Assembly: GCF_004011825.1 (NCBI RefSeq)
Contig: NZ_RKLO01000003.1
Span: forward strand, 434,001-498,000
Direction: 5' to 3'
DNA from: Rhodococcus xishaensis
GTDB taxonomy: Bacteria > Actinomycetota > Actinomycetes > Mycobacteriales > Mycobacteriaceae
Length of the DNA stretch: 64,000 nucleotides
Shown here piece by piece: positions 1-64,000 of this stretch. Both the position numbers and the translations under genes were made by a program. The notes beneath the pieces were generated by a model. That model saw nothing but the letters and a program-made list of their open reading frames with translations, did not search any database and was not told where the DNA came from. Each line of letters starts with the position of its first letter. Position 1 is the first letter of the stretch.

Positions 1-1124
1 CCCTGGTCGCCGTAGATGTACCAGGGGGTGGTCACCGCCTCGAAGTCGATCTCGTTTCGGCGCCGCCGCGCCTTCTCGAGTGACCGGTCCACTACGTCGC
101 TGAGATCGACGAGCTCGAAGACTGTCTCCGGCGCGTCCTCGCGGGCGAGATCAACGAGATCACCAACGAGCGTGGACAACTCCTCGATCTGAGCGATGAC
201 ATCGGAACGGAGATCTACCATGTCCTGGTCCGGAATGGTCGGCGCCCCAGGACGACTCGAAGCGATCAGCAGTTCCATGTTGGTACGCAGCGACGTGAGC
301 GGGGTTCGTAACTCGTGCCCGGCATCGGCTACCAACCGACCCTGCCGTGCCCGAGACTCCGCGAGCGCTCGGAGCATCGTATTGAAACTTGTTGTCAGAC
401 GGGCTAGTTCGTCGTTGCCGGTGACGGGTATGGGCGTGAGGTCGTCGGTACGAGCCACGCGTTCCGTAGCCGCGGTCAGTCGTGCGATCGGTCTCAAACC
501 GGTACGTCCTACCGTGGTTCCGGCAGCCGCCGCCAGTACGACGCCGCATCCGCCGACGACGAACAGCACCCACGCGAGACGGTCGAGGACGTCCTTGGTG
601 GGCTGGAGTCGCTGCGCGATCACCAGTGTGCTGCCGTCTCGGGTTCGCTCGGCCAAGACCCGGTTCCCCCCGACGGTCCGCAACGACAGGTCGCGTTGGC
701 CACCGGCGACCGCGAGCTCAGGTGGACCGATCGGGACGACGGAACCCGGCGGGACGTACTTGTTCAGATCCGAGAAGATAAGCGCAACACTGATATCGCT
801 CGTGTAGAGCGTCGCACCCGCGATGTACCGTGGGTCGAAGGTGATGAGGTCGTTGTCGACGATCGCCGCGGCCCTCGACTGCAGCTGTTTGTCGACGTCG
901 GCGTAGAGCGCACGCGATACGACCGCATAAGCGGCGACGGCCATTACTGCGACGGCGATGGCCACAACCGTCGCCGCGAGGAGCGTAACCCTCCACCGCA
1001 GCGACACCGATCGCGTCAACGGCATCGGCGGGCGCATCTCCTGCCGGTTCGGCGGCATCGGGCCGATCGGCTTGCCCCGCCCTTTCGGACGGCCGGCACC
1101 CGCGCTGCCGAATGGGGCGGTCAT
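1..1124 (-). CDS. mprB: MprB-type sensor histidine kinase (C-terminal part outside window)
   Basis: Membrane sensor kinase that phosphorylates MprA in response to envelope stress. Reading leftwards from the ATG at 1124, the protein has a basic cytoplasmic start, a first membrane segment at about residues 44-66 and an extracytoplasmic segment opening with LYADVDKQLQSRA, very like mycobacterial MprB. The dimerisation/phosphoacceptor motif HELRTPLTSLR carries the phospho-accepting His at about residue 270. The reading frame is open to base 1, so most of the ATPase domain lies outside. The start codon overlaps the mprA stop (TGATG), which implies translational coupling. Identity is confident from the partner gene and the N-terminal sequence; the signal sensed here is inferred from the family. 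Confidence 0.9.
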   Translation of the reverse strand, partial: MTAPFGSAGAGRPKGRGKPIGPMPPNRQEMRPPMPLTRSVSLRWRVTLLAATVVAIAVAVMAVAAYAVVSRALYADVDKQLQSRAAAIVDNDLITFDPRYIAGATLYTSDISVALIFSDLNKYVPPGSVVPIGPPELAVAGGQRDLSLRTVGGNRVLAERTRDGSTLVIAQRLQPTKDVLDRLAWVLFVVGGCGVVLAAAAGTTVGRTGLRPIARLTAATERVARTDDLTPIPVTGNDELARLTTSFNTMLRALAESRARQGRLVADAGHELRTPLTSLRTNMELLIASSRPGAPTIPDQDMVDLRSDVIAQIEELSTLVGDLVDLAREDAPETVFELVDLSDVVDRSLEKARRRRNEIDFEAVTTPWYIYGDQ

Positions 1125-1810
1125 CACGGCGGTGTCTCCCGCAGGACGTAGCCGACTCCGCGCACCGTGTGGATCAACCGGGACTCACCATCGGACTCGG
1201 TCTTGCGCCGGAGGTACCCGACGTACACCTCGAGCGCGTTGCCCGACGTCGGGAAGTCGTAGCCCCACACCTCTTCGAGGATCCGGCTGCGCGAGAGCAC
1301 TCGGCGCGGGTTTGCCATCAACATCTCCAGGAGCGCGAACTCGGTGCGGGTGAGGCTGATCGACCGGCCGTCACGAGTCACCTCGCGCGTTACGGGGTCG
1401 AGGGTCAGGTCCTCGAATCGCATCGTCTCCGAGTCATCTCCCACGGTGGGGGCCGCGCGCCGAAGCAGCGCCCGCAACCGGGCCAACAGTTCTTCGAGGG
1501 CGAACGGCTTGGGCAGGTAGTCGTCGGCACCTGCGTCGAGGCCGGCCACCCGTTCGGAGACGGAATCACGGGCCGTGAGAACGAGGATTGGCAAGTCATC
1601 GCCCGTGCTCCGGAGCCGTCGGCACACCTCGAGCCCATCGAGGCGAGGCATCATGACGTCGAGCACGAGAGCGTCGGGGCGTGACCCGGCGACCTTTTCC
1701 AGCGCTTCGACACCGTCGACGGCGAGATCGATCGTGTAGCCGTTGAAGCTCAAGGACCGCCGCAGCGACTCTCGGACCGCCCGGTCGTCGTCGACCACTA
1801 AAACGCGCAT
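1124..1810 (-). CDS. mprA: MprA response regulator (OmpR/PhoB family)
   Basis: DNA-binding regulator of envelope-stress and persistence genes, activated by MprB. The receiver domain shows the acidic triad in VDDDRAVRE, the phospho-acceptor Asp in [10 protein letters not shown] and the Lys in DYLPKPF; the C-terminal winged helix ends [12 protein letters not shown]. Length is 228 residues, normal for the family, and it is close to M. tuberculosis MprA through most of the chain. I chose the ATG at 1810 (MRVLVVDDD) rather than an in-frame codon at 1855, because the receiver domain begins there and the candidate MprA box lies between the two. It forms an operon with mprB. Confidence 0.95.
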
Positions 1811-1831
1811 ACCGACATTTTGGCCTGAACT

Positions 1832-1849
1832 GCTGAGATCCCGCTGAGA
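1832..1849 (-). promoter_or_regulatory. Candidate MprA box (direct repeat)
   Basis: On the minus strand the heptamer TCTCAGC occurs twice with starts 11 bases apart, one helical turn, ending 22 bases before the mprA start codon. Tandem direct repeats of this spacing are typical for dimers of OmpR-family regulators, and mycobacterial MprA binds two loosely conserved direct repeats near its own gene. Autoregulation is therefore likely but inferred. The surrounding 1811-2010 holds no gene I can support. Confidence 0.5.
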
Positions 1850-2010
1850 GGTCACGGTGAAGCAGACGGCGTGTCGGCTCGGTCGACGCTATCCGGGGAC
1901 CCGGCAGGCTCCAGTTCCTCCGCGTCGAAGCGTCCGCTGACCCCGACCGGGGCTCCCGCCACGGCGAGCGCCACAGTGCCTCCAGCACAGCACGGACCCG
2001 CCGCCCCCGA

Positions 2011-2184
2011 TCACAGGCGCGTCGGATCGATCACGCCGAGCCGGATGCCGCGCACCAGTCGGCGGGGGACGCGAAACGCCTGGCCACCGACGGTAACGGT
2101 CACTAGGTCCGGCACGGACGCCTTCCACTGCGCGCGGCGGCTGCGAGTGTTGGCGCGAGACATGCGCCGCTTGGGTACCGCCAT
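2011..2184 (-). CDS. rpmF: Ribosomal protein bL32, zinc-independent form
   Basis: 57-residue large-subunit protein starting [19 protein letters not shown], the family signature. The sequence contains no cysteine, so the four-Cys zinc ribbon of the usual bL32 is absent; this is a C-minus paralogue used when zinc is scarce. It starts 3 bases after the bL31 stop and should be the last gene of the transcript mrf-rpmE-rpmF. Control by Zur is inferred from the box upstream of mrf. It is shorter than the length cut-offs often used in gene finding and easily missed. Confidence 0.92.
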
Positions 2185-2187
2185 TGC

Positions 2188-2457
2188 TCAGACCTCCCGA
2201 GTCCCGCGACGCACCCGCCGCCCGTAGCGGCGCTCGAACTTCTCGACGCGACCCGCGGTGTCGACGAGGCGGTCCGTTCCGGTCCAGAACGGGTGGGATG
2301 CGCTGGTGACGTCGACGACGACGAGCGGGTAGGTGTGCCCATCCTCCCATTCCACGGTTTGCTCGGTCCGGGCCGTGGACCTGGTGAGGAAGGCTGTTCC
2401 GGTGGTGGCGTCCCGGAACACGACGGGGCGGTAGTCGGGGTGAATGCCGGGTTTCAC
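2188..2457 (-). CDS. rpmE: Ribosomal protein bL31 type B, zinc-independent
   Basis: 89-residue type B bL31 with the characteristic start [15 protein letters not shown] and the SHPFWTG motif. No CxxC zinc site is present, so it can replace the zinc-binding bL31 in ribosomes under zinc limitation. The GTG start at 2457 overlaps the TGA of the upstream mrf gene (GTGA, four bases), pointing to translational coupling; the longer upstream reading would run through mrf in another frame. The basic C-terminus RYGRRVRRG is normal for the actinobacterial type B protein. Confidence 0.93.
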
Positions 2458-3725
2458 GATGCGATTTCTCCGTTCTTCTCGACTTCTCTGGTCATCTCGG
2501 CTTCTTTGTTCTTCTCTAGGGGGCCGGGCGGGATGTCGGCGCACGGATCGGTATGGAAGTCGCCGAACGGGTCGTCCCATGTGGACCACGACAGCTCGTC
2601 GACGAGTTCGCGCTCGGTGAGCAATGCCCAGCTGAGCGCCGCGCTGATCGCCTCAGGTTCAGCGTCGTGGACCAGAATCACCAGCGAGGTGTCCCGGTCG
2701 CCGAAGCGCTCGTCCCAGCCCACGGCGGCGAGCGCCCGCCGTTCTGGATCCACGTCGAGCAGTTCGTCGTCCGTCATGTCGGCGAGCCAACGGTCGGCGG
2801 CGGCCACCCGCAGTCCTTCACCGGCGGATTCGAGCCATAGCGCGATGTCGGGCCGGGTGGCGAGCCAGAACCTGCCGCGCGCGGCCACGACGCCGTCGAG
2901 CAGGACGTCGATAGCCTCGTGCAACCGTCCCGGGTGGAACGGTCGCCGCGCAGCGAACTCGACCAGTGCGACTCCATGGTCGGCGTCCAGGGGTGGGTGG
3001 CCTCGCAGCAGCGGCGAGTGGGCTCCGTCGACGCGACCGCGCCGGGCATCGACCCCGACACGCGACAGCAGGTCAGGACCGTCCGGCACGGCAGAGGTCG
3101 GGGCGCCGGGAGCGAGCCTCGTGAGCACCGCAGACACCTTGTGCGCGAGCCAGGGATCCGCGGTGTGGCTGTCGACGACGAGCGCGTCGGCGAACGCCAC
3201 CTGCCCGACGGCGACCTGTGCGACGGTCCGGTCGTCATCGAGGTCCTCGTCACCGGTCACCTCCTCCCACCACGGCTCGACATCGAGGCAGGTCACGACT
3301 GCCTCGATGCGGACGTCCCGGCCGGCGGGACCGTCGATCTGCCCGACCACATCGACCACCGGCACATGTTCGACCGCCCAGCACACCGCTTCCGGCTCGA
3401 GCGCGGAGTCGAGTTGGAGAACGATCCGGTCGACGGAACTGCGCGAGTGCAGCCTCCGCAGCAGCGGCAGCAGGTCGTGACGAAGCGTGCACGACACGCA
3501 ACCGTGGGCCAGTTCGAGCACCTCGGTGGTCGTCTCCTGCGCATCCACCGACCCCGTCGTGAGGGTCCGGCGCACGATGCCCTGACCTAGATCTCCTAGG
3601 TCGTGACGCACCACCAAGGTGGATGCCTCCCGGTCGCCGAGGAAGGACCGCGCCGTCGCCTCTACCGGTCCACTCCGCCCGCTCACCACGATCAGCGGAG
3701 TGCGGCTCTTCGGATCAGCAGCCAC
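2454..3725 (-). CDS. mrf: CobW-family protein, probable ribosome hibernation factor Mrf
   Basis: Resembles M. tuberculosis Rv0106 and the mycobacterial factor Mrf, which recruits the hibernation factor Mpy to zinc-free (C-minus) ribosomes. Seen here: a COG0523 N-terminal fold, the motif AHGCVSCT with a CxxC at about residues 76-79, and a CobW C-terminal domain with [14 protein letters not shown]. The P-loop position reads [15 protein letters not shown], lacking the GKT lysine of canonical CobW GTPases, so GTP hydrolysis is doubtful. I chose the GTG at 3725, preceded by GAAAGG at nine bases; the upstream ATG at 3755 lies inside the Zur box. First gene of the minus-strand arm. Confidence 0.85.
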
Positions 3726-3736
3726 AAGCGAGCACC

Positions 3737-3757
3737 TTTCGAAAACGATTGTCATTA
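3737..3757 (-). promoter_or_regulatory. Zur-type operator upstream of mrf-rpmE-rpmF
   Basis: AT-rich imperfect palindrome (core GAAAACGATTGTC) in otherwise GC-rich DNA, resembling the actinobacterial Zur/Fur-family motif TGAnAATnATTnTCA. It ends 12 bases before the chosen mrf start. With zinc bound, Zur would repress this arm. The call rests on sequence resemblance plus the gene content downstream. Confidence 0.7.
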
Positions 3758-3791
3758 CCGACTGAAGACACTACACTCGACCGTCGGCTAA

Positions 3792-3808
3792 CGACAATGA
3801 TTTTCATC
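3792..3808 (+). promoter_or_regulatory. Zur-type operator upstream of rpmB-rpmG-rpsN-rpsR
   Basis: CGACAATGATTTTCATC matches the Zur-type inverted repeat better than the first box and lies 49 bases before the bL28 start. The two boxes, centred about 53 bases apart, flank a short promoter region, so each divergent arm has its own operator. Confidence 0.75.
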
Positions 3809-3856
3809 AACTCGGTTTTTCATCAACTCGGCCGCCCAGGCCGGAAAGGAGCACCC

Positions 3857-4093
3857 GTGTCCGCTCGCTGCCAGGTGACCGGCAGGCGACCCGGCTTCGG
3901 CCGATCCGTCTCGCACTCCCACCGCCGGACCTCCCGGCGCTGGAACCCGAACCTCCAAACCAAGACGTACTTCCTGCCGGGAGAGGGCCGCCGGATCACC
4001 CTGCGCCTGACCCCGAAGGGGATACGGACCATCGACCGCGACGGCATCGAGGCCGTCGTTGCCCGCATGCGGGCCTCCGGAGAGAAGATCTGA
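3857..4093 (+). CDS. rpmB: Ribosomal protein bL28, alternative zinc-independent form
   Basis: 78-residue bL28 with the family motif [11 protein letters not shown] followed by [14 protein letters not shown]. Only one cysteine is present, so the zinc-binding cysteine pairs of the C-plus form are missing. Starts at a GTG six bases after a strong ribosome-binding site (GGAAAGGAG). First of four tightly packed genes (gaps 4, 4 and 10 bases) that replace zinc-containing ribosomal proteins, freeing zinc when it is scarce. The arrangement bL28-bL33-uS14-bS18 is the standard C-minus operon of mycobacteria and relatives. Confidence 0.95.
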
Positions 4094-4097
4094 AGAC

Positions 4098-4262
4098 ATG
4101 GCACGCAACGAAATTCGCCCCCTGGTCAAGCTCGTCTCGACAGCGGGAACCGGCTACCGGTACTACACGCGGAAGAACCGGCGCAACGATCCCGACCGCC
4201 TGGTGCTCCGCCGTTACGACCCGGTGCTGCGTCGGCACGTCGACTTCCGAGAGGAGCGTTGA
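4098..4262 (+). CDS. rpmG: Ribosomal protein bL33, alternative zinc-independent form
   Basis: 54-residue protein [19 protein letters not shown] followed by [14 protein letters not shown], a clear bL33. It has no cysteines and so lacks the zinc knuckle of the C-plus paralogue. The ATG at 4098 is five bases after the bL28 stop codon begins and was preferred over an upstream in-frame ATG that would overlap bL28. Second gene of the Zur-controlled plus-strand arm. Confidence 0.95.
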
Positions 4263-4266
4263 ACAC

Positions 4267-4572
4267 ATGGCCAAGAAGTCGAAGATCGCCAAGAACGAAC
4301 AGCGCAAGCGAATCGTCGCCAGGTACGCCCCGCTGCGGGCAGAGTTGAAGGAGACGATCCGGCGACCATCCAGCACACCCGAGGAGCGAGCAGCAGCGCA
4401 GTCCCGGTTGGCGCGGCTGCCTCGGGACGCGAGTCCGGTACGATTGCGCAATCGAGACGCCGCGGATGGACGTCCGCGCGGCTACCTGCGAAAGTTCGGC
4501 CTCTCCCGTGTGCGGGTCCGCGAGATGGCTCACCGCGGGGAGCTGCCAGGCGTACACAAGTCGAGCTGGTGA
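4267..4572 (+). CDS. rpsN: Ribosomal protein uS14, alternative long zinc-independent form
   Basis: 101-residue uS14 of the long, cysteine-free class (the short zinc-binding class is about 61 residues with CxxC pairs). Starts [20 protein letters not shown] and contains the conserved C-terminal block [21 protein letters not shown] that contacts 16S rRNA. Third gene of the C-minus operon; follows bL33 by four bases. Length and absence of cysteines classify it; there is little doubt. Confidence 0.95.
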
Positions 4573-4582
4573 AGGAAGAACA

Positions 4583-4837
4583 ATGGCAGTCAAGAGGGCA
4601 CCGTCGAAGAAGGCGCGCAGCGAGCAGGGCCGCCGCCCCAAGAAGAACCCGCTGATCGCGGCCGGCATCGATACCGTCGACTACAAGGACATCAACCTCC
4701 TGCGCACGTTCATCTCGGACCGCGGCAAGATCCGCAGCCGCCGCGTCACGGGCTTGACCCCCCAGCAACAGCGTCAGGTCGCCACCGCGGTGAAGAACGC
4801 CCGCGAGATGGCGTTGCTGCCGTTCACCAGCAGATAA
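4583..4837 (+). CDS. rpsR: Ribosomal protein bS18, alternative zinc-independent form
   Basis: 84-residue bS18 with the core [20 protein letters not shown] and the conserved ending AREMALLPF. No cysteines, so it is the C-minus paralogue. The ATG at 4583 follows GGAAGAA with normal spacing; longer in-frame starts lie inside uS14. Last gene of the plus-strand arm. The following 4838-4960 carries a -10-like TAGACT at 4916 that could serve the transporter downstream. Confidence 0.95.
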
Positions 4838-4960
4838 GCCACGACACCACGGAGACCCCGGCCGGCTGACGGTCGGCGCAGCGGCGTGCATCGATCCAGG
4901 CCTCGGGGCCCGGTCTAGACTCTCGCCGAGTTCTCGTTCGGTTTTGGAGGTGCCCGCCGC

Positions 4961-5887
4961 GTGTCGGGTGTGGTCGCCGGCTTCACGGTCATCTTCGTCG
5001 TCATCGCGGTCGGGTTCTTCCTCGGCCGCAGCGGCACCCTCGGAGACCACGGACAGTTCGTCCTGAGCCGGCTGGTGTTCTTCGTCGCGACCCCGGCGCT
5101 GCTGTTCGACACGCTCGTGAATGCCGACCTGTCGGTCGTCTTCTCCACCACCCTCGCGGTCGCGTCCGCCACCGCGTTCGCGGTCGCCGGAATCTATCTG
5201 CTGGTCGCGCGCCTGTGGCTGCGTCGGCCACTACCGGAACTCACGATCGGCGCGCTCGCGTCGTCGTATGTGAACTCGGCGAACCTCGGCATCCCGATCG
5301 CCGTCTTCGTCCTCGGTGATGCGTCGTTCGTCGCGCCGCTGCTTCTGTTCCAGATCCTGATCTTCTCGCCGATCGCATTGACGGTGCTCGACATCAGCAC
5401 GATGCGCCAGACCACGTCCCGGATCGAGACGATCACCGCGCCGCTCAAGAACCCGATCGTGCTGGCGGGCGCGGCCGGGCTCGCCGTTGCGGTGTCGGGT
5501 TGGACCCCGCCGGAGGCGTTGATGCAGCCGTTCAGCCTGATCGGCGGCGCCTCGGTGCCCGGCGCTCTTCTGGCCTTCGGGTTGTCCCTGTACGGAGTAC
5601 GGGTGCTCGAGAAAGGGGCGAGTCCCCGCCGAGACGTCGCTCTCGCTTCGGTACTCAAGATCTGCGTCCAACCGGTTCTCGGGTACCTGATGGCCCGCTA
5701 TCTGTTCGGGCTCGACGGCCACCAACTGTTCGCCATCGTCGTCGTCTCGACGCTACCCACCGCGCAGAACGTCTTCGTCTTCGCCAGCCGCTACCAGCGC
5801 GGGATGGTGCTCGCCCGCGACGCCGCCTTCGTCACGACCTTGGCGTCGATACCCGCGATCGCTCTCGTCGCGCTGCTGCTGACCTGA
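4961..5887 (+). CDS. AEC-family (auxin efflux carrier-like) permease
   Basis: 308-residue polytopic membrane protein of the AEC family, secondary transporters for small organic anions such as malate or auxin-like compounds. Hydrophobic helices run almost end to end (first at about 4-22, last at 285-307), with the family features SSYVNSANLGIPIA at about 100-113 and a C-terminal half repeating the N-terminal topology. The GTG start at 4961 gives MSGVVAGFTVIF, and GGAGG lies eleven bases upstream; a GTG twelve bases earlier is possible. It stands alone between the ribosomal operon and the convergent VWA gene; the substrate cannot be told. Confidence 0.85.
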   Translation: MSGVVAGFTVIFVVIAVGFFLGRSGTLGDHGQFVLSRLVFFVATPALLFDTLVNADLSVVFSTTLAVASATAFAVAGIYLLVARLWLRRPLPELTIGALASSYVNSANLGIPIAVFVLGDASFVAPLLLFQILIFSPIALTVLDISTMRQTTSRIETITAPLKNPIVLAGAAGLAVAVSGWTPPEALMQPFSLIGGASVPGALLAFGLSLYGVRVLEKGASPRRDVALASVLKICVQPVLGYLMARYLFGLDGHQLFAIVVVSTLPTAQNVFVFASRYQRGMVLARDAAFVTTLASIPAIALVALLLT

Positions 5888-5913
5888 GTCGAATTCGAGC
5901 AGGCAGAGCCCGA

Positions 5914-7860
5914 TCACCGCCCAGGACGACGCAGCCGCATGTAGTCGCTGACGAGCGCGGCCCCCAGTCCGTCCAGGTCGGGCGCGACGACCCGGCCCCC
6001 GACCCGTTGCGCCATTCGGTCGACCACACGCGCCAGGCCGGGATCGTCACCGAGCCGGAAGATCGTCACCTGTGCACCCAGTCGAGCGAGGGTGTCGAGC
6101 TCACGCACCGTCAAGCCCAGGGTCCGGACGCTGGGCGGGTAGTCGAAGAACGCCTCCCCGCCTGGCTCGAGGTGTGCGGTCGGTTCGCCGTCGGTGACGA
6201 TGAGCACAACCGGCTGTGCATTCGGGTGACGGCGCAGGTGCCGGGCCGCCAGCAGCAGTGCATGGTGCAGGTTGGTGCCTTGGTCCCATGCCCCGTCGAG
6301 GCCCGCGAGTTCCGCCGCTGACAGCGTCTCGGCATAGCGACCGAACCCGATGAGCTGCAACGCATCTCTTCGGAACCTCGTGGTCACCAGGTGGTTCAGC
6401 GCGAGCGCGGTGCGTTTCATCGGTACCCAACGTCCGTCCATCACCATCGAGAACGACGTGTCCACCAGCAGAGCCACCGCGGCCTGCGCCCGCTGCTCGG
6501 TCTCCGCGGTCTCGACGTCGGCCACCGTCATCCGCACCGGTATCCGCCCCGGCTCGCGCAAGATCGCGTTGGTCAGCGTCCGCGTGACGTCCCACGACTC
6601 GGTGTCGCCGAACTCCCAGGGCCGTGACGCCCCCGTCGGCTCCCCCATTGCGCCGGCGCGGCGGGTCTCGCGTTGGCCGTCGCGGTTCGACAGGCGTCCG
6701 GCCACGTCTCGCAGAGCCGTCTGCCCGAGTTGCCGCATCGCTTTGGGCGAGAGCCGCCACTGCCCGTCCGAGCCACGGTCGAAGAATCCCTGCTGCTGCA
6801 GGGCCCGCTCGAGGTCGGCGAGCGTGCGAGCATCGACGACCGCCTCGTCTCCGAGGTGCCGGGCCAGTGCTTCCGTGTCGATATCGTCGAGTTGTGCACC
6901 CGGATACTGTTGCGACAGTTGCTCGGACAGTCGTTCGAGGTCGGCGACGTCCTCAACGGCCGACGTCCCGTCCCCCAGGCCGAGGCTCTCGTCACCCCGG
7001 AACTGTGCCGAACCGTTCCAGTCCTCGGCCGGACGTGCAGCCTGGAGGTGTGCATCCAGCCGGTTCAGTTGGTCCATGAGCGAAGGATCGCCGAAAGCAT
7101 ACTGTGCCAATGCATCCAGCTCCGCACGCTGGTTGGGTGTGAGCGAGTTCCGCAACCGCTGGGCGGCGGCTGCTCGACGTGACAGCGAGTCCAGCAGTTC
7201 CTCGGTGTTGCGCGGGTTCTCCGGGAAGTACTCACCGTGTTTGCGCATGAAGTCGTCGAACTGTTGGGCGGTGTCCTCACCACGAGCATGGCTGTCCAGC
7301 AAGGAGTTCAGATCCTCGAGCATCTCCCGTATCCGCTCGCGGTCGGCATCGGTCGCCCCCTCGAGCTGTCGCTTCATCCCAGCGAACCGCTGATCGAGCA
7401 GCTCCCGTCCCAGCAGATCGCGGATCTTGTCGTAGTCCTCCCTGGCCGTGCTGCTGCGCCAGTCGTAGTCGGCGAGGTCCGCGACCGCCTGCGCGGTCGA
7501 CGGTGGCAATTCCTCGATCCTCATCTCCGCGAACCGGGCGTCGTCGTCGAGGGCACGGGCCAGGGTCTTGCGTTCCTCGAGGACGGCGCGGTCGAGCAAC
7601 TTGCGAACCTCGTCGAGTGTTCCGTCGAGGTTGTTGCGTGACAGTAATTCTCGCCGTCGTTGGTTGGCCCGCGCCGCGAGGTCGTCGAGTCCGCGCCGAC
7701 CGTCGAACCCGCGTCGCAGCAACTCCCGCAGTGCCTGCCGCGGCGAGGCGCCCTCGAGGACATCGTCGCCGATCGCGGCCAACGCCTCCCGCAGGTCCAC
7801 CGGAGGCGCCAGCGGATCGCCGCCCTCGTACGGTCCGTAGCGTGCGCCGCGGGACATCAT
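5914..7860 (-). CDS. VWA-domain protein paired with MoxR-like ATPase
   Basis: 648-residue cytoplasmic protein with a long charged helical N-terminal region (1-430) and a C-terminal von Willebrand A domain. The metal-ion-dependent adhesion site is visible as DTSFSM at about residues 467-472, with a later threonine/aspartate segment VTDGEPTAHL. Counterpart of M. tuberculosis Rv0959, a magnesium-chelatase-D-like subunit acting with a MoxR AAA+ ATPase to remodel or insert metal into an unidentified client. The AAA+ gene lies 21 bases upstream on the same strand, so the two form an operon. No signal peptide or membrane helix. Confidence 0.85.
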   Translation of the reverse strand: MMSRGARYGPYEGGDPLAPPVDLREALAAIGDDVLEGASPRQALRELLRRGFDGRRGLDDLAARANQRRRELLSRNNLDGTLDEVRKLLDRAVLEERKTLARALDDDARFAEMRIEELPPSTAQAVADLADYDWRSSTAREDYDKIRDLLGRELLDQRFAGMKRQLEGATDADRERIREMLEDLNSLLDSHARGEDTAQQFDDFMRKHGEYFPENPRNTEELLDSLSRRAAAAQRLRNSLTPNQRAELDALAQYAFGDPSLMDQLNRLDAHLQAARPAEDWNGSAQFRGDESLGLGDGTSAVEDVADLERLSEQLSQQYPGAQLDDIDTEALARHLGDEAVVDARTLADLERALQQQGFFDRGSDGQWRLSPKAMRQLGQTALRDVAGRLSNRDGQRETRRAGAMGEPTGASRPWEFGDTESWDVTRTLTNAILREPGRIPVRMTVADVETAETEQRAQAAVALLVDTSFSMVMDGRWVPMKRTALALNHLVTTRFRRDALQLIGFGRYAETLSAAELAGLDGAWDQGTNLHHALLLAARHLRRHPNAQPVVLIVTDGEPTAHLEPGGEAFFDYPPSVRTLGLTVRELDTLARLGAQVTIFRLGDDPGLARVVDRMAQRVGGRVVAPDLDGLGAALVSDYMRLRRPGR

Positions 7861-7881
7861 GCCTCCCTGTACGAATGCCGA

Positions 7882-9276
7882 CTACGAATAGATCGTCTGC
7901 CCATTTTCGTCCGGGTTCTTCGAGATCCGCCGGGCCAGATACAGGCCCTCGAGGGCAAGTTCGGCGGCTGACGCCCGTTCCCCGTCGGTACCCGCCCCGA
8001 GCCTGTCCGCTACCTGGTCGAGCACCTCGAGTTCCGGCAATTCTCCGAGCAGCGCCTTCGCGGTGACACGTTCGCCGGTCACTACCGGTTGCCCATGTTC
8101 GATGGCGTTCACCAACGGTGCGAGGTCGATTCCTCCCAGTCGGGCGCGGACTGTGTCGGCGGTGGCACGTCGGAGCAGGTGTTCGAGGATCTCGAGTTCG
8201 CGCCCCTCCTCCCCCGACTCGAACTCCACCTTGCCGCGCAGCACCTCGACAACCGTGCCGAGGTCGATCGGCCGGGCTACGGCGTCGGCCTCTCCGAGTA
8301 CCGCGCTGCGATGCACTGCGGCCGCGCTCACCGTCTCGGCACCGGCCACCGCGAAGCGGGCCGAGACACCCGACCGCTGATCCACCGACGTCGACTCGCG
8401 CAGTAGCCGGGTGAACCGGGCCAGCACCTCGAACAGATAGTGCGGCACGACCGCGTGCAGGTTCGCCTCCTGCTCGATCACCGCGATCTCGTCCCCGAGC
8501 AGTGACGGGTAGTGCGTGTGGATCTCCGCCCCGAAGCGGTCCTTGAGCGGCGTGATGATGCGGCCGCGGTTGGTGTAGTCCTCCGGGTTCGCGCTCGCCA
8601 CCAACAGGACGTCCAGTGGCAGCCGCAATGTGTATCCACGGACCTGGATGTCGCGTTCTTCCATCACATTCAACAGCGACACCTGGATTCGCTCGGCGAG
8701 GTCAGGCAACTCGTTGATCGCAACGATTCCGCGGTGGGCTCGCGGCACCAGGCCGAAGTGGATGGTCTCGGGGTCACCGAGACTGCGTCCTTCCGCGACT
8801 TTGACGGGGTCGACGTCACCGACGAGGTCAGCTACCGACGTGTCCGGCGTCGCGAGCTTCTCGGCGTACCGCTCGCTACGGTGTCGCCATGCAACCGGCA
8901 GGGTGTCCCCGAGCTCGGCGGCCCTGCGCAGCGAGATCGGGGTAATCGGCTCGTACGGATGCTCGCCCAACTCGGAGCCGGCGATCACGGGTGTCCACTC
9001 GTCCAGCAGAAGGTGCAGGGTGCGAAGCAGGCGCGTCTTGCCCTGACCGCGCTCACCGAGCAGGACGACGTCGTGTCCTGCGATGAGCCCCCGCTCGAGC
9101 TGGGGCAGCACCGTTTCCTCGAAACCCACGATGCCGGGCCACGGGTCGACCCCGTCGCGCAGGGCTGCGAGCAGGTTCTCCCGCATCTCGTCCTTGACCG
9201 AACGCTGGATGTGGCCGGACGCGCGGAGGTCGCCTACGGTCCGGGCCAGGTGGGCGGGCGGTGTGGCAGTCACCAC
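7882..9276 (-). CDS. MoxR/ChlI-like AAA+ ATPase
   Basis: 464-residue AAA+ protein related to magnesium-chelatase subunit I, counterpart of Rv0958. The Walker A motif GERGQGKT is at about 74-81, the Walker B region IVAINELPDL at 184-193 and the sensor segment VLLVASANPEDYTNRG soon after. The start is a GTG pair (VV); either is possible. Cotranscribed with the VWA partner downstream; such pairs act as chaperones for metal insertion or complex assembly. Divergent from the hydrolase gene, with 85 bases between them for both promoters. Confidence 0.88.
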   Translation of the reverse strand: MVTATPPAHLARTVGDLRASGHIQRSVKDEMRENLLAALRDGVDPWPGIVGFEETVLPQLERGLIAGHDVVLLGERGQGKTRLLRTLHLLLDEWTPVIAGSELGEHPYEPITPISLRRAAELGDTLPVAWRHRSERYAEKLATPDTSVADLVGDVDPVKVAEGRSLGDPETIHFGLVPRAHRGIVAINELPDLAERIQVSLLNVMEERDIQVRGYTLRLPLDVLLVASANPEDYTNRGRIITPLKDRFGAEIHTHYPSLLGDEIAVIEQEANLHAVVPHYLFEVLARFTRLLRESTSVDQRSGVSARFAVAGAETVSAAAVHRSAVLGEADAVARPIDLGTVVEVLRGKVEFESGEEGRELEILEHLLRRATADTVRARLGGIDLAPLVNAIEHGQPVVTGERVTAKALLGELPELEVLDQVADRLGAGTDGERASAAELALEGLYLARRISKNPDENGQTIYS

Positions 9277-9361
9277 TCCAAGCTACGAGTGTTCTTGCAA
9301 TTCGGCACCTCGTCGGGGCTCCCACGCGCCGGTGTTTGCCCGCTCTGATAGACACAGGGTC

Positions 9362-10327
9362 ATGGGCGACAACGAGATCACGTTCACCACAGGCGACATC
9401 ACCCTGCACGGTAGCCTTCGCCTCCCGGCGGGTTCCGGCCGCGACACGCCCGCACCCGCTGTGTTGCTGCTCGCCGGCAGCGGACCGACCGACCGCAATG
9501 GCGACAGTGCGCTACTTCCCGGTTCGATTGGCACGCTCGAGTACCTTGCGGAGCTACTCGAGCGGCATGGTTTCGCGAGCCTCCGGTACGACAAGCTCGG
9601 CAGCGGGGCCACCGGGCTCGGCCCGTACGATCTCGAGGACATCGGTGATCTCGGGTTCTCGGTGTTCGTCGACGCCGCGGCCAGTGGGCTCGAATTCCTC
9701 GGTGACCGGGACGCGGTCGACCCGAAGCGGATGTACGTCGTCGGCCACAGCGAGGGTGCGCTCATCGGACTCGCACTCGCCGACAGGGGGACAGACATCG
9801 CGGGTCTGGGCCTCCTCGAGCCCATGGGCGTGCGGTTGCTCGATCTGCTGACGGCCCAGATCGACAGCCAGCTGACCGCGGTCGTCGCAGCTGGACAACT
9901 CCCGGTCGAACTGGCCGACGACCTTCGTCTAGCGCTCGCCGGCGCCGTCGAGTCGCTGCGTACCGAAACGACGCTGAGCGACGATCTGCCCGATCCGCTG
10001 CGCGCCGCCGGTCTGGTACCGGCGAACGCCCGGGCACTCGCGGAGGAGGACGCGCTCGACCCACGCGAGCTCGCCAGCCGGTTGCCCGCCGGCCTACCAG
10101 TCGTCACGAGCAGCTCCGCCAAGGACATTCAGCTGATACCCGGCCACATCGACGCGCTCGACGCCGCCCTCGCCCACACCACGCTGACATCGGTGCGCAT
10201 GACGACCTCCAATCACGTGCTCAAGGAGATCGGTGACGCCGTCTCCACCGGCGCCGACTACGTGCAGGCGCTGCCGTGGTCGACCGAGTTCACCGATGGG
10301 TTCGAGGGCTGGCTCGGCACGCTCTGA
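9362..10327 (+). CDS. Alpha/beta hydrolase
   Basis: 321-residue serine hydrolase with an N-terminal lid-like segment and canonical fold. The oxyanion region is LLLAGSGPTDRNG (about 36-48), the nucleophile elbow GHSEG puts Ser at about 130, and the likely catalytic His is in SNHVLKE near the C-terminus. No signal peptide, so probably cytoplasmic. The ATG at 9362 follows AGGGTC and fits the domain start; an in-frame reading extends upstream into the ATPase promoter and gene but has no domain there. Substrate unknown; acyl-ester or thioester hydrolysis is typical of this group. It converges with purH, six bases between stops. Confidence 0.85.
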   Translation: MGDNEITFTTGDITLHGSLRLPAGSGRDTPAPAVLLLAGSGPTDRNGDSALLPGSIGTLEYLAELLERHGFASLRYDKLGSGATGLGPYDLEDIGDLGFSVFVDAAASGLEFLGDRDAVDPKRMYVVGHSEGALIGLALADRGTDIAGLGLLEPMGVRLLDLLTAQIDSQLTAVVAAGQLPVELADDLRLALAGAVESLRTETTLSDDLPDPLRAAGLVPANARALAEEDALDPRELASRLPAGLPVVTSSSAKDIQLIPGHIDALDAALAHTTLTSVRMTTSNHVLKEIGDAVSTGADYVQALPWSTEFTDGFEGWLGTL

Positions 10328-10333
10328 GCACGA

Positions 10334-11932
10334 TCAGTGCGCGAAGTGGCGCGCACCGGTCAAGTAGAGCGCCACACCGGCTTCGCGGGCGGCCTCGATC
10401 ACCTCGTTGTCACGGACCGAACCGCCAGGCTGGACCACGGCGCGGACACCGGCATCGAGCAGGACCTGGAGTCCGTCCGGAAATGGGAAGAACGCATCCG
10501 ACGCGGCCACCGACCCCTGGGCACGATCGCCGGCGCGCTGAACGGCCAGGTGCGCGGAGTCGACACGGTTGACCTGGCCCATACCGACGCCCACCGAGGC
10601 TCCGTCGTGCGCGAGCAGGATCGCGTTGGACTTGACGGCCCGACATGCGCGCCACGCGAACTCGAGGTCCGCAAGTGTCTTCTCGTCGGCGGCCTCACCG
10701 GTCACGAGCGTCCAGTTGGCCGCGTTGTCGCCATCGGCGTCGAGGACGTCACGGTCCTGCAGCAACGCGCCACCGGAGATCGGACGCAGTTCGACGCCGG
10801 TCGCGATGGGCGCAGCCGCCTCGAGCACCCGGATGTTCTTCTTGCGTGTGAGCACCTCGACTGCACCCGGCGCGTACGACGGCGCAATGACCACCTCGGT
10901 GAAGATCTCGGCCACCTGCTCGGCCATCTCGACCGTCACCGTGCGGTTGGCTGCGACGACCCCACCGAAGGCACTGACCGGATCGCAGGCGTGCGCCTTG
11001 CGGTGCGCCTCGGCGATGTCGGCGCCGACCGCGATGCCGCACGGGTTGGCGTGCTTGATGATCGCGACGGCCGGCTCGGAGTGGTCGTAGGCGGCGCGCC
11101 ACGCAGCGTCTCCGTCGGTGTAGTTGTTGTACGACATCTCCTTGCCGTGCAGTTGCTTCGCCTGCGCGAGGCCCGCCGGGCCGGCCGGGCTGTCGTACAG
11201 GGCGGCCGCCTGATGCGGGTTCTCCCCGTAGCGCAGTACGGCCGAACGGTCCCACGTCACACCGACCCACGCGGGGAAACGCGACGGTGCCGAATCCGCA
11301 CCCGAAGAATCAGCAGCAGCTTCACCCGTGACGGACTCGACCATCGTCGACGTCATCCAGGTGGCGACCGCGACGTCGTACGACGCGGTGTGCTGGAAGG
11401 CCTGCGCGGCCAGCGCGGTGCGTTCGGCCAGCGTGAATCCTCCGGCCGCAACCGAAGCGAGCACGTCGTCGTACCTCCTCGGATCGACGACCACCGCGAC
11501 GGACGGGTGGTTCTTGGCAGCTGCACGCACCATCGACGGGCCGCCGATGTCGATCTGCTCGACGCAGTCGTCCGGGGTGGCACCGGACGCCACGGTCTGG
11601 GTGAACGGGTACAGGTTGACGACCACCAACTCGAACGCCTCGATGCCCAACTCCTCGAGCTGCGCCAAGTGCTCCGGCTTTCGCGTATCGGCGAGGACGC
11701 CGGCGTGTACCCGCGGGTGCAACGTCTTGACCCGTCCCTCGAGGCATTCGGGGAAGCCGGTCAGGTCCTCGACTTTGGTGACCGGAACACCGGCTTCGCC
11801 GATGGTGGCGGCGGTGGAGCCGGTGGAGACCAGCTCGACACCGGCCTGGTGCAGGCCGGTAGCCAGTTCGACCAGGCCGTTCTTGTCGTAGACGCTGACG
11901 AGTGCACGGCGCACAGCCTTGCGTTCACTCAC
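10334..11932 (-). CDS. purH: Bifunctional AICAR transformylase / IMP cyclohydrolase
   Basis: 532-residue enzyme for the last two steps of de novo purine synthesis: formylation of AICAR with 10-formyl-THF, then ring closure to IMP. The N-terminal cyclohydrolase domain begins [17 protein letters not shown] with the phosphate-binding [13 protein letters not shown]; the transformylase domain contains [21 protein letters not shown] and [11 protein letters not shown]. Full length for the family. The start overlaps the purN stop by eight bases, giving a purN-purH operon as in mycobacteria (Rv0956-Rv0957). Confidence 0.97.
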
Positions 11933-12545
11933 TTGGGATCACGGCCTTTCGTCCGTCGGAAACAACACCTCGAAGAGCAACGGCAGCCACGACCTCGGCC
12001 AACAGTCGCCGTTCGACAGTCTTGATGCGCTCGTGCAATGTGGCCTCGTCGTCGTCGGCCCGGACCTCGACCGGCTCCTGCGCCAGGATCGGGCCAGTGT
12101 CGATGCCGCTGTCGACCAGGTGGACCGTCGCTCCGGTCACCCTGACGCCATATGCGAGCGCGTCATGCACCGCGCGTGCGCCGGGAAACGCCGGCAGCAG
12201 GGCAGGATGCGCGTTGAGGATGCGGCCCCCGAAGCGCTCGATGAACGCGGGGCCCAGGATCTTCATGAAACCGGCACTGACGACGAGGTCGGGTTCGTGT
12301 GCGGCGACGGCCTCGGTCAATGCGATGTCCCACGCACCGCGGTCGGCGTGGTCGCGCAGCGCCACGCTGAAGTTCGGGATACCCGCGTCGGCGGCGTGCT
12401 CCGCGGCCGCGCAGTCCCGATCGACCACGACCGCGACAATGTTCGCGGGATAGCCGTCGGCCTGCGTGGCGGCGGCGAGCGCCTGCAGCAGGCTGCCCGT
12501 CCCCGATGCAAGTACAACGATCCGGGCGGGCACTGCAGGCCGCAA
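11925..12545 (-). CDS. purN: Phosphoribosylglycinamide formyltransferase
   Basis: 206-residue folate-dependent GAR transformylase, third step of purine synthesis. Visible motifs: the phosphate-binding loop [14 protein letters not shown], the catalytic [13 protein letters not shown] and [16 protein letters not shown] containing the active-site Asp. Cytoplasmic, normal length. First gene of the purN-purH pair, eight-base overlap with purH. The 78 bases between it and the DUF6350 gene leave room for a promoter, though all four genes from 15138 to 10334 lie on one strand. Confidence 0.96.
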
Positions 12546-12623
12546 CAGGTCACGCGTGGCAGTCAGCGCACTACTCCTGGTTTCGCAAGACGGTTCCGGC
12601 CTTCTCGCAGGCCGGGTAAGAGC

Positions 12624-14123
12624 CTAGTCTCCCCGGGGTGCGGGACCGTTCGGCAGGTCGTCGTCAACAATCGACGGAGTCTCCGTCTCCTCGACGCTAT
12701 CGGTCTCGGCGGCCGTCTCGGACAGTGACTGCGAGGTGGTCTCCGCCGTGGTCTCCGCCGTCTCGGTGCGCGGCGCCGGATCCGATGTGGTGCCCGCCTG
12801 CGCCGGTTCCGACTCCGGTTCTGGCTCCGGTTCGGCAGCCGCGCGGTACCGCACCGCGGGCCGTTCGAGGCGTTTGACCTCGAAGACCGGGTCGTCACCG
12901 TCGGCGGGTGCCCCGTCCTTCGCGGCGGCCCCCTCCGCCGACCCCGTCCGGCGTGTGTCGGACTTGATGCGGTTGCGTCGGGCGACGAGGGCCCCCACCA
13001 CCAGCCCGGGCACGACCAGCCACGCGAATGTGATCAATCCGAAGACGCCGGGAACCACCCCGACATATCCGAAAGACCCGACGTTGCCGCCGGCCAGGAA
13101 TCCCAGCAGGGCGGCGAGCACACCGACACCGGCCGCCGCCGATGCGACCAAGTACGCGGTTTCCTGCATGGGCAGTCTCGAACGCCCGCAGTCACGGCCG
13201 AGCAGGGCGCCGACCACCACCGGTGCAACGAGCAGGACGGGCCACGCGCCGCCTACCATCTCGGCGGGGATTCCTCCCAGGACCGGAACTGGCGGCACCG
13301 GCCCGGGGACGACCTCGAAGAGGCTGATCGACGTCCCGCCAACCTGCGCGGCGCCGCCGACGAGCACCGCCGCCGCCCCGACCGCGACATTGGGCAGGTA
13401 AAGCACCGACAGCACGACCTGCCCGAGCACCCCGACGAAGCCGAAGTCGCCGTCCATCAGCTCGCCGACCTCGGACCACGACTGCATCAGCGACACCGCC
13501 GTCGCCGCGGCGCCGGCCGCGAACAGCAGTCCAGCCGCCCGCGCCGCTGGACGCACTACCTCGGGAACCCAATCCGGTGCCCCCAACCGGACACACTCGG
13601 ACCGCCCGACGACCCAAGCGACGCCAACACAGGCCGCACCGAGGTGGATGACGCCGACCGACGCAAGCGCCAGGAACGCGTTCGGCGTCTCCAGCGGGGT
13701 AACGGCCGCGGCGTCGGCGATGACGGCAAGTGCAACGAGCGTCGCCGCGAACGGTCCGGCGACTGCCGCTGCGACCACCCGGCTCGCCTCGCGAAGATCG
13801 GTCTCCCGCGTCACCGCACGTGCGCAACCACGCGAGACCGCCCACACCAGCAATGCCGTGGGCAAGAGAGGCATGACCCCTAGCGGTCCATCAGCGATGG
13901 TGAGCGAAACCTGATGCAACGCAAGCCAACTCGCGGCGACGGCGCCGGCGGCGCCTGCCAGGTCACTGTTCGACGACACCAACGTGGCCACGACGAGGAC
14001 GCAGATGATGGCGACCGCGCCGCCCGTCGGGCGTAGCGCCACCGCGAGCAACGCCCGGGCCCGGTCCGAGCCGGGACGGCTGGGGATGTCGCGGCGGTTG
14101 CCGCGAGCAAGCAGAGAAGTCAT
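12624..14123 (-). CDS. DUF6350 multi-pass membrane protein
   Basis: About 499 residues with some eight or more hydrophobic helices over the first 370 residues, then a cytoplasmic acidic and Thr/Glu/Pro-rich tail of about 130 residues. Matches the position and layout of M. tuberculosis Rv0955, an integral membrane protein of unknown function always found beside purN. The start is uncertain: the ATG at 14123 (MTSLLARGNRR) has a positively charged segment before the first helix, while a GTG at 14156 would add eleven residues; neither has a good ribosome-binding site. No function can be assigned. Confidence 0.75.
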   Translation of the reverse strand: MTSLLARGNRRDIPSRPGSDRARALLAVALRPTGGAVAIICVLVVATLVSSNSDLAGAAGAVAASWLALHQVSLTIADGPLGVMPLLPTALLVWAVSRGCARAVTRETDLREASRVVAAAVAGPFAATLVALAVIADAAAVTPLETPNAFLALASVGVIHLGAACVGVAWVVGRSECVRLGAPDWVPEVVRPAARAAGLLFAAGAAATAVSLMQSWSEVGELMDGDFGFVGVLGQVVLSVLYLPNVAVGAAAVLVGGAAQVGGTSISLFEVVPGPVPPVPVLGGIPAEMVGGAWPVLLVAPVVVGALLGRDCGRSRLPMQETAYLVASAAAGVGVLAALLGFLAGGNVGSFGYVGVVPGVFGLITFAWLVVPGLVVGALVARRNRIKSDTRRTGSAEGAAAKDGAPADGDDPVFEVKRLERPAVRYRAAAEPEPEPESEPAQAGTTSDPAPRTETAETTAETTSQSLSETAAETDSVEETETPSIVDDDLPNGPAPRGD

Positions 14124-14193
14124 CGGATCGAGGGTCGCACCCACGCCCAGCGACACCGCTCAGGCGCGCCGAGCCGTGGTGCGCCCCACACGA

Positions 14194-15138
14194 TCACTTG
14201 CTCTCGTCGTCGGCCTTGTCGTCCTTGACGTCCGTGTTGTCGGCCTCGTCGTCCGTCTTGTCGGCCTTGCCCTCCTGTGCAGGCAGAGTTTCGAATGCCT
14301 GCGTCGGTGCAGCGGCCGCGTCCGGCGACGGCGCACCCTGCTGCGACGGTGGCTGCTGCCCCATCGGCGGTGTCGGCGTCTGCTGCGGCATCTGCTGCGG
14401 CATCTGCTGTGCCGGCTGCTGCGCCTGGTACGCCTGGAACTGTCCGTACGGTGTCGCCGGTTGCTGCGGATAGCCCGGCGGAGGCTCCTGCATGGAGTGT
14501 CCCGTGGGCTGGCCGTACCCCGGCATCGGCTGCGAATAACCCTGCGGGGCAGGATAACCCGGAGAACCACCGTAGCCCTGAGGGGCTCCGTAGCCCGGTG
14601 GCGTCTGAGGGCCACCGTAGCCCTGTGGGTGACCATAGGCTGCCGGATGTACGTGCGTGCTCGACGGTCGCCCCTGCGGCATCTTCACGATTCCCGAGGC
14701 GAACAGGAAGACCGATACCGCAACGACGGCCTGGATGAACCCGATGACCAGGATCGCGATCCCTCCGCCTGCCAGACTTTGTCCACTAGAGAGGCTCAGC
14801 GTGAACACGAACGACACCAGGAAGCCGACAAGCGACGCAACCGCCGCCGGAGCCACGTAGTCCTGCTCGGGCAACAGCGAGATTCCAGCCAGCAGGCCGC
14901 CCGTCAGAAGGAAGGCCAGCGGGAGGGCTCCAACACTTTCGAACGCGTTCGCCGTGAACAAGAACGGGGAGCCGACGTTGGGGGTGTTCTCCAGGTACGG
15001 CGCGAACCCGAGCAGGAAGTTCACCACGCCGAGCACCAGCACTCCGAGGCCGAGGTAGAACAACAGCCCCCGGCCCCCGCTCATAGCCGGCGTCTGCGAG
15101 GGCTGACCGAAGCCTGACCCTCCGTCGGAATAAGTCAT
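14194..15138 (-). CDS. DUF5336 membrane protein, 34-kDa antigen-like
   Basis: 314 residues: a short Gly/Ser-rich start, four membrane helices (about 24-47, 66-87, 93-114 and 124-148), then a 160-residue cytoplasmic low-complexity tail rich in Pro, Gln, Gly and Tyr (repeats of the type GYGGPQ, later QQPAQQMPQQMPQQ) ending in an acidic Asp/Lys cluster. The helical part and context match mycobacterial Rv0954, the 34-kDa antigen homologue. Function unknown; the disordered tail suggests a scaffolding role, which is inference. The clean start is MTYSDGGSG at 15138. Confidence 0.8.
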   Translation of the reverse strand: MTYSDGGSGFGQPSQTPAMSGGRGLLFYLGLGVLVLGVVNFLLGFAPYLENTPNVGSPFLFTANAFESVGALPLAFLLTGGLLAGISLLPEQDYVAPAAVASLVGFLVSFVFTLSLSSGQSLAGGGIAILVIGFIQAVVAVSVFLFASGIVKMPQGRPSSTHVHPAAYGHPQGYGGPQTPPGYGAPQGYGGSPGYPAPQGYSQPMPGYGQPTGHSMQEPPPGYPQQPATPYGQFQAYQAQQPAQQMPQQMPQQTPTPPMGQQPPSQQGAPSPDAAAAPTQAFETLPAQEGKADKTDDEADNTDVKDDKADDESK

Positions 15139-15150
15139 GTCTGCTCCTAA

Positions 15151-15176
15151 TAGGGGAATCGCGGGGTAGGGGAATC
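15151..15176 (-). repeat. Direct repeat TAGGGGAATC x2
   Basis: The decamer TAGGGGAATC occurs at 15151 and 15167, 16 bases apart, immediately upstream of the DUF5336 start codon and in the divergent promoter region shared with the IMPACT gene. It could be a regulator site or chance; no known motif is recognised. Confidence 0.35.
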
Positions 15177-15289
15177 ACAGGCCCCATGAACGCTACCCGC
15201 AACGTCTGCAAGGCTGCCTGGCTTGTGCCGGTATCGACCAATTGTCTCCCCGCTAGGAAGCTGAGGTAGGCGGACAGGGAAGATGAGCC

Positions 15290-15925
15290 ATGCCTTCCAC
15301 CCTGACCACTGGTTCGGATGTGATCGTGGAGACCGTGGTGAAGCACTCCCGGTTCGTCGCGACACTGCGGCGGGTGGACAGCCCGGCAGGCGCTCGAGAC
15401 TTCGTCGACGAGCAGCGGCGGTTGCATCCCGATGCGCGGCATCATTGCTGGGCGTACGTCACCGGCAACGAACCATCCGAACGTGCGGAGCGGTCGAGTG
15501 ACGATGGGGAGCCAGGCGGGACTGCCGGGCTGCCGATGCTGCAGGTGCTACGGGCCCGCGAGTTGGTCGATGTCGCGGCAGTCGTCACCCGGCACTTCGG
15601 CGGTATCAAGCTCGGTGCCGGCGGGCTCGTGCGCGCCTATTCGGGCGCCGTGGCGGCGGCGGTCGACTGGGCGACCGAGGAATCGCGGTTGGTCAGCCGA
15701 GAACGTCTCCAACTGTTGTCCCTCGTGGTGGGACACGACACCGCCGGCCGCGTCGAGGCCGAACTCCGCGGCCGAGGGGTGATCGTGGTCGGCACGGATT
15801 ACGCCACTGCGGTGACCTTCACGCTCGCGACGCGGGATCCCGAGCACCTGGCCGCTGTCGTCGCCGAACTCACCGTCGGCAGGAGGGAACTCGTACCGGT
15901 GGGCGTTCGCTGGGTGGACACCTGA
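15290..15925 (+). CDS. IMPACT/YigZ family protein (UPF0029)
   Basis: 211-residue member of the YigZ/IMPACT family, with the N-terminal UPF0029 domain bearing KHSRFVATL, the HHCWAYVTG block and the signature VTRHFGGIKLGAGGLVRAYSG at about 98-118, followed by a ferredoxin-like C-terminal domain. Bacterial members are implicated in ribosome-linked translation control, by analogy with eukaryotic IMPACT; the role is not established. Monocistronic, divergent from DUF5336 and convergent with sucD. Confidence 0.9.
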   Translation: MPSTLTTGSDVIVETVVKHSRFVATLRRVDSPAGARDFVDEQRRLHPDARHHCWAYVTGNEPSERAERSSDDGEPGGTAGLPMLQVLRARELVDVAAVVTRHFGGIKLGAGGLVRAYSGAVAAAVDWATEESRLVSRERLQLLSLVVGHDTAGRVEAELRGRGVIVVGTDYATAVTFTLATRDPEHLAAVVAELTVGRRELVPVGVRWVDT

Positions 15926-15926
15926 G

Positions 15927-15982
15927 ACGCGAACGACGCCCGCTGCCGGGCGAAATGCCCTGGCGGCGAGCGCCGTTCGCGT
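15927..15982. terminator. Long hairpin between convergent yigZ and sucD
   Basis: ACGCGAACG at 15927 pairs with CGTTCGCGT ending at 15982, with an inner GCCGGGC-GAAA-TGCCC hairpin. It occupies the whole gap between the two convergent genes and has no T-run, so it probably acts as a bidirectional terminator or mRNA-end stabiliser. Confidence 0.6.
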
Positions 15983-15995
15983 GATCTGAAATCGA

Positions 15996-16898
15996 TCAGA
16001 GGTTCTTCAGGATCTCCCGAGCGAGAGTCGCGGTCTCGGACGGCGTCTTGCCGACCTTGACGCCGGCCGCCTCGAGGGCATCCTTCTTGGCCTGCGCGGT
16101 GCCCGAGGAACCCGAGACGATGGCACCAGCGTGGCCCATGGTCTTGCCCTCCGGAGCGGTGAAGCCTGCCACGTAGCCGACGACCGGCTTGGTGACGTTG
16201 GCCTTGATGTAGTCGGCGGCACGTTCCTCGGCATCGCCACCGATCTCACCGATCATCACGATGACCTTGGTCTCGGGATCCTTCTCGAATGCCTCGATCG
16301 CGTCGATGTGAGTGGTACCGATGACCGGGTCACCGCCGATACCGATGGCGGTGGAGAAGCCGAACTCACGCAGCTCGAACATCATCTGGTAAGTCAGGGT
16401 GCCCGACTTGGAGACCAGGCCGACCGGGCCCTTGCCCGTGATGTTGGCCGGGGTAATGCCGACGAGCGCCTCGCCCGGGGTGATGATTCCGGGGCAGTTG
16501 GGGCCGATGATGCGGGTCTTGTTGCCCTTCTCGACGTTGTAGGCCCACGCGTACGCGGAGTCCTGCACCGGGATGCCCTCGGTGATGACCACGAGTAGCG
16601 AGATCTCCGCGTCGATGGCCTCGACGATGGCGTCCTTCGAGAAGGCCGGGGGAACGAACGCGATCGACACGTCCGCGCCGGTCTCCTTCATGGCCTCCGC
16701 GACGGTTGCGAAGACCGGCAGCTCGACCGGGTTGCCGTCCTTGTCGGTGTGCGAGACCGTGGTGCCGGCCTTGCGAGCATTGACGCCACCGACGACCTGG
16801 GTGCCGGCCTTCAACATCAGGGCGGTGTGCTTGGTGCCTTCGCCGCCGGTGATGCCCTGGACGATGACCTTGGAGTCCTTGGTCAGGAAGATAGCCAT
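15996..16898 (-). CDS. sucD: Succinyl-CoA synthetase alpha subunit
   Basis: 300-residue subunit carrying the CoA-binding Rossmann domain ([17 protein letters not shown]) and the phosphohistidine loop [18 protein letters not shown] in the C-terminal ligase domain; ends in a typical [10 protein letters not shown]. Catalyses the reversible substrate-level phosphorylation step of the TCA cycle together with SucC. Fifteen bases separate it from sucC upstream, so the two are cotranscribed. Normal length and no anomalies. Confidence 0.97.
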
Positions 16899-16913
16899 TG
16901 TTCTGTGTGTCCC

Positions 16914-18083
16914 TTACTTCGCTGCGAAGGCGAGCTCGGCGGCCTTGTCGGCGGCCTCGTCCATGGTTGCGACGACCGTTACCAGCGGGTGGTTGGCTTC
17001 GGCGAGGATGCGACGACCCTCTTCGACGTTGTTGCCGTCCAGGCGCACGACGAGCGGCTTGTTGGCCTCGTCGCCCAGCGTCTTCAGCGCACCCACGATG
17101 CCGTTGGCGACCGCGTCACACGCGGTGATGCCGCCGAAGACGTTCACGAACACGCTCTTGACCTGCTGGTCACCGAGGATGACGTCCAGACCCGCAGCCA
17201 TGACCTCTGCAGATGCGCCGCCGCCGATGTCGAGGAAGTTGGCCGGCTTGACGTTGCCGTGCTTTTCCCCGGCGTACGCGACGACGTCCAGCGTGGACAT
17301 GACCAGACCGGCGCCGTTACCGATGACACCGACCTCACCGTCGAGCTTGACGTAGTTGAGGTCGTGCTCCTTGGCCTTGAGTTCGAGCGGATCCGTCGCG
17401 TCCCTGTCCTCGAACTCGAGGTGGCCGGGCTGACGGAAGTCGGCGTTGGCGTCGAGCGTGACCTTGCCGTCGAGGGCGAGGATCTGGTCGTCAGGAGTGC
17501 GGACGAGAGGGTTGACCTCGACGAGGAGCGCGTCCTCCTTGACGAAGACCTCCCAGAGCTTCTGGATGGTGACCGCGGCGGCGTCGAGCACCTCGGCGGG
17601 CAGGTGTCCCTGCTCGGCGATGCTGCGCGCGAACGCGAGATCGACGCCCGTGACGGCGTCGACGGGGACCTTGGCAAGACGCTCCGGCTTGGTGGCGGCG
17701 ACCTCTTCGATCTCCACGCCCCCCTCGACCGAGCACATCGCCAGGTAGGTGCGGTTGGTGCGGTCCAGCAGGAAGGAGATGTAGTACTCCTCGGCGATCT
17801 CGCTGGCCTCGGCGACGAGAAGCTTCTTGACGAGGTGACCCTTGATGTCGAGCCCGAGGATGTTGTCGGCGTGGGTCTGCGCATCGTCCGCGGTGGCGGC
17901 GTACTTCACGCCACCGGCCTTGCCACGGCCACCGACCTTGACCTGCGCCTTGACCATCACGGGCTTGCCGATTTCCTCGGCGATCGCGCGGGCACCGGCA
18001 ACGGTGTCGGTGACACGTCCGGCGGACGTCGGTACGTGATGCTTGGCGAAGAGCTCCTTCGCCTGGTATTCGAAGAGATCCAT
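16914..18083 (-). CDS. sucC: Succinyl-CoA synthetase beta subunit
   Basis: 389-residue ATP-grasp subunit starting [18 protein letters not shown], with the nucleotide-binding [16 protein letters not shown] and the C-terminal [14 protein letters not shown] loop that meets the alpha-subunit histidine. The ATG at 18083 is preceded by a GAGC-type site and matches the family start; a longer in-frame reading is not supported. First gene of sucC-sucD. A CRP-like site lies about 104 bases upstream. Confidence 0.97.
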
Positions 18084-18186
18084 CTGCTCACCGTCTCGTC
18101 TGCGTTGACGCCCGCTCAGGGGTAGGAGCGGGTCCGTTCGGACTCTAACGAGTTCAATCAATCAGCTATCGCTCGCCCACATGCTA

Positions 18187-18202
18187 TGTGGCATATGTCA
18201 CG
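18187..18202 (-). promoter_or_regulatory. Imperfect CRP-type site upstream of sucC
   Basis: TGTGGCATATGTCACG fits TGTGA-N6-TCACA with one difference in each half. It lies in the 424-base divergent region between sucC and the M23 peptidase gene. CRP homologues of this order regulate central metabolism, so control of sucCD is plausible but the match is weak. Confidence 0.4.
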
Positions 18203-18386
18203 CGACGGCAGCTGCGCCCTCTGAGAAATCGATGAAATCCGGTAGCGTCGGCCACCACGACGCACCCGTCCGGCCGGGCATTCTTCCCTTCGCGCGACCG
18301 GATGTGGACCGGGAATGCAACGCAGCGAGGTAGCCCGCTAGATGAACGGGACCATTTGGGATGTTTGACATCCTCCCAGCTCGCGT

Positions 18387-18402
18387 TGTGACGACAGTCA
18401 CA
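18387..18402 (+). promoter_or_regulatory. Perfect CRP/GlxR-type operator
   Basis: TGTGACGACAGTCACA is an exact match to the cAMP-receptor consensus TGTGA-N6-TCACA and lies 106 bases before the M23 peptidase start. Mycobacterial CRP (Rv3676) and corynebacterial GlxR use this motif, including for cell-wall hydrolase genes. The rest of 18084-18507 shows no gene. Confidence 0.65.
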
Positions 18403-18507
18403 TCTCCCGGTTTGTCCGGTCCTACAGGTTGCCCCATCGCAACCATTTCGTTACCGTCGCCTCGTCTAAGTCACGGACAGGTCACGGGCAGGAGGGCTGC
18501 AGGGCAA

Positions 18508-19566
18508 ATGCGCCACCGCACTCAGTTCAGCGCCAGCCGCTTCGCTCAGACTGCCCCGGAAAGCACTGCGTCCCCGGCCACACCAGTTCACGAGTTCAAG
18601 CGCCTTCACGAGTTCGAGCGCCGCAATCCTGCGACGGAGCAATCTCCGGACGGGCTTGTGGAGCGGGACGGTGTCACGACCAGATATCCGACAGGCTCGT
18701 CGGTTCGTTACACCGAAGCCGAAATCTCCGATCACAGCTCCGAGCTCGACAACCCCGCCGACCCTGAGGTCGGGCCCGGCGGAACCGAGAATCCGACGGC
18801 AGATGTCGTTGCTCCCCGCCGCAGTGGCCAGCACCGCCTCCCCGCTCCCCCGTCCGCCCTCAAAGGCCGTGCCGCTGTCGTTGCGGTCGCCGCCGGCGCC
18901 GTCGTCGCGGCAGGCCAGGCAGCGACCGATGGCCCAGCGAAGAAATCCGACCAGACCGAGGTCGAGCTCACCGCCGCCGACTCTGTCGTCGCCACTGCAG
19001 CTCCGCAGGCCGCCCAGTTCAGCGACGTAACCCAGTCCGCCTCAGACGAATCCGCACCGCAGGTGCTCGCACTGGCAAAACCGACCGATCTGGGCGAGTT
19101 CTCGAACCTCCTCGCCAAGGGACAGCGGTTCAGCGAGGAGCGGGCCGCCCGGGAGGCCGCCGCCCGCCGCCCGCTGTTCGTGCTACCTGCCACGGGCACC
19201 TTCACCTCGCATTTCGGCTACCGGTGGGGAACCTTGCACGCCGGCGTCGACATCGCGAACGCGCTCGGTACCCCGATCTACGCGGTGGCCGACGGCGAAG
19301 TCATCGACGCCGGGCCGGTTTCCGGCTTCGGCAGGTGGGTTCGTCTCCAACACGACGATGGCACCGTCACGCTCTACGGCCATCTCAACTCCGAGGTGGT
19401 CACGGTGGGCCAGAGGGTCATGGCCGGCGACCAGATCGCCACCATGGGCAACACCGGCTACTCCACTGGCCCGCACCTTCACTTCGAGGTCCACCTCGGC
19501 GGCGCGAACAAGACCGACCCGGTTCCGTGGCTCGCTACACGTGGAATCAGCCTCGGCTCCTCCTAA
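18508..19566 (+). CDS. M23-family (LytM) peptidoglycan endopeptidase, membrane-anchored
   Basis: 352 residues in the position of M. tuberculosis Rv0950c. The order is a cytoplasmic basic/disordered region (1-118), one membrane segment (about 120-138, AAVVAVAAGAVVAAGQ), an Ala/Ser-rich stalk, then the LytM domain with HAGVD (His about 244, Asp 248), YGHL and HLHFEV (His 323 and 325), so all zinc ligands are present. Likely cleaves stem peptides outside the membrane. I chose the ATG at 18508 with GGAGGG upstream; the frame is open further upstream but would run through the CRP site. Confidence 0.88.
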   Translation: MRHRTQFSASRFAQTAPESTASPATPVHEFKRLHEFERRNPATEQSPDGLVERDGVTTRYPTGSSVRYTEAEISDHSSELDNPADPEVGPGGTENPTADVVAPRRSGQHRLPAPPSALKGRAAVVAVAAGAVVAAGQAATDGPAKKSDQTEVELTAADSVVATAAPQAAQFSDVTQSASDESAPQVLALAKPTDLGEFSNLLAKGQRFSEERAAREAAARRPLFVLPATGTFTSHFGYRWGTLHAGVDIANALGTPIYAVADGEVIDAGPVSGFGRWVRLQHDDGTVTLYGHLNSEVVTVGQRVMAGDQIATMGNTGYSTGPHLHFEVHLGGANKTDPVPWLATRGISLGSS

Positions 19567-19631
19567 AGGTAGCCTCGGACCCTCCGAGCAGTAGCTTCGG
19601 CGCCCGGGGCGCGCCTTCGGCGGATCCCGCC

Positions 19632-22046
19632 TCAGAGCTTGACCATCGGCACGCCGCCGATCAGCATCAATCGCACCTTGCCAGCGGAGCCGAAGTCGAT
19701 CGTGACGGTGGCGGTCGGTCCGCTCCCCTTCGTCTCGAGCACCTTGCCGAGGCCGTATTTGTCGTGGTTGACCCGGTCGCCAACCGCGAGAACGAGATTG
19801 TTGCCGCGTCCGCGCGAGGCCCCGAATCCCGAACCGCCGTATCCGGACGCGCCGAGACCTTGCCCACGCGGGCGGCCGGCACCGATCGCTCCGCCACCGC
19901 CGAGTATGCCCGGATCCTCGCGTTGCCAGTTCACCAGCTCCGCTGGAATCTCTTGCAGGAAACGTGATTCCGGGTTCGTGACCGGTTGTCCCCACGCCGA
20001 GCGGACAACGGCACGGGTGAGGTACAGCCGGTGACGTGCCCTGGTTATGCCCACGTATGCCAGGCGCCGCTCCTCCGACAACTCGGCCGGATCTCCGAGC
20101 GCCCGCATGTGGGGGAACTGGCCGTCCTCCCAGCCCGTGACGAATACGACGGGGAACTCGAGACCCTTCGCGGTGTGCAGTGTCATCAGGGTGACGACAC
20201 CGTCTCCCTCGTCGGGCAGTTGGTCGGAGTCCGCGACCAGCGACACCCGTTCGAGGAATGCCGCGAGCGAACCCGGGTCGGGCAGGCCCTCGTCGTCGAC
20301 CACCTCACCGGGATCCAGGTCGTCCGCATCGTTCGCGGCGAACGCAGCCGCATTGCGGGCGTCGGAGCTGAATTCCCTTGCAACACTGACTAATTCGTTG
20401 AGATTATCGAGACGGGCACCGTCCTGCGGATCACTGCTGGCTTGGAGCACCCGCAAGTACCCGGTACGGTCGAGGACCGCCTCGATGATCTCGCCGATGT
20501 CGGTCAGGTCGTTGCCGTCCGCATCGGTGGTCGCCATCAGGACGCGCAGCCCGTCGAGCAACTCGACGAATGACGCGATCGCCTTCTGCGCCCGAGTGCC
20601 CAGCAGCGGCACGGCGCCCGCGGCTCCGGCGCGCAGTGCCTGCGCGAAGCCGATCCCCTTCTGCTCTGCGTACACGGACACGCACGCTTCGGCGCGGTCG
20701 CCGATGCCACGGCGCGGGGTGTTGAGGATGCGCCGCAGGCTGACCGCGTCGTCCTCGTTGGCGAGCACACGCAGGTACGCAACGATGTCGCGTACCTCCT
20801 TGCGCTCGTAGAAGCGCGTTCCCCCGACCACCTTGTAGGGGATGCCGAGGCGGATGAAGATCTCCTCCAGCGAGCGTGACGAGTTGTTGGTCCGGTAGAA
20901 CACCGCGACGTCGTTGAACTTCACCTCACCGGCGTCGACCAGACGATCGATCTCGGACGCCACGAACTGGGCCTCGTCGTGCTCGTTGTCGGCGACGTAG
21001 CCGATGATCAGTTCGCCCTCGCCGGAGTCGGTCCACAGCCGCTTCTCACGACGCCCGGCATTGCGGGAGATGACCGAGTTGGCGGCCGACAGGATGTTCT
21101 GCGTCGACCGGTAGTTCTGTTCGAGCAGGATGGTCTGGGCTTGGGGGTAGTCCCGCTCGAACTCCTCGATGTTGCGGATCGTTGCGCCCCGGAATGCGTA
21201 GATCGACTGGTCGGCGTCGCCGACGACGCACAGTTCGGCCGGCGTCACGGCATCCGGGTCGTCGGTCACCTCGCCTACCAGCTCACGCACCAGCACGTAC
21301 TGGGCGTGGTTGGTGTCCTGGTACTCGTCGACGAGCACGTGCCTGAACCTGCGCCGGTAGTACTCGGCGACCTGTGGGTGCGATTGCAGCAGCGAGACCG
21401 TCTCACCGATCAGGTCGTCGAAGTCGAGCGCATTCGCGGCCCGTAGGCGCTCCTGGTACTGCGCGTACACGCGTGCTACGAGCTTGTCGAGGTCGTTGGA
21501 CTCTCCGTCAATTGAGCCACGGTCGGCGGCTGCCGCTGCCTCCTGCGGGCCGATCAGCTCGTTCTTGAGGCTCGAGATCTTGGTGGCGAACAGTCGCGCG
21601 GAGTAGCGCTTGGTGTCGATGTCGAGATCCTTCGAGATCATCGTCAGCAGGCGGCGCGAGTCATCCGCGTCGTAGATCGAGAAGTTCGAATTCAAGCCGG
21701 GCAGCAGACCCGACTGGGCACGGAGGATGCGCACGCAGCTCGAATGGAACGTCGACACCCACATGCTGTTTGCGCGCGGACCCACCAATCCCGCAACCCG
21801 CTCGCGCATCTCTGCGGCAGCCTTGTTGGTGAACGTGATCGCCAGGATCTGCCCCGGCATCACACCCCGCTCGGCCAGCAGATAAGCGATACGGCGGGTC
21901 AGGACGGCAGTCTTGCCGGACCCTGCGCCCGCGACGATGAGTAGCGGCGATCCCGAATGCAGGACGGCCTCCCGCTGCTGGGGATTGAGACCTTCGAGCA
22001 GGGACGCAGACGAAGGCACCGCCGGGGAGCCTGAAATCGTGTTCAT
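19632..22046 (-). CDS. pcrA: ATP-dependent DNA helicase UvrD1/PcrA
   Basis: 804-residue superfamily 1A 3'-5' helicase used in nucleotide excision repair and conflict resolution. Walker A GAGSGKT at about 40-46, Q-motif LNPQQREAVLH at 20-30, Walker B VDEYQDTNHAQY, motif III VVGDADQSIYAFRGA, motif V TLHTAKGLEFPVVF and motif VI YVGITRARHRLYLT are all visible. The C-terminus has a Gly-rich linker and a Tudor-like end (GDRVNHDKYGLGKV) that binds RNA polymerase in this family. Monocistronic; divergent from chorismate mutase. Confidence 0.97.
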   Translation of the reverse strand: MNTISGSPAVPSSASLLEGLNPQQREAVLHSGSPLLIVAGAGSGKTAVLTRRIAYLLAERGVMPGQILAITFTNKAAAEMRERVAGLVGPRANSMWVSTFHSSCVRILRAQSGLLPGLNSNFSIYDADDSRRLLTMISKDLDIDTKRYSARLFATKISSLKNELIGPQEAAAAADRGSIDGESNDLDKLVARVYAQYQERLRAANALDFDDLIGETVSLLQSHPQVAEYYRRRFRHVLVDEYQDTNHAQYVLVRELVGEVTDDPDAVTPAELCVVGDADQSIYAFRGATIRNIEEFERDYPQAQTILLEQNYRSTQNILSAANSVISRNAGRREKRLWTDSGEGELIIGYVADNEHDEAQFVASEIDRLVDAGEVKFNDVAVFYRTNNSSRSLEEIFIRLGIPYKVVGGTRFYERKEVRDIVAYLRVLANEDDAVSLRRILNTPRRGIGDRAEACVSVYAEQKGIGFAQALRAGAAGAVPLLGTRAQKAIASFVELLDGLRVLMATTDADGNDLTDIGEIIEAVLDRTGYLRVLQASSDPQDGARLDNLNELVSVAREFSSDARNAAAFAANDADDLDPGEVVDDEGLPDPGSLAAFLERVSLVADSDQLPDEGDGVVTLMTLHTAKGLEFPVVFVTGWEDGQFPHMRALGDPAELSEERRLAYVGITRARHRLYLTRAVVRSAWGQPVTNPESRFLQEIPAELVNWQREDPGILGGGGAIGAGRPRGQGLGASGYGGSGFGASRGRGNNLVLAVGDRVNHDKYGLGKVLETKGSGPTATVTIDFGSAGKVRLMLIGGVPMVKL

Positions 22047-22382
22047 CGTCTGTCAACGCTACCGGCGAAAGCCGACACCGTGGCACAAGACCGATGCCAC
22101 TGGGAGAGAACGCGCCAACCCGCTTGGGTTGGACTCGTTCGCGTGGCAAACTGGAGCGATGATCTCCGCTGTGCAGGAACCCCAGCCGAGTGCCCGATGG
22201 TGCTCGCCCCAGGAGCACCGGCGATTTCTCAGCGGGTACCGACCGACGGTGCCCGCGGCTTGATCCCCCGCGAGCCCCGAGGTCCACACCGGATCCCGGG
22301 GCGTTCTTGTGTGAACGGGACCCGGATTCGTAACGGTCCGAGGGACTCGAACGAACCAAAGTTCTGACACGAGGAGAAAACC
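22047..22382. other. Divergent intergenic region pcrA / chorismate mutase
   Basis: 336 bases without a confident gene. It holds a 34-codon frame on the plus strand, ATG at 22159 to TGA at 22263, beginning MISAVQEPQPSARW; its ribosome-binding site is too close (GGAG two bases before the ATG), so it could be leaderless or spurious. A GC-rich imperfect hairpin follows at about 22255-22300. No known riboswitch or leader-peptide pattern is recognised. Confidence 0.3.
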
Positions 22383-22676
22383 ATGAGCAGCCGAACCGCA
22401 ACTCCTTCATCCCAATCACCGGTGCCGTCGAGCAAGGCCGAAATCAACGAACTCCGCAAGGAGATCGACAGGCTCGACGCCGAGATCCTCGCCGCCATCA
22501 AGCGGCGCAGCGAGGTCTCGCAGATGATCGGCCGCACCCGCATGGCGTCCGGTGGCCCGCGTCTGGTGCACAGCCGCGAGATGAAGGTCATCGAGCGCTT
22601 CAGCGAGCTCGGCCAGGAGGGCCACACCCTCGCGATGCTGCTGCTGCGCCTCGGACGCGGGCGGCTGGGGCACTGA
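22383..22676 (+). CDS. Chorismate mutase, small AroQ type
   Basis: 97-residue intracellular chorismate mutase like M. tuberculosis Rv0948c, converting chorismate to prephenate for Phe and Tyr synthesis. The helix-1 motif ELRKEIDRLDAEILAAIKRR, followed by VSQMIGRTRM, is diagnostic; the C-terminal block ends LLRLGRGRLGH. These short enzymes are weak alone and are activated by complexing with DAHP synthase, which is known for the family. The 15 residues before the domain are Ser/Pro-rich. ATG preceded by GAGGAGAAAACC. Confidence 0.93.
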   Translation: MSSRTATPSSQSPVPSSKAEINELRKEIDRLDAEILAAIKRRSEVSQMIGRTRMASGGPRLVHSREMKVIERFSELGQEGHTLAMLLLRLGRGRLGH

Positions 22677-22716
22677 CCAGAGCCTCCTTCACTGGACTCC
22701 CGATCCGGCGATCCGG

Positions 22717-24180
22717 TCAGGTGAGCGCTATGTACTTGGTGTCGAGATACTCTGCGATGCCCTCGCTACCGCCCTCCCGACCGAAACCGGACTCCTTGAC
22801 GCCACCGAACGGCGCCGCGGTGTCGGAGATGACGCCACGGTTGACGCCGACCATCCCGGTCTCGAGGGCGTCGCAGACCCGTAGCGCACGATCGAGGTCG
22901 CGGGTATAGATGTACGCGGTGAGCCCGAACTCGGTGTCGTTCGCGGCCGCGATCGCCTCCTCTTCGGTGTCGAAACCGGAGATCGCCGCGACCGGACCGA
23001 ACACCTCCTCACGCAGTATCCGCGCCGACGCGGGCACGTCGGCCAGCACGGTCGCGGGATAGAACCAACCCGGGCCGCCGGGAGCTGTCCCGCCGAGAAG
23101 GATCTTCGCACCGGCCTGTACCGCGTCGTCGACCAGTTCGGTGACGGTGGCGAGCTGGTCGGCGTTGATCAGGGGCCCGAGTGTCGTCTCGGGGTCGATT
23201 CCGGGCCCCAGCTTCGCCGCCGCCATCCGTTCGGTGAGCTTCGTGGTGAACTCTTCGAGTACGGCGTTTGCGACGTGGAAACGGTTCGCCGCGGTGCACG
23301 CCTCGCCGCCGTTGCGGAGCTTCGCGAGCAGCGCCCCCTCGACGGCCGCATCGACATCGGCGTCGGCGAAGACGACGAACGGCGCATTGCCGCCGAGTTC
23401 CATCGAAGTGCGCAACAGTCCCTTGGCGGACTTCTCCACCAGCAGCCGACCGACGGCCGTGGATCCGGTGAACGTGAGCTTGCGCAGCCGCGGATCCGCG
23501 AGCAGCGGCTCGGTGAGTGCACCCGAGTGCGACGTCGGCAGCACCGACAGCACGCCCTGCGGCAGCCCCGCCTCGACGAACAGTTCGGCGAGCGCGAGCA
23601 TTGTCAGTGGCGTCTCCGCCGCGGGCTTGACGATGATCGTGCAACCGGCGGCGAGAGCCGGCCCAATCTTCCGGGTGCCCATGGCGAGGGGGAAGTTCCA
23701 CGGGGTGATCGCCAGGCAGGGTCCGACGGGCTGCTTGCTCACGAGAATGCGCCCGTTGCCTGCCGGGGCCGCCTGGTACCGGCCCGACATCCGCACGGCT
23801 TCCTCGGCGAACCAGCGGAAGAACTCGGCGCCGTACTTCACCTCGGCTCGGCTCTCGGGCAGGGCCTTGCCCATCTCGAGCGTCATCAGTTGTGCGAACG
23901 TCTCAGCGCGGGCGGTGATCTTCTCGAACACCGAGCGGAGCAGTTCGGCGCGCTCACGAGGCGCGACCCGAGCCCAGCCAGGCTGCGCGGCCGCGGCCGC
24001 ATCGAGTGCCTTGACCCCGTCAGCGGGGCTGGCGTCGGCGACCTCGGTGAGGACCTGTCCGGTCGCGGGGTCGTGTACAGGGAACGTGGCACCGTTCTCG
24101 GCATCGACCGGGGTTCCTCCGATCCAGAGTTTGGTGGGAACGGCGCGAATCAATTGGGCTGGGTCCATATTCCCCATCAT
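22717..24180 (-). CDS. gabD: NAD(P)-dependent succinate-semialdehyde dehydrogenase
   Basis: About 487 residues, aldehyde dehydrogenase superfamily, closest to the GabD group. Cofactor-binding ITPWNFPLAMGTRKIGPAL, the LTFTGSTAVGR loop, the general base in MELGGNAPFVVF and the catalytic Cys in GGEACTAANRF are present; the C-terminus ends DTKYIALT. Oxidises succinate semialdehyde to succinate, linking GABA or the incomplete TCA cycle to central metabolism. I placed the start at 24180 (tandem ATG, GGGAG seven bases upstream); longer in-frame starts would overlap divergent pgi. Confidence 0.88.
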   Translation of the reverse strand: MMGNMDPAQLIRAVPTKLWIGGTPVDAENGATFPVHDPATGQVLTEVADASPADGVKALDAAAAAQPGWARVAPRERAELLRSVFEKITARAETFAQLMTLEMGKALPESRAEVKYGAEFFRWFAEEAVRMSGRYQAAPAGNGRILVSKQPVGPCLAITPWNFPLAMGTRKIGPALAAGCTIIVKPAAETPLTMLALAELFVEAGLPQGVLSVLPTSHSGALTEPLLADPRLRKLTFTGSTAVGRLLVEKSAKGLLRTSMELGGNAPFVVFADADVDAAVEGALLAKLRNGGEACTAANRFHVANAVLEEFTTKLTERMAAAKLGPGIDPETTLGPLINADQLATVTELVDDAVQAGAKILLGGTAPGGPGWFYPATVLADVPASARILREEVFGPVAAISGFDTEEEAIAAANDTEFGLTAYIYTRDLDRALRVCDALETGMVGVNRGVISDTAAPFGGVKESGFGREGGSEGIAEYLDTKYIALT

Positions 24181-24247
24181 GCGCCAGCTCCCGGTCCGGT
24201 GAGAGTTGCCGAGTATGTCGGGTGTCGTGCCGATAGGCTGCTCTTCC

Positions 24248-25897
<1,650 letters not shown>

Positions 25898-25928
25898 ATC
25901 GCCCCGGCCGGTCCGCCGAATCGCACAG

Positions 25929-26729
25929 CTACGCCGCGTACGGGCGGCTCCATCCATCGGTCGTGTAGACCCGCCCGTGGCGATCGACCAGGCGGGCGGC
26001 GAGTTCCTGCTCCTCGAGCCAGTTCACGGCACCTACACCGCGTTGGATCGCCGCTGCTGCCGCCCCGTACGCCCACAGCGCGTCTTCGGCGATCACCGAC
26101 ACCTGCTGCCATTCCCCGCCGACCGATTCGTCCCGCCCGTCGCCGTCATCCGAGCGGACCGTCGCCATGGCGGTCCCGGCGGGCAACTCCACGGCTCCGT
26201 CTCCGGGGACGGGCATCTGCCAGCCGCCGGCCGGGGGGTGCCCCGCTGTGGCGACGACGGATCCGATCCGCACCATGACACCGCATTCGAGGTCACTGGC
26301 GACCAGCGCGGCCGCCCGGTCCGCGGTGTCCGCCCTGGCGGTGTCGGCGATGTCGAAGGACACTCCCCACGGCGCGAGGACGGTGGCCTCATCGACCTGA
26401 ACGTCGGCGAACGTGGGTTCGGGGTGAATCGGCGGGACGCCCGAAGGCGAATCCTCGACCGCGAGTGGGTTCACGGCACCATCGGTCATCCGGGCCACCC
26501 ACAGGGCAGACCGCAACAACCGGGCCAACCGCACGCTCACCCGTACAGGTGATCCCTGCGCCAGGTTGACCGCGTGGATCTCGGCGTCGCCTCGTTGCAG
26601 ACTGCACGCGGACTCCGCCTCGGTAAGCACCGTCACCACAAGACCCTCCGCGGGTCCCAGTGCAGCACCCTCGGTCACCTGGACTTCGATCTCCTCGTTC
26701 CAGGCGCTCCATCGGGTGGTGACCAGCAT
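25929..26729 (-). CDS. Divergent ApbE-like (FAD:protein FMN transferase family) protein
   Basis: 266 residues. The layout follows ApbE: CSLQRGDAEIHAVN early, WVARMTDGAVNPLAVED like the helix that opens the FAD site, FDIADTARADTADRAAALV where typical ApbE has the D-GGIAKGYAVDRA motif, and GVMVRIGSVVATAGHPPAGGW where it has the GG-D segment. The conserved Lys and Gly of the AKG motif are replaced, as are parts of the C-terminal metal/FAD motif, so transferase activity is doubtful. No lipoprotein signal. Family assignment is from pattern only; it may have lost catalysis. Confidence 0.6.
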   Translation of the reverse strand: MLVTTRWSAWNEEIEVQVTEGAALGPAEGLVVTVLTEAESACSLQRGDAEIHAVNLAQGSPVRVSVRLARLLRSALWVARMTDGAVNPLAVEDSPSGVPPIHPEPTFADVQVDEATVLAPWGVSFDIADTARADTADRAAALVASDLECGVMVRIGSVVATAGHPPAGGWQMPVPGDGAVELPAGTAMATVRSDDGDGRDESVGGEWQQVSVIAEDALWAYGAAAAAIQRGVGAVNWLEEQELAARLVDRHGRVYTTDGWSRPYAA

Positions 26730-26795
26730 GGCCGTGCTCCGTACCTATCGGAACTGTGCTGCACCCAGTATGCGCTTACGTCACAAATGTCCTGG

Positions 26796-27398
26796 TCAGG
26801 TCATTCTGTCGCCGACCGCCGTGAGGGCGAATCGTACTAAGTCGTCGATCACGCCAGGATCGTCCCGACCGGAGGCGAGCGGGCCGGCCAGCACCTCAGC
26901 GGTGGCGCCGACCAACGACGCCGCGACGAGCGGCGCGTTCTGCGGCTCGAGTTCGCCATCTGCCATCCCGTCGACGACGGCAGCCTCGAAGGCGTCGGCG
27001 AACGTTTTCCGGAAGATCAGCCGCTCGGTGTCGACGGCCGCGTCGACTGGCTCCGCCAGCAACGTGTACGCCAGTTTCGGGTTCCGCATCGCGCGTCTGC
27101 CGAATGTCTCGATGACCGCGGTGATCCGCTGAGCTGCTGACTGTCCGGGCCCCGCCGCGGCGTTCACCGCCGCCACCTCCCGACCGACGATCTCCCGGAA
27201 TACCGCGACGACCAGATCCGACTTACCGGAGAAGTGCGAGTACACGCTGCCTGTCGCCACGCCAGCGCGCGCGGCGACGGCGGCGATCGTCAGCCCCTGA
27301 TAGCCCGACTCCGACAGCAGCGCGACCGTTGCCTGGAAGATTGCTTCCCGCTGAGCCGCGAGTCGCGCCTCGACGGCGGGCGTTCGACGGTAGGCCAT
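26796..27398 (-). CDS. TetR-family transcriptional regulator
   Basis: 200-residue regulator with the N-terminal helix-turn-helix LTIAAVAARAGVATGSVYSHFSGKSDL at about 30-56 and a ligand-binding helical C-terminal domain. The ATG at 27398 (MAYRRTPAV) fits better than an upstream in-frame codon, which would add fourteen uncharacteristic residues. Divergent from the enoyl-CoA hydratase gene with a 16-base palindrome in the 78-base gap, so it probably represses itself and the hydratase. The ligand is likely an acyl-CoA or similar, inferred from the neighbour. Confidence 0.85.
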   Translation of the reverse strand: MAYRRTPAVEARLAAQREAIFQATVALLSESGYQGLTIAAVAARAGVATGSVYSHFSGKSDLVVAVFREIVGREVAAVNAAAGPGQSAAQRITAVIETFGRRAMRNPKLAYTLLAEPVDAAVDTERLIFRKTFADAFEAAVVDGMADGELEPQNAPLVAASLVGATAEVLAGPLASGRDDPGVIDDLVRFALTAVGDRMT

Positions 27399-27448
27399 GT
27401 AAGTAGTGAACCAGCACGAGCAGCGAACTCGCGATTCCACCCAGCCCG

Positions 27449-27464
27449 ACCCGCGAGCGCGGGT
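27449..27464. promoter_or_regulatory. Palindrome in TetR/enoyl-CoA hydratase promoter
   Basis: ACCCGCG-AG-CGCGGGT is a perfect 7+7 inverted repeat between the divergent tetR and hydratase genes, ending 12 bases before the hydratase ATG. Position and symmetry suit a TetR dimer operator; it could equally form a GC-rich hairpin in the leader. Confidence 0.45.
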
Positions 27465-27476
27465 AGCGTCGAGAAC

Positions 27477-28241
27477 ATGCCGGTGCGCAGCGAACGGTCT
27501 GGGCCGGTGACGACGATCGTGTTGTCACGGCCCGAGGCGCGCAACGCGGTCGACGGCCCCACCGCCGCGGCGCTGGTCGACGCTTTCCGCGCGTTCGACG
27601 CCGATTCCAGCGCGGCCGTCGCGGTCCTGTGGGGTGAAGGTGGCACGTTCTGTGCAGGTGCCGACCTCAAAGCACTCGGCACGGACCGCTCCAACGAGGT
27701 CACCCCGGACGGCGAGGGTCCGATGGGTCCTACCCGGATGCGGTTGTCGAAACCCGTGATCGCCGCTGTCTCCGGTCACGCGGTCGCCGGTGGGCTCGAG
27801 CTCGCGTTGTGGGCAGATCTGCGAATCGCAGAGTCCGACAGTGTGTTCGGAGTGTTTTGTCGACGGTGGGGCGTTCCGCTGATCGACGGTGGGACCGTTC
27901 GACTACCGCGGATCGTCGGCGCCGGACGGGCAATGGACATGGTCTTGACAGGGCGCGCGGTGGGCGCTGACGAAGCCCTCGCGATCGGCCTCGTAAATCG
28001 TGTGGTTCCGACCGGGGAGGCCCGAACGGCTTCCGAGGAGTTGGCCGCTGAACTTGCTCGCTTCCCGCAGACGTGCCTGCGGGAGGACCGGATGTCCCTC
28101 CTCGAACAGGAGGGCATGTGCGAGGACGAGGCCTTGGCGTCGGAGTTCCGGCACGGAATGGTTGCTGTGACGGTCGATGCGCTCACAGGCGCAGCCCGGT
28201 TCACGGCCGGCGAGGGACGACACGGACGATTCGATCAGTGA
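27477..28241 (+). CDS. Enoyl-CoA hydratase/isomerase family protein
   Basis: 254-residue crotonase-fold protein. The oxyanion-hole segment GGTFCAGADLKALG (about 58-71) and HAVAGGLELALWADLRIAE (about 100-118) are intact, as is the trimer interface region GGTVRLPRIVGAGRAMDM. Probable role in fatty-acid or acyl-CoA turnover; the exact reaction (hydratase, isomerase or thioesterase) cannot be read from the sequence. Start at ATG 27477. The acyltransferase-like gene begins 20 bases downstream, so they are likely cotranscribed. Confidence 0.85.
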   Translation: MPVRSERSGPVTTIVLSRPEARNAVDGPTAAALVDAFRAFDADSSAAVAVLWGEGGTFCAGADLKALGTDRSNEVTPDGEGPMGPTRMRLSKPVIAAVSGHAVAGGLELALWADLRIAESDSVFGVFCRRWGVPLIDGGTVRLPRIVGAGRAMDMVLTGRAVGADEALAIGLVNRVVPTGEARTASEELAAELARFPQTCLREDRMSLLEQEGMCEDEALASEFRHGMVAVTVDALTGAARFTAGEGRHGRFDQ

Positions 28242-28261
28242 GACCAGTAGCGTCCGTCCGC

Positions 28262-29560
28262 ATGGACCGGTTGACCACGGTGGACGAGATCTTCCTACGC
28301 AGGCATCACGGCTACGGCGTCCCGATCGTGATGCAGGGCATTTGGCGCACCGCTGACGCCGTCGACGCCGCAGTCCTCGGGTCGGTGCACGAGGAACTTA
28401 CTCTCGGCGCGCTGGGTCGCCGCGTCGTGCGTCCCAGGGTTCCGGGTGCACGGCTCCGATGGGAGGCGAGCACGACGGCCCACCCCCTGCGCTATGAGAC
28501 GGATCCGGTGGACGACGTCGTGCGGTGGGCTGACAACCAGTCCGATGTCGACGTCGATCCGGAGGTCGGCCCGGCGTGGGCGCTGTCCGCCGCGCCGGTG
28601 ACGGGCGGCGGGACCGTGATCTCGCTGGTGTGCTCGCACGTCGTCGCCGACGCTCGTGGACTGGTGTCGGCGGTCGAGACTGCCCTCAGCGGTCGCCCAC
28701 CTGCCCCCACTCCCCCGCGGACCTCGGACGTCGCGGACGCGGTACGCACCGTCGGGACTGTCCTCATCGGTGGCGCAAGGGCGTCCTCGAGGCTCGCTTT
28801 CAGCGCGAAGCGGCGTCGCGAACTTCGCGAACACGCCGACGCCAACCCGAGGCCGCAACCTGGCCGTACCCACGTCGTGACCGGCACGTGCACCGCGATC
28901 CTCGACGTGGACGCGGCCGAATGGAAAGCGGCCGCGACCGCCGAGGATGGCACCGCGAACGGGCTGTTCATCGCAGTCGTCACCGGGATCGCGGGTGCAG
29001 CCGGTGTCCCGATGCCGCTGCGCATCAGCGTGCCGGTCGATACACGCAACATCGACACGGTTGACAGGAGCGCTGTGGACCACGGCGCTGCGGACAATGC
29101 AGTGGTCATGACGGAAGTGGTTGCGACACCGGATGATTCCCTCGCCGACATCCGTCGGCTGAACCGGGACGCGTTCGCCCGCCCGCCGATGGGCGCTCCG
29201 CCCGGATTCCCGGCGGAGACCTTGCAGATCCTCACCGACCGGGTTGCCCACCGACTGACCTCCGGCGCCGGGGAACGCGACGCTCTCTGCTCGAACATCG
29301 GCCACCTTCCGGACACGCTCACGTCGCTCGGGCCGTACCCGACCACCGGCGTCGCCACCCGCGCGATGCATCCGCGACTATCTGCGGAGCGGACCGCAAC
29401 GACGACGACGCGGCTATCGGCCTACCTCTGCTCCTACGGCGACAAGTACACGTTGTCGCTGGTCGGGATGGATCAGCAGTTCTTCGACGCCCCCGAGCGG
29501 TTGCGTGATCTCGCGATCGCACAACTCGGGAAGTGGGGGCTGTCGGCGCGGCCGTGGTGA
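28262..29560 (+). CDS. HxxxD acyltransferase-like protein (condensation/PapA/WS-DGAT superfamily)
   Basis: 432 residues. The HxxxD catalytic motif appears as CSHVVADARG at about 122-131, preceded by strands typical of CoA-dependent acyltransferases, and the C-terminal half carries the second lobe (PLRISVPVDTRN). The DFGWG-type structural motif of condensation domains is not evident. It may transfer acyl groups to a lipid or small molecule, consistent with its enoyl-CoA hydratase neighbour 20 bases upstream. Start ATG 28262; a long in-frame upstream reading overlaps the hydratase gene. Substrate unknown. Confidence 0.65.
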   Translation: MDRLTTVDEIFLRRHHGYGVPIVMQGIWRTADAVDAAVLGSVHEELTLGALGRRVVRPRVPGARLRWEASTTAHPLRYETDPVDDVVRWADNQSDVDVDPEVGPAWALSAAPVTGGGTVISLVCSHVVADARGLVSAVETALSGRPPAPTPPRTSDVADAVRTVGTVLIGGARASSRLAFSAKRRRELREHADANPRPQPGRTHVVTGTCTAILDVDAAEWKAAATAEDGTANGLFIAVVTGIAGAAGVPMPLRISVPVDTRNIDTVDRSAVDHGAADNAVVMTEVVATPDDSLADIRRLNRDAFARPPMGAPPGFPAETLQILTDRVAHRLTSGAGERDALCSNIGHLPDTLTSLGPYPTTGVATRAMHPRLSAERTATTTTRLSAYLCSYGDKYTLSLVGMDQQFFDAPERLRDLAIAQLGKWGLSARPW

Positions 29561-29691
29561 CCAAGCGAACACGAATGGCACCGTGTCATAGGAGCGCGGT
29601 GCGCTCAGTGCCACCGGCGCGTGGGTCGCTAGGTCGTCTCGGTCCCGGCGGTCTGGGCGCGAAACCGTTCGCCCCGGCCTACCGTTGATTC

Positions 29692-31146
29692 ATGGCTCCC
29701 GAAGAGTTCGATGTCATCGTGATCGGAGGCGGCCCGGCGGGAGAGAATGCGGCGGCCTACGCCATCGCCGGAAGCGACCGCACCGCGGCCCTGGTGGAAC
29801 ACGAGCTGGTGGGCGGCGAGTGCTCGTACTGGGCGTGCATTCCCTCGAAGGCGCTGCTGCGGCCGGGTGAGGTGCTCGGTACGGCTCGGCACATGCCGGG
29901 TGTCGAGGAGAAGGTCAACGCTTACGGGTTGGACGTCGAGGCCGTCCTCGCACGCCGGGACGATTTCACCCACGACCGTGACGACTCGTCGCAGGTGTTG
30001 TGGGCCGATGCGGCCGGCATCGACGTGATCCGGGGCAGCGCCGCGCTCACCGGCGTCCGGGAGGTCACGGTCGGCGGGCGCGTGCTCCGCGCCCGCCATG
30101 CGGTGGTGTTGGCGACCGGCACCACCGCGAGCGTGCCCGACCTCCCTGGCCTGCGCGATGCGCTGCCCTGGACGTCTCGGGATGCGACGAACGTCCGTGA
30201 GGTGCCGAAACGTCTCGCGATCATCGGCGGCGGTGTCGTCGCGTGCGAGGCCGCGACATGGCTCCACGAACTCGGCGCCGAGGAGGTCACGCTCGTAGTG
30301 CGCGGGTCGGGGCTGCTCGAGCGCAACGAACCGTTCGCTGGGGAACTTGTCGCCGAGAAACTGCGCAAGCACGGAGTGAACGTGCAGTTCGCGACGTCGG
30401 TGCAGTCCGTCACCCGCCAGACACCCGCCGCCACCGGCATCGGGCGCGTCCACGGAGGCCCGGTCACGCTGACGCTCGGTGGCGAGGCCGGTGATCCCGA
30501 CCTGACGGTCGACGAGGTGCTCGTCGCGACCGGCCGAACCCCCGCCACCGGCGGTCTCGGGCTCGAGCACGTCGGTCTATCGGACCACGGCTACGTCACC
30601 GTCGATGATCACCTGACAGTCACGGGGATGGACGGCAACTGGCTCTATGCCGTGGGGGACGTGAACGGACGGGCACTGCTGACGCACATGGGCAAGTATC
30701 AGGGCCGAGTGTGCGGAGACGTGATCGCGGCACGCGCGCAGGGCCGAGCGCTCGACGAGCCCCGATTCGTCGCGTCCGCCGACCTCGGTCAGGTGCCGCA
30801 GGTGGTGTTCACGATGCCCGAAGTTGCCGCGGTGGGACGCACCGAAAGCCAGTGCCGTGCAGATGGACTCGACGTCGAGGTCGTGACCGTGGACATCAAC
30901 GTAGCCGGATCGGCGTTGTCCCGCGACGACTACTCCGGCCGAGCGTCCCTGGTGATCGACCGCCCCACCGACACGATCGTCGGTGCCACGTTCGTCGGAT
31001 CGGGCGTCGCTGAACTCGTCCATGCCGCAACCGTCGCGGTGGTGGGCCGAGTTCCACTCGAGAGCCTGTGGCACGCGGTCCCGAGTTTCCCGACGGTGAG
31101 CGAAGTGTGGTTGCGACTGCTCGAGGAACGAAGGAAACCGTCGTGA
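29692..31146 (+). CDS. Pyridine nucleotide-disulfide oxidoreductase (LPD/mercuric-reductase-like)
   Basis: 484-residue FAD enzyme. FAD-binding VIVIGGGPAGENAA at about 8-21, the redox pair CSYWAC at 44-49, NAD-binding AIIGGGVVACEAA, the second FAD motif LYAVGDVNGRALLTHMG and a dimerisation domain. The C-terminal segment reads HAVPSFPTVSE where typical members have HAHPT-SE, so the His-Glu pair may be displaced. Not in an operon with dehydrogenase E1/E2 genes, so it is probably a stand-alone reductase (quinone or disulfide substrate) rather than lipoamide dehydrogenase. Confidence 0.82.
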   Translation: MAPEEFDVIVIGGGPAGENAAAYAIAGSDRTAALVEHELVGGECSYWACIPSKALLRPGEVLGTARHMPGVEEKVNAYGLDVEAVLARRDDFTHDRDDSSQVLWADAAGIDVIRGSAALTGVREVTVGGRVLRARHAVVLATGTTASVPDLPGLRDALPWTSRDATNVREVPKRLAIIGGGVVACEAATWLHELGAEEVTLVVRGSGLLERNEPFAGELVAEKLRKHGVNVQFATSVQSVTRQTPAATGIGRVHGGPVTLTLGGEAGDPDLTVDEVLVATGRTPATGGLGLEHVGLSDHGYVTVDDHLTVTGMDGNWLYAVGDVNGRALLTHMGKYQGRVCGDVIAARAQGRALDEPRFVASADLGQVPQVVFTMPEVAAVGRTESQCRADGLDVEVVTVDINVAGSALSRDDYSGRASLVIDRPTDTIVGATFVGSGVAELVHAATVAVVGRVPLESLWHAVPSFPTVSEVWLRLLEERRKPS

Positions 31147-31214
31147 ACTTGGCTCGCTGATCGGGCCTGCCGACCATCGTCCGCTAGAGGCCCGGTCGTC
31201 GTATAGTCGCGATC

Positions 31215-32762
31215 ATGGCCCCCAACCTGGAAGTGAGCACAGCGGAAGGCCTCGTCCGGGGCCGGCGGATCGGCGATCTGCTGACCTGGCGCGGCATTCC
31301 CTATGCGGCGCCACCAGTGGGGCCGCGTCGCCTGCAGGCACCGCTGCCTGTGCAGCCGTGGACCGGAGTCCGCGACGCCACAATGTTCGGCGATGCCGCC
31401 CCGCAACGTCGAGCGGGCACCACCCTACGGCCGGGCAAGTACCAGCCGACCTCGGAGGACTGCCTCACGCTCAACGTTGTCGCCCCCGCCTCGCCCAGTT
31501 CGACCCCGCGGCCGGTGATGGTGTTCCTCCACGGCGGGTCGTTCACAATGGGCACCACCGCTTTGGGGATCTACCGCGGCGATCGCCTCGTCCGGCGCGG
31601 CGACGTCGTCTACGTCTCCGCGAACTACCGCCTCGGGGCGCTTGGATACTTCGACTTCACCGAGTTCTCGACACCGGATCGACGGTTCGACTCCAATCTG
31701 GGGCTGCGGGACCAGGTCGCTGCACTGCACTGGATTCGGCGCAACATCGCCGCTTTCGGCGGCGATCCGTCCAATGTCACGATCTTCGGCGAATCTGCAG
31801 GCGGCACATCGGTGACGACACTCATGGCCACCCCGTCCGCGCGCGACTTGTTCGCCCGCGCCATCGCCGAGAGTCCGGCGCCCGCAATGGTGTACGACGC
31901 GTACCGTGCGGCACAGTGGGCGCGCGAGTTCGTGACGGTCCTCGGCAGCGATCCGTCTGATCCGTCCGCCGTGGCCCGAGCGCTCGAGACCGCTACTCCC
32001 GCTCAGCTCGGCAGGGCCGGAAACCGTTTGAACGCAATGGTGGTCGCCGAAACGCCCGGACTGCATCCGTTCGGTCCCGTCATCGACGGCGAGTTCCTGC
32101 CCGAGTTCCCACTGGACGCGTTCGAGTCCGGACGCGCGCACCCGGTGCCGCTGATCATCGGCACCAACGCCCGCGAGGGCACACTGTTCCACAACTTCAT
32201 CGGCGGCCTGCCCACCAACTCGGCTGGCATAGAGACGATGTTCGAAGTCACCGATCCACAGGCGCGGGACCGTGTCATCGCCGCGTATCCGGGGTACCCG
32301 GACACAACTGCGGCGGTCGACCTTGGTGGCGATGCGACGTTCTGGAAGCCGTCGGTCGACATCGCCGAGGCCCACGCGGTCCATGCCGCCACCTACAGCT
32401 ACCGCTTCGACTTTGCGCCACGACTGATGCACAGGCTGGATCTCGGCGCCACCCACGCCTTCGAGCTGTTCGCAGTGTTCGCGTACGGCGAGTCCGCCGC
32501 TGGGCGCGCACTCACCGCTCCCGGAGGGCGCCGCGGGTTGCGCGCCGTCACCGACAGAGTGCAGGAGAACTGGATCTCTTTTGCCCACAACGGAGTTCCT
32601 GCACCTTGGTGGCCAAGGTACGAGACCCGCCATCGCAAGACTCTCATCTTCGATGCGTCCACCCGAATCGAGCGGGACCCTTACCGGGAGCGTCGTCTGG
32701 CGTGGTCCGGGTACCACGGTTACCGCGGTATGGCTTCACCGGACAGCGGACGGCGTCCGTGA
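31215..32762 (+). CDS. Type B carboxylesterase (first of a tandem pair)
   Basis: 515-residue carboxylesterase/lipase of the cholinesterase-like family. N-terminal GLVRGRRIGDLLTWRGIPYA, the oxyanion HGG at about 106-108, the nucleophile elbow GESAGG with Ser about 194, and the C-terminal region containing THAFELFAVF with the catalytic His. No signal peptide, so cytoplasmic. The stop overlaps the start of the second esterase (GTGA), so the two are translationally coupled. The pair clearly arose by duplication; natural substrates unknown. Confidence 0.87.
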   Translation: MAPNLEVSTAEGLVRGRRIGDLLTWRGIPYAAPPVGPRRLQAPLPVQPWTGVRDATMFGDAAPQRRAGTTLRPGKYQPTSEDCLTLNVVAPASPSSTPRPVMVFLHGGSFTMGTTALGIYRGDRLVRRGDVVYVSANYRLGALGYFDFTEFSTPDRRFDSNLGLRDQVAALHWIRRNIAAFGGDPSNVTIFGESAGGTSVTTLMATPSARDLFARAIAESPAPAMVYDAYRAAQWAREFVTVLGSDPSDPSAVARALETATPAQLGRAGNRLNAMVVAETPGLHPFGPVIDGEFLPEFPLDAFESGRAHPVPLIIGTNAREGTLFHNFIGGLPTNSAGIETMFEVTDPQARDRVIAAYPGYPDTTAAVDLGGDATFWKPSVDIAEAHAVHAATYSYRFDFAPRLMHRLDLGATHAFELFAVFAYGESAAGRALTAPGGRRGLRAVTDRVQENWISFAHNGVPAPWWPRYETRHRKTLIFDASTRIERDPYRERRLAWSGYHGYRGMASPDSGRRP

Positions 32763-34237
32763 GCAGCAACGACATCGACGTGACTCTCGTCGAGGGAGTC
32801 GTTCGCGGTCGACGTCTACCGGATCTGTTGTCGTGGCGCGGGATTCCGTATGCGAAACCTCCCGTCGGACGGCTTCGGCTGCGCGCCCCCGAACCTGTCA
32901 TCCCGTGGACCGGCGTCCTCGACGCCACCGCATTCGGTCCCGTTGCCCCACAGCAGAACCGGAATGGTGATGAGAACTGCCTGACACTGAACGTTCTTCG
33001 CCCCGCGGCCCCGAGCGTGGCCCCACGCCCTGTCATGGTCTGGATCCACGGCGGCGCCTACATGGCCGGTTCGGCGTCATCGCCGGCCTACAGCGGAGCT
33101 TCCCTCGTGCGTCGCGGCGACGTGGTGTTCGTTTCGCTGAACTATCGGCTCGGCGCTCTCGGCTACCTCGACTTCCGAGAATTCTCCACGTCCGATTACC
33201 CTTTCGAGGTCAACGTGGGTCTGCGGGATCAGATCGCCGCCCTCGAATGGATTCAGCGCAACATCGCCCAATTCGGTGGCGACCCAGCGAACGTCACAGT
33301 GGTCGGCCAATCCGCCGGTGCGAACGCCGCTCTGACGCTGATGAGTACCCCGGCCGCCGAAGGACTGTTCGCACGCGCCATCGCGCAGAGTCCGCCCTCG
33401 GCGGCCTGCAACGGTCCGGAACTCGCCTCGAAGTGGGCACGCGAATTTCTGGACATCGCGGGAGTGACGACGCCCGAGGCGGCCGCCTTCCTCGCGGCAG
33501 CAGATCCTCAACTGCTCGTCCGCACCGCCACGAGGCTCAGTGCCCGTGGCGCCGACGAGGCCCCCGGCGTCCGGGTATTTGCGCCCGTTGCCGACGGTGA
33601 CCTGCTCCCCCAGTGCCCGCTGGAGGCATTCGAGGCCGGAACCGAACACCGGGTGCCGCTCCTCGTGGGCACCACCGCGTACGAGGGCCGGCACTACCAG
33701 CGGTTTCTGGACATCCTGCCGACGAACCGGCATCGGATCGAGAAGATGTTCGCGGGAACGGATCATCCGGAAGTCAAGACTCGCGTGATCAACGCCTACC
33801 CCGGATACCCGGGGCGGCGCGGCGCGGCGGACCTCGGCGGCGACGTGGTGCTCTGGGTCCCGACGCTGCGGTTCGCGCAGGCGCACGCCCGCCACGGCGA
33901 CACCTTCATGTATCGCTACGATTTCACGCCGCGGCTGCTACGACTAACGGGCTTGGGCGCCACCCACGCGACCGACCTGGTTCCGGTGTTCGGTACGCGC
34001 ACTCCCCTGGCCCGTGCGCTCACCGCCCTCGGCGGTCGGCGGGGTATGCGTGCGGTCACCGACACGATGCAGGAGCACTGGCTCGCCTTCGCCCGTACCG
34101 GGCGCCCCCTCGACGGGTGGCCGCGCTACTCGCCCGAACGCCGCGAGACCTTGATCATCGACGAGATCTGCCGTATCGAGTTCGATCCCCGGCGGCGCCG
34201 ACGAGAGGCATGGCTTGGGTTCCGACACCGCCACTGA
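32759..34237 (+). CDS. Type B carboxylesterase (second of a tandem pair)
   Basis: 492 residues, related to the upstream gene along the whole length (RGRRLPDLLSWRGIPYA, HGGAY, GALGYLDFREFST, TAYPGYPG-like segments). The nucleophile elbow is GQSAGA (Ser about 185) instead of GESAGG, a difference that may change specificity. The GTG at 32759 overlaps the previous stop; an in-frame reading upstream runs through the first esterase. The stop lies inside the first unit of a 28-base tandem repeat. Converges on the Fpg-type gene. Confidence 0.87.
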   Translation: MSSNDIDVTLVEGVVRGRRLPDLLSWRGIPYAKPPVGRLRLRAPEPVIPWTGVLDATAFGPVAPQQNRNGDENCLTLNVLRPAAPSVAPRPVMVWIHGGAYMAGSASSPAYSGASLVRRGDVVFVSLNYRLGALGYLDFREFSTSDYPFEVNVGLRDQIAALEWIQRNIAQFGGDPANVTVVGQSAGANAALTLMSTPAAEGLFARAIAQSPPSAACNGPELASKWAREFLDIAGVTTPEAAAFLAAADPQLLVRTATRLSARGADEAPGVRVFAPVADGDLLPQCPLEAFEAGTEHRVPLLVGTTAYEGRHYQRFLDILPTNRHRIEKMFAGTDHPEVKTRVINAYPGYPGRRGAADLGGDVVLWVPTLRFAQAHARHGDTFMYRYDFTPRLLRLTGLGATHATDLVPVFGTRTPLARALTALGGRRGMRAVTDTMQEHWLAFARTGRPLDGWPRYSPERRETLIIDEICRIEFDPRRRRREAWLGFRHRH

Positions 34238-34311
34238 GCGCGGATGCGATCACTTGAGACACTGAGCGCGGATGCGATCACTTGAGACACTGAGCGTGGA
34301 TGCGATCACTT
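34232..34311. repeat. 28-bp tandem repeat (2.9 copies) spanning two convergent gene ends
   Basis: Unit CACTGAGCGCGGATGCGATC plus ACTTGAGA, copies starting 34232, 34260 and 34288; the third has one change and ends after 24 bases. The unit contains both the esterase TGA and, in reverse, the TGA of the glycosylase, and an imperfect inverted repeat (TGA-CGC...GCG-TCA). The extra copies thus look like tandem duplication of the shared 3' end. Confidence 0.85.
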
Positions 34312-35172
34312 CAACAGACGTGACATCCGCCGGTCGGCGAGGACCTTCCCGCCTGTCTGGCACGTCGGGCAGTACTGGAACGATCGCTCGGCGTACGCCA
34401 CCTCCCGTACTGTGTCCCCACACACCGGGCACGGCAGCCCAGTGCGCGCGTGCACTGTCATCCCCGCACGCTTCTCGCCCTTGAGCCGCGCCGCCTCCTG
34501 ACCGACCGATCGTTCGATCGCGTCCGCCAGCTCCGCACGCATCGCTTCATAGAGCGCGTCCACCTCAGCGGGTGTCAGCCTCGACGCCGTCGCGAACGGT
34601 GACAACCGGGCTGCGTGCAGAATTTCGTCGGAGTACGCGTTGCCGATCCCGGCGAGCAGCGACTGATCCACCAGTGCGGTCTTGATCCGGGCGGTGGTCC
34701 CGGCAAGTATCTCGCCGAACTCTGGGCGGGTCACCTCGAGAGCGTCGGGACCGAGCCGGGCGATCCCCGGCACGTCCTGTGGGTCCGCCACCACCCACAC
34801 CGCGAGCCGCTTCTTGGTCCCGGCCTCGGTCAGGTCGAACGCGGGCGTTTGCGCATCGGGGGTGAACAGGTGTACGCGCAGCGCGAGCGGGCCCCTTCCC
34901 GGCTTCGGCGGCGTGGCGCTCGGGTTGTCAGTCCAGCGCAGCCATCCACCACGAGACAGGTGGGTGATCAACCAGAGCCCGTCGCAATCGATCGCCAGGT
35001 GCTTGCCGAACCGCCGCGCGCCCGTCAGATTCCTCCCTTGCAGCGCGGTGATCGGCGGATCGACCGTCTTGAGGACGCTCAGCGCGGCGAGGTCGACACG
35101 GCCGACCACCGCGCCGACGGCGTCGTCGCGCAGGAACTGTGCCAGGGCCTCCACCTCGGGAAGTTCGGGCAT
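34306..35172 (-). CDS. fpg: Fpg/Nei-family DNA glycosylase
   Basis: 288-residue base-excision repair enzyme removing oxidised bases. N-terminal PELPEVEALAQF supplies the catalytic Pro2 and Glu3; the helix-two-turn-helix is QSLLAGIGNAYSDEIL at about 170-185; the C-terminal zinc finger has CPVCG...CPTC with all four cysteines. In M. tuberculosis the syntenic Rv0944 is only a fragment, whereas this copy is full length. Its last codons fall at the edge of the 28-base tandem repeat. Probably not the main MutM, which usually sits near rnc; that is inference. Confidence 0.88.
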   Translation of the reverse strand: MPELPEVEALAQFLRDDAVGAVVGRVDLAALSVLKTVDPPITALQGRNLTGARRFGKHLAIDCDGLWLITHLSRGGWLRWTDNPSATPPKPGRGPLALRVHLFTPDAQTPAFDLTEAGTKKRLAVWVVADPQDVPGIARLGPDALEVTRPEFGEILAGTTARIKTALVDQSLLAGIGNAYSDEILHAARLSPFATASRLTPAEVDALYEAMRAELADAIERSVGQEAARLKGEKRAGMTVHARTGLPCPVCGDTVREVAYAERSFQYCPTCQTGGKVLADRRMSRLLK

Positions 35173-35212
35173 GCGCTCAGCGTATGCACGGGCACCGACG
35201 CTCGGCAGGTGT

Positions 35213-35953
35213 TCAGCGGCGGATCAGATAGATGTCCATGATCCAGCCCTTGTGTTCCCGCAGTTCTGCACGCACCCGGACGATGTCGTCCTCGACCTCG
35301 CGTAGGTTGCCGGAGATCAGGATCTCGTCGGGCAGCCCCAGGTAGGCGCCCCACCAAATCTGCACCTGGTCACCGGGCACGTGGGTGAAGCTGCACTCGG
35401 CGTCGAGCATCACCAGCGCGGTGTCGACGCCGTCGGGCAGGCCCTCCCGGAGCCGCCGACCGGTCGTGATGTGGACGGGTTCGCCGACCCTGTTGAGCAC
35501 GATCCGGTGCTGCGCCGCCAATGACTGCGCACTGGTCACACCGGGGATCACCGTGTACTCGAACGACAGGTTGCCACGGGCGAGAACGCGTTCGACGATC
35601 CGAAGCGTGCTGTCGTACAGCGACGGGTCACCCCACACGAGGATCGCGCCGATCCCCTCCACGCCGGCGAACTTCTCCTCGAACACCTGTGCGCGGCGGT
35701 CATGCCAATCGTCGACGACGCCTGCATAATCCGACGGGGTCCGGTTGCGCGGCGGATCGACGATCTCGACGACCCGGTACTCGTGGTCCATGTGCTCGGC
35801 GAGGATGGTGGCGCGCAGGTCGACCAGTTCCCGCTTCTCCTCACCCTTGCCGATGACGAAGAACACATCGGCCCTGTTCATGGCCTTGACGGCCTGGATG
35901 GTCACCTGGTCGGGGTCGCCGGCTCCGATCCCGATCACGAGAAGCTCACGCAT
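35213..35953 (-). CDS. cobF: Precorrin-6A synthase (deacetylating)
   Basis: 246-residue SAM-dependent methyltransferase of the cobalamin pathway, methylating C-1 of precorrin-5 with loss of acetate. Tetrapyrrole methylase fold: [19 protein letters not shown] at the start, [16 protein letters not shown] and the [13 protein letters not shown] segment. CobF indicates the aerobic B12 route. It is separated from other cob genes here, as is common in mycobacteria and relatives. It lies 41 bases upstream of the Fpg-type gene on the same strand and is divergent from thyA. Confidence 0.93.
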
Positions 35954-36024
35954 GCGTGGGACGCTACCGGCACGGGTCGGATGTCGGGACCGCGGAGCAG
36001 ACTGTCCCGTCTAGACTGACCATC

Positions 36025-36819
36025 GTGCACACCCCCTACGAGGATCTTCTGCGCGTGGTCATGGACACCGGCACCGCGAAGGCGGACCGCACCGGAACCG
36101 GGACGCGCAGTGTCTTCGGGCACCAGATGCGTTGGAATCTGGCCGAGGGCTTCCCGCTGATCACCACCAAGAAGGTGCATCTGAGGTCAGTGGTGTACGA
36201 GTTGCTGTGGTTCCTGCGCGGCGAGTCCAACGTCAAGTGGCTTCAGGAGCACGGGGTCACCATCTGGGACGAGTGGGCCGACGCCAATGGCGAACTCGGT
36301 CCGGTGTACGGCGTGCAGTGGCGGTCGTGGCCGACACCGTCGGGCGAGCACATCGACCAGATCACCAAGGCAATCGAGACGTTGCGGACCAACCCGGATT
36401 CGCGTCGGATCATCGTCTCGGCGTGGAACGTCGCCGACCTCGACGACATGGCTCTGCAGCCGTGCCACGCGTTCTTCCAGTTCTACGTCGCCGATGGTCG
36501 ACTCAGCTGCCAGCTGTATCAGCGGAGCGCAGACCTGTTCCTCGGCGTACCGTTCAACATCGCCAGCTACGCTCTGCTCACCCACATGATGGCCCAGCAG
36601 ACCGGGCTCGAGGTGGGCGAGTTCATCTGGACCGGCGGCGACTGCCACATCTACGACAACCACGTCGAGCAGGTCACCGAGCAGCTCTCTCGAGAGCCGT
36701 ACCCCTACCCCACGCTGAAGCTGAACAAGCGCGACTCGATCTTCGACTACACCTTCGAGGACGTCGAGATCGTCGACTACCGGCACCATCCGGCGATCAA
36801 AGCGCCGGTGGCCGTTTGA
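36025..36819 (+). CDS. thyA: Thymidylate synthase ThyA
   Basis: 264-residue folate-dependent thymidylate synthase. Motifs: [17 protein letters not shown], the catalytic Cys in [29 protein letters not shown] and [10 protein letters not shown]; ends [10 protein letters not shown] as in M. tuberculosis. The GTG start at 36025 comes exactly seven bases after a -10-like TAGACT (36012-36017), so the mRNA may be leaderless. The stop overlaps the dfrA start (TGATG), coupling dTMP synthesis to dihydrofolate reduction. Confidence 0.97.
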
Positions 36820-37301
36820 TGATCGGACTGATCTGGGGCCAGACCCTCGCCGGGGTGATCGGCAAGGACAACGCGATACCGTGGCAGATTCCCGAGGACA
36901 TGGCCCACTTCAAGGAGACCACCCTTGGACACCCTGTGGTGATGGGCCGGCTCACGTGGGATTCGCTCCCGTCCCGGTTCCGCCCGCTGCCGGGACGTCG
37001 GAACATCGTCATCACCCGGCAGGAAGAGTGGGCGGCTGACGGCGCGCTGACCGCACACGGGATCGAGGAGGCTCTCACACTCGCGGGGGACACCGCCTGG
37101 GTCATGGGTGGTTCCCAGATCTATACGGCGGCAATGCCGTTCGCGGACCTGCTTTCGGTGACCGAGATCGACGCCGACATCGACGGCGACGCGTTCGCTC
37201 CAAAGATCGGGGGTGAGTGGGTCGTCGGCGACGAGGGCGACTGGCGCATCTCCGATCCGTCCGGCCTGCGGTACCGCTTCCTGACGTACGTGCGCGCCTG
37301 A
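36819..37301 (+). CDS. dfrA: Dihydrofolate reductase
   Basis: 160-residue NADPH-dependent enzyme regenerating tetrahydrofolate after the ThyA reaction. [20 protein letters not shown] followed by PWQIPEDMAHFK (catalytic acidic residue in PED), VVMGRLTWDSLP and MGGSQIYTAAMP are diagnostic. Starts at the ATG overlapping the thyA stop; the thyA-dfrA operon is typical of the order and is the target of antifolates. Normal length. Confidence 0.96.
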   Translation: MIGLIWGQTLAGVIGKDNAIPWQIPEDMAHFKETTLGHPVVMGRLTWDSLPSRFRPLPGRRNIVITRQEEWAADGALTAHGIEEALTLAGDTAWVMGGSQIYTAAMPFADLLSVTEIDADIDGDAFAPKIGGEWVVGDEGDWRISDPSGLRYRFLTYVRA

Positions 37302-37419
37302 CCGTCAGGCTCCGACGGTGGCCGAACCGTTAGCCCGATTGCCGGGCCTCGGCCGTCGTCGTGGGTCATACTTCGTGAGGAGCGTCCCCTTCGTCCCAGA
37401 GGTATCGGAGCAGCATGTG

Positions 37420-37746
37420 ATGGACAAGACCTCATTGACGGCCCTGGCCCGCCAGCAGCTGAAGCTGGCCGCCACAATGTCGAGCGGACGCAGCTCGCAG
37501 ACCGTCTTCGGTGGCCACCAACGTCACCTGCGCCAGACCGTGATCGCGCTGACCTCCGGGCACAGCCTCGCCGAACACGACAGCCCCGGTGAGGCAACCA
37601 TCCTGGTGCTCAGCGGCAAGCTTGCGCTGATCTGCGGTGAGGACTCCTGGAAGGGCTCCACCGGTGACATGCTGATAATCCCGGCGGCCCGGCACAGCGT
37701 CGACGCGCTCGAGGACGTCGCCTTCCTGCTGACCGTCGCGAAGTAG
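37420..37746 (+). CDS. Small cupin-domain protein
   Basis: About 108 residues with a single cupin barrel: GHSLAEHDSPGEATILVLSG (motif 1) and GDMLIIPAARHSVDALED (motif 2). Likely metal binding through the histidines, no enzymatic signature. The ATG at 37420 is adjacent to an in-frame GTG at 37417; GGAG lies seven bases before the latter. It sits 30 bases upstream of devS on the same strand and may be cotranscribed, suggesting a redox or NO-related accessory role, which is inference. Confidence 0.8.
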   Translation: MDKTSLTALARQQLKLAATMSSGRSSQTVFGGHQRHLRQTVIALTSGHSLAEHDSPGEATILVLSGKLALICGEDSWKGSTGDMLIIPAARHSVDALEDVAFLLTVAK

Positions 37747-37776
37747 AGGCGCTGCACGGCGGCCTATGCTGCCTGC

Positions 37777-39459
37777 ATGGTCGACGGCGCAAATTGGGAC
37801 CTCGAGGATTTCGAGAACTTCGAGGAGGTCCTCGCCGACATGCGCAGTCGGCTCGTTGCCAGCGTCGCGACGCCCGCCCGGTTGCGCGAGCTCATCGAGG
37901 CCACCCTGGTGGTCGGGGCCGGGCTGGAACTCGATTCGACCCTGCAGCGGATCGTGCAGGCCGCGACGACCCTGCTCGATGCGCGCTACGGCGCACTCGG
38001 GGTGCGTGATCCCGACGGCGGCGGACTACTCGAGTTCGTGTACGAGGGCATCAGCCCGGACGAGCGATCCCGGATGGGTCACCAACCGGAGGGCCGGGGA
38101 CTGCTGGGGCTGCTGATCGAGCATCCGCGGCCGGTGCGTGTCGCGCACCTGGGTCAGCACCCCGCGTCGGTCGGCTTCCCGCCGAACCACCCGCCGATGG
38201 ACAGCTTTCTCGGCATGCCGATCATCGTGCGGGGCACGGTGTTCGGCAGCATCTACCTCACCGAGAAGCGGTCCGGCCCGGAGTTCACCGACGAGGACGA
38301 GACCATCCTCGACGCGCTCGCCACATCGGCGGGAGTCGCGATCGACAACGCGCACCTGTTCGAGGAGTCTCGCACCCGCGAACGCTGGCTCATCGCGCTC
38401 GCGTCGTTCAATTCCCGGCTGCTCTCCGGAGGTTCGATCGACGAGGCTCTCGACCTGCTTGTGACGCGTACCCGCGACCTGTGCGGCGCATCCGGCGCGT
38501 ACGTGATGGTTCTCAACGACGACGGCGCAACCATCGAGGCGGCCTCGTCGAATGACGGTCCCCGAGCGGGTAACCACCTCGACCTGTCGGAGTCGGACCT
38601 GCTCGCGGTCGTCCGTGGGCGTCGGCCAGCCCTGCTCACCGCACGGGATCGGATGGCCCCGTTCGCCGCGGCCGACGACGTCCGGGTAGCCGCGCTGCCG
38701 CTGTCCACGACGTCGGGGGTCGCGGGCCTGCTGGTGGTCACCCGGGAGGCGCAGGGCTGGACGCCGGACGAGATCACCCGCCTGATCTCGATGGCGGACT
38801 CAGCGGCACTGGCGGTGGAGTTCGCCGATCAGCAGCATCAACGGCGACAGCTCGACGTGCTGGCCGACCGGGATCGCATCGCTCGGGACCTGCACGACAA
38901 CGTCATCCAACAGTTGTTCGCGACCGGCATGAGCTTGCAGAGTCTGCTGCTCGACGAGACCCACCCCGTCTCGGAGCCGGCGGCAGCCACGCTCGCGGAG
39001 ACGGTGGCCCAACTCGACCGCACGATCCGAGAGATCCGCACGACGATCTTCGACCTGCACACCGCGGGCGAGCAGGCTCCGACGAGTCTGCGCCGACGGC
39101 TGCTCGACGCGATCGGCGACCTGACCACCCGGTCGGCCTTGACGCCGAACGTGCAGTTCACGGGCGCGATCGACACGCTGGTGCCGGCGCGGATTCATCC
39201 CCACGCCGAGGCCGTGCTGCGCGAGGGTTTGAGCAATGCACTCCGTCATGCTGGGGCGTCGACAATCAACGTCGCGATCGATGCCGCCGACCAGTTGACG
39301 ATCCGCATCCGTGACGATGGCGTCGGCGTGCCCGACAACCCAAGGCGCAGTGGCCTGGACAACCTGGTCCGACGGGCCGAGCAGTGCGGCGGCTCCTGCT
39401 CGGTGCTGCCGGGCGTCGATCACGGAACCGAACTGATCTGGCGGGTGCCGCTGAAGTGA
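37777..39459 (+). CDS. devS: DevS/DosS-like haem sensor histidine kinase
   Basis: 560 residues: two GAF domains (about 45-195 and 215-350), then a HisKA_3 dimerisation helix with the phospho-accepting His at about 373 (DRIARDLHDNVIQQLF) and an ATPase domain (IRDDGVGVPDNP). In GAF-A the sequence VGFPPNHPPMDSFLGMP aligns with the haem-ligand segment of mycobacterial DosS, placing the proximal His at about 138. Senses O2, NO or CO through haem and phosphorylates DevR. The partner gene follows head-on, not in the same operon as in mycobacteria. Confidence 0.9.
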   Translation: MVDGANWDLEDFENFEEVLADMRSRLVASVATPARLRELIEATLVVGAGLELDSTLQRIVQAATTLLDARYGALGVRDPDGGGLLEFVYEGISPDERSRMGHQPEGRGLLGLLIEHPRPVRVAHLGQHPASVGFPPNHPPMDSFLGMPIIVRGTVFGSIYLTEKRSGPEFTDEDETILDALATSAGVAIDNAHLFEESRTRERWLIALASFNSRLLSGGSIDEALDLLVTRTRDLCGASGAYVMVLNDDGATIEAASSNDGPRAGNHLDLSESDLLAVVRGRRPALLTARDRMAPFAAADDVRVAALPLSTTSGVAGLLVVTREAQGWTPDEITRLISMADSAALAVEFADQQHQRRQLDVLADRDRIARDLHDNVIQQLFATGMSLQSLLLDETHPVSEPAAATLAETVAQLDRTIREIRTTIFDLHTAGEQAPTSLRRRLLDAIGDLTTRSALTPNVQFTGAIDTLVPARIHPHAEAVLREGLSNALRHAGASTINVAIDAADQLTIRIRDDGVGVPDNPRRSGLDNLVRRAEQCGGSCSVLPGVDHGTELIWRVPLK

Positions 39460-39462
39460 GGC

Positions 39463-40101
39463 TCAGTCCCGCCGGTTGTTCCGCAGTTCGGTCGCCAACA
39501 CCGCTGCCTGGGTGCGGCGCTGCATGCCGAGCTTGGCGAGCAACCTGGAGACGTAGTTCTTGATCGTCTTCTCGGCCAGGAACAGCCGCTCGGCGATCTC
39601 GCGGTTCGTCAGGCCCTCGCCGATGAGGTCGAAGACGGCTCGCTCCTGGTCGGAAAGCTCGGCGAGTGGGTCGGTGGTGCGTTCGGACCGGATCCGCTGC
39701 ATCAGCGCGGCCGTTGCGCGACTGTCGAGCAGCGACCCACCCGCACCGACCGTCCGTACCGCCGAGATCAGATCGGTACCGAGGATCTGCTTGAGGACGA
39801 ATCCGGAGGCACCCGCCATGACGGCGTCGAACAGGGCCTCGTCGTCGGCGTACGACGTGAGCATGAGACAGCGCAGGTCGGGCAGTACGACTCGCAGTTC
39901 GCGACACAATTCGACGCCGTTGCCGTCGGGAAGTCGCACGTCGAGGACCGCGACGTCGGCGCCGCTGGACGGAATTCGTGCCAGCGCCTCACCGACCGAG
40001 GCAGCCTCACCCACCACGGTCAGGTCGGGGGCGCTGCCGAGGAGATCGACCAGCCCCCGTCGCACGATTTCGTGATCATCGACCAGGAAGACTCGCGTCA
40101 T
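39463..40101 (-). CDS. devR: DevR/DosR dormancy response regulator
   Basis: 212-residue NarL/LuxR-family regulator close to mycobacterial Dev[20 protein letters not shown], phospho-acceptor Asp in [17 protein letters not shown], and the DNA-recognition helix-turn-helix [34 protein letters not shown] 40101 with AGGAAGG eight bases upstream, preferred to an in-frame GTG at 40110. Activates hypoxia/NO genes through boxes such as those at 53.96 kb. Its stop is three bases from the devS stop; the pair is convergent. Confidence 0.93.
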
Positions 40102-40258
40102 CGGTGCCACCTTCCTTACTTGTCGGAAGAACGCTACCGCGCGGACCCAACGGGCCCGGACGGTGGTCTGGGCACATCCGCTACGACCTAACTCGCGGAG
40201 GCCGAGTCAACCGTCCTAACATTTTTGTCGACAGTTGTGCTGCCGAAGGGAACCACGA

Positions 40259-42205
40259 ATGACCACGGGTATCGAACAGCGCGAGTTCCAGACGGAGACT
40301 CGCCAGATTCTGGATCTGATGATCCATTCGGTGTATTCCAACAAGGACACCTTCCTCCGCGAGCTCATCTCGAACTCGTCCGACGCGCTCGACAAACTCA
40401 AGCTCGAGGCGTTCCGCGACAAGGACCTCGAGGCCGACACGTCGGACCTGCACATCGAGCTGGCGGTCGACAAGGCCACACGCACGCTCACGGTGCGTGA
40501 CAACGGCATCGGCATGTCCCATGACGAGGTGATCGACCTGATCGGCACGCTCGCCAAGTCCGGAACAGCCGAGCTGCGTCGCAAACTGCGAGAGGCCAAG
40601 GACGCCGCGGCGTCGGAGGAGCTGATCGGACAGTTCGGCATCGGCTTCTATTCGACGTTCATGGTCGCCGACAAGGTCACACTGCTGACGCGCAAGGCCG
40701 GCGAGAAGCATGGAACACGGTGGGAGTCGAGCGGCGAATCCACCTACACGATCGAGACCATCGACGACGCCCCCCAGGGCACGACGGTGATGCTGCACCT
40801 CAAGCCGGAGGACGTCGAGGACCACCTCTACGATTACGCGGCCGAACAGAAACTGCGCGAGGTCGTCAAGCGCTACTCGGACTTCATCGCGTACCCGATC
40901 CGGATGGACATCGAGCGTCCCGCTCCGAAGAGCGAGGATGAAACCGAGACGGAAACCGACACACCGAAGACGGTCATCGAGACCGACACGCTCAACTCGA
41001 TGAAGGCGCTGTGGGCCCGCCCGAAGGACGACGTCACCGAGGACGAGTACAACGAGTTCTACAAGCACGTCAGCCATTCCTGGGACGACCCGCTCGAGGT
41101 CATCCCGATGAAGGCCGAGGGCACGTTCGAATACCAGGCGCTGCTGTTCATTCCGTCGCACGCGCCGTTCGACCTGTTCTCGCGCGAACATCGCGCCGGT
41201 ATCCATCTGTACGTCAAGCGCGTGTTCATCATGGACGACTGCGAGGAACTCATGCCCGAGTACCTGCGCTTCGTCAAGGGCGTGGTCGATGCACAGGATC
41301 TGTCGCTCAACGTCTCTCGTGAAATCCTTCAGCAGGACCGGCAGATCCGCGCGATCCGCCGTCGCCTCACCAAGAAGGTGCTCACCACGATCAAGGACAT
41401 CATGTCCGCCGATCAGGAGAAGTACCGGACGGTGTGGTCACAGTTCGGTCGGGTGCTCAAAGAGGGCCTGCTCTCGGACTTCGACAACCGGGAGACCCTG
41501 CTCGAGATCTCGTCCTTCCAGTCCACGAACAGCGATGACGAGCAGACCACGCTGGCGCAGTACGTCGAGCGCATGCAGGACGGTCAGGAGCAGATCTTCT
41601 ACCTCACCGGCGAGTCCCGCCAGCAACTCGAGGCGTCCCCGCACATGGAGGCGTTCCGTGCCCGCGGTCTCGAAGTGCTGTTGCTCACCGACCCGGTCGA
41701 CGAGATGTGGGTGACGTCGGTCCCCGAGTTCGACGGCAAGCCGTTGCAGTCGATCGCGAAGGGAGAGGTGGACCTCGATACCGAGGAGGAGAAGAAGGAT
41801 GCCGAGGCCAAACGGGAGGAACAGGACAAGGAGTTCGCCGGCGTCCTGTCTTGGCTGACCACGACACTGGAGGAACAGGTCAAGCAGGTGCGTCTGTCGA
41901 CGCGCCTCACCGACTCCCCCGCGTGCATCGTCGGCGACGAGTTCGGCATGACGCCCGCCCTCGAGCGGATGTACCGGGCGTCCGGCCAGCAGGTGCCGCA
42001 CTTCAAGCGCATCCTCGAACTCAACCCCACTCACCCGCTGGTGGAGGGTCTGCGCAGTGCGCACGCCGAACGAGGCGACGATCCGGGTCTCGCCGAGACG
42101 GCCGAGTTGCTCTACGGCACAGCACTTCTCGCCGAGGGTGGCGAGCTGGAGGATCCCGCACACTTCGCGAAACTGCTTGCGAACCGCCTGGCGCGCACCC
42201 TCTAG
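40259..42205 (+). CDS. htpG: Molecular chaperone HtpG (Hsp90)
   Basis: 648-residue bacterial Hsp90. The GHKL ATPase domain shows ELISNSSDALDKL, DNGIGMS and IGQFGIGFYSTF; the middle domain has LNVSREILQQDRQIRAIR with the catalytic Arg; the C-terminal dimerisation domain ends ELEDPAHFAKLLANRLARTL. ATG 40259 follows GAAGGGAACC. Its 3' 121 bases are duplicated in decayed form at 45041-45160, implying that DNA between was inserted here or that a second copy was lost. Confidence 0.97.
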   Translation: MTTGIEQREFQTETRQILDLMIHSVYSNKDTFLRELISNSSDALDKLKLEAFRDKDLEADTSDLHIELAVDKATRTLTVRDNGIGMSHDEVIDLIGTLAKSGTAELRRKLREAKDAAASEELIGQFGIGFYSTFMVADKVTLLTRKAGEKHGTRWESSGESTYTIETIDDAPQGTTVMLHLKPEDVEDHLYDYAAEQKLREVVKRYSDFIAYPIRMDIERPAPKSEDETETETDTPKTVIETDTLNSMKALWARPKDDVTEDEYNEFYKHVSHSWDDPLEVIPMKAEGTFEYQALLFIPSHAPFDLFSREHRAGIHLYVKRVFIMDDCEELMPEYLRFVKGVVDAQDLSLNVSREILQQDRQIRAIRRRLTKKVLTTIKDIMSADQEKYRTVWSQFGRVLKEGLLSDFDNRETLLEISSFQSTNSDDEQTTLAQYVERMQDGQEQIFYLTGESRQQLEASPHMEAFRARGLEVLLLTDPVDEMWVTSVPEFDGKPLQSIAKGEVDLDTEEEKKDAEAKREEQDKEFAGVLSWLTTTLEEQVKQVRLSTRLTDSPACIVGDEFGMTPALERMYRASGQQVPHFKRILELNPTHPLVEGLRSAHAERGDDPGLAETAELLYGTALLAEGGELEDPAHFAKLLANRLARTL

Positions 42206-42241
42206 ACACCGCCCACAGGCGGCTCCGCGCACGTTCGGCGC

Positions 42242-42302
42242 GGCCCACTCGCGGTGGCTTCCTGCACTTCCGTTGCAACAGGTGCCATCCCGCGAGTGGG
42301 CC
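42242..42302. terminator. Large perfect inverted repeat after htpG
   Basis: GGCCCACTCGCGG at 42242 and its exact complement ending at 42302 form a 13-base-pair stem; inside it TGGC/GCCA and CCTG/CAGG extend the pairing around a 14-base loop. No T-run. It lies between htpG and the convergent methionine-rich gene and most simply terminates both transcripts, though its size also suits a mobile-repeat relic. Confidence 0.6.
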
Positions 42303-42338
42303 GGGGTCGATGATTGCCAGTGGGGGACGATCCACGAG

Positions 42339-42452
42339 TCAAGGCGACGACATGTCCATGGGTGGAATCAATCCCATCTGCTGCAGATGCATCATCCACA
42401 TCTGCCCCATTTCCATCATGTCCATGTCCATCCCCATCATGTCCATATCCAC
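42339..42452 (-). CDS. Methionine-rich 37-residue microprotein
   Basis: Starts at GTG 42452, eight bases after a consensus ribosome-binding site (AGGAGG at 42461-42466), the strongest in the window. Fifteen of the 37 residues, counting the initiator, are Met, spaced as MDMDMMGMDMD and MWMMH, with five Asp, one Glu, one His and no Cys. MxM and MxxM clusters are known Cu(I)/Ag(I) ligands in SilE, CopA-type and Ctr proteins, so a soft-metal buffer is the best guess. No signal peptide. Downstream of the SHOCT gene and beside a two-component system. I do not recognise a named family. Confidence 0.7.
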   Translation of the reverse strand: MDMDMMGMDMDMMEMGQMWMMHLQQMGLIPPMDMSSP

Positions 42453-42484
42453 AATCCTCACCTCCTCTCCGTGAACTGCTCTTC

Positions 42485-42535
42485 TCAACTGAGGTAGTAG
42501 ATCGCTCCGAAATCGGGATCGGATGAGCTGGTCAT
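42485..42535 (-). CDS. Possible 16-residue ORF upstream of the Met-rich gene
   Basis: ATG 42535 to TGA 42485, MTSSSDPDFGAIYYLS, with AAGGA six bases before the ATG. It ends 32 bases before the microprotein start, in the same direction. It could be a leader peptide controlling the downstream gene or chance; only the well-placed ribosome-binding site supports it. Confidence 0.3.
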   Translation of the reverse strand: MTSSSDPDFGAIYYLS

Positions 42536-42627
42536 GAGATTCCTTCTGGCACTGCCCTACCGGGTGCATGTTCGGCAGGCACCGACACGGCCGGGTGGCA
42601 CCGCTCCTCCCACTGCGGTGTCACCTG

Positions 42628-42900
42628 TCAGTGTTCCTGCGCGGCACGAAGATGGTCTCGGCGGATGCGGTACTCGTCGACGTCGATCTCCCCGCGTGCG
42701 AAGCGCTCGTCGAGGATCTCGTCTGCGCTGCGCCTGTTGGTGGTGTCGTTGGTCCCGTACGGAGAGCGGTCCGTACGGATACTGCGGAAGAGTGCCATCA
42801 CCGCGACGATGACCAATGTCCAGAACGCGACCATCGCCAGGACCATCAGTACCCAGCCACCCCAGCTCCATCCGTAGCCGATCCCGTCGTTCCACATCAT
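42628..42900 (-). CDS. SHOCT-domain small membrane protein
   Basis: 90 residues: Trp/Gly-rich start (MMWNDGIGYGWSWGGW), one membrane helix at about 15-40, and a C-terminal SHOCT motif (SADEILDERFARGEIDVDEYRIRRDHL, first half at about 58-70). SHOCT proteins of this size often accompany copper/silver resistance or envelope-stress loci, but their function is unknown. AGGTGA precedes the tandem ATG. Probably cotranscribed with the Met-rich gene 175 bases downstream; divergent from the response regulator. Confidence 0.85.
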   Translation of the reverse strand: MMWNDGIGYGWSWGGWVLMVLAMVAFWTLVIVAVMALFRSIRTDRSPYGTNDTTNRRSADEILDERFARGEIDVDEYRIRRDHLRAAQEH

Positions 42901-42982
42901 GCTCGTTCACCTTGTCTGCCGGAGTTCGTGCTTCTAGCCGTCCAGCGTGGATTTCGAACCCGATGAATCGATGAGGGTTCTG

Positions 42983-42998
42983 TGAAGTTTCGCTGAAG
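42983..42998. promoter_or_regulatory. Candidate response-regulator site (direct repeat)
   Basis: TGAAG occurs at 42983 and 42994, starts 11 bases apart, within the 161-base divergent region between the SHOCT gene and the regulator gene. This is the usual layout for an OmpR-family dimer, so the adjacent regulator may control both directions from here. Confidence 0.45.
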
Positions 42999-43061
42999 AA
43001 ATGCCGGTCCAGGGTGGTCAGCACAGGATCGAGAGGGCACAACCGACGATCGAGGGTGACG

Positions 43062-43841
43062 ATGGAGAGCATGGACGACACGCCCCCGCAACCACTCACG
43101 GACGCCGCCAAACATCGGGCGTTGGTGGTGGACGACGAGCGCCCGTTGGTTGCGGTCGTCGTGAGCTACCTCGAACGGGAGAACTTCGAGGTAGCAGTGT
43201 CCTACGACGGGGTGGATGCACTTGCGCGTGCCCGGGAGTTCGACCCGGACGTCGTGATCCTCGATCTGGGGCTGCCAGGCATGGACGGAATCGAGGTGTG
43301 CCGCGAGCTACGCACGTTTTCCGATGCCTATGTGGTGATGTTGACCGCTCGGATTGCGGAAATGGACAAGATCATCGGTCTGTCGGTCGGCGCCGACGAC
43401 TACGTCACCAAGCCGTTCAGCCCGCGTGAATTGGTTGCCCGCATTCGAGCGATGTTGCGTCGACCCCGGAATGCGCCTGCAGACGAGTCGCGGTCGCCGG
43501 TGCCCGGGTCACTCGACCCGCGTCGGAGCGAGGCTCCACCCCGGGTGTTCGGGGCGCTACAGATAGATGTCGCGGGTCGGGAGGTTCGTCTCGGCGAGCG
43601 TCCGGTGATGTTGACCCGCACCGAGTTCGATGTGCTGGCGGCGTTGTCGTCTCGGCCGGGTATGGCCTTCAGTCGGCGGCAGTTGATCGACTCGGTGTGG
43701 GGGGAATCCTGGGTGGGCAACGAACACCTCGTAGACGTGCACGTCGGGAATCTGCGCCGCAAGCTCGGCGACGACCCGGTCTCGCCCCGGTATGTCACCA
43801 CCATCCGCGGGATCGGATACCGGATGGGTACCGGGCAATGA
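43062..43841 (+). CDS. OmpR/PhoB-family response regulator
   Basis: 259 residues: receiver domain with ALVVDDERPLV, phospho-acceptor Asp in VVILDLGLPGMDG, Lys in DYVTKPFSPREL; a linker of about 30 residues rich in Arg/Pro; winged-helix domain with LTRTEFDVLAALSSRPGMAF and the ending YVTTIRGIGYRMG. The ATG at 43062 has GAGGG five bases upstream; a second ATG nine bases later is possible. The stop overlaps the kinase ATG (ATGA). The neighbouring genes suggest a metal or envelope signal. Confidence 0.93.
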   Translation: MESMDDTPPQPLTDAAKHRALVVDDERPLVAVVVSYLERENFEVAVSYDGVDALARAREFDPDVVILDLGLPGMDGIEVCRELRTFSDAYVVMLTARIAEMDKIIGLSVGADDYVTKPFSPRELVARIRAMLRRPRNAPADESRSPVPGSLDPRRSEAPPRVFGALQIDVAGREVRLGERPVMLTRTEFDVLAALSSRPGMAFSRRQLIDSVWGESWVGNEHLVDVHVGNLRRKLGDDPVSPRYVTTIRGIGYRMGTGQ

Positions 43842-44989
43842 AGGCGCCGCACTCAGCGCGCTCTCTCACTTCCCGTCGGGTGAGTGGAGGCCCAGGCATA
43901 GGTCTGCGTCTGCTGTTGGCGCAATCGATGGTGGTCGTGGCCGGTGGTGCGACCTCGTGGTTGGTCGCAGGTTTGGTCGGCCCCTCGCTGTTCCGTGAGC
44001 ACTTGGAGCGCACTGGTCTACCGGACACGTCCAATGAGCAGTTCCATGCTGAGCAGGCGTATCGCTCCGCCACGGCAATTTCCCTGGCAGTGGCCATCGG
44101 GGCGGCTGTCCTGGTTGTGCTTGTCGTGACCTGGTACTTCAGTCGACGCGTGCAGCACTCGGTGACCGAGGTCTCCTCCGCTGCCACCGCAGTGGCCGAC
44201 GGTCGCTATGGCATTCGGGTCTCACCACCGCACCTGGGTGAGGACTTCAGCGCACTCGCCCATGCGTTCAACCGAATGGCTGCACGGCTCGAGTCCGCGG
44301 AATCCACCCGCCGTCAGCTGCTCGCCGACCTCGCACACGAGATTCGCACTCCCGTATCGGTGCTCGAGGCGTACATGGAGGCTGTCGAGGACGGTATCGA
44401 GACACTCGACGCCGACACGATGACGATGCTCCGTGCTCAGATCCACAGACTCGCCCGGTTCTCGGATGACGTCAGCGCGCTTTCCCATGCTGAAGGGGGC
44501 CTGAAGTCGATCGAGCCGGCGTGGGTGGCCCCCGAAGCAGTGATATCCACTGCAATCACTGCCGCAGCCGACCGCTACGCAGCAAAGGAAGTGGCGCTCA
44601 CCTCCCACGTTCCCGCGAACGTCCCAAGACTGTGGGCCGACCCAGTAAGGCTCGGGCAGGTACTGGGGAACTTGCTCGACAACGCTCTGCGCCACACAGC
44701 TAGGGGTGGCCGAGTGAGTGTGACCGCGCAGCAGAAACACCACGAGCTCACGATCGCGGTGACCGACAACGGCGACGGAATCTCGGCAGAACATCTCCCG
44801 TACCTGTTCGAGCGGTTCTATCGGGTCGATGCGGCTCGTGACAGAGAGCATGGAGGAGCAGGGATTGGTCTCGCGATCGCCAAGGCGCTCGTCGAGGCGC
44901 AGCAGGGTCACATCACTGCGAGCAGCCAAGGTCGTGGATTGGGAAGCACCTTCACCATCACTTTCCCACTACACCCGGATCAGGGATGA
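43838..44989 (+). CDS. Membrane sensor histidine kinase
   Basis: 383 residues: membrane helices at about 24-45 and 79-101 enclosing a very short outer loop of about 33 residues with two His (55, 70) and no Cys, then HAMP, HisKA with AHEIRTPVSVLEAYMEAV (His about 167) and HATPase_c with NLLDNALRHTARGG, DNGDGIS and GGAGIGLAIAKALVEAQ. The small sensor loop points to ion or membrane-stress sensing rather than a large ligand. Coupled to the response regulator by a four-base overlap. Confidence 0.93.
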   Translation: MKAPHSARSLTSRRVSGGPGIGLRLLLAQSMVVVAGGATSWLVAGLVGPSLFREHLERTGLPDTSNEQFHAEQAYRSATAISLAVAIGAAVLVVLVVTWYFSRRVQHSVTEVSSAATAVADGRYGIRVSPPHLGEDFSALAHAFNRMAARLESAESTRRQLLADLAHEIRTPVSVLEAYMEAVEDGIETLDADTMTMLRAQIHRLARFSDDVSALSHAEGGLKSIEPAWVAPEAVISTAITAAADRYAAKEVALTSHVPANVPRLWADPVRLGQVLGNLLDNALRHTARGGRVSVTAQQKHHELTIAVTDNGDGISAEHLPYLFERFYRVDAARDREHGGAGIGLAIAKALVEAQQGHITASSQGRGLGSTFTITFPLHPDQG

Positions 44990-45040
44990 GGGAGTACCCC
45001 GACCGCGATCACCCGACGTTGGCGCGGCTTGATGCACCCC

Positions 45041-45160
45041 GAGCGCGGCGACATTCCGGGTCTCGCCGAGATGGGCGATCGGCTCTACGGCCGGCGCTTC
45101 TTGCCGACGGCCGGGAGCTGGAGGATCCGGCGCACTTCGCGAATCTGCTTGCGAACCGCC
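45041..45160 (+). pseudogene. Decayed copy of the htpG 3' end
   Basis: 120 bases aligning to 42068-42188 inside htpG at roughly 80 percent identity by eye, with identical runs such as CCGGGTCTCGCCGAGA and GAGCTGGAGGATCC. Translation reads ERGDIPGLAEMGDRLYG in one frame and then ALLADGRELEDPAHFANLLANR in the next, because one base is lost near 45092. Matching continues weakly upstream (HPT...L) and stops near 45000, 10 bases after the kinase gene. There is no start or stop for an independent gene. Confidence 0.85.
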
Positions 45161-45320
45161 GCATTCCCGACAAACTCGGCAGCATACCGCCGAAACCGCC
45201 GCGTACGACACCTCCTACCGAGCGCTACCTCGCGAAACCGGCCATGAATCTCCCTGGTGTGCGTAGCATCTAGACCATCTTGTCCAGACCATCTCGTTCG
45301 ATTCCCTTCGGGAGGCCGGC

Positions 45321-46310
45321 GTGCGCGGACTTGGCATTGATCTCGGAACCACGAACACTGTCGTCGGGACCCTCGAAGACGGGATCGTCCTGAACGAACC
45401 GTCTTTCATGCTGGTTCGGAACAAAGATCCGCACCGCGCCCTCGCGATCGGCCACGATGCGCGGGCCCTTATCGGCCGCACGCCTGCAGGAATCACGCAG
45501 GTTCGCCCCATGCGCGACGGCGTCGTCGTGGATCTGGACTCGGCCAGAGCATTCGTCACGGCCGTCATCGAGCGGGCTGCTCCGCGCAGGTGGTACCGCC
45601 GTCGACCGAAGGCCATCTTCTCGGCTCCCGCAGGGGCCACCCCACTCGAGCGCCGCGCGCTGCTCGAGGTCGGGCATGAGGCAGGCCTGCGAAAGGTCGG
45701 TTTGATACCGGAACCGGTGGCGGGTGCAATCGGGTGTGGCATCAATCCACTCGAGGCTCGCGCCCATCTCGTCGTGAACATCGGCGGCGGCACTTCGGAG
45801 GTCACCGCCGTCTCTTTCGGTGGCGTGATCTCGCACCGCACTTGCCAACTGGCGGGGGAGGATCTGGACGAGGCATTGCACCACTACGTACGCGAAGAGC
45901 ATCACATCATCGTCGGCGAGCTCACCGCCGAACGCGCCAAGATGGGCGCAGCCGATACCGCCGAGGGACAGTCGCTCGTGGTGGAGGGCCTCGACGGCGT
46001 CACGGGCCGCGCGCGGATGATTTCCCTCGACGTCGAGGAGGTAGTCGAGGCGCTGCGGCCGACCACGACCGGAATAGTGCAGACGTTGACCGCCTGCCTG
46101 GACGACCTTCCCCCGCAGGCGATCAGTGACGTGATGTCCGAAGGGGTCCTGGTGATCGGGGGCGGCGCAATGCTCCGCGGACTGGCTCACCTTTTCGAAG
46201 AGTCGTTCGGCCTCCCGGTGAAGACGGCCGAACGGCCGCTGACCTGTGTCGCCGAGGGCGCCACGGCCTGTTTGGATCACCCGGAGCTCGTTGCCGCCTA
46301 CAGCGGCTGA
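45321..46310 (+). CDS. mreB: MreB-family actin-like protein
   Basis: 329-residue actin-fold protein of MreB length. Phosphate-1 loop GIDLGTTNTVV (about 5-15), IGRTPAGITQVRPMRDGVVVD, FSAPAGATPLERRAL, phosphate-2 VVNIGGGTSEVTAVSFGGV, AGEDLDEALHHY and the adenosine motif VLVIGGGAMLRGLAHL, ending PLTCVAEGATACLD as in MreB. DnaK-type substrate domains are absent. MreB organises lateral-wall synthesis with RodA and PBP2 in rods; most Mycobacteriales lack it. The convergent neighbour encodes a RodA-PBP fusion. There is no mreC or mreD in the window. Confidence 0.85.
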   Translation: MRGLGIDLGTTNTVVGTLEDGIVLNEPSFMLVRNKDPHRALAIGHDARALIGRTPAGITQVRPMRDGVVVDLDSARAFVTAVIERAAPRRWYRRRPKAIFSAPAGATPLERRALLEVGHEAGLRKVGLIPEPVAGAIGCGINPLEARAHLVVNIGGGTSEVTAVSFGGVISHRTCQLAGEDLDEALHHYVREEHHIIVGELTAERAKMGAADTAEGQSLVVEGLDGVTGRARMISLDVEEVVEALRPTTTGIVQTLTACLDDLPPQAISDVMSEGVLVIGGGAMLRGLAHLFEESFGLPVKTAERPLTCVAEGATACLDHPELVAAYSG

Positions 46311-46311
46311 T

Positions 46312-46433
46312 CACCGAGGCGACGCCTCGACGGAAGCCACCGAGGCGGCGCCTCGCCTTTGGTCACCGAGGCGGCGCCTCGCCTTTGGTCACCGAGGCGG
46401 CGCCTCGCTCTGAATCACCGCGGCGGCGCACCG
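46312..46433. repeat. 26-bp tandem repeat, each unit a hairpin (4 copies plus a degenerate fifth)
   Basis: CACCGAGGCGGCGCCTCG recurs at 46312 (one change), 46338, 46364 and 46390, exactly 26 bases apart with CCTTTGGT-type spacers; a fifth, degenerate copy at 46416 overlaps the stop codon of the RodA-PBP gene. Each unit contains CGAGGC-GGC-GCCTCG, a stem. It lies between convergent mreB and the fusion gene, so it probably acts as a multi-hairpin terminator. Confidence 0.85.
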
Positions 46434-49270
46434 ACCGGACGTTCCGCGAGGTAGCGCTCGAGGATCGACATGGCCACGGGGCCGGACGTCGCCGATCCGA
46501 AGCCCCCGCCACGGACCATTACCGTGACGACGATTTCGGGAGACTCGAAGGGCACCACCGCGGAGAACCAGGCGTCGAGACCATCGCCCGGCGCGGACGG
46601 ATCCTCCGCCGTTCCGGTCTTGGAGCCGGCCGTCACCGGCAGACTGGCGAGCTGCCCGCCCGTACCGGCAGCGGCCGAAGCCCGCATCCCGGCGCGGACC
46701 GGATCGAGCCGATCGGCGAAGGGAAGCGGATTAGGCTCCGCCGTCGGAATCGGCGCGCCCTCCCCGGTTCCGTAGGCGGCGGCGAGTTGCGGAGTGACCA
46801 TCGCCCCGGTGGCGATACCGGACGTCCACCCTGCCACTTGCAGCGGGGTCGCCGTCACTGTGCCCTGCCCGATGCCCATCAGCACCGTCGAGCCCGGATA
46901 CCAGGTGGCCCCGATGTCCCCCACCGTCTCCGGGGTCCCTAGGAAACCCGCAGACTCACCCGGCAGATCGATCCCCGAGCGCCGGCCCACACCTAGCTCG
47001 TTGGCGACCGAAGCGATCTGCTCGGGACCGAGCATTAGGGCGAGCTTGTAGAAGTACACGTTGTCCGACCATTGGATCGCCCGCAACAGGTTGTTCGGAC
47101 CCATCGGCTGCCAGTTCGCGAACGTGTGCCCTCCGTAGGTGAAAGCGCCACCGGTCGGTATCGCCAGGTCAGGATCCAGTACCTGATCCTCCGCGTTCGC
47201 CGAGGCGACAACGATCTTGAAGGTCGAGCCGGGTGGCGCGGCGGTCTGGAAGGCGTTGTTGAGCATGCGGCTGGGCCCGGGGCCCTCTGTTTGGGCTGCC
47301 AGCGCGACGGCGTCGACGGGAGGACCGTAGACGTTGTTGTCGTACCCGGGGACGCTGGCGAGCGCCAGCACCGCGCCGGTGCGCGCGTCCATCACGAGCG
47401 CCGCGCCCAGGTCGCCCCCGCTGCCGCGGACCGCCTGGGCCAGTCTCTCCGTCGCGAGGTTGTGCAATCCGATGTCCAGGTGCAGCCGCAGGTCGTGGCC
47501 CGGCACCGGATCCACGCGCTCTCCCGGACCGACCGGACGTCCGTTCGGGTCTACGTACACACACTGCTTGCCATCGGTACCGCGCAGCAGCGCGTCGTAT
47601 TGCTTCTCGAGCCCGGCACTCCCGACCCGCGACCCGAGTGCGAGCTCCGGCCAGCGTTCCATGTCGTCCGGATCGCCGATGCTGACGTATCCGAGGACGG
47701 ATGCGAGCGCATCCCCGTACGGGTAGTGCCGACGGCCGGAGGGAACGACGAGCACGCCGGGGATCTGTGCATCGATGATCTGCCGAGCCTGATCGGGCGC
47801 GACCCTGCCGACGACGGTCTGCATCTCCCCTACACCGCGTTCACCCAAGGTGTTCGTCAGCTCGTCATTGGAAGTCCCGAGCAACGCGACGAGCGCTCCG
47901 CGCGAACCGGAGTCGTTCTCGTCGAACATTCCGGTGACCACCGAAATGGCGTACTCGGGAACGTTGACCGCCAATGGCACGCCGTTGCGGTCGACGATCT
48001 GACCACGCTCGGCGGGCAGGCGGATGCAGCGATTCATCTGGGAATCGCTCAACGCACGCAACTCCGGGCCGCGATCGCTCTGCAACTGCCAGGCGAACAC
48101 CGACATCGCGACGAGGAGCGCGGTGACCGCGGCAGTACCCGCCGTCATGCCCCGGGGCCGGCGCCGGCGCACGGACGGCTCAACCCACAGTGGCCGAGCG
48201 ACACCGTCCCGGCGCACAGCGAGCACCAGCCCGATCGCCACGAACCCGACGAGTGCGACCGTGCCCCCGTAGCTGAACATCGGGAGCGGCATTCCGGTAT
48301 GGGGCAACAGCGACAGGCTCGCACCGATCGACAGCACTGCGTGGATCCCGAACAGCCCGCCGATGCCCGCGGCCACAAGGGCAGCTTCTTTGGTTCGTGC
48401 CCGTCGTGCGGCGAGCGCGGCGCGCCAGGTGATCACCAAGCTGGCCGCCACGACTGCGATGCCGGCGAACAGCCCCCACCCGTACACGACGCTCGCGAAC
48501 GCGAGGTCGTGCTCCGCTTCGGGGAGGTACTGAGCCCTCAGCTCATACACGGGGTCTCGCGCCAGCCCCCACAGCCCACCGCTGCCTATCGCGATGTCGG
48601 CCTGAAGCGATGCCCAACCCGACCCACTCGGGTCGGCATCGCTGGACACGAACACCTGGATCCGTTCGAGTTGGTACGGGCGGAGGAACAGCGCGGCAAT
48701 GGGGAGTGCGGCGAGTCCCAGCGCGAACAGCGGCAGCAGCGGCAACATCGGCACCCTCGCGAGGACCAGCATCAGCGCCGCTACCGCTGCCAGGACCACG
48801 GCACTCGACAGGTCGGGCTGCAGGGCGACCAGTGCGACTACGCCACCCGCAATCGCCAACGTCGCCGCCAATCGACCGATCGTGTATCCGCCGGCCAGTA
48901 CGGTCGCCGCCACCATGACCAGACCGAGCTTGGTGACTTCGGCCGGCTGAATGGTGAACACACCGAAATCCAGCCAGCGTTGCGCGCCCTTGACCGATAC
49001 CCCGACAAGCGGCACGGCCACCAGCATCGCGACTGACGCCCCGAGGGTCACTAATCCGAATCGTCGCAGGTTGCTCACCCGCATACGCGAGACGAGGAAC
49101 ATCACCCCGATGCCGACGACGGCAAAACCCGCGTGACGGACCGCTTGCGATGTGAGTCCGATAGACACCAAGTTGAGAAGGCCGAAGATCGTGAGAACGA
49201 CCGCCGCCGTGACAATCCAGGGATCGGACTCCCGGTCGTGTCCCTGCACACGACCACCGTCCCCACTCAT
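46415..49270 (-). CDS. Natural RodA/FtsW (SEDS) - class B penicillin-binding protein fusion
   Basis: 951 residues. Residues 1-355 are a SEDS glycosyltransferase: about ten helices, the catalytic-type Asp in QPDLSSA (about 153), EAEHDLAFASVVYGWG (251-266) and PLPMFSYGG (328-336). A further helix at about 375-395 begins a class B PBP: pedestal region with RLPAERGQIVDRNGVPLA, transpeptidase motifs STFK (682-685), SDN (735-737) and KTG (884-886), all intact. Normally these are two proteins acting as a complex. The frame is continuous with no internal stop. Start ATG 49270 overlaps the upstream stop (TGATG). Confidence 0.93.
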   Translation of the reverse strand: MSGDGGRVQGHDRESDPWIVTAAVVLTIFGLLNLVSIGLTSQAVRHAGFAVVGIGVMFLVSRMRVSNLRRFGLVTLGASVAMLVAVPLVGVSVKGAQRWLDFGVFTIQPAEVTKLGLVMVAATVLAGGYTIGRLAATLAIAGGVVALVALQPDLSSAVVLAAVAALMLVLARVPMLPLLPLFALGLAALPIAALFLRPYQLERIQVFVSSDADPSGSGWASLQADIAIGSGGLWGLARDPVYELRAQYLPEAEHDLAFASVVYGWGLFAGIAVVAASLVITWRAALAARRARTKEAALVAAGIGGLFGIHAVLSIGASLSLLPHTGMPLPMFSYGGTVALVGFVAIGLVLAVRRDGVARPLWVEPSVRRRRPRGMTAGTAAVTALLVAMSVFAWQLQSDRGPELRALSDSQMNRCIRLPAERGQIVDRNGVPLAVNVPEYAISVVTGMFDENDSGSRGALVALLGTSNDELTNTLGERGVGEMQTVVGRVAPDQARQIIDAQIPGVLVVPSGRRHYPYGDALASVLGYVSIGDPDDMERWPELALGSRVGSAGLEKQYDALLRGTDGKQCVYVDPNGRPVGPGERVDPVPGHDLRLHLDIGLHNLATERLAQAVRGSGGDLGAALVMDARTGAVLALASVPGYDNNVYGPPVDAVALAAQTEGPGPSRMLNNAFQTAAPPGSTFKIVVASANAEDQVLDPDLAIPTGGAFTYGGHTFANWQPMGPNNLLRAIQWSDNVYFYKLALMLGPEQIASVANELGVGRRSGIDLPGESAGFLGTPETVGDIGATWYPGSTVLMGIGQGTVTATPLQVAGWTSGIATGAMVTPQLAAAYGTGEGAPIPTAEPNPLPFADRLDPVRAGMRASAAAGTGGQLASLPVTAGSKTGTAEDPSAPGDGLDAWFSAVVPFESPEIVVTVMVRGGGFGSATSGPVAMSILERYLAERPVGAPPR

Positions 49271-50487
49271 CAGCAGGTCGCTTTCTCGGCCGGCACGTAC
49301 AAGGGCTCCGAAGCAGCAACTGCCGGGGCACTCGTGACCGCAGCGACAGCCAGGGCGAAGCCGGGCGGCAGGAACGTCTTGCTCAGGCCGTACACCTCGT
49401 CCCGACCCGGTTCGACGCGCATGGTGACGTCACCACCCGCGTGCACTTCACCGGAGCAGCGGTCGTACACGTTCAGCTTCCAGGTGACCGTGTCAACGGT
49501 CGCCGACGGATCGAGACCAACGTCCACTCGTACAGCACACGGCTGTCCGGCGCTACACGATCCGTCAGCGAAACTCGCTGTGACGCTGGTGATCTGGCCC
49601 GCGCTTGCCGGGGCACCAGTCTGGACGACGGCCGGCTCGACGACGCCCGGCGCGGCCATGGCCGGGTCCGCCGGTACGACCGGCGGCGGCGAGACCGGCC
49701 GAAGGGTACTTTCCTCCGAGAGGTCCACCGGATTGACGACGGTGTCCCAGCCCTTTTTGAGCTCTGTCCACGCGCGGGGACCCGTCACTGTCGCCGTGAC
49801 GAGAACGGCGATCGCGACCAGAGTGAACGCAACCTGATTCCGGGACGGCCGTCTCCGACGGCGGTGCCAAGCGCTTCGGACCGGCGGATACCAGCCAGTG
49901 TTCGGCGCGAGCGACCCGGCCGGCACGTTGGTCGGATCCTCCACCGCCCGACTATCCGGAACGGGCCGTTCCATCGTCGCTCTGACGAGTTCGCCGATCT
50001 GGCTCCTCCGCCGGGATTCGTCGTCCGGGTCGAGCTCGGGAGCAATTGCCAAACGAACCCGGCGTACCAGATTTTTCAGATCTGTTGTCTCTGATACCGA
50101 TTCGATTACAAGATCGCCGAACTCCGGTCCTCGACAGTTCGTCGCGATGTCGCGGAGCAGACTCGCGATCGCATCGTTCATTTCGATCGAGGACGAGGCG
50201 TTCCCGACGCCGTCGATCGTGAGCCGTCCACCGTCGGACACCATCACGGCGTCATCCCGAAGGGTGATCTGACTGTGACCCCCGCCGCCTGCCACTTCGA
50301 GCTGGCCGGCCATGTCCGTAACCAGTTGCGCAGCTTGCTCCGGCGTCAGCCTCGTGAAGGCGAGCAGCGTCGGAAGTGGGACGCCGGCAGAGTCACCACC
50401 CGAGTCGTCATCGATCGGTTCAGGCGGTTCCGATCGAGCGGTGGGCTCGCTGGTGCTGGCGTGGACTCCCAAGGCTGCTTCGTTCAT
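49270..50487 (-). CDS. Single-pass membrane protein of unknown function, coupled to RodA-PBP
   Basis: 405 residues. Order: acidic disordered start (1-35), cytoplasmic alpha/beta domain (about 36-175; PLPTLLAFTRLTPEQAAQLV...), Arg-rich stretch, one membrane helix (about 218-235), Pro/Val/Ala-rich stalk, and an outer domain of about 110 residues with four Cys likely forming disulfides (DGSCSAGQPC, YDRCSGE, final KATC). I do not recognise a family. ATG 50487 follows GGGGA. The stop overlaps the fusion-gene start by one base, so it is probably a partner or regulator of wall synthesis. Confidence 0.7.
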   Translation of the reverse strand: MNEAALGVHASTSEPTARSEPPEPIDDDSGGDSAGVPLPTLLAFTRLTPEQAAQLVTDMAGQLEVAGGGGHSQITLRDDAVMVSDGGRLTIDGVGNASSSIEMNDAIASLLRDIATNCRGPEFGDLVIESVSETTDLKNLVRRVRLAIAPELDPDDESRRRSQIGELVRATMERPVPDSRAVEDPTNVPAGSLAPNTGWYPPVRSAWHRRRRRPSRNQVAFTLVAIAVLVTATVTGPRAWTELKKGWDTVVNPVDLSEESTLRPVSPPPVVPADPAMAAPGVVEPAVVQTGAPASAGQITSVTASFADGSCSAGQPCAVRVDVGLDPSATVDTVTWKLNVYDRCSGEVHAGGDVTMRVEPGRDEVYGLSKTFLPPGFALAVAAVTSAPAVAASEPLYVPAEKATC

Positions 50488-50702
50488 CGCGCATCCCCGA
50501 AACGATCGGCCTCCCGCAGGGTGACACCGAACCGGAGCGGGTGGGCGGTGGACTGGGCTGTGCTTGCTCCTGTCGAAATCCGTTGCGTTTGCGCGAATCC
50601 GTCTAACTCCGATCCCGTCCCCGGAGAAGAGGAAACGCGAAGGCGAAAAAGGCTCGGGGACACGACCGGCGAGCAGGGGAGGAACCGGACACATTGCCCC
50701 CC

Positions 50703-50750
50703 AAAGTTCCTCCGAAAGTGCCTCCGAAAGTGTCTCCGAAAGTTCTTCCG
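50703..50750. repeat. 12-bp tandem repeat x4
   Basis: Four adjoining 12-mers of the type AAAGTnCCTCCG (50703, 50715, 50727, 50739) differing at one or two positions. The surrounding 386-base gap (50488-50873) between the membrane-protein gene and the stress-protein terminator holds no supported gene. The repeat lies about 215 bases upstream of the membrane-protein start and may be in its leader or promoter. Confidence 0.7.
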
Positions 50751-50830
50751 CCCCACCCTCGCAGCATTTCCCGTTCTGTCAGACTCGATCGAGAGGTCGA
50801 GATCGAGTCGACACCTGACCGCAACGACGC

Positions 50831-50860
50831 CGGGACCGCGCGGTTAGCCGCGCGGTCCCG
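50831..50860 (-). terminator. Perfect 13-bp hairpin after universal stress gene
   Basis: CGGGACCGCGCGG, loop TTAG, then the exact complement: a 13-base-pair stem with a four-base loop, beginning 14 bases after the stress-protein stop. No T-run, as usual for actinobacterial terminators. Confidence 0.75.
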
Positions 50861-50873
50861 GAAAGTGCCGAAC

Positions 50874-51770
50874 CTAGGTGCCGGAAGGCACGATCAGCAC
50901 CGGGCAATCTGCCGTGTGCAGCATCGCCCGGCTGGTCGAGCCCAACAGCATCCCCCTGAAGCCACCGCGTCCGCGGGTGCCGACGACGATCAACTGGGCC
51001 TGCTCGGCGTATTCGCTGAGAACGCGCACAGGCCGGTCCCGTGCGACGACCCGTTCGACAGTGACATCCGGGTACCGCTCCTTCCATCCGGCGACCCGCT
51101 CGGCCAGCACCACTTCCTCGCCGGTCTGTATCCGGCTCCATTGCGGGTCGTCGGGAGTGGCACCGAGGGACGGCTGCACGCTCACATCGCTCCACACGTT
51201 GACCGCGACGAGAGTTGCGCCCCGAATCGCTGCCTCCTCGAAGGCGGCCGCGACCGCCGGCTTGCACGACTCGGAGCCGTCGACACCCACCACGATCGGG
51301 CCCTCCGTCGGCGGGAGGCCGTCGAGGGTCCGGCCGCGGACCACCGTGACGCGGCACTCGGCGTGCGCAGCGACCGCGGCAGTGACGGAACCGACGACCA
51401 GCCCGGCGATCTCTCCGTGTCCGTGCGATCCGAGAACCACCATCCAGGCCTGCTTCGACAGTTCGATCAGGGTGGGGGCGGGGCGGCCGTCGATTTGTTC
51501 GGTGGTGATGTCGATGGAACCAATGTCCTCGGCGGTCTGCCGAGCGAGCACGTGCGCGCTGTCGAGACGCGAGCGTGCGGTGTCGCGTAGTTCGTCCTGA
51601 AAACTCCGCGCCAGGTACGGCTCGGAGTAGTAGAACGCCGGGATGTGCACGGCGGTGACGATGTGCAGGCGACGCTGGTGAACCGCGGCGGCGCGGGACG
51701 CCCACACCACCGCGTTCGAGGCCGCTTCGGATCCGTCGACGGCAACGACGATCGCTTCGGTTGCGCTCAT
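50874..51770 (-). CDS. Tandem-domain universal stress protein
   Basis: 298 residues with two Usp domains (about 1-145 and 155-298). The second has the ATP-binding pattern GTRGRGGFRGMLLGSTS and VVGVDGSESCKPAV; the first has GSHGHGEIAGLVVGSVT. ATP-binding Usp proteins of this kind belong to the dormancy regulon in mycobacteria. It lies 36 bases downstream of the F420-type oxidoreductase gene on the same strand and is probably cotranscribed with it; a strong hairpin follows. Confidence 0.9.
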   Translation of the reverse strand: MSATEAIVVAVDGSEAASNAVVWASRAAAVHQRRLHIVTAVHIPAFYYSEPYLARSFQDELRDTARSRLDSAHVLARQTAEDIGSIDITTEQIDGRPAPTLIELSKQAWMVVLGSHGHGEIAGLVVGSVTAAVAAHAECRVTVVRGRTLDGLPPTEGPIVVGVDGSESCKPAVAAAFEEAAIRGATLVAVNVWSDVSVQPSLGATPDDPQWSRIQTGEEVVLAERVAGWKERYPDVTVERVVARDRPVRVLSEYAEQAQLIVVGTRGRGGFRGMLLGSTSRAMLHTADCPVLIVPSGT

Positions 51771-51806
51771 GGATTCGGATCCTCCTTCACACGCGCCCGG
51801 TACTCG

Positions 51807-52847
51807 TCAGTCAACGATCGCGCGCAGCTTCTCGACCTGCGCGAGCCGACCGGCCCGGTCTGCCGCCAGCGGGGCCACGGTCAGAGTCGTCACTCCAGCC
51901 GCGTCGAACGCCGCGACGCGCTCCTTGACGAAGCTTTCGGTGCCGATGAGCGACACCGCCCGCACGAGTTCGTCGGGAACCGCCGCAGTCGCCTCCTCTT
52001 TCTTTCCGGCGAGGTAGAGATCCTGGATCTTCTCGGCGTCCTCCTCGTAGCCGTAGCGGCAGGCGAGGTCGTTGTAGAAGTTCTTGCCTTTGGCACCCAT
52101 TCCGCCGATGTACAGCGCGAGATGGGGCTTGACCCACTGCAGCATCGGCTCGACATCGTCACCGATCGCCAGCGCTGGACCGGCGTAGATGTTCAGCTCA
52201 CCGAGGCTCGGATCGCGCTTGGCCTTGCCCGCCGCGAGCGCCTCACCCCACACCGACTCCGCCTTCTCCGGGTAGAAGAAGATCGGCTCCCAGCCCTCGG
52301 CAATCTCGGCGGTGAGCGCGACGTTCTTGGGTCCCAACGACGCGATGACGACCGGGATCCGTTCGCGCACAGGACGATTGATCAGCTTCAGCGGCTTGCC
52401 CAATCCAGTGCCCTGATCGGCGGGCAGCGGGATCTGGTAGTACTTGCCCTGGTACTGGACCTTCTCACGGCGCCACACCTGGCGGCAGATCTCGACCAAT
52501 TCGCGGGTACGGCCGAGAGGGGCGTCGTACTTGACGCCGTGGAACCCCTCTATCACCTGCGGACCCGATGCCCCGATGCCCATCACGAATCGCCCGTCGG
52601 AGACGTAGTCCAGGCCCGCCGCCGTCATCGCCGTCAGGCTCGGGGTGCGGGTGTAGATCTGGAAGATGCCGGAGGCCAGTTGAATCGTCGAGGTCTTCGC
52701 TGCTAGGTAGCCGAGTTGGCTGACCGCATCGAACGTATATGCCTCGGGGACGAAGACGATGTCCAGGCCCGCCCGTTCGAGATCCGCGACTTCATCGACG
52801 ACCTCCGCGAATCCTCCGCTGTAGTTCAAGCCCATTCCGATGCGCAC
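51807..52847 (-). CDS. LLM-class F420-dependent oxidoreductase
   Basis: 346-residue luciferase-like TIM-barrel enzyme: MRIGMGLNYSGGFAEVVDEV at the start, RFVMGIGASGPQVIEGFHG, and VIASLGPKNVALTAEIAEGW, typical of mycobacterial F420-dependent reductases of Rv2161c/Rv3520c type. Uses reduced F420 on an unknown substrate. ATG 52847; a 14-base palindrome lies 27 bases upstream. Probably heads a two-gene transcript with the stress protein. The cofactor is inferred from the family. Confidence 0.85.
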   Translation of the reverse strand: MRIGMGLNYSGGFAEVVDEVADLERAGLDIVFVPEAYTFDAVSQLGYLAAKTSTIQLASGIFQIYTRTPSLTAMTAAGLDYVSDGRFVMGIGASGPQVIEGFHGVKYDAPLGRTRELVEICRQVWRREKVQYQGKYYQIPLPADQGTGLGKPLKLINRPVRERIPVVIASLGPKNVALTAEIAEGWEPIFFYPEKAESVWGEALAAGKAKRDPSLGELNIYAGPALAIGDDVEPMLQWVKPHLALYIGGMGAKGKNFYNDLACRYGYEEDAEKIQDLYLAGKKEEATAAVPDELVRAVSLIGTESFVKERVAAFDAAGVTTLTVAPLAADRAGRLAQVEKLRAIVD

Positions 52848-52873
52848 TGCTACGACCCCATTCCGTGATACAA

Positions 52874-52887
52874 GTAACGGACGTTAC
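52874..52887. promoter_or_regulatory. Palindromic operator candidate upstream of LLM gene
   Basis: GTAACG-GA-CGTTAC, a perfect 6+6 inverted repeat in the 53-base gap between the second stress gene and the oxidoreductase start. It resembles TetR/FadR-type operators. No regulator gene is adjacent, so the binding protein is unknown. Confidence 0.5.
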
Positions 52888-52900
52888 GACACAGTGGACT

Positions 52901-53827
52901 CTACGACCGCTCCGGTCGAACCACCATCACAGGGCAGTGCGCCTTCTGCACCAGGTCGTTGCTCGTCGACCCGAGCAGCAGGCCACGGAACCCGCCCCGA
53001 CCACGGCTGCCGACGACCACGAGCTGCGCCTTCTGCGACCATGCGAGCAGGTGGGTGCGCGGGCCGTCGATGTAGAGCTCGCGCTTGACCTTGACGTCCG
53101 GGTACCGCTCACTCCATCCGGCGAGACGCTCGGAGAGCACCACCTGTTCTGCATCCTCGAAGGCCCTCGGGTCACGGATCGCGCTGCGCCCGCCGGCGAG
53201 GGTGCCGTGAGGGGTGTCGCTCCAGGCGTGGATCGCCACCAGCGGTACACCCCGCTGCGCTGCTTCATCGAAGGCCACCGCGGTAGCGCGCTCACTGGTG
53301 GGGCTGCCGTCGATTCCGACGACGACGGGGCCGTCGCTGGGAACCTCGCCGTTGCGCTGGTGGACCACGACCACCGGGCACACGCCGTGGCTGGCCGCGT
53401 TCACCGCGGTCGAGCCGATGCCACCGGCCGCGCCACTTCCCGACGCGCCGAGTACGAGCGCCCGTGAATCCTCGGACAGCGATACGAGCCAACGCGCACC
53501 GCCGAGGCTGGAGATCTCGGTGGAGATGTCGAGATCGGGCGACACCTCGCGCGCCGCGGCGGCCGCGCGGGCCAGGATCTCCTTGCCCTCGTCCTCCATC
53601 CAGTCGAAGATGCCGGCGACGTCGAGATAGGGCGCTCCGTACGTATAGGCCGAGAAGTTCAGGGCATGGATGATCCGCAGCGACAGATTGCGGTCTGCGC
53701 ACATCCGTGCGGCCCAGACAACCGCCGCCTGCGCGGCGTCCGACCCGTCGACCCCGACCACAACGGCGTTCGCGTCCCGTGCGGCCGACGATTCCTTGAC
53801 CCTGTACTCCATGCCCTCTGAGGTCAT
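52901..53827 (-). CDS. Tandem-domain universal stress protein
   Basis: 308 residues, two Usp domains; each nucleotide-binding region is visible (VVGVDGSDAAQAAVVWAARM near the start, VVGSRGRGGFRGLLLGSTSN near the end). It is related to the downstream stress protein and shares the WKERYPDV/WSERYPDV block. I used the ATG at 53827 with GAGAGG at good spacing; a GTG at 53836 sits on that site. The long upstream region has two DevR-box-like sites, which fits hypoxia or NO induction. Confidence 0.9.
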   Translation of the reverse strand: MTSEGMEYRVKESSAARDANAVVVGVDGSDAAQAAVVWAARMCADRNLSLRIIHALNFSAYTYGAPYLDVAGIFDWMEDEGKEILARAAAAAREVSPDLDISTEISSLGGARWLVSLSEDSRALVLGASGSGAAGGIGSTAVNAASHGVCPVVVVHQRNGEVPSDGPVVVGIDGSPTSERATAVAFDEAAQRGVPLVAIHAWSDTPHGTLAGGRSAIRDPRAFEDAEQVVLSERLAGWSERYPDVKVKRELYIDGPRTHLLAWSQKAQLVVVGSRGRGGFRGLLLGSTSNDLVQKAHCPVMVVRPERS

Positions 53828-53961
53828 CTCGCTCACCCTCTCCCGTGTACCTGAAGCGGTGCGGCAGTCGTGGTCGATCCCTTGATCGAGCCGATCGCAC
53901 TGCCACCCTCGACGTTAGTCACTCGCGCGGGGGTACGCGGGGGTCAGTCAGTCCCGCACTG

Positions 53962-53981
53962 CTCAGGACCAAAGTCCCTGC
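53962..53981. promoter_or_regulatory. DevR (dormancy) box 1
   Basis: Core AGGAC-CAAA-GTCCC matches 12 of 14 positions of the palindromic DevR consensus GGGAC-TWWA-GTCCC. It lies 135 bases upstream of the stress-protein start and about 94 bases upstream of nsrR, in the divergent region 53828-54074. Confidence 0.7.
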
Positions 53982-53983
53982 CG

Positions 53984-54003
53984 TTCAGGCCAAAGGTCGG
54001 GAC
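53984..54003. promoter_or_regulatory. DevR box 2 (weaker)
   Basis: Core AGGCC-AAAG-GTCGG begins exactly 22 bases, two helical turns, after box 1. It matches the consensus halves only partly. Paired primary and secondary sites with such phasing are known at strongly DevR-induced mycobacterial promoters. Confidence 0.45.
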
Positions 54004-54029
54004 CTCCGGGCGGTGGGCGCGAGCCCCGT

Positions 54030-54054
54030 CACATTTAATTGGAATCGCATTTAC
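54030..54054. promoter_or_regulatory. AT-rich NsrR-type operator candidate
   Basis: CACATTTAATTGGAATCGCATTT contains an imperfect inverted arrangement (AAATGCGATT / AATTAAATGT on the other strand), reminiscent of Rrf2/NsrR sites, and stands out in GC-rich DNA. It is 21 bases before the nsrR start, which would allow autoregulation and control of hmp. Confidence 0.45.
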
Positions 54055-54074
54055 CAGTTTTTACCGTCGAGCCC

Positions 54075-54539
54075 ATGCAGCTGACGCAGTTCACCGACCT
54101 AGGCCTGCGGATCGTCATGCGCCTGGCGGCCGGGTCCGCCACCGACGCGGGATCTGCACCCAGCACTCGGGCGATCGCGCATCAGCTCGCCGTGTCGTAT
54201 ACCCACGCTGCGAAAGTGGTTGCGCGACTGAGCGAACTCGGCATCGTCACCACCCGCCGGGGCCGCGGCGGCGGACTGGCGATCACGGAGCTGGGCCAGA
54301 CGGCGGCACTCGGCTGGCTGACGCGACAGCTCGAGGGCGATGCCGAGGTCGTCACGTGCGAGGGCGACAGCCCCTGCCCCCTACGCCACGGATGCCGCCT
54401 CCGCTCCGCCCTGCGTGACGCTCAGAACGCCTTCTACGACGCCCTGGACGCACTGACGGTCCACGACCTCACCACCGCTGGATCTGCCCCCGAGAACCTG
54501 CTGCTGACGCTCACCGCGCCGACAGCGAACAAGCCCTGA
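54075..54539 (+). CDS. nsrR: NsrR-type nitric-oxide-sensing Rrf2 repressor
   Basis: 154-residue Rrf2-family regulator: MQLTQFTDLGLRIVMRLA, winged helix with the recognition region SYTHAAKVVARLSELGIV and GRGGGLAI. Three Cys at about 95, 101 and 107 with C-x5-C-x5-C spacing match the iron-sulfur ligands of Streptomyces NsrR (93, 99, 105). NO destroys the cluster and relieves repression. It lies 41 bases upstream of hmp, its classic target, in one operon. Start ATG 54075; an in-frame upstream ATG at 54039 lies in the operator. Confidence 0.92.
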   Translation: MQLTQFTDLGLRIVMRLAAGSATDAGSAPSTRAIAHQLAVSYTHAAKVVARLSELGIVTTRRGRGGGLAITELGQTAALGWLTRQLEGDAEVVTCEGDSPCPLRHGCRLRSALRDAQNAFYDALDALTVHDLTTAGSAPENLLLTLTAPTANKP

Positions 54540-54580
54540 GTACCCGAAAGACCGTAGAACCCGACCGACAGGAGAATCCG

Positions 54581-55804
54581 ATGCTCACCGAGGCCTCGAA
54601 GGAAATCGTCCGTGCGACGTTGCCCGTTGTGGGAGCCGCGATCGGCGACATCACGCCGCTGTTCTACCGCAAGATGTTCGCAGCCCACCCGGAACTCGAG
54701 CGCGATCTGTTCAACCGCGGCAACCAGCGTCAGGGCGAGCAGCAGAAGGCGCTCGCCGGGGCCATCGCCGCGTTCGCGACATTGCAACTGGAACCCGACC
54801 CAGCGCGCGTCGAGATGATCCTGTCGCGCATCGCGCACAAGCACGCCTCCCTGGGCATCACCGCAGACCAGTACGAGATCGTGCACAAGTACCTGTTCGA
54901 GGCGATCGTCGAGGTCCTCGGCGAGGCCGTGACGCCGGAGGTCGCGTCTGCCTGGGACGACGTCTACTGGCTGATGGCCGACAGCCTCATCTCGATGGAG
55001 GCCCGCCTGTACCAGCAGGCCGGCGTCGAGGCCGGTGACGTGTGGCACTCCGTTCGGGTGACGCGCCGAACCCTCGAATCGGCCGACACCGCCTCGTTCA
55101 CGCTCGCCGCGACGGACGGATCCGCGCTACCGACGTTCACACCGGGCCAGTACATTTCGGTCGCCGTGCATCTGCCAGACGGCGCCCGGCAGATCCGCCA
55201 ATACAGCCTCGCATGTGGTCCCACCGAGGACGAGTGGCGAATCACCGTCAAGCGGATCACTCCCCACTCCCTGCCCGACGGCTCCACCGCCCCCGCCGGT
55301 GAAGTATCGAACTTCCTGTACTACAACGTCTTCGAGGGAGACGAGTTGACCGTATCGCTACCGTTCGGCGATCTGGTCCTGCCGGATGATGACGCACCGC
55401 TGGTACTGATCTCGGCCGGAATCGGTTGCACACCAATGATCGGCATGCTCGAGCACCTCGCCGCGACCGACGACAAGCGCAACGTTTCGGTGCTACACGC
55501 GGACCGCTCCGCCGCACACCATGCACACCGCGCCGAACTCACCGAACTGGTGGAAAGACTGCCGTCCGGCGTTATGCACCGCTGGTACGAGGATCTGGGA
55601 GCGCGCGAGTCCTTCGCCAGAACCCAGCTGGGCCGAGTCGATCTCACCGACATCACCCTCGAACCTGGCACCCGCGCCTTCCTGTGCGGTCCGCTGCCGT
55701 TCATGCTCGCGATGAAGAAATCCCTGATCGCGCGTGACGTGCCTGCCGAGAACATCCACTACGAGGTGTTCGGCCCGGACAGTTGGTCCGGCGCGGCCGC
55801 GTAG
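54581..55804 (+). CDS. hmp: Flavohaemoglobin (nitric oxide dioxygenase)
   Basis: 407 residues: globin domain (1-150) with Tyr29, Gln54 and proximal His about 88 (IAHKHASLGI); FAD domain with RQYSLACGP; NAD domain with ISAGIGCTPMIGML and FLCGPLPFM. Converts NO and O2 to nitrate using NAD(P)H and FAD. Located directly after nsrR. Full length, all key residues seen. AGGAG lies eight bases before the ATG. Confidence 0.97.
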   Translation: MLTEASKEIVRATLPVVGAAIGDITPLFYRKMFAAHPELERDLFNRGNQRQGEQQKALAGAIAAFATLQLEPDPARVEMILSRIAHKHASLGITADQYEIVHKYLFEAIVEVLGEAVTPEVASAWDDVYWLMADSLISMEARLYQQAGVEAGDVWHSVRVTRRTLESADTASFTLAATDGSALPTFTPGQYISVAVHLPDGARQIRQYSLACGPTEDEWRITVKRITPHSLPDGSTAPAGEVSNFLYYNVFEGDELTVSLPFGDLVLPDDDAPLVLISAGIGCTPMIGMLEHLAATDDKRNVSVLHADRSAAHHAHRAELTELVERLPSGVMHRWYEDLGARESFARTQLGRVDLTDITLEPGTRAFLCGPLPFMLAMKKSLIARDVPAENIHYEVFGPDSWSGAAA

Positions 55805-55890
55805 ACGCCCGAACCCGGGTTGTCGGCGACCTCACGTCGTCGACGACCCGGGTTCTGGGCGAGCGGGGCGAGAGTGTTCTAGCGTGAGGT

Positions 55891-56913
55891 GTGGCCCGAC
55901 CGCAGTTGATTCTGACCCCGCTGTCTCCCGCGGCGATCTTCCTCGTGCTCACCATCGACGAGGGTGGAGAGAACACCACCCGAGAGCTGCTGGCCGACAT
56001 CGACGGTCTGCGTAAGGCCGTCGGATTCCGGGTGCCCGGCTCGGGACTGGTGTGTGTGACCTCCGTCGGTTCGTCCGCGTGGGACCGATTGTTCGACGGC
56101 CCCCGGCCCGCCGAGCTGCACGCCTTCGTCGAACTGGACGGTGGTCGGCATCGAGCCCCGGCGACCGACGGTGATCTCCTGTTCCACATTCGCGCGGTAT
56201 CGATGGACCTGTGCTTCGAGCTGGCCTCGAAGATCGTCGGACGGCTGCGCGGCGCGGCGACCGTCGTGGACGAGACGCACGGGTTCCGGTATTTCGAACA
56301 GCGTGACCTGCTCGGGTTCGTCGACGGCACCGAGAATCCCGAGGGCGTCGAGGCGGCCGAGGCTGTGCTGGTCGGCGACGAGGACCCTGCGTTCGTCGGC
56401 GGCAGCTACGTCATCGTGCAGAAGTACCTGCACGACTTGGACTCGTGGAACGCGATCTCCACCGAGGAGCAGGAGAGCGTCATCGGCCGCACCAAGCTCG
56501 ACGACATCGAGCTGGACGACGACGTCAAGCCGTCGAATTCGCATGTCGCCCTGAACACCGTGACCGGCGACGACGGAGCCGGGCGCCAGATCGTGCGCGT
56601 CAACATGCCGTTCGGCAGCCTCGGCGCCGGCGAATTCGGCACCTACTTCATCGGGTACGCGGCCACGCCCTCGGTCACCGAGGAGATGCTGCGCAACATG
56701 TTCATCGGCAAACCCGAGGGCAACACCGACCGCATCCTTGACTTCTCCACGGCCGTCACCGGCGGTCTGTTCTTCACCCCCGCCGTCGAGTTCCTCGACG
56801 ACCTCCCACCTGCGCCGGATGCCCGACACGTGGGTACCGAAGACACGAGCCCGTCCCTTGCCGCCGACGGATCGCTCGGAATTGGCAGTCTGAGAAGGAG
56901 TTCCACACGATGA
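55891..56913 (+). CDS. dypB: DyP-type haem peroxidase, encapsulin cargo
   Basis: 340 residues. Distal GFVDGTENP with Asp about 145, proximal His 218 (SNSHVALN), Arg 236 and Asn 238: each is exactly 8 less than Asp153, His226, Arg244 and Asn246 of R. jostii DypB. The C-terminal tail ends DGSLGIGSLRRSSTR, the encapsulin targeting peptide (SLGIGSL at about 328-334). H2O2-dependent oxidation of dyes, Mn(II) and lignin models is known for DypB. GTG start. The stop overlaps the encapsulin ATG (ATGA), coupling cargo to shell. Confidence 0.95.
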   Translation: MARPQLILTPLSPAAIFLVLTIDEGGENTTRELLADIDGLRKAVGFRVPGSGLVCVTSVGSSAWDRLFDGPRPAELHAFVELDGGRHRAPATDGDLLFHIRAVSMDLCFELASKIVGRLRGAATVVDETHGFRYFEQRDLLGFVDGTENPEGVEAAEAVLVGDEDPAFVGGSYVIVQKYLHDLDSWNAISTEEQESVIGRTKLDDIELDDDVKPSNSHVALNTVTGDDGAGRQIVRVNMPFGSLGAGEFGTYFIGYAATPSVTEEMLRNMFIGKPEGNTDRILDFSTAVTGGLFFTPAVEFLDDLPPAPDARHVGTEDTSPSLAADGSLGIGSLRRSSTR

Positions 56914-57707
56914 ACAACCTCTATCGCGGTCTCGCCCCCATCACTGACGCCGCCTGGACGTCGATCGAGGAGGAGGCGACCCGAACCTTCAAGCGGCACA
57001 TCGCCGGACGCACCGTCGTCGACGTCTCGGGTCCGCACGGCGACGACTTCTCCGCGGTAGGGCTGGGGCGGACCACCGCAATCGATGCTCCAGCGGCCGG
57101 CGTGCAGGCGCGCCAACGTAGGGTGGCCCCGCTCGTGGAGTTGCGGGTGCCGTTCACGCTGTCACGCGAGGAGATCGACAACGTCGAGCGTGGCGCACAG
57201 GACGCCGACTGGGACGCCGTGAAGGAGGCCGCGAAGAGGATCGCATTCGCCGAGGACCGCACGATCTTCGAGGGCTACGCCGCCGCGGGTATCGAGGGAA
57301 TTCGTGCGAGTTCGTCGAATCCGCCGCTGCGTCTGCCCGAGGACGTTCGCGACGTACCCGAGGCGATCAGCCAGGCCCTGTCCGGGCTCCGTCTGGCCGG
57401 CGTCGACGGACCGTACTCGGTGCTGCTGAGCGCCGAGGCGTACACACAGGTCAGTGAGACGTCCGACCACGGCTACCCGATCCGCGAGCACATCCGGCGT
57501 CTCGTCGACGGCGACATCATCTGGGCCCCTGCGATCGACGGGGCGTTCGTGCTGACTACTCGCGGCGGCGACTTCGACCTGCAGATCGGCCAGGATCTGT
57601 CGATCGGCTACCTGTCGCACGACGCCGAGAGCGTCGAACTGTATTTCCAGGAGTCGTTGACTTTCCTCTCCTACACCGGCGAGGCATCGGTTGCTCTGAC
57701 TCGGTGA
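56910..57707 (+). CDS. enc: Encapsulin shell protein (family 1)
   Basis: 265-residue HK97-fold shell protein: MNNLYRGLAPITDAAWTSIE, EEATRTFKRHIAGRTVVDVSGP, and the C-terminal DLQIGQDLSIGYLSHDAE with VELYFQESLTFLSYT. Sixty copies form a compartment that encloses the peroxidase through its targeting tail. Translated from an ATG overlapping the dypB stop. The nearby NO-detoxification genes suggest the compartment serves oxidative or nitrosative stress; direct regulation is not shown in the sequence. Confidence 0.95.
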   Translation: MNNLYRGLAPITDAAWTSIEEEATRTFKRHIAGRTVVDVSGPHGDDFSAVGLGRTTAIDAPAAGVQARQRRVAPLVELRVPFTLSREEIDNVERGAQDADWDAVKEAAKRIAFAEDRTIFEGYAAAGIEGIRASSSNPPLRLPEDVRDVPEAISQALSGLRLAGVDGPYSVLLSAEAYTQVSETSDHGYPIREHIRRLVDGDIIWAPAIDGAFVLTTRGGDFDLQIGQDLSIGYLSHDAESVELYFQESLTFLSYTGEASVALTR

Positions 57708-57823
57708 CGGGAGTCGTGGCCCACGCCGCCCGTACTCCGCTCGCCGAACAACCGCCCGCCGGACCTTCAGCCCGTCTATCGTGCGACGACACGACCGGTT
57801 CAGCGCGTAGGCCCCCCGGCGGC

Positions 57824-57829
57824 TACACT
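57824..57829 (+). promoter_or_regulatory. -10 element of tRNA-Arg promoter
   Basis: TACACT 41 bases before the mature tRNA 5' end, with TTCAGC as a weak -35 about 19 bases upstream. It is the only promoter-like element between encapsulin and the tRNA. Confidence 0.4.
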
Positions 57830-57869
57830 CCCTAACTGCGGTTCGGCGAAACCGAGTTCGGTCCGCTCC

Positions 57870-57942
57870 GCCCTCGTAGCTCAGGGGATAGAGCACGGCT
57901 CTCCTAAAGCCGGTGTCGCAGGTTCGAATCCTGCCGGGGGCA
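57870..57942 (+). tRNA. tRNA-Arg (anticodon CCT)
   Basis: 73 bases folding as a cloverleaf: acceptor GCCCTCG pairs with CGGGGGC, D arm AGCTCAGGGGATAGAGC, anticodon stem CGGCT/AGCCG around CTCCTAA giving anticodon CCT (reads AGG), T arm GCAGG-TTCGAAT-CCTGC, discriminator A. CCA is not encoded. This tRNA 3' end is a frequent integration site, and prophage genes begin about 1 kb downstream. Confidence 0.96.
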
Positions 57943-58440
57943 CATATCCCATAACATCCCACCTCTTGAGGACCGGCCTGACCAGCTGAAATCCAGATTG
58001 AGATCTGTCCCGATATGGCGAGCGATCGGGCCTTCTGGGACTCAAAGTGGAGAGTAATCGGAGAGTGACAGCTCCTCGACGCTCCACGACTTGGAAGCCC
58101 AGGCGTCCAGGTGGTAAATCGAGTTCGACCCGTCTGGGTGGTTGAGTCCGAGGCACTGTTATCCGCTTCCGGGCGCAACTTCTGCTCCTTGACGTTGGGG
58201 GTGAGAATTTCTCGTACCACCGCCGCCCTCGGCGCTGCCGTCGTATGCACCCCCAGGACGAAGGAGCAGCCCGACGCTGAGCGCTCTGCGACTGAACTGG
58301 AGTTCTCCGTTGCCGCAGCCGACCCCGAGGCGGCGCGCGCTCCGCTTCGTGACCACGAGAGCGACCCCAAGTAGCGACCACCTCAGACGGATTCGATCGC
58401 TCGGGACGCGCATCGACTGCGCGACTCGGAGACACCTGAC
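57943..58440. other. Region between tRNA-Arg and DUF2510 gene: no confident gene
   Basis: About 500 bases. An 87-codon plus-strand frame (58111-58374, starting GTG, ending RDHESDPK) lacks a convincing ribosome-binding site and domain. A minus-strand frame reading back through the tRNA gives the well-known artefact peptide of tRNA genes. No integrase or recognisable remnant was found. This is where the prophage attachment boundary is expected. Confidence 0.4.
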
Positions 58441-58863
58441 ATGATCAACGCCATGCCTGAACAGATCACAACTGGTTGGTATCCAGACCAGCGGTTCTGG
58501 GACGGGGCGAACTGGACATCCGCCACTCGCCCGCGTCCACCAGTCACCACGAAAGGTGCAGCGCCGCCGGCCACTGCTACCGAGGGCGCCCGGGCGGGGT
58601 TTGCGATGCTCCAGTGGGTCCTCGCGATCCTGGCGGGCATCAGCGTCATCGTCACGATCGTGATGTTCAGTATGGGAGTAGACGCCGGGTACAGGAACTG
58701 CGGAACGCTCATGAACTCCCAGTACGACAACCTTGAGTGTGCCAAGGCATTGAACGATAGAGCCGACCAGGCCGGTATCGCTGTCGTGGTGATGCTGGTT
58801 CTGATCGCGTTGACGATCGTCGCGACAGTTCAGCGACAAAAGCTATCGAAGTCGGAGCCGTAG
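58441..58863 (+). CDS. DUF2510-domain small membrane protein
   Basis: 140 residues: an N-terminal DUF2510-like motif TTGWYPDQRFWDGANWT (about 9-25), a Pro/Thr linker, membrane helices at about 56-80 and 112-133, and an outer loop with two Cys (RNCGTLM...NLECAK). DUF2510 proteins are common in actinobacteria and their phages; function unknown. The start could be ATG 58441 or 58453. It stands alone on the plus strand between the tRNA and the prophage, so it is probably cargo or host DNA at the boundary. Confidence 0.78.
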   Translation: MINAMPEQITTGWYPDQRFWDGANWTSATRPRPPVTTKGAAPPATATEGARAGFAMLQWVLAILAGISVIVTIVMFSMGVDAGYRNCGTLMNSQYDNLECAKALNDRADQAGIAVVVMLVLIALTIVATVQRQKLSKSEP

Positions 58864-58884
58864 CCAGCGGCGCCGAGACGACGA

Positions 58885-58916
58885 AACGCCCCCACCCAGC
58901 GAAGGGTGAGGGCGTT
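58885..58916. terminator. Strong hairpin between DUF2510 gene and prophage genes
   Basis: AACGCCCCCACCC pairs with GGGTGAGGGCGTT (one C-A mismatch) around AGCGAA. It lies 21 bases after the DUF2510 stop and 9 bases beyond the last prophage frame, so it can terminate both convergent transcripts. Confidence 0.75.
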
Positions 58917-58924
58917 GGTCGTGT

Positions 58925-59110
58925 CTAGGTCAAACTCGAGAACAGATCGCCGGCCAGGGCACGAAGCTCGACCTCATCGCCATCGGTGATGAAAGCCGCT
59001 ACTGTCTTCTTGGCTGAGGAGCTGCCTGCGTATATTCATACGAAGCTAATCTCCGGTCCGTCCTTGAAGATCCGGATCGCCACGTTTGTTGCTCGTGGTG
59101 TCGTCGGCAT
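58925..59110 (-). pseudogene. Short prophage gene interrupted by an in-frame TGA
   Basis: ATG 59110 with AAGGAAC four bases upstream opens MPTTPRATNVAIRIFKDGPE, runs 24 codons to TGA at 59036-59038, then the same frame continues 36 codons (IYAGSSSAKKTVAAFITDGD...LAGDLFSSLT) to TAG at 58925. The composition on both sides is protein-like. It is most simply a 61-codon phage gene with a nonsense change at codon 25; stop readthrough is less likely. It directly follows the tail gene. Confidence 0.6.
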
Positions 59111-59131
59111 GAGTTCCTTGTGCACGTGAGG

Positions 59132-59653
59132 CTAGTCCGGGGCCGGGTGTGGCACGAGACTGGCCTCCAAGATCCTGGCGGTGCGGATATTGGTATTGGG
59201 GGAGGTGGCAGCGCCGGAGATCCTGATTTCGTCCCCGTCCCGAAGGCCTTCGAGCGTCCGCGTCATCACGGCGTCCCACCCGATGGCTCGGTGATCCTGA
59301 CTTTCGTAGCCTGCGTCGTACTTGTAGTTGCCGCGCGAGTCGTAAACCCGTATGTAAAGCCGTCGCTCGGCCCACGAAATATGAATCGGAGTCGAGTTCC
59401 AGCTATGAGCAACCGCGAAAACTCCGGACCCGTTGCCGGAGACGGTGAACGAGGCAAGCTTCGTGAGAAGCCATCCGCCCGAGCTGGCATCGGAGTCCGC
59501 AACGAGGACACTGGACTGTTCCCCCCAGGACGCGGACCGAAGATACTTGTGGACCACATTCCACTTCGACCCGTCCCACAGATAGGCGGAGTCAATCCGT
59601 CGATCCCCGACATACAGGTGGTTGACGTACTCGCTCCCGAAATGCATAGGCAT
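59132..59653 (-). CDS. Prophage minor tail / receptor-binding-like protein
   Basis: 173 residues beginning MPMHFGSEYVNHLYVGDRRI, a pattern common at the start of small actinophage tail-associated proteins, with DSAYLWDGSKWNVVHKYLRS next. The rest is beta-rich (SGVFAVAHSWNSTPIHISW, RRLYIRVYDSRGNYKYD), consistent with a virion surface domain. Starts five bases after the fibre-gene stop. Function assigned from position and composition only. Confidence 0.6.
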   Translation of the reverse strand: MPMHFGSEYVNHLYVGDRRIDSAYLWDGSKWNVVHKYLRSASWGEQSSVLVADSDASSGGWLLTKLASFTVSGNGSGVFAVAHSWNSTPIHISWAERRLYIRVYDSRGNYKYDAGYESQDHRAIGWDAVMTRTLEGLRDGDEIRISGAATSPNTNIRTARILEASLVPHPAPD

Positions 59654-59658
59654 GGCGC

Positions 59659-61164
59659 TCAGTCCGGGATGCAGTAGAGGACGTTCGTCGACGGGCTCGA
59701 CGGCAGCGAAGTAGTAAGCACGATCTTGTCGTCGACGTACCTTTTGGTCGCCGCGTGGCTGTTGTTGTTCGGGTCGGCGACTTTGACTCGCCCGTTGTTG
59801 TCGCGGTACATGATCGTGTTCGCGGTGTTCCCATCGGTGTAGGACACAGTCGTGTCCGAGCCTGTGTCACCAGTGGTGTAGACCTGGTTCGTATTGGACG
59901 TAGAGGCGACCTTGGTTCCGATCAAGCTCGTGAGCTCGCCGACAGTGTCGGCGTTATCGGTAAGAGCATCCGCCAGCTCGTAGACGGTGTCCAAAGCCTC
60001 TGGCGCCTGGCCGACCAGATCGGCAATCCCGAGATCCACGCGGGCATCCACCTGAGCCTCGGTGAGCCGGGTGTCGACCCGTTCGTCCACGTACTCCTTG
60101 GTGGTCGCGTGTCCGGTCGCGGTCGGAGCGCCCACCGACAAGGCACCGACATCGTCACGCTTCGCAAGCGCCCCAGCCGTGGCGTCCGGAGTCGCCGACC
60201 GCACTGCCGGGATCGTGGGCGCATCCGCGGTTCCGCTCAGGTCCCCGGCCAACTTGATCTTCCCGAGCGTGCTCGCCGTGGCTGCCGGGATAACTTCCGC
60301 CGCCTGTCGTGCCGACTCAGCCGCATCGTCCGCCGCCTGCTCTGCCGCCGCGCGCTCATCCGCCGCCACCTCCGACGACGCCTGCGCCGCGTCCGCGTGC
60401 GCTTGCGCCGCGTCCGCGTGCGCCTCCACCTCGGCGCGCACCACGGCGGCCCCCTCCTCGACCACGCTCTGCACCAGCGCCTCGGACGCCTGGGCACGAT
60501 CCGCACTCGACGCGGCCTGGGAAGCCGATGCTGACGCGGCGTCGCGGGCAGCCTCCAGGGCGGCCTTGGCGTCCTGGGCGGTCGTGGCAGAGTTCGCCGC
60601 GTCGTCAGCCTTCGTGCTCGCCGCCGATGCGCTCGACGCTGCCGCTGTTGCGGAGTCTGCGGCAGCGGTCTGGGATGCTTCGGCTCCCGCCCTCGCGGTT
60701 TCCGCTCCAGCCTCGGCGGCGCTCGCAACCTGGCGGGCAGACTGCGCATCCGTCTTCGCGGTCTCCGCCTTCACCTTGGCGGTCTCGGCCGCGCCGCGAG
60801 CTGACTCGGCCTGCGACGCACTCGACTCCGCCGCGGTCGCAGCCGCCCACGCCTTCGACACAAGCGGTTCCGGAAGCTCCGTAACCTGTTCTACAAGATC
60901 GATCACATCCACGGCATCGTCAGACTCGGGGATGTTCACATCTTGTCGGAATACCCAGGAGCCCAACTGAATCCGCAACTTCGCTGGCCCCGGCTCCAAG
61001 CCCGGCATGGACAGCACCCCGTCGACGATGTCGAAGCGGTGCTCGACCGGGGTCACCGTGCCGGTGCGATCCACCGACGGCCGGATCGCCGTCGATCTGA
61101 CGGTCGCCGTTCCGTTGCCGCGCCGTCCGGCGATGTCGAAGAGATCACCGACAACATCAGTCAT
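59659..61164 (-). CDS. Prophage tail fibre with long Ala-rich coiled coil
   Basis: 501 residues. The first 100 form a baseplate-attachment-like domain (RIQLGSWVFRQDVNIPESDD); about 105-300 is an Ala-rich heptad region (runs such as AETAKVKAETAKTDAQSARQ) expected to trimerise; then LGKIKLAGDLSGTADAPTIP and a repeat pair TGHATTKEYVDERV / NSHAATKRYVDDKI typical of phage fibre shafts. GGAGG precedes ATG 61164. Host-recognition protein by inference. Confidence 0.85.
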   Translation of the reverse strand: MTDVVGDLFDIAGRRGNGTATVRSTAIRPSVDRTGTVTPVEHRFDIVDGVLSMPGLEPGPAKLRIQLGSWVFRQDVNIPESDDAVDVIDLVEQVTELPEPLVSKAWAAATAAESSASQAESARGAAETAKVKAETAKTDAQSARQVASAAEAGAETARAGAEASQTAAADSATAAASSASAASTKADDAANSATTAQDAKAALEAARDAASASASQAASSADRAQASEALVQSVVEEGAAVVRAEVEAHADAAQAHADAAQASSEVAADERAAAEQAADDAAESARQAAEVIPAATASTLGKIKLAGDLSGTADAPTIPAVRSATPDATAGALAKRDDVGALSVGAPTATGHATTKEYVDERVDTRLTEAQVDARVDLGIADLVGQAPEALDTVYELADALTDNADTVGELTSLIGTKVASTSNTNQVYTTGDTGSDTTVSYTDGNTANTIMYRDNNGRVKVADPNNNSHAATKRYVDDKIVLTTSLPSSPSTNVLYCIPD

Positions 61165-61249
61165 GTTGGCCTCCGTCTTTCTTGTACAAGCCGTGGTCGT
61201 CGAACGGGATCCATCGCAGTCTCGATACGAAAACCAGTGGTTCGGTCAT
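61157..61249 (-). CDS. 30-residue overlapping prophage ORF
   Basis: ATG 61249 overlaps the stop of the upstream gene (ATGA) and its own TGA at 61157 overlaps the fibre start by eight bases. Product MTEPLVFVSRLRWIPFDDHG plus LYKKDGGQHD. Both overlaps are what translational coupling in phage late operons looks like, and without it there would be an 81-base gap. No known domain. Confidence 0.55.
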   Translation of the reverse strand: MTEPLVFVSRLRWIPFDDHGLYKKDGGQHD

Positions 61250-61578
61250 AGCTGCAACTCATCTCGCAGCGTGTCGGGGATATCGGGCGTTCTCTCACCT
61301 GGGAGGAGACGGCCTGCCCAGGCCAGCAGGTCGCGAATGAAACCGATCGCTTCATCCAAGAGCGTTGTTTTGTGGGCGTTCTCAGCTTCGAGAACCTGAA
61401 TACGTTGCTCGTGCTGGCCTAGTCGTTCGTTGAGCGGGCCGACGAGTGACGCCGCGGCTTCGGCGATGATCTGTGCGGCCTCGGCGTTCGATCGGCGACG
61501 ATTCATCACCGCGTGCACGATCGTCGAGAATGCACCGCCGGTCAGCATGGCCAGCACGAGCTGCACCAGCGTCGACAC
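61246..61578 (-). CDS. Small prophage membrane / coiled-coil protein
   Basis: 110 residues: one N-terminal membrane helix (about 4-24, VQLVLAMLTGGAFSTIVHAV), then a coiled coil (AEAAQIIAEAAASLVGPLNERLGQHEQRIQ, given here in part) and a short acidic end. The layout resembles phage lysis accessory proteins or spanin/holin-like partners encoded beside a holin. It starts two bases after the holin stop. Function not certain. Confidence 0.65.
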   Translation of the reverse strand: MSTLVQLVLAMLTGGAFSTIVHAVMNRRRSNAEAAQIIAEAAASLVGPLNERLGQHEQRIQVLEAENAHKTTLLDEAIGFIRDLLAWAGRLLPGERTPDIPDTLRDELQL

Positions 61579-61580
61579 AC

Positions 61581-61802
61581 CTACCCCCGGCGAAGCAGGG
61601 AAGCCGTCTCACGGTCACCGACACCGCCCGACGCCAGCGAGGACAGCAACGATGCCAACGCCGCGGTGCCCACGACAGCGAGGGCGTTGCCCCAGTCCAG
61701 GTCTAAGACGGTGGTGCCGACAACGAGCAGCGCGGCGAACGCTTGAACGGCGGTTTTGATGGCGCGCTCAGCGGCGTCGCTCCAGAAGGTGATGGTCCAC
61801 AT
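61581..61802 (-). CDS. Prophage holin
   Basis: 73 residues starting MWTITFWSDAAERAIKTAVQ, the typical opening of actinophage holins, followed by two hydrophobic segments (about 18-33 and 38-58) and a charged C-terminus RETASLLRRG. It would form membrane lesions that release the endolysin. Its start is one base beyond the endolysin stop, the usual endolysin-holin pair. Confidence 0.82.
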   Translation of the reverse strand: MWTITFWSDAAERAIKTAVQAFAALLVVGTTVLDLDWGNALAVVGTAALASLLSSLASGGVGDRETASLLRRG

Positions 61803-61803
61803 G

Positions 61804-62478
61804 TCAGTTGCCCTCCTGGAAATTCTTGATCGCCGATACGGCGTCGACGAGCGTCAGGTTCTCGCCCTTGCCGTTTTTCCCGAGCTGCGGCCACGGGCCG
61901 AGCTGGTCAAGGATCAGGTCGAGCTTGCGGTCTATCTCGTGGTACTGCTCGGGGGTCACGGATTCTCCAAGAGTCGGGGCGGGAGCGGGCGCCGGTGCGG
62001 GCCCGTAGATCCCGAGGTGGTTGTTGTTCAACTTCGCGGCGAACTCGGCGACCCGGGGATCGCCTTCACGCCAGCCGATCTGGTAGTGCATCTCATCCGG
62101 CCTGTTCCAATCCCGGCCCCAGAAGATGGACCCCTCGAACAGCCGAAGGCCTTCGCGGACCTTCGCGATGCGGGCCGCGGGCATGGTCCGCAGACCCCAC
62201 GGGTACCGCGGCGCGTTGATGTCGAGAGCGGTGCCGGACAGGTGATTTGAGGTACGCACATCGTTCGTCGCTGACCAGCCCCACACCGGAGATGACAGTA
62301 GCTCGACGTTGTGGTGGTACCACAACAGCCACGCGTTGAGGATCGTCGCAGCATCGCCGACCCGCACTGGTGCGGTGTTTGTGTACGGCAGCACGTTCGC
62401 GACCACACACATGTCGCGGTCGACCATGCGCCACCCGTTCTCGGAGTAGTCGTTACCGTAGGCGGTTCGGAAGCTCAT
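61804..62478 (-). CDS. Prophage endolysin, M15-type peptidase
   Basis: 224 residues. The zinc-peptidase signature SNHLSGTALDINAPRYPWG gives His about 79 and Asp about 86; MHYQIGW gives the second metal His at about 131. This is the VanY/L-alanoyl-D-glutamate peptidase group, cleaving peptidoglycan stem peptides. A Pro/Ala linker (GPAPAPAPAPT) leads to a helical C-terminal segment that may bind the wall. No signal peptide, consistent with holin-dependent export. Confidence 0.85.
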   Translation of the reverse strand: MSFRTAYGNDYSENGWRMVDRDMCVVANVLPYTNTAPVRVGDAATILNAWLLWYHHNVELLSSPVWGWSATNDVRTSNHLSGTALDINAPRYPWGLRTMPAARIAKVREGLRLFEGSIFWGRDWNRPDEMHYQIGWREGDPRVAEFAAKLNNNHLGIYGPAPAPAPAPTLGESVTPEQYHEIDRKLDLILDQLGPWPQLGKNGKGENLTLVDAVSAIKNFQEGN

Positions 62479-62570
62479 TGTCCGGCCTCTCTAGCTCGTT
62501 GCATTCGCGATGCCGAGGTGGTTGATTTCCTGCACGGTGATGCCCCTGTCGCCTAAGGGTTGTGAACGGT

Positions 62571-62921
62571 TCAGGCGTCCGGTTCTGGTTCGAACTCTGC
62601 TTCTGGTTCTGGTTCGGGTTCGGCAGTGACGACCTCGTACGGCTGCCCGTGCTCGAATCCTCCCGCCGCCCAGAGCGCTCCTGCGGGATCTGCGATGCCG
62701 ACCATGGACCCGGCCAGTCGATTCATCACCACTGCGGCTCCGGATGGGCGGGCGGGGACGATGATCGTCTCGGGGGCACCGAAACCGTTGGTGGTGAACA
62801 CGGTTACGTAGTCGTGTGACCGGTTCTGTGTCCGGTCCCTCAGTGGCGCCGACAGCTTGTAGCACTGTGCCGGGCCCGCGAAGCCGGGCACTTCTACAAC
62901 CACGAGCGTGGCAGTGGGCAT
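62571..62921 (-). CDS. Prophage hypothetical protein with acidic repeat tail
   Basis: 116 residues: a compact beta-rich region (ATLVVVEVPGFAGPAQCYKL, VTVFTTNGFGAPETIIVPA) and a C-terminal tail of Glu-Pro repeats (AEPEPEPEAEFEPEPDA). It lies between the glycine-rich tail protein and the endolysin. No family recognised. The gap to the endolysin (62479-62570) includes a 14-codon frame I do not trust. Confidence 0.6.
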   Translation of the reverse strand: MPTATLVVVEVPGFAGPAQCYKLSAPLRDRTQNRSHDYVTVFTTNGFGAPETIIVPARPSGAAVVMNRLAGSMVGIADPAGALWAAGGFEHGQPYEVVTAEPEPEPEAEFEPEPDA

Positions 62922-62936
62922 AGTCGGAACTTCCTC

Positions 62937-63701
62937 TCAGTCGTGTAGGTATTCGATGATCGTGACTGCGCCACTGGCGCCTGCTGCGCCCGCGCCGTAC
63001 ACCGAACCGGTGCCCGCTCCGCCACCGCCGCCTCCACCGCCGCCGGCGGGGAATCCTCCTGCTTGCGGAGATTGTCGTGTCTTACCGCCGCCGCCTCCGG
63101 CTCCGGACTGGGATACTTCCCACCACACTGGGTGGCCGCTGCTCGCAAACCCCGACCGGCCTCCCGCGCCGGAGACGTTCGTGCCGCCCCCGCCGCCTCC
63201 GCCGCCACCGGCCATGACGTCGACGACGCCTGAGGAAGTGGCCACACCGGGATTCCCGACACCCTCCGAGGTGGCATCGCCGCCTGCTCCGCCGCGCATC
63301 ACGGAGAACCCGCCGAGGCCGCCGCGGCCTGGCACAGCCACGTCGTCGAAGGCGAGCCCGCCGCCGCGACCACCCGCCGCGGTCACGAAGTCTCCGAAGG
63401 TGGACGGTCCACCGTCCTGGCCTCGGTACCAATACCCATCCTGTTCCGGGGGAGTTGGACTAGGGTCACCGCCGGCACCGACGGTGACCGGTACCGAATC
63501 CGGCAGCTGCGACGCCACCATTCGCGGACCGCGCACAGCCCCGCCGCCACCGCCGCCGGGGCCGCCTCGCTCCCAATCCCCACCACCACCGGAGGCTCCG
63601 CCACCACCGGCGCCGCGCACCACGACATCGATCGCATACAAGCGTGGGGGTTTGTACCAGGTGTCAGATGCGGTGAATACCACCAGGTTCGACCGGCCCA
63701 T
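62937..63701 (-). CDS. Glycine-rich prophage tail protein
   Basis: 254 residues, with long Gly runs arranged between short beta segments (RGAGGGGASGGGGDWERGGP, MAGGGGGGGGGTNVSG), opening MGRSNLVVFTASDTWYKPPR and closing GAVTIIEYLHD. Such proteins fold as polyglycine-II bundles at tail tips or as fibre adhesins in phages. The ATG at 63701 lies three bases after the previous gene's TAA. Base composition is extreme because of the GGN codons. Confidence 0.75.
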   Translation of the reverse strand: MGRSNLVVFTASDTWYKPPRLYAIDVVVRGAGGGGASGGGGDWERGGPGGGGGGAVRGPRMVASQLPDSVPVTVGAGGDPSPTPPEQDGYWYRGQDGGPSTFGDFVTAAGGRGGGLAFDDVAVPGRGGLGGFSVMRGGAGGDATSEGVGNPGVATSSGVVDVMAGGGGGGGGGTNVSGAGGRSGFASSGHPVWWEVSQSGAGGGGGKTRQSPQAGGFPAGGGGGGGGGAGTGSVYGAGAAGASGAVTIIEYLHD

Positions 63702-63704
63702 GGG

Positions 63705-64000
63705 TTAGGCCATCCTCTCGATGACAAACACCAGGCCGTTGGCCCCATTGCCACCGCGCACGTAGGAGCTGTGGGTGCCGCCACCGCCGCCCGCCCCGGC
63801 CGGGAATCCCCCGTGACCGCCGCGCGCCGAGTAGGTGCCGCCCCCTCCTCCGCCGCCACCGGTGGCGATGATTTTGTTCGGTTTCGCGCCGTCCCCGCCA
63901 CCTCCGGCGCCGCCGGCGGAGATACCGCCGATACCGCCGGACTGGGGAACGTTGTTGCCCGGGTCGTCGGTCGCGCCGCCGCCGCCCCCGCCACCCCCGC
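63705..64000 (-). CDS. Second glycine-rich prophage tail protein (5' part outside window)
   Basis: C-terminal 97 codons of a Gly-rich protein ending NGANGLVFVIERMA at TAA 63705-63707. Internal blocks such as SGGIGGISAGGAGGGGDGAK and RGGHGGFPAGAGGGGG repeat the design of the gene downstream, so the two are tandem paralogues. The frame is open to the window edge. Function inferred from the neighbour. Confidence 0.7.
   Translation of the reverse strand, partial: GGGGGGGGATDDPGNNVPQSGGIGGISAGGAGGGGDGAKPNKIIATGGGGGGGGTYSARGGHGGFPAGAGGGGGTHSSYVRGGNGANGLVFVIERMA

Follow-up and report, generated by a model that had tools for sequence, protein, structure and literature searches.

A methionine-rich microprotein family beside SHOCT genes in copper-type and dormancy-type loci of Rhodococcus and Nocardia

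We describe metP, a name coined here for a Met-rich ORF and its relatives, as a family of coding genes that is conserved and, in close relatives, shaped by purifying selection. The copy from which we traced it lies in the window, the whole 64,000-nucleotide stretch of the Rhodococcus xishaensis genome analyzed here (G+C 67%; genome of 3.7 Mb in 22 contigs), where the ORF holds up as real and is very likely a gene. metP probably holds copper(I), because it accompanies a small membrane protein and is often found among genes for copper handling. The reading we favor, with somewhat better than even confidence, places metP at the end of a CopRS-type copper operon and makes its product a helical buffer or shuttle that binds Cu(I) and Ag(I) and works with a SHOCT protein, and with a multicopper oxidase where one is present. 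A literature search on this protein and its operon returned no description that we recognized; the family and its pairing with SHOCT appear to be new, Met-rich copper proteins being already a known kind.

Results

The window encodes a methionine-rich microprotein

The reading frame and the signals around it are:
42339–42452, minus strand: metP, a 37-residue Met-rich microprotein with GTG start and TGA stop
42458–42466, minus strand: Shine-Dalgarno sequence AGGAGGTGA, 5 nt upstream of the GTG at 42452
42241–42303, no strand assigned: perfect 14-bp inverted repeat between the converging htpG and metP ends, a possible terminator hairpin without a T run

A sequence-only reading had proposed a Met-rich microprotein with 15 Met in 37 residues, and the translation, (V/M)DMDMMGMDMDMMEMGQMWMMHLQQMGLIPPMDMSSP followed by the stop, bears this out (15 Met counting the GTG start, 40 percent). 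Elsewhere in the window no open stretch of 37 residues holds more than 5 Met, compared with 14 in metP when GTG is read as Val, and 60 windows simulated from an order-3 Markov model gave maxima of 3–6 Met per 37 residues, never above 6. The peptide has one His and no Cys, and no signal peptide is apparent by eye. An AlphaFold single-sequence model gives a helix over residues 3–25 (mean pLDDT 82).

The earlier description of the ribosome-binding site as the best in the window is fair, because few of the 3743 ATG/GTG triplets match AAGGAGGTGA so well: at the tested distance, 59 have at least six contiguous bases and two have at least eight, in a count that takes all triplets and leaves annotated starts unranked. 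The 9-mer AGGAGGTGA has one further copy in the window, at 3265 on the minus strand. Relatives carry 6–10 contiguous bases of AAGGAGGTGA before metP in 24 of 34 cases and 4–5 in the remaining 10. Consensus scans around metP found neither a sigma-70 promoter nor a T-run terminator. The window copy is probably translated. As had also been noticed, the opposite strand is open (a mechanical 255-codon ORF, 41707–42474); antisense frames in relatives lack coding constraint.

The prediction that such a gene is easily missed by annotation holds for two plasmids, those of R. pseudokoreensis and Rhodococcus sp. DK176, whose gene tables, known to be incomplete, list no metP. The DK176 table has no entry at its position. 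The R. pseudokoreensis table leaves the metP strand empty and places a 65-residue hypothetical protein antisense over it (WP_206004516.1; locus L006, 8019–8216, minus strand), which looks like a false gene call. Annotation can therefore skip this gene or call its antisense strand.

metP is a family with a fixed core

Using the window peptide as query, we searched 401 genomes from its GTDB family and obtained 28 places at E up to 1, of which we kept the window and 17 short Met-rich ORFs of like design and dropped 10 as unrelated Met stretches. Profile A1 then matched metP in 27 of the 401 genomes and 7 of 31 genera, Rhodococcus and Nocardia among them (E ≤ 0.01), and profile A2 in 13 of the 28 genomes of the genus that contains the Rhodococcus matches. 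Within the window's own genus (14 genomes) A1 matches the window only; the window peptide alone adds genome G011, which A1 misses, as A2 misses genome G163. Searches of the order (3 of 397 genomes, including the window's own) gave hits all within the same family, and those of the phylum (6 of 396, again including the window's own) added five partial matches at E 0.03–0.09, left uninspected and treated as noise. A scan of named organisms, incomplete because it used a single degenerate pattern, found seven loci, with metP in Rhodococcus sp. KRD197, R. qingshengii and five Nocardia species. It is also present on three plasmids, from R. opacus VOC-14, R. pseudokoreensis and Rhodococcus sp. DK176. 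In assembling the loci we dropped L111 (genome G327, contig C14), which has no proper start, added L110, and counted L102 and L006, whose contigs are equally long, once as a single plasmid.

Family members share the core M-x-x-x-H-x-x-M-M-[WC]-[LM]-H-x-M-G-x-x-P-P-M-x-M, and in 34 sequences span 22–44 residues with 25–59% Met (median 39%). His occupies two core positions in most members, and Met is kept where Leu, Ile or Val would serve. Sequence searches of Pfam, NCBIfam and the PDB gave no family for metP: a Pfam scan of 25 members found no DUF305 and one chance match to another family (E 0.08), and no PDB chain matched with E up to 1. We define the family as ORFs of 22–44 residues with at least 25% Met and the core H..MMxLH.MG..PPM, with a linked SHOCT gene as a further mark. 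The window copy belongs to it on both counts, scoring E 4.6e-7 against profile A1, which was built partly from that copy. It retains MM, MG and PPM, has Gln in place of the first core His, and has drifted from the core (one His only). The G011 copy has lost its PPM end, and that of genome G261 (L098, 6109–6243) carries a tandemly duplicated core, HELMMWLHGAGLLP and HEFMMWLHGAGILP, with fewer Met, which hints that the core is as important as the number of Met. The sequence-only reading had asked whether relatives conserve the Met pattern, and had pointed to the neighborhood of SHOCT genes as a place to look; for the family as a whole, the pattern is conserved in both.

Purifying selection acts on close relatives

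The informative set for selection is one of seven close Rhodococcus sequences, in which pN/pS is 0.27 in the metP frame and 0.70–1.67 in the other five, a value that none of 500 column shuffles reached. Across these seven the ORF has a nucleotide identity of 0.91, the 90 nt that follow it 0.64 and the segment from −110 to −20 0.69. Three R. erythropolis-type copies give dN/dS of 0.16, one g9 pair gives 0.13 from two differences, and a second g9 pair has no synonymous changes.

Around the window copy, identities in ORF, downstream and upstream sequence are 0.72, 0.76 and 0.63 against G011, 0.72, 0.61 and 0.63 against genome G141, and, between G141 and G163, 0.61, 0.60 and 0.87. For such window-type pairs, conservation is no higher in the ORF than in the flanking sequence, so that purifying selection is established on relatives and not on the window copy. 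The copies nearest the window differ in repeat-type ways, yet keep the frame and 15–19 Met. A 21-nt tandem repeat lies inside window metP, and slippage there can alter the number of Met.

That repeat, together with the ORF being no better conserved against G011 than the flanking DNA, is what would be expected of a chance ATG-rich repeat that is no gene. We consider this very improbable in view of the profile matches, the one-frame selection in relatives, the Shine-Dalgarno sequence and the synteny. Still harder to credit is a translated leader or attenuator whose Met codons sense Met-tRNA: the Met codons do come in runs, and dormancy-type loci have a gene 130–460 nt downstream, but the next gene in the window is the converging htpG, and selection acts at the amino-acid level on non-Met codons.

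A SHOCT membrane protein is the usual partner

Upstream of metP lies its usual partner:
42628–42900, minus strand: SHOCT protein of 90 residues with a hydrophobic N-terminal half and a C-terminal SHOCT domain

Its domain matches Pfam at E 1.8e-5 with 24.8 bits, just below the Pfam cut-off of 27, and its stop at 42628 is 175 nt upstream of metP. A SHOCT gene lies within 3 kb of metP in 22 of 34 distinct loci (22 of 35 before removal of L111 and the duplicate plasmid and addition of L110). Among eight genomes picked for having metP, 8 of the 11 homologues returned by a SHOCT query adjoin metP; the window genome has one match to that query, the one beside metP. These counts are not independent, because many of the loci are orthologous. 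The pair is kept across four arrangements, and the two proteins may be partners. In N. africana and N. niigatensis metP comes first and SHOCT follows about 100 nt on, and the other three Nocardia metP loci examined showed no SHOCT. About a third of all loci (g9, g15, g21 and some Nocardia) showed neither SHOCT nor copper genes that we could label nearby. A silver-induced SHOCT protein described in Haloferax offers a distant parallel to the metP-linked SHOCT (PMC10694973).

SHOCT is the most constant feature of the neighborhood, also in dormancy-type clusters without an oxidase, and the hydropathy of the metP peptide is near or above zero. Both would suit a regulatory partner, a short helix controlling SHOCT, a pump or the kinase, in which Met is a hydrophobic residue and not a metal ligand. 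We think this rather unlikely, as Met is conserved where other hydrophobic residues would do, most members have the two core His, and copper genes recur at several loci.

The window operon is probably of CopRS type and has lost its oxidase

Further features upstream of metP are:
43062–43841, plus strand: OmpR-type response regulator, divergent from SHOCT, 81–83% identical to the regulator in three Rhodococcus copper plasmids
43838–44989, plus strand: HAMP-HisKA-HATPase sensor kinase
42485–42535, minus strand: multicopper oxidase deletion scar, a 16-codon ORF (MTSSSDPDFGAIYYLS, then a stop) made of the first and last codons of the oxidase gene
42983–42998, no strand assigned: CopR-like direct repeat TGAAGTTTCGCTGAAG between the regulator and SHOCT genes, compared with the CopR box described for C. 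glutamicum (PMC3140484)

Regulator and kinase are 76–84% identical to their counterparts in the copper plasmids and G141. In G141 divergent kinase and regulator genes are followed by SHOCT, a multicopper oxidase and metP; three Rhodococcus plasmids have the same order, with CsoR, HMA and DUF305 genes near and a copper P-type ATPase near in two of the three. G163 has SHOCT, oxidase and metP with neither kinase nor regulator adjoining. From the end of the oxidase to metP there are 20–33 nt in G163 and G141 and about 110–120 nt in the plasmids. KRD197 has SHOCT, metP, oxidase, and genome G364 has metP, then a P-type ATPase, with the oxidase behind. Altogether, an oxidase lies within 3 kb of metP in 9 of the 34 distinct loci. 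Plasmid pRHL3 has the operon without metP, pROB01 has it without oxidase and metP, and metP is absent from nine further oxidase plasmid regions examined among 246 matching records.

Alignment of the window with G141, whose oxidase gene is 1578 nt long, runs through SHOCT into the first oxidase codons, breaks, and resumes at the last. The oxidase is also gone from G011 (HtpG 99% identical), with a different left edge and with metP kept. A second oxidase, 67% identical, occurs elsewhere in the window genome (contig C17) and in G011. The window operon thus has the divergent two-component genes and CopR-like tandem repeat of a CopRS-type operon and lacks the multicopper oxidase of one. With the oxidase deleted and SHOCT and metP left in these two genomes, the pair either outlives the oxidase or is being lost after it. 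We rejected the idea that metP is an oxidase fragment: in G141, G163 and the three plasmids it is a separate ORF after an intact oxidase. The design of the CopR-like box is equal in G141, whereas G011 and the plasmids retain one half and vary in the other; a second TGAAGTTTCGCTGAAG-type match lies at 44491, inside the kinase gene. The sequence-only reading was right about a coding Met-rich microprotein with a strong ribosome-binding site; it overlooked the oxidase scar, the two-component system and the His/Trp/PPM core.

Beyond the kinase, 45321–49249 encodes an MreB/Mbl-like protein and then, convergently, an ORF of 944 residues that combines FtsW/RodA, PBP-dimer and transpeptidase domains in a single frame, and both genes are also near metP in G011, G141 and G163.

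metP also occurs in dormancy-type loci

In other Rhodococcus genomes SHOCT ends about 5–50 nt upstream of metP, and wax-ester synthase or KAS III-like genes lie downstream; four loci also have hydrogenase-type genes. Near these dormancy-type copies are universal stress, flavodoxin, nitroreductase and CBS genes. Of 14 loci examined, 12 have a box, AGGGTCTTTCGGCC, with 0–2 mismatches about 103–117 nt ahead of the SHOCT start (expected 0.15 per 15 kb), the misses being L109 and the doubtful L111. We take this box to resemble the mycobacterial DosR box. It stands before SHOCT at L047, L049–L052, L059, L060 and L098, and a variant lies between nitroreductase and ABC genes at L049 and L060. These boxes may mark a possible DosR-like regulon in Rhodococcus. 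A second R. qingshengii copy, with SHOCT, oxidase and metP adjoining CBS and wax-ester-synthase-like genes, joins the copper and dormancy settings.

In the window, a DevR/DosR-like regulator (39463–40101, minus strand; best solved relative DevR 3c3w, E 2.4e-88) stands beside a GAF-GAF histidine kinase of DosS/DosT layout (37777–39459, plus strand), and this pair is about 2.3 kb from metP.

Discussion

Our data add to the copper and dormancy-type loci of Rhodococcus and Nocardia a gene family that had gone unrecognized, and give the obscure SHOCT membrane proteins a steady partner. We propose that metP is expressed as the last gene of a CopRS-type copper operon, in which copper would induce transcription through the CopR-like box between regulator and SHOCT. 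Met thioethers and His on the helical peptide would be the ligands for Cu(I), and for Ag(I), and the peptide could serve as a small buffer or shuttle for Cu(I) alongside the SHOCT membrane protein, joined by the multicopper oxidase where present. Both the induction and the Cu(I)/Ag(I) binding are suggested by gene context, by the CopR-like box and by what is known of Met and His chemistry. The family pattern of His, Met-Met and His at i, i+3, i+4 and i+7 would fall on one helix face, the first His being absent from the window copy. Several findings weigh against this reading. Met-only Cu(I) sites are usually located outside the cytosol, and metP has no signal peptide apparent by eye; the window copy has one His and no Cys; a third or so of the loci showed neither SHOCT nor copper genes; several copper operons lack metP; G163 has no two-component genes adjoining SHOCT; and the promoter and terminator scans were negative. 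If Cu(I) binding holds true, metP is a very small thioether-based copper protein.

Other small copper proteins differ in design. CusF of E. coli is a small folded periplasmic Cu(I)/Ag(I) carrier with Met, His and Trp next to the metal; its fold is presumably other than that of metP, which matched no CusF-family entry in Pfam and no PDB chain with E up to 1. MymT of M. tuberculosis is a very small actinobacterial copper protein with Cys thiolates, in place of which metP has Met and His.

CopM, described as Met-rich, Cu(I)-binding and copper-induced, has 196 residues, a signal peptide and two DUF305 domains (PMC4335983). metP shares the Met richness, and DUF305 genes occur in the same plasmid operons; unlike CopM, it has 22–44 residues and no Pfam match to DUF305.

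MrpX of Azospira suillum is likewise small and Met-rich, and is described as a stress peptide that scavenges hypochlorite under joint control with the Met sulfoxide reductase YedY1 (PMC5748585). That precedent, with the very high Met content, would fit metP as a sacrificial antioxidant whose Met absorb reactive chlorine or oxygen species and are then re-reduced. We judge this improbable: a sink needs no fixed core of His, Trp, G and PP such as metP has, no Met sulfoxide reductase was noticed among the part of the neighbors scanned and identified, and copper genes and a CopR-like box were found instead.

A wider reading of the copper-binding proposal, which we put forward tentatively and with well under even confidence, is that metP and SHOCT form a two-protein membrane module, with one of the smallest of metal-binding proteins at its center, that carries or senses Cu(I) by thioether and imidazole groups on one helix. 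Such a module might be used twice, with CopRS and a multicopper oxidase for copper excess and with a DosR-like regulator in dormancy clusters, which would link the handling of copper to oxygen limitation.

A close described arrangement is that of the C. glutamicum cop operons (copRS and cg3286-copO-cg3288-tlpA), which likewise have divergent two-component genes, an oxidase operon, a tandem TGAAG box between them and a small ORF after the oxidase (PMC3140484). There CopR is reported to bind TGAAGATTTgaTGAAGATTT between the operons and to activate both, cg3286-cg3289 being copper-induced 53–422-fold (PMC3140484). An oxidase match occurred in 65 of 161 presumed-Corynebacterium genomes, from which we scanned 12 loci for Met-rich stretches, 8 of them gene by gene. 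Unlike metP loci, these begin with a gene for a secreted protein instead of SHOCT, and the small ORF that comes after their oxidase is not Met-rich. Homology of metP to cg3288 is unsupported: none of the 12 loci showed metP, cg3288 itself standing outside the comparison. One of the 12, L120, has another Met-rich small ORF (419–760). This ORF and one at L131 (8748–8936) are small, Met-rich and hydrophobic (MVMMGLMMRMM and MGLMMWMMM, respectively), lie near copper oxidases and differ in design from metP.
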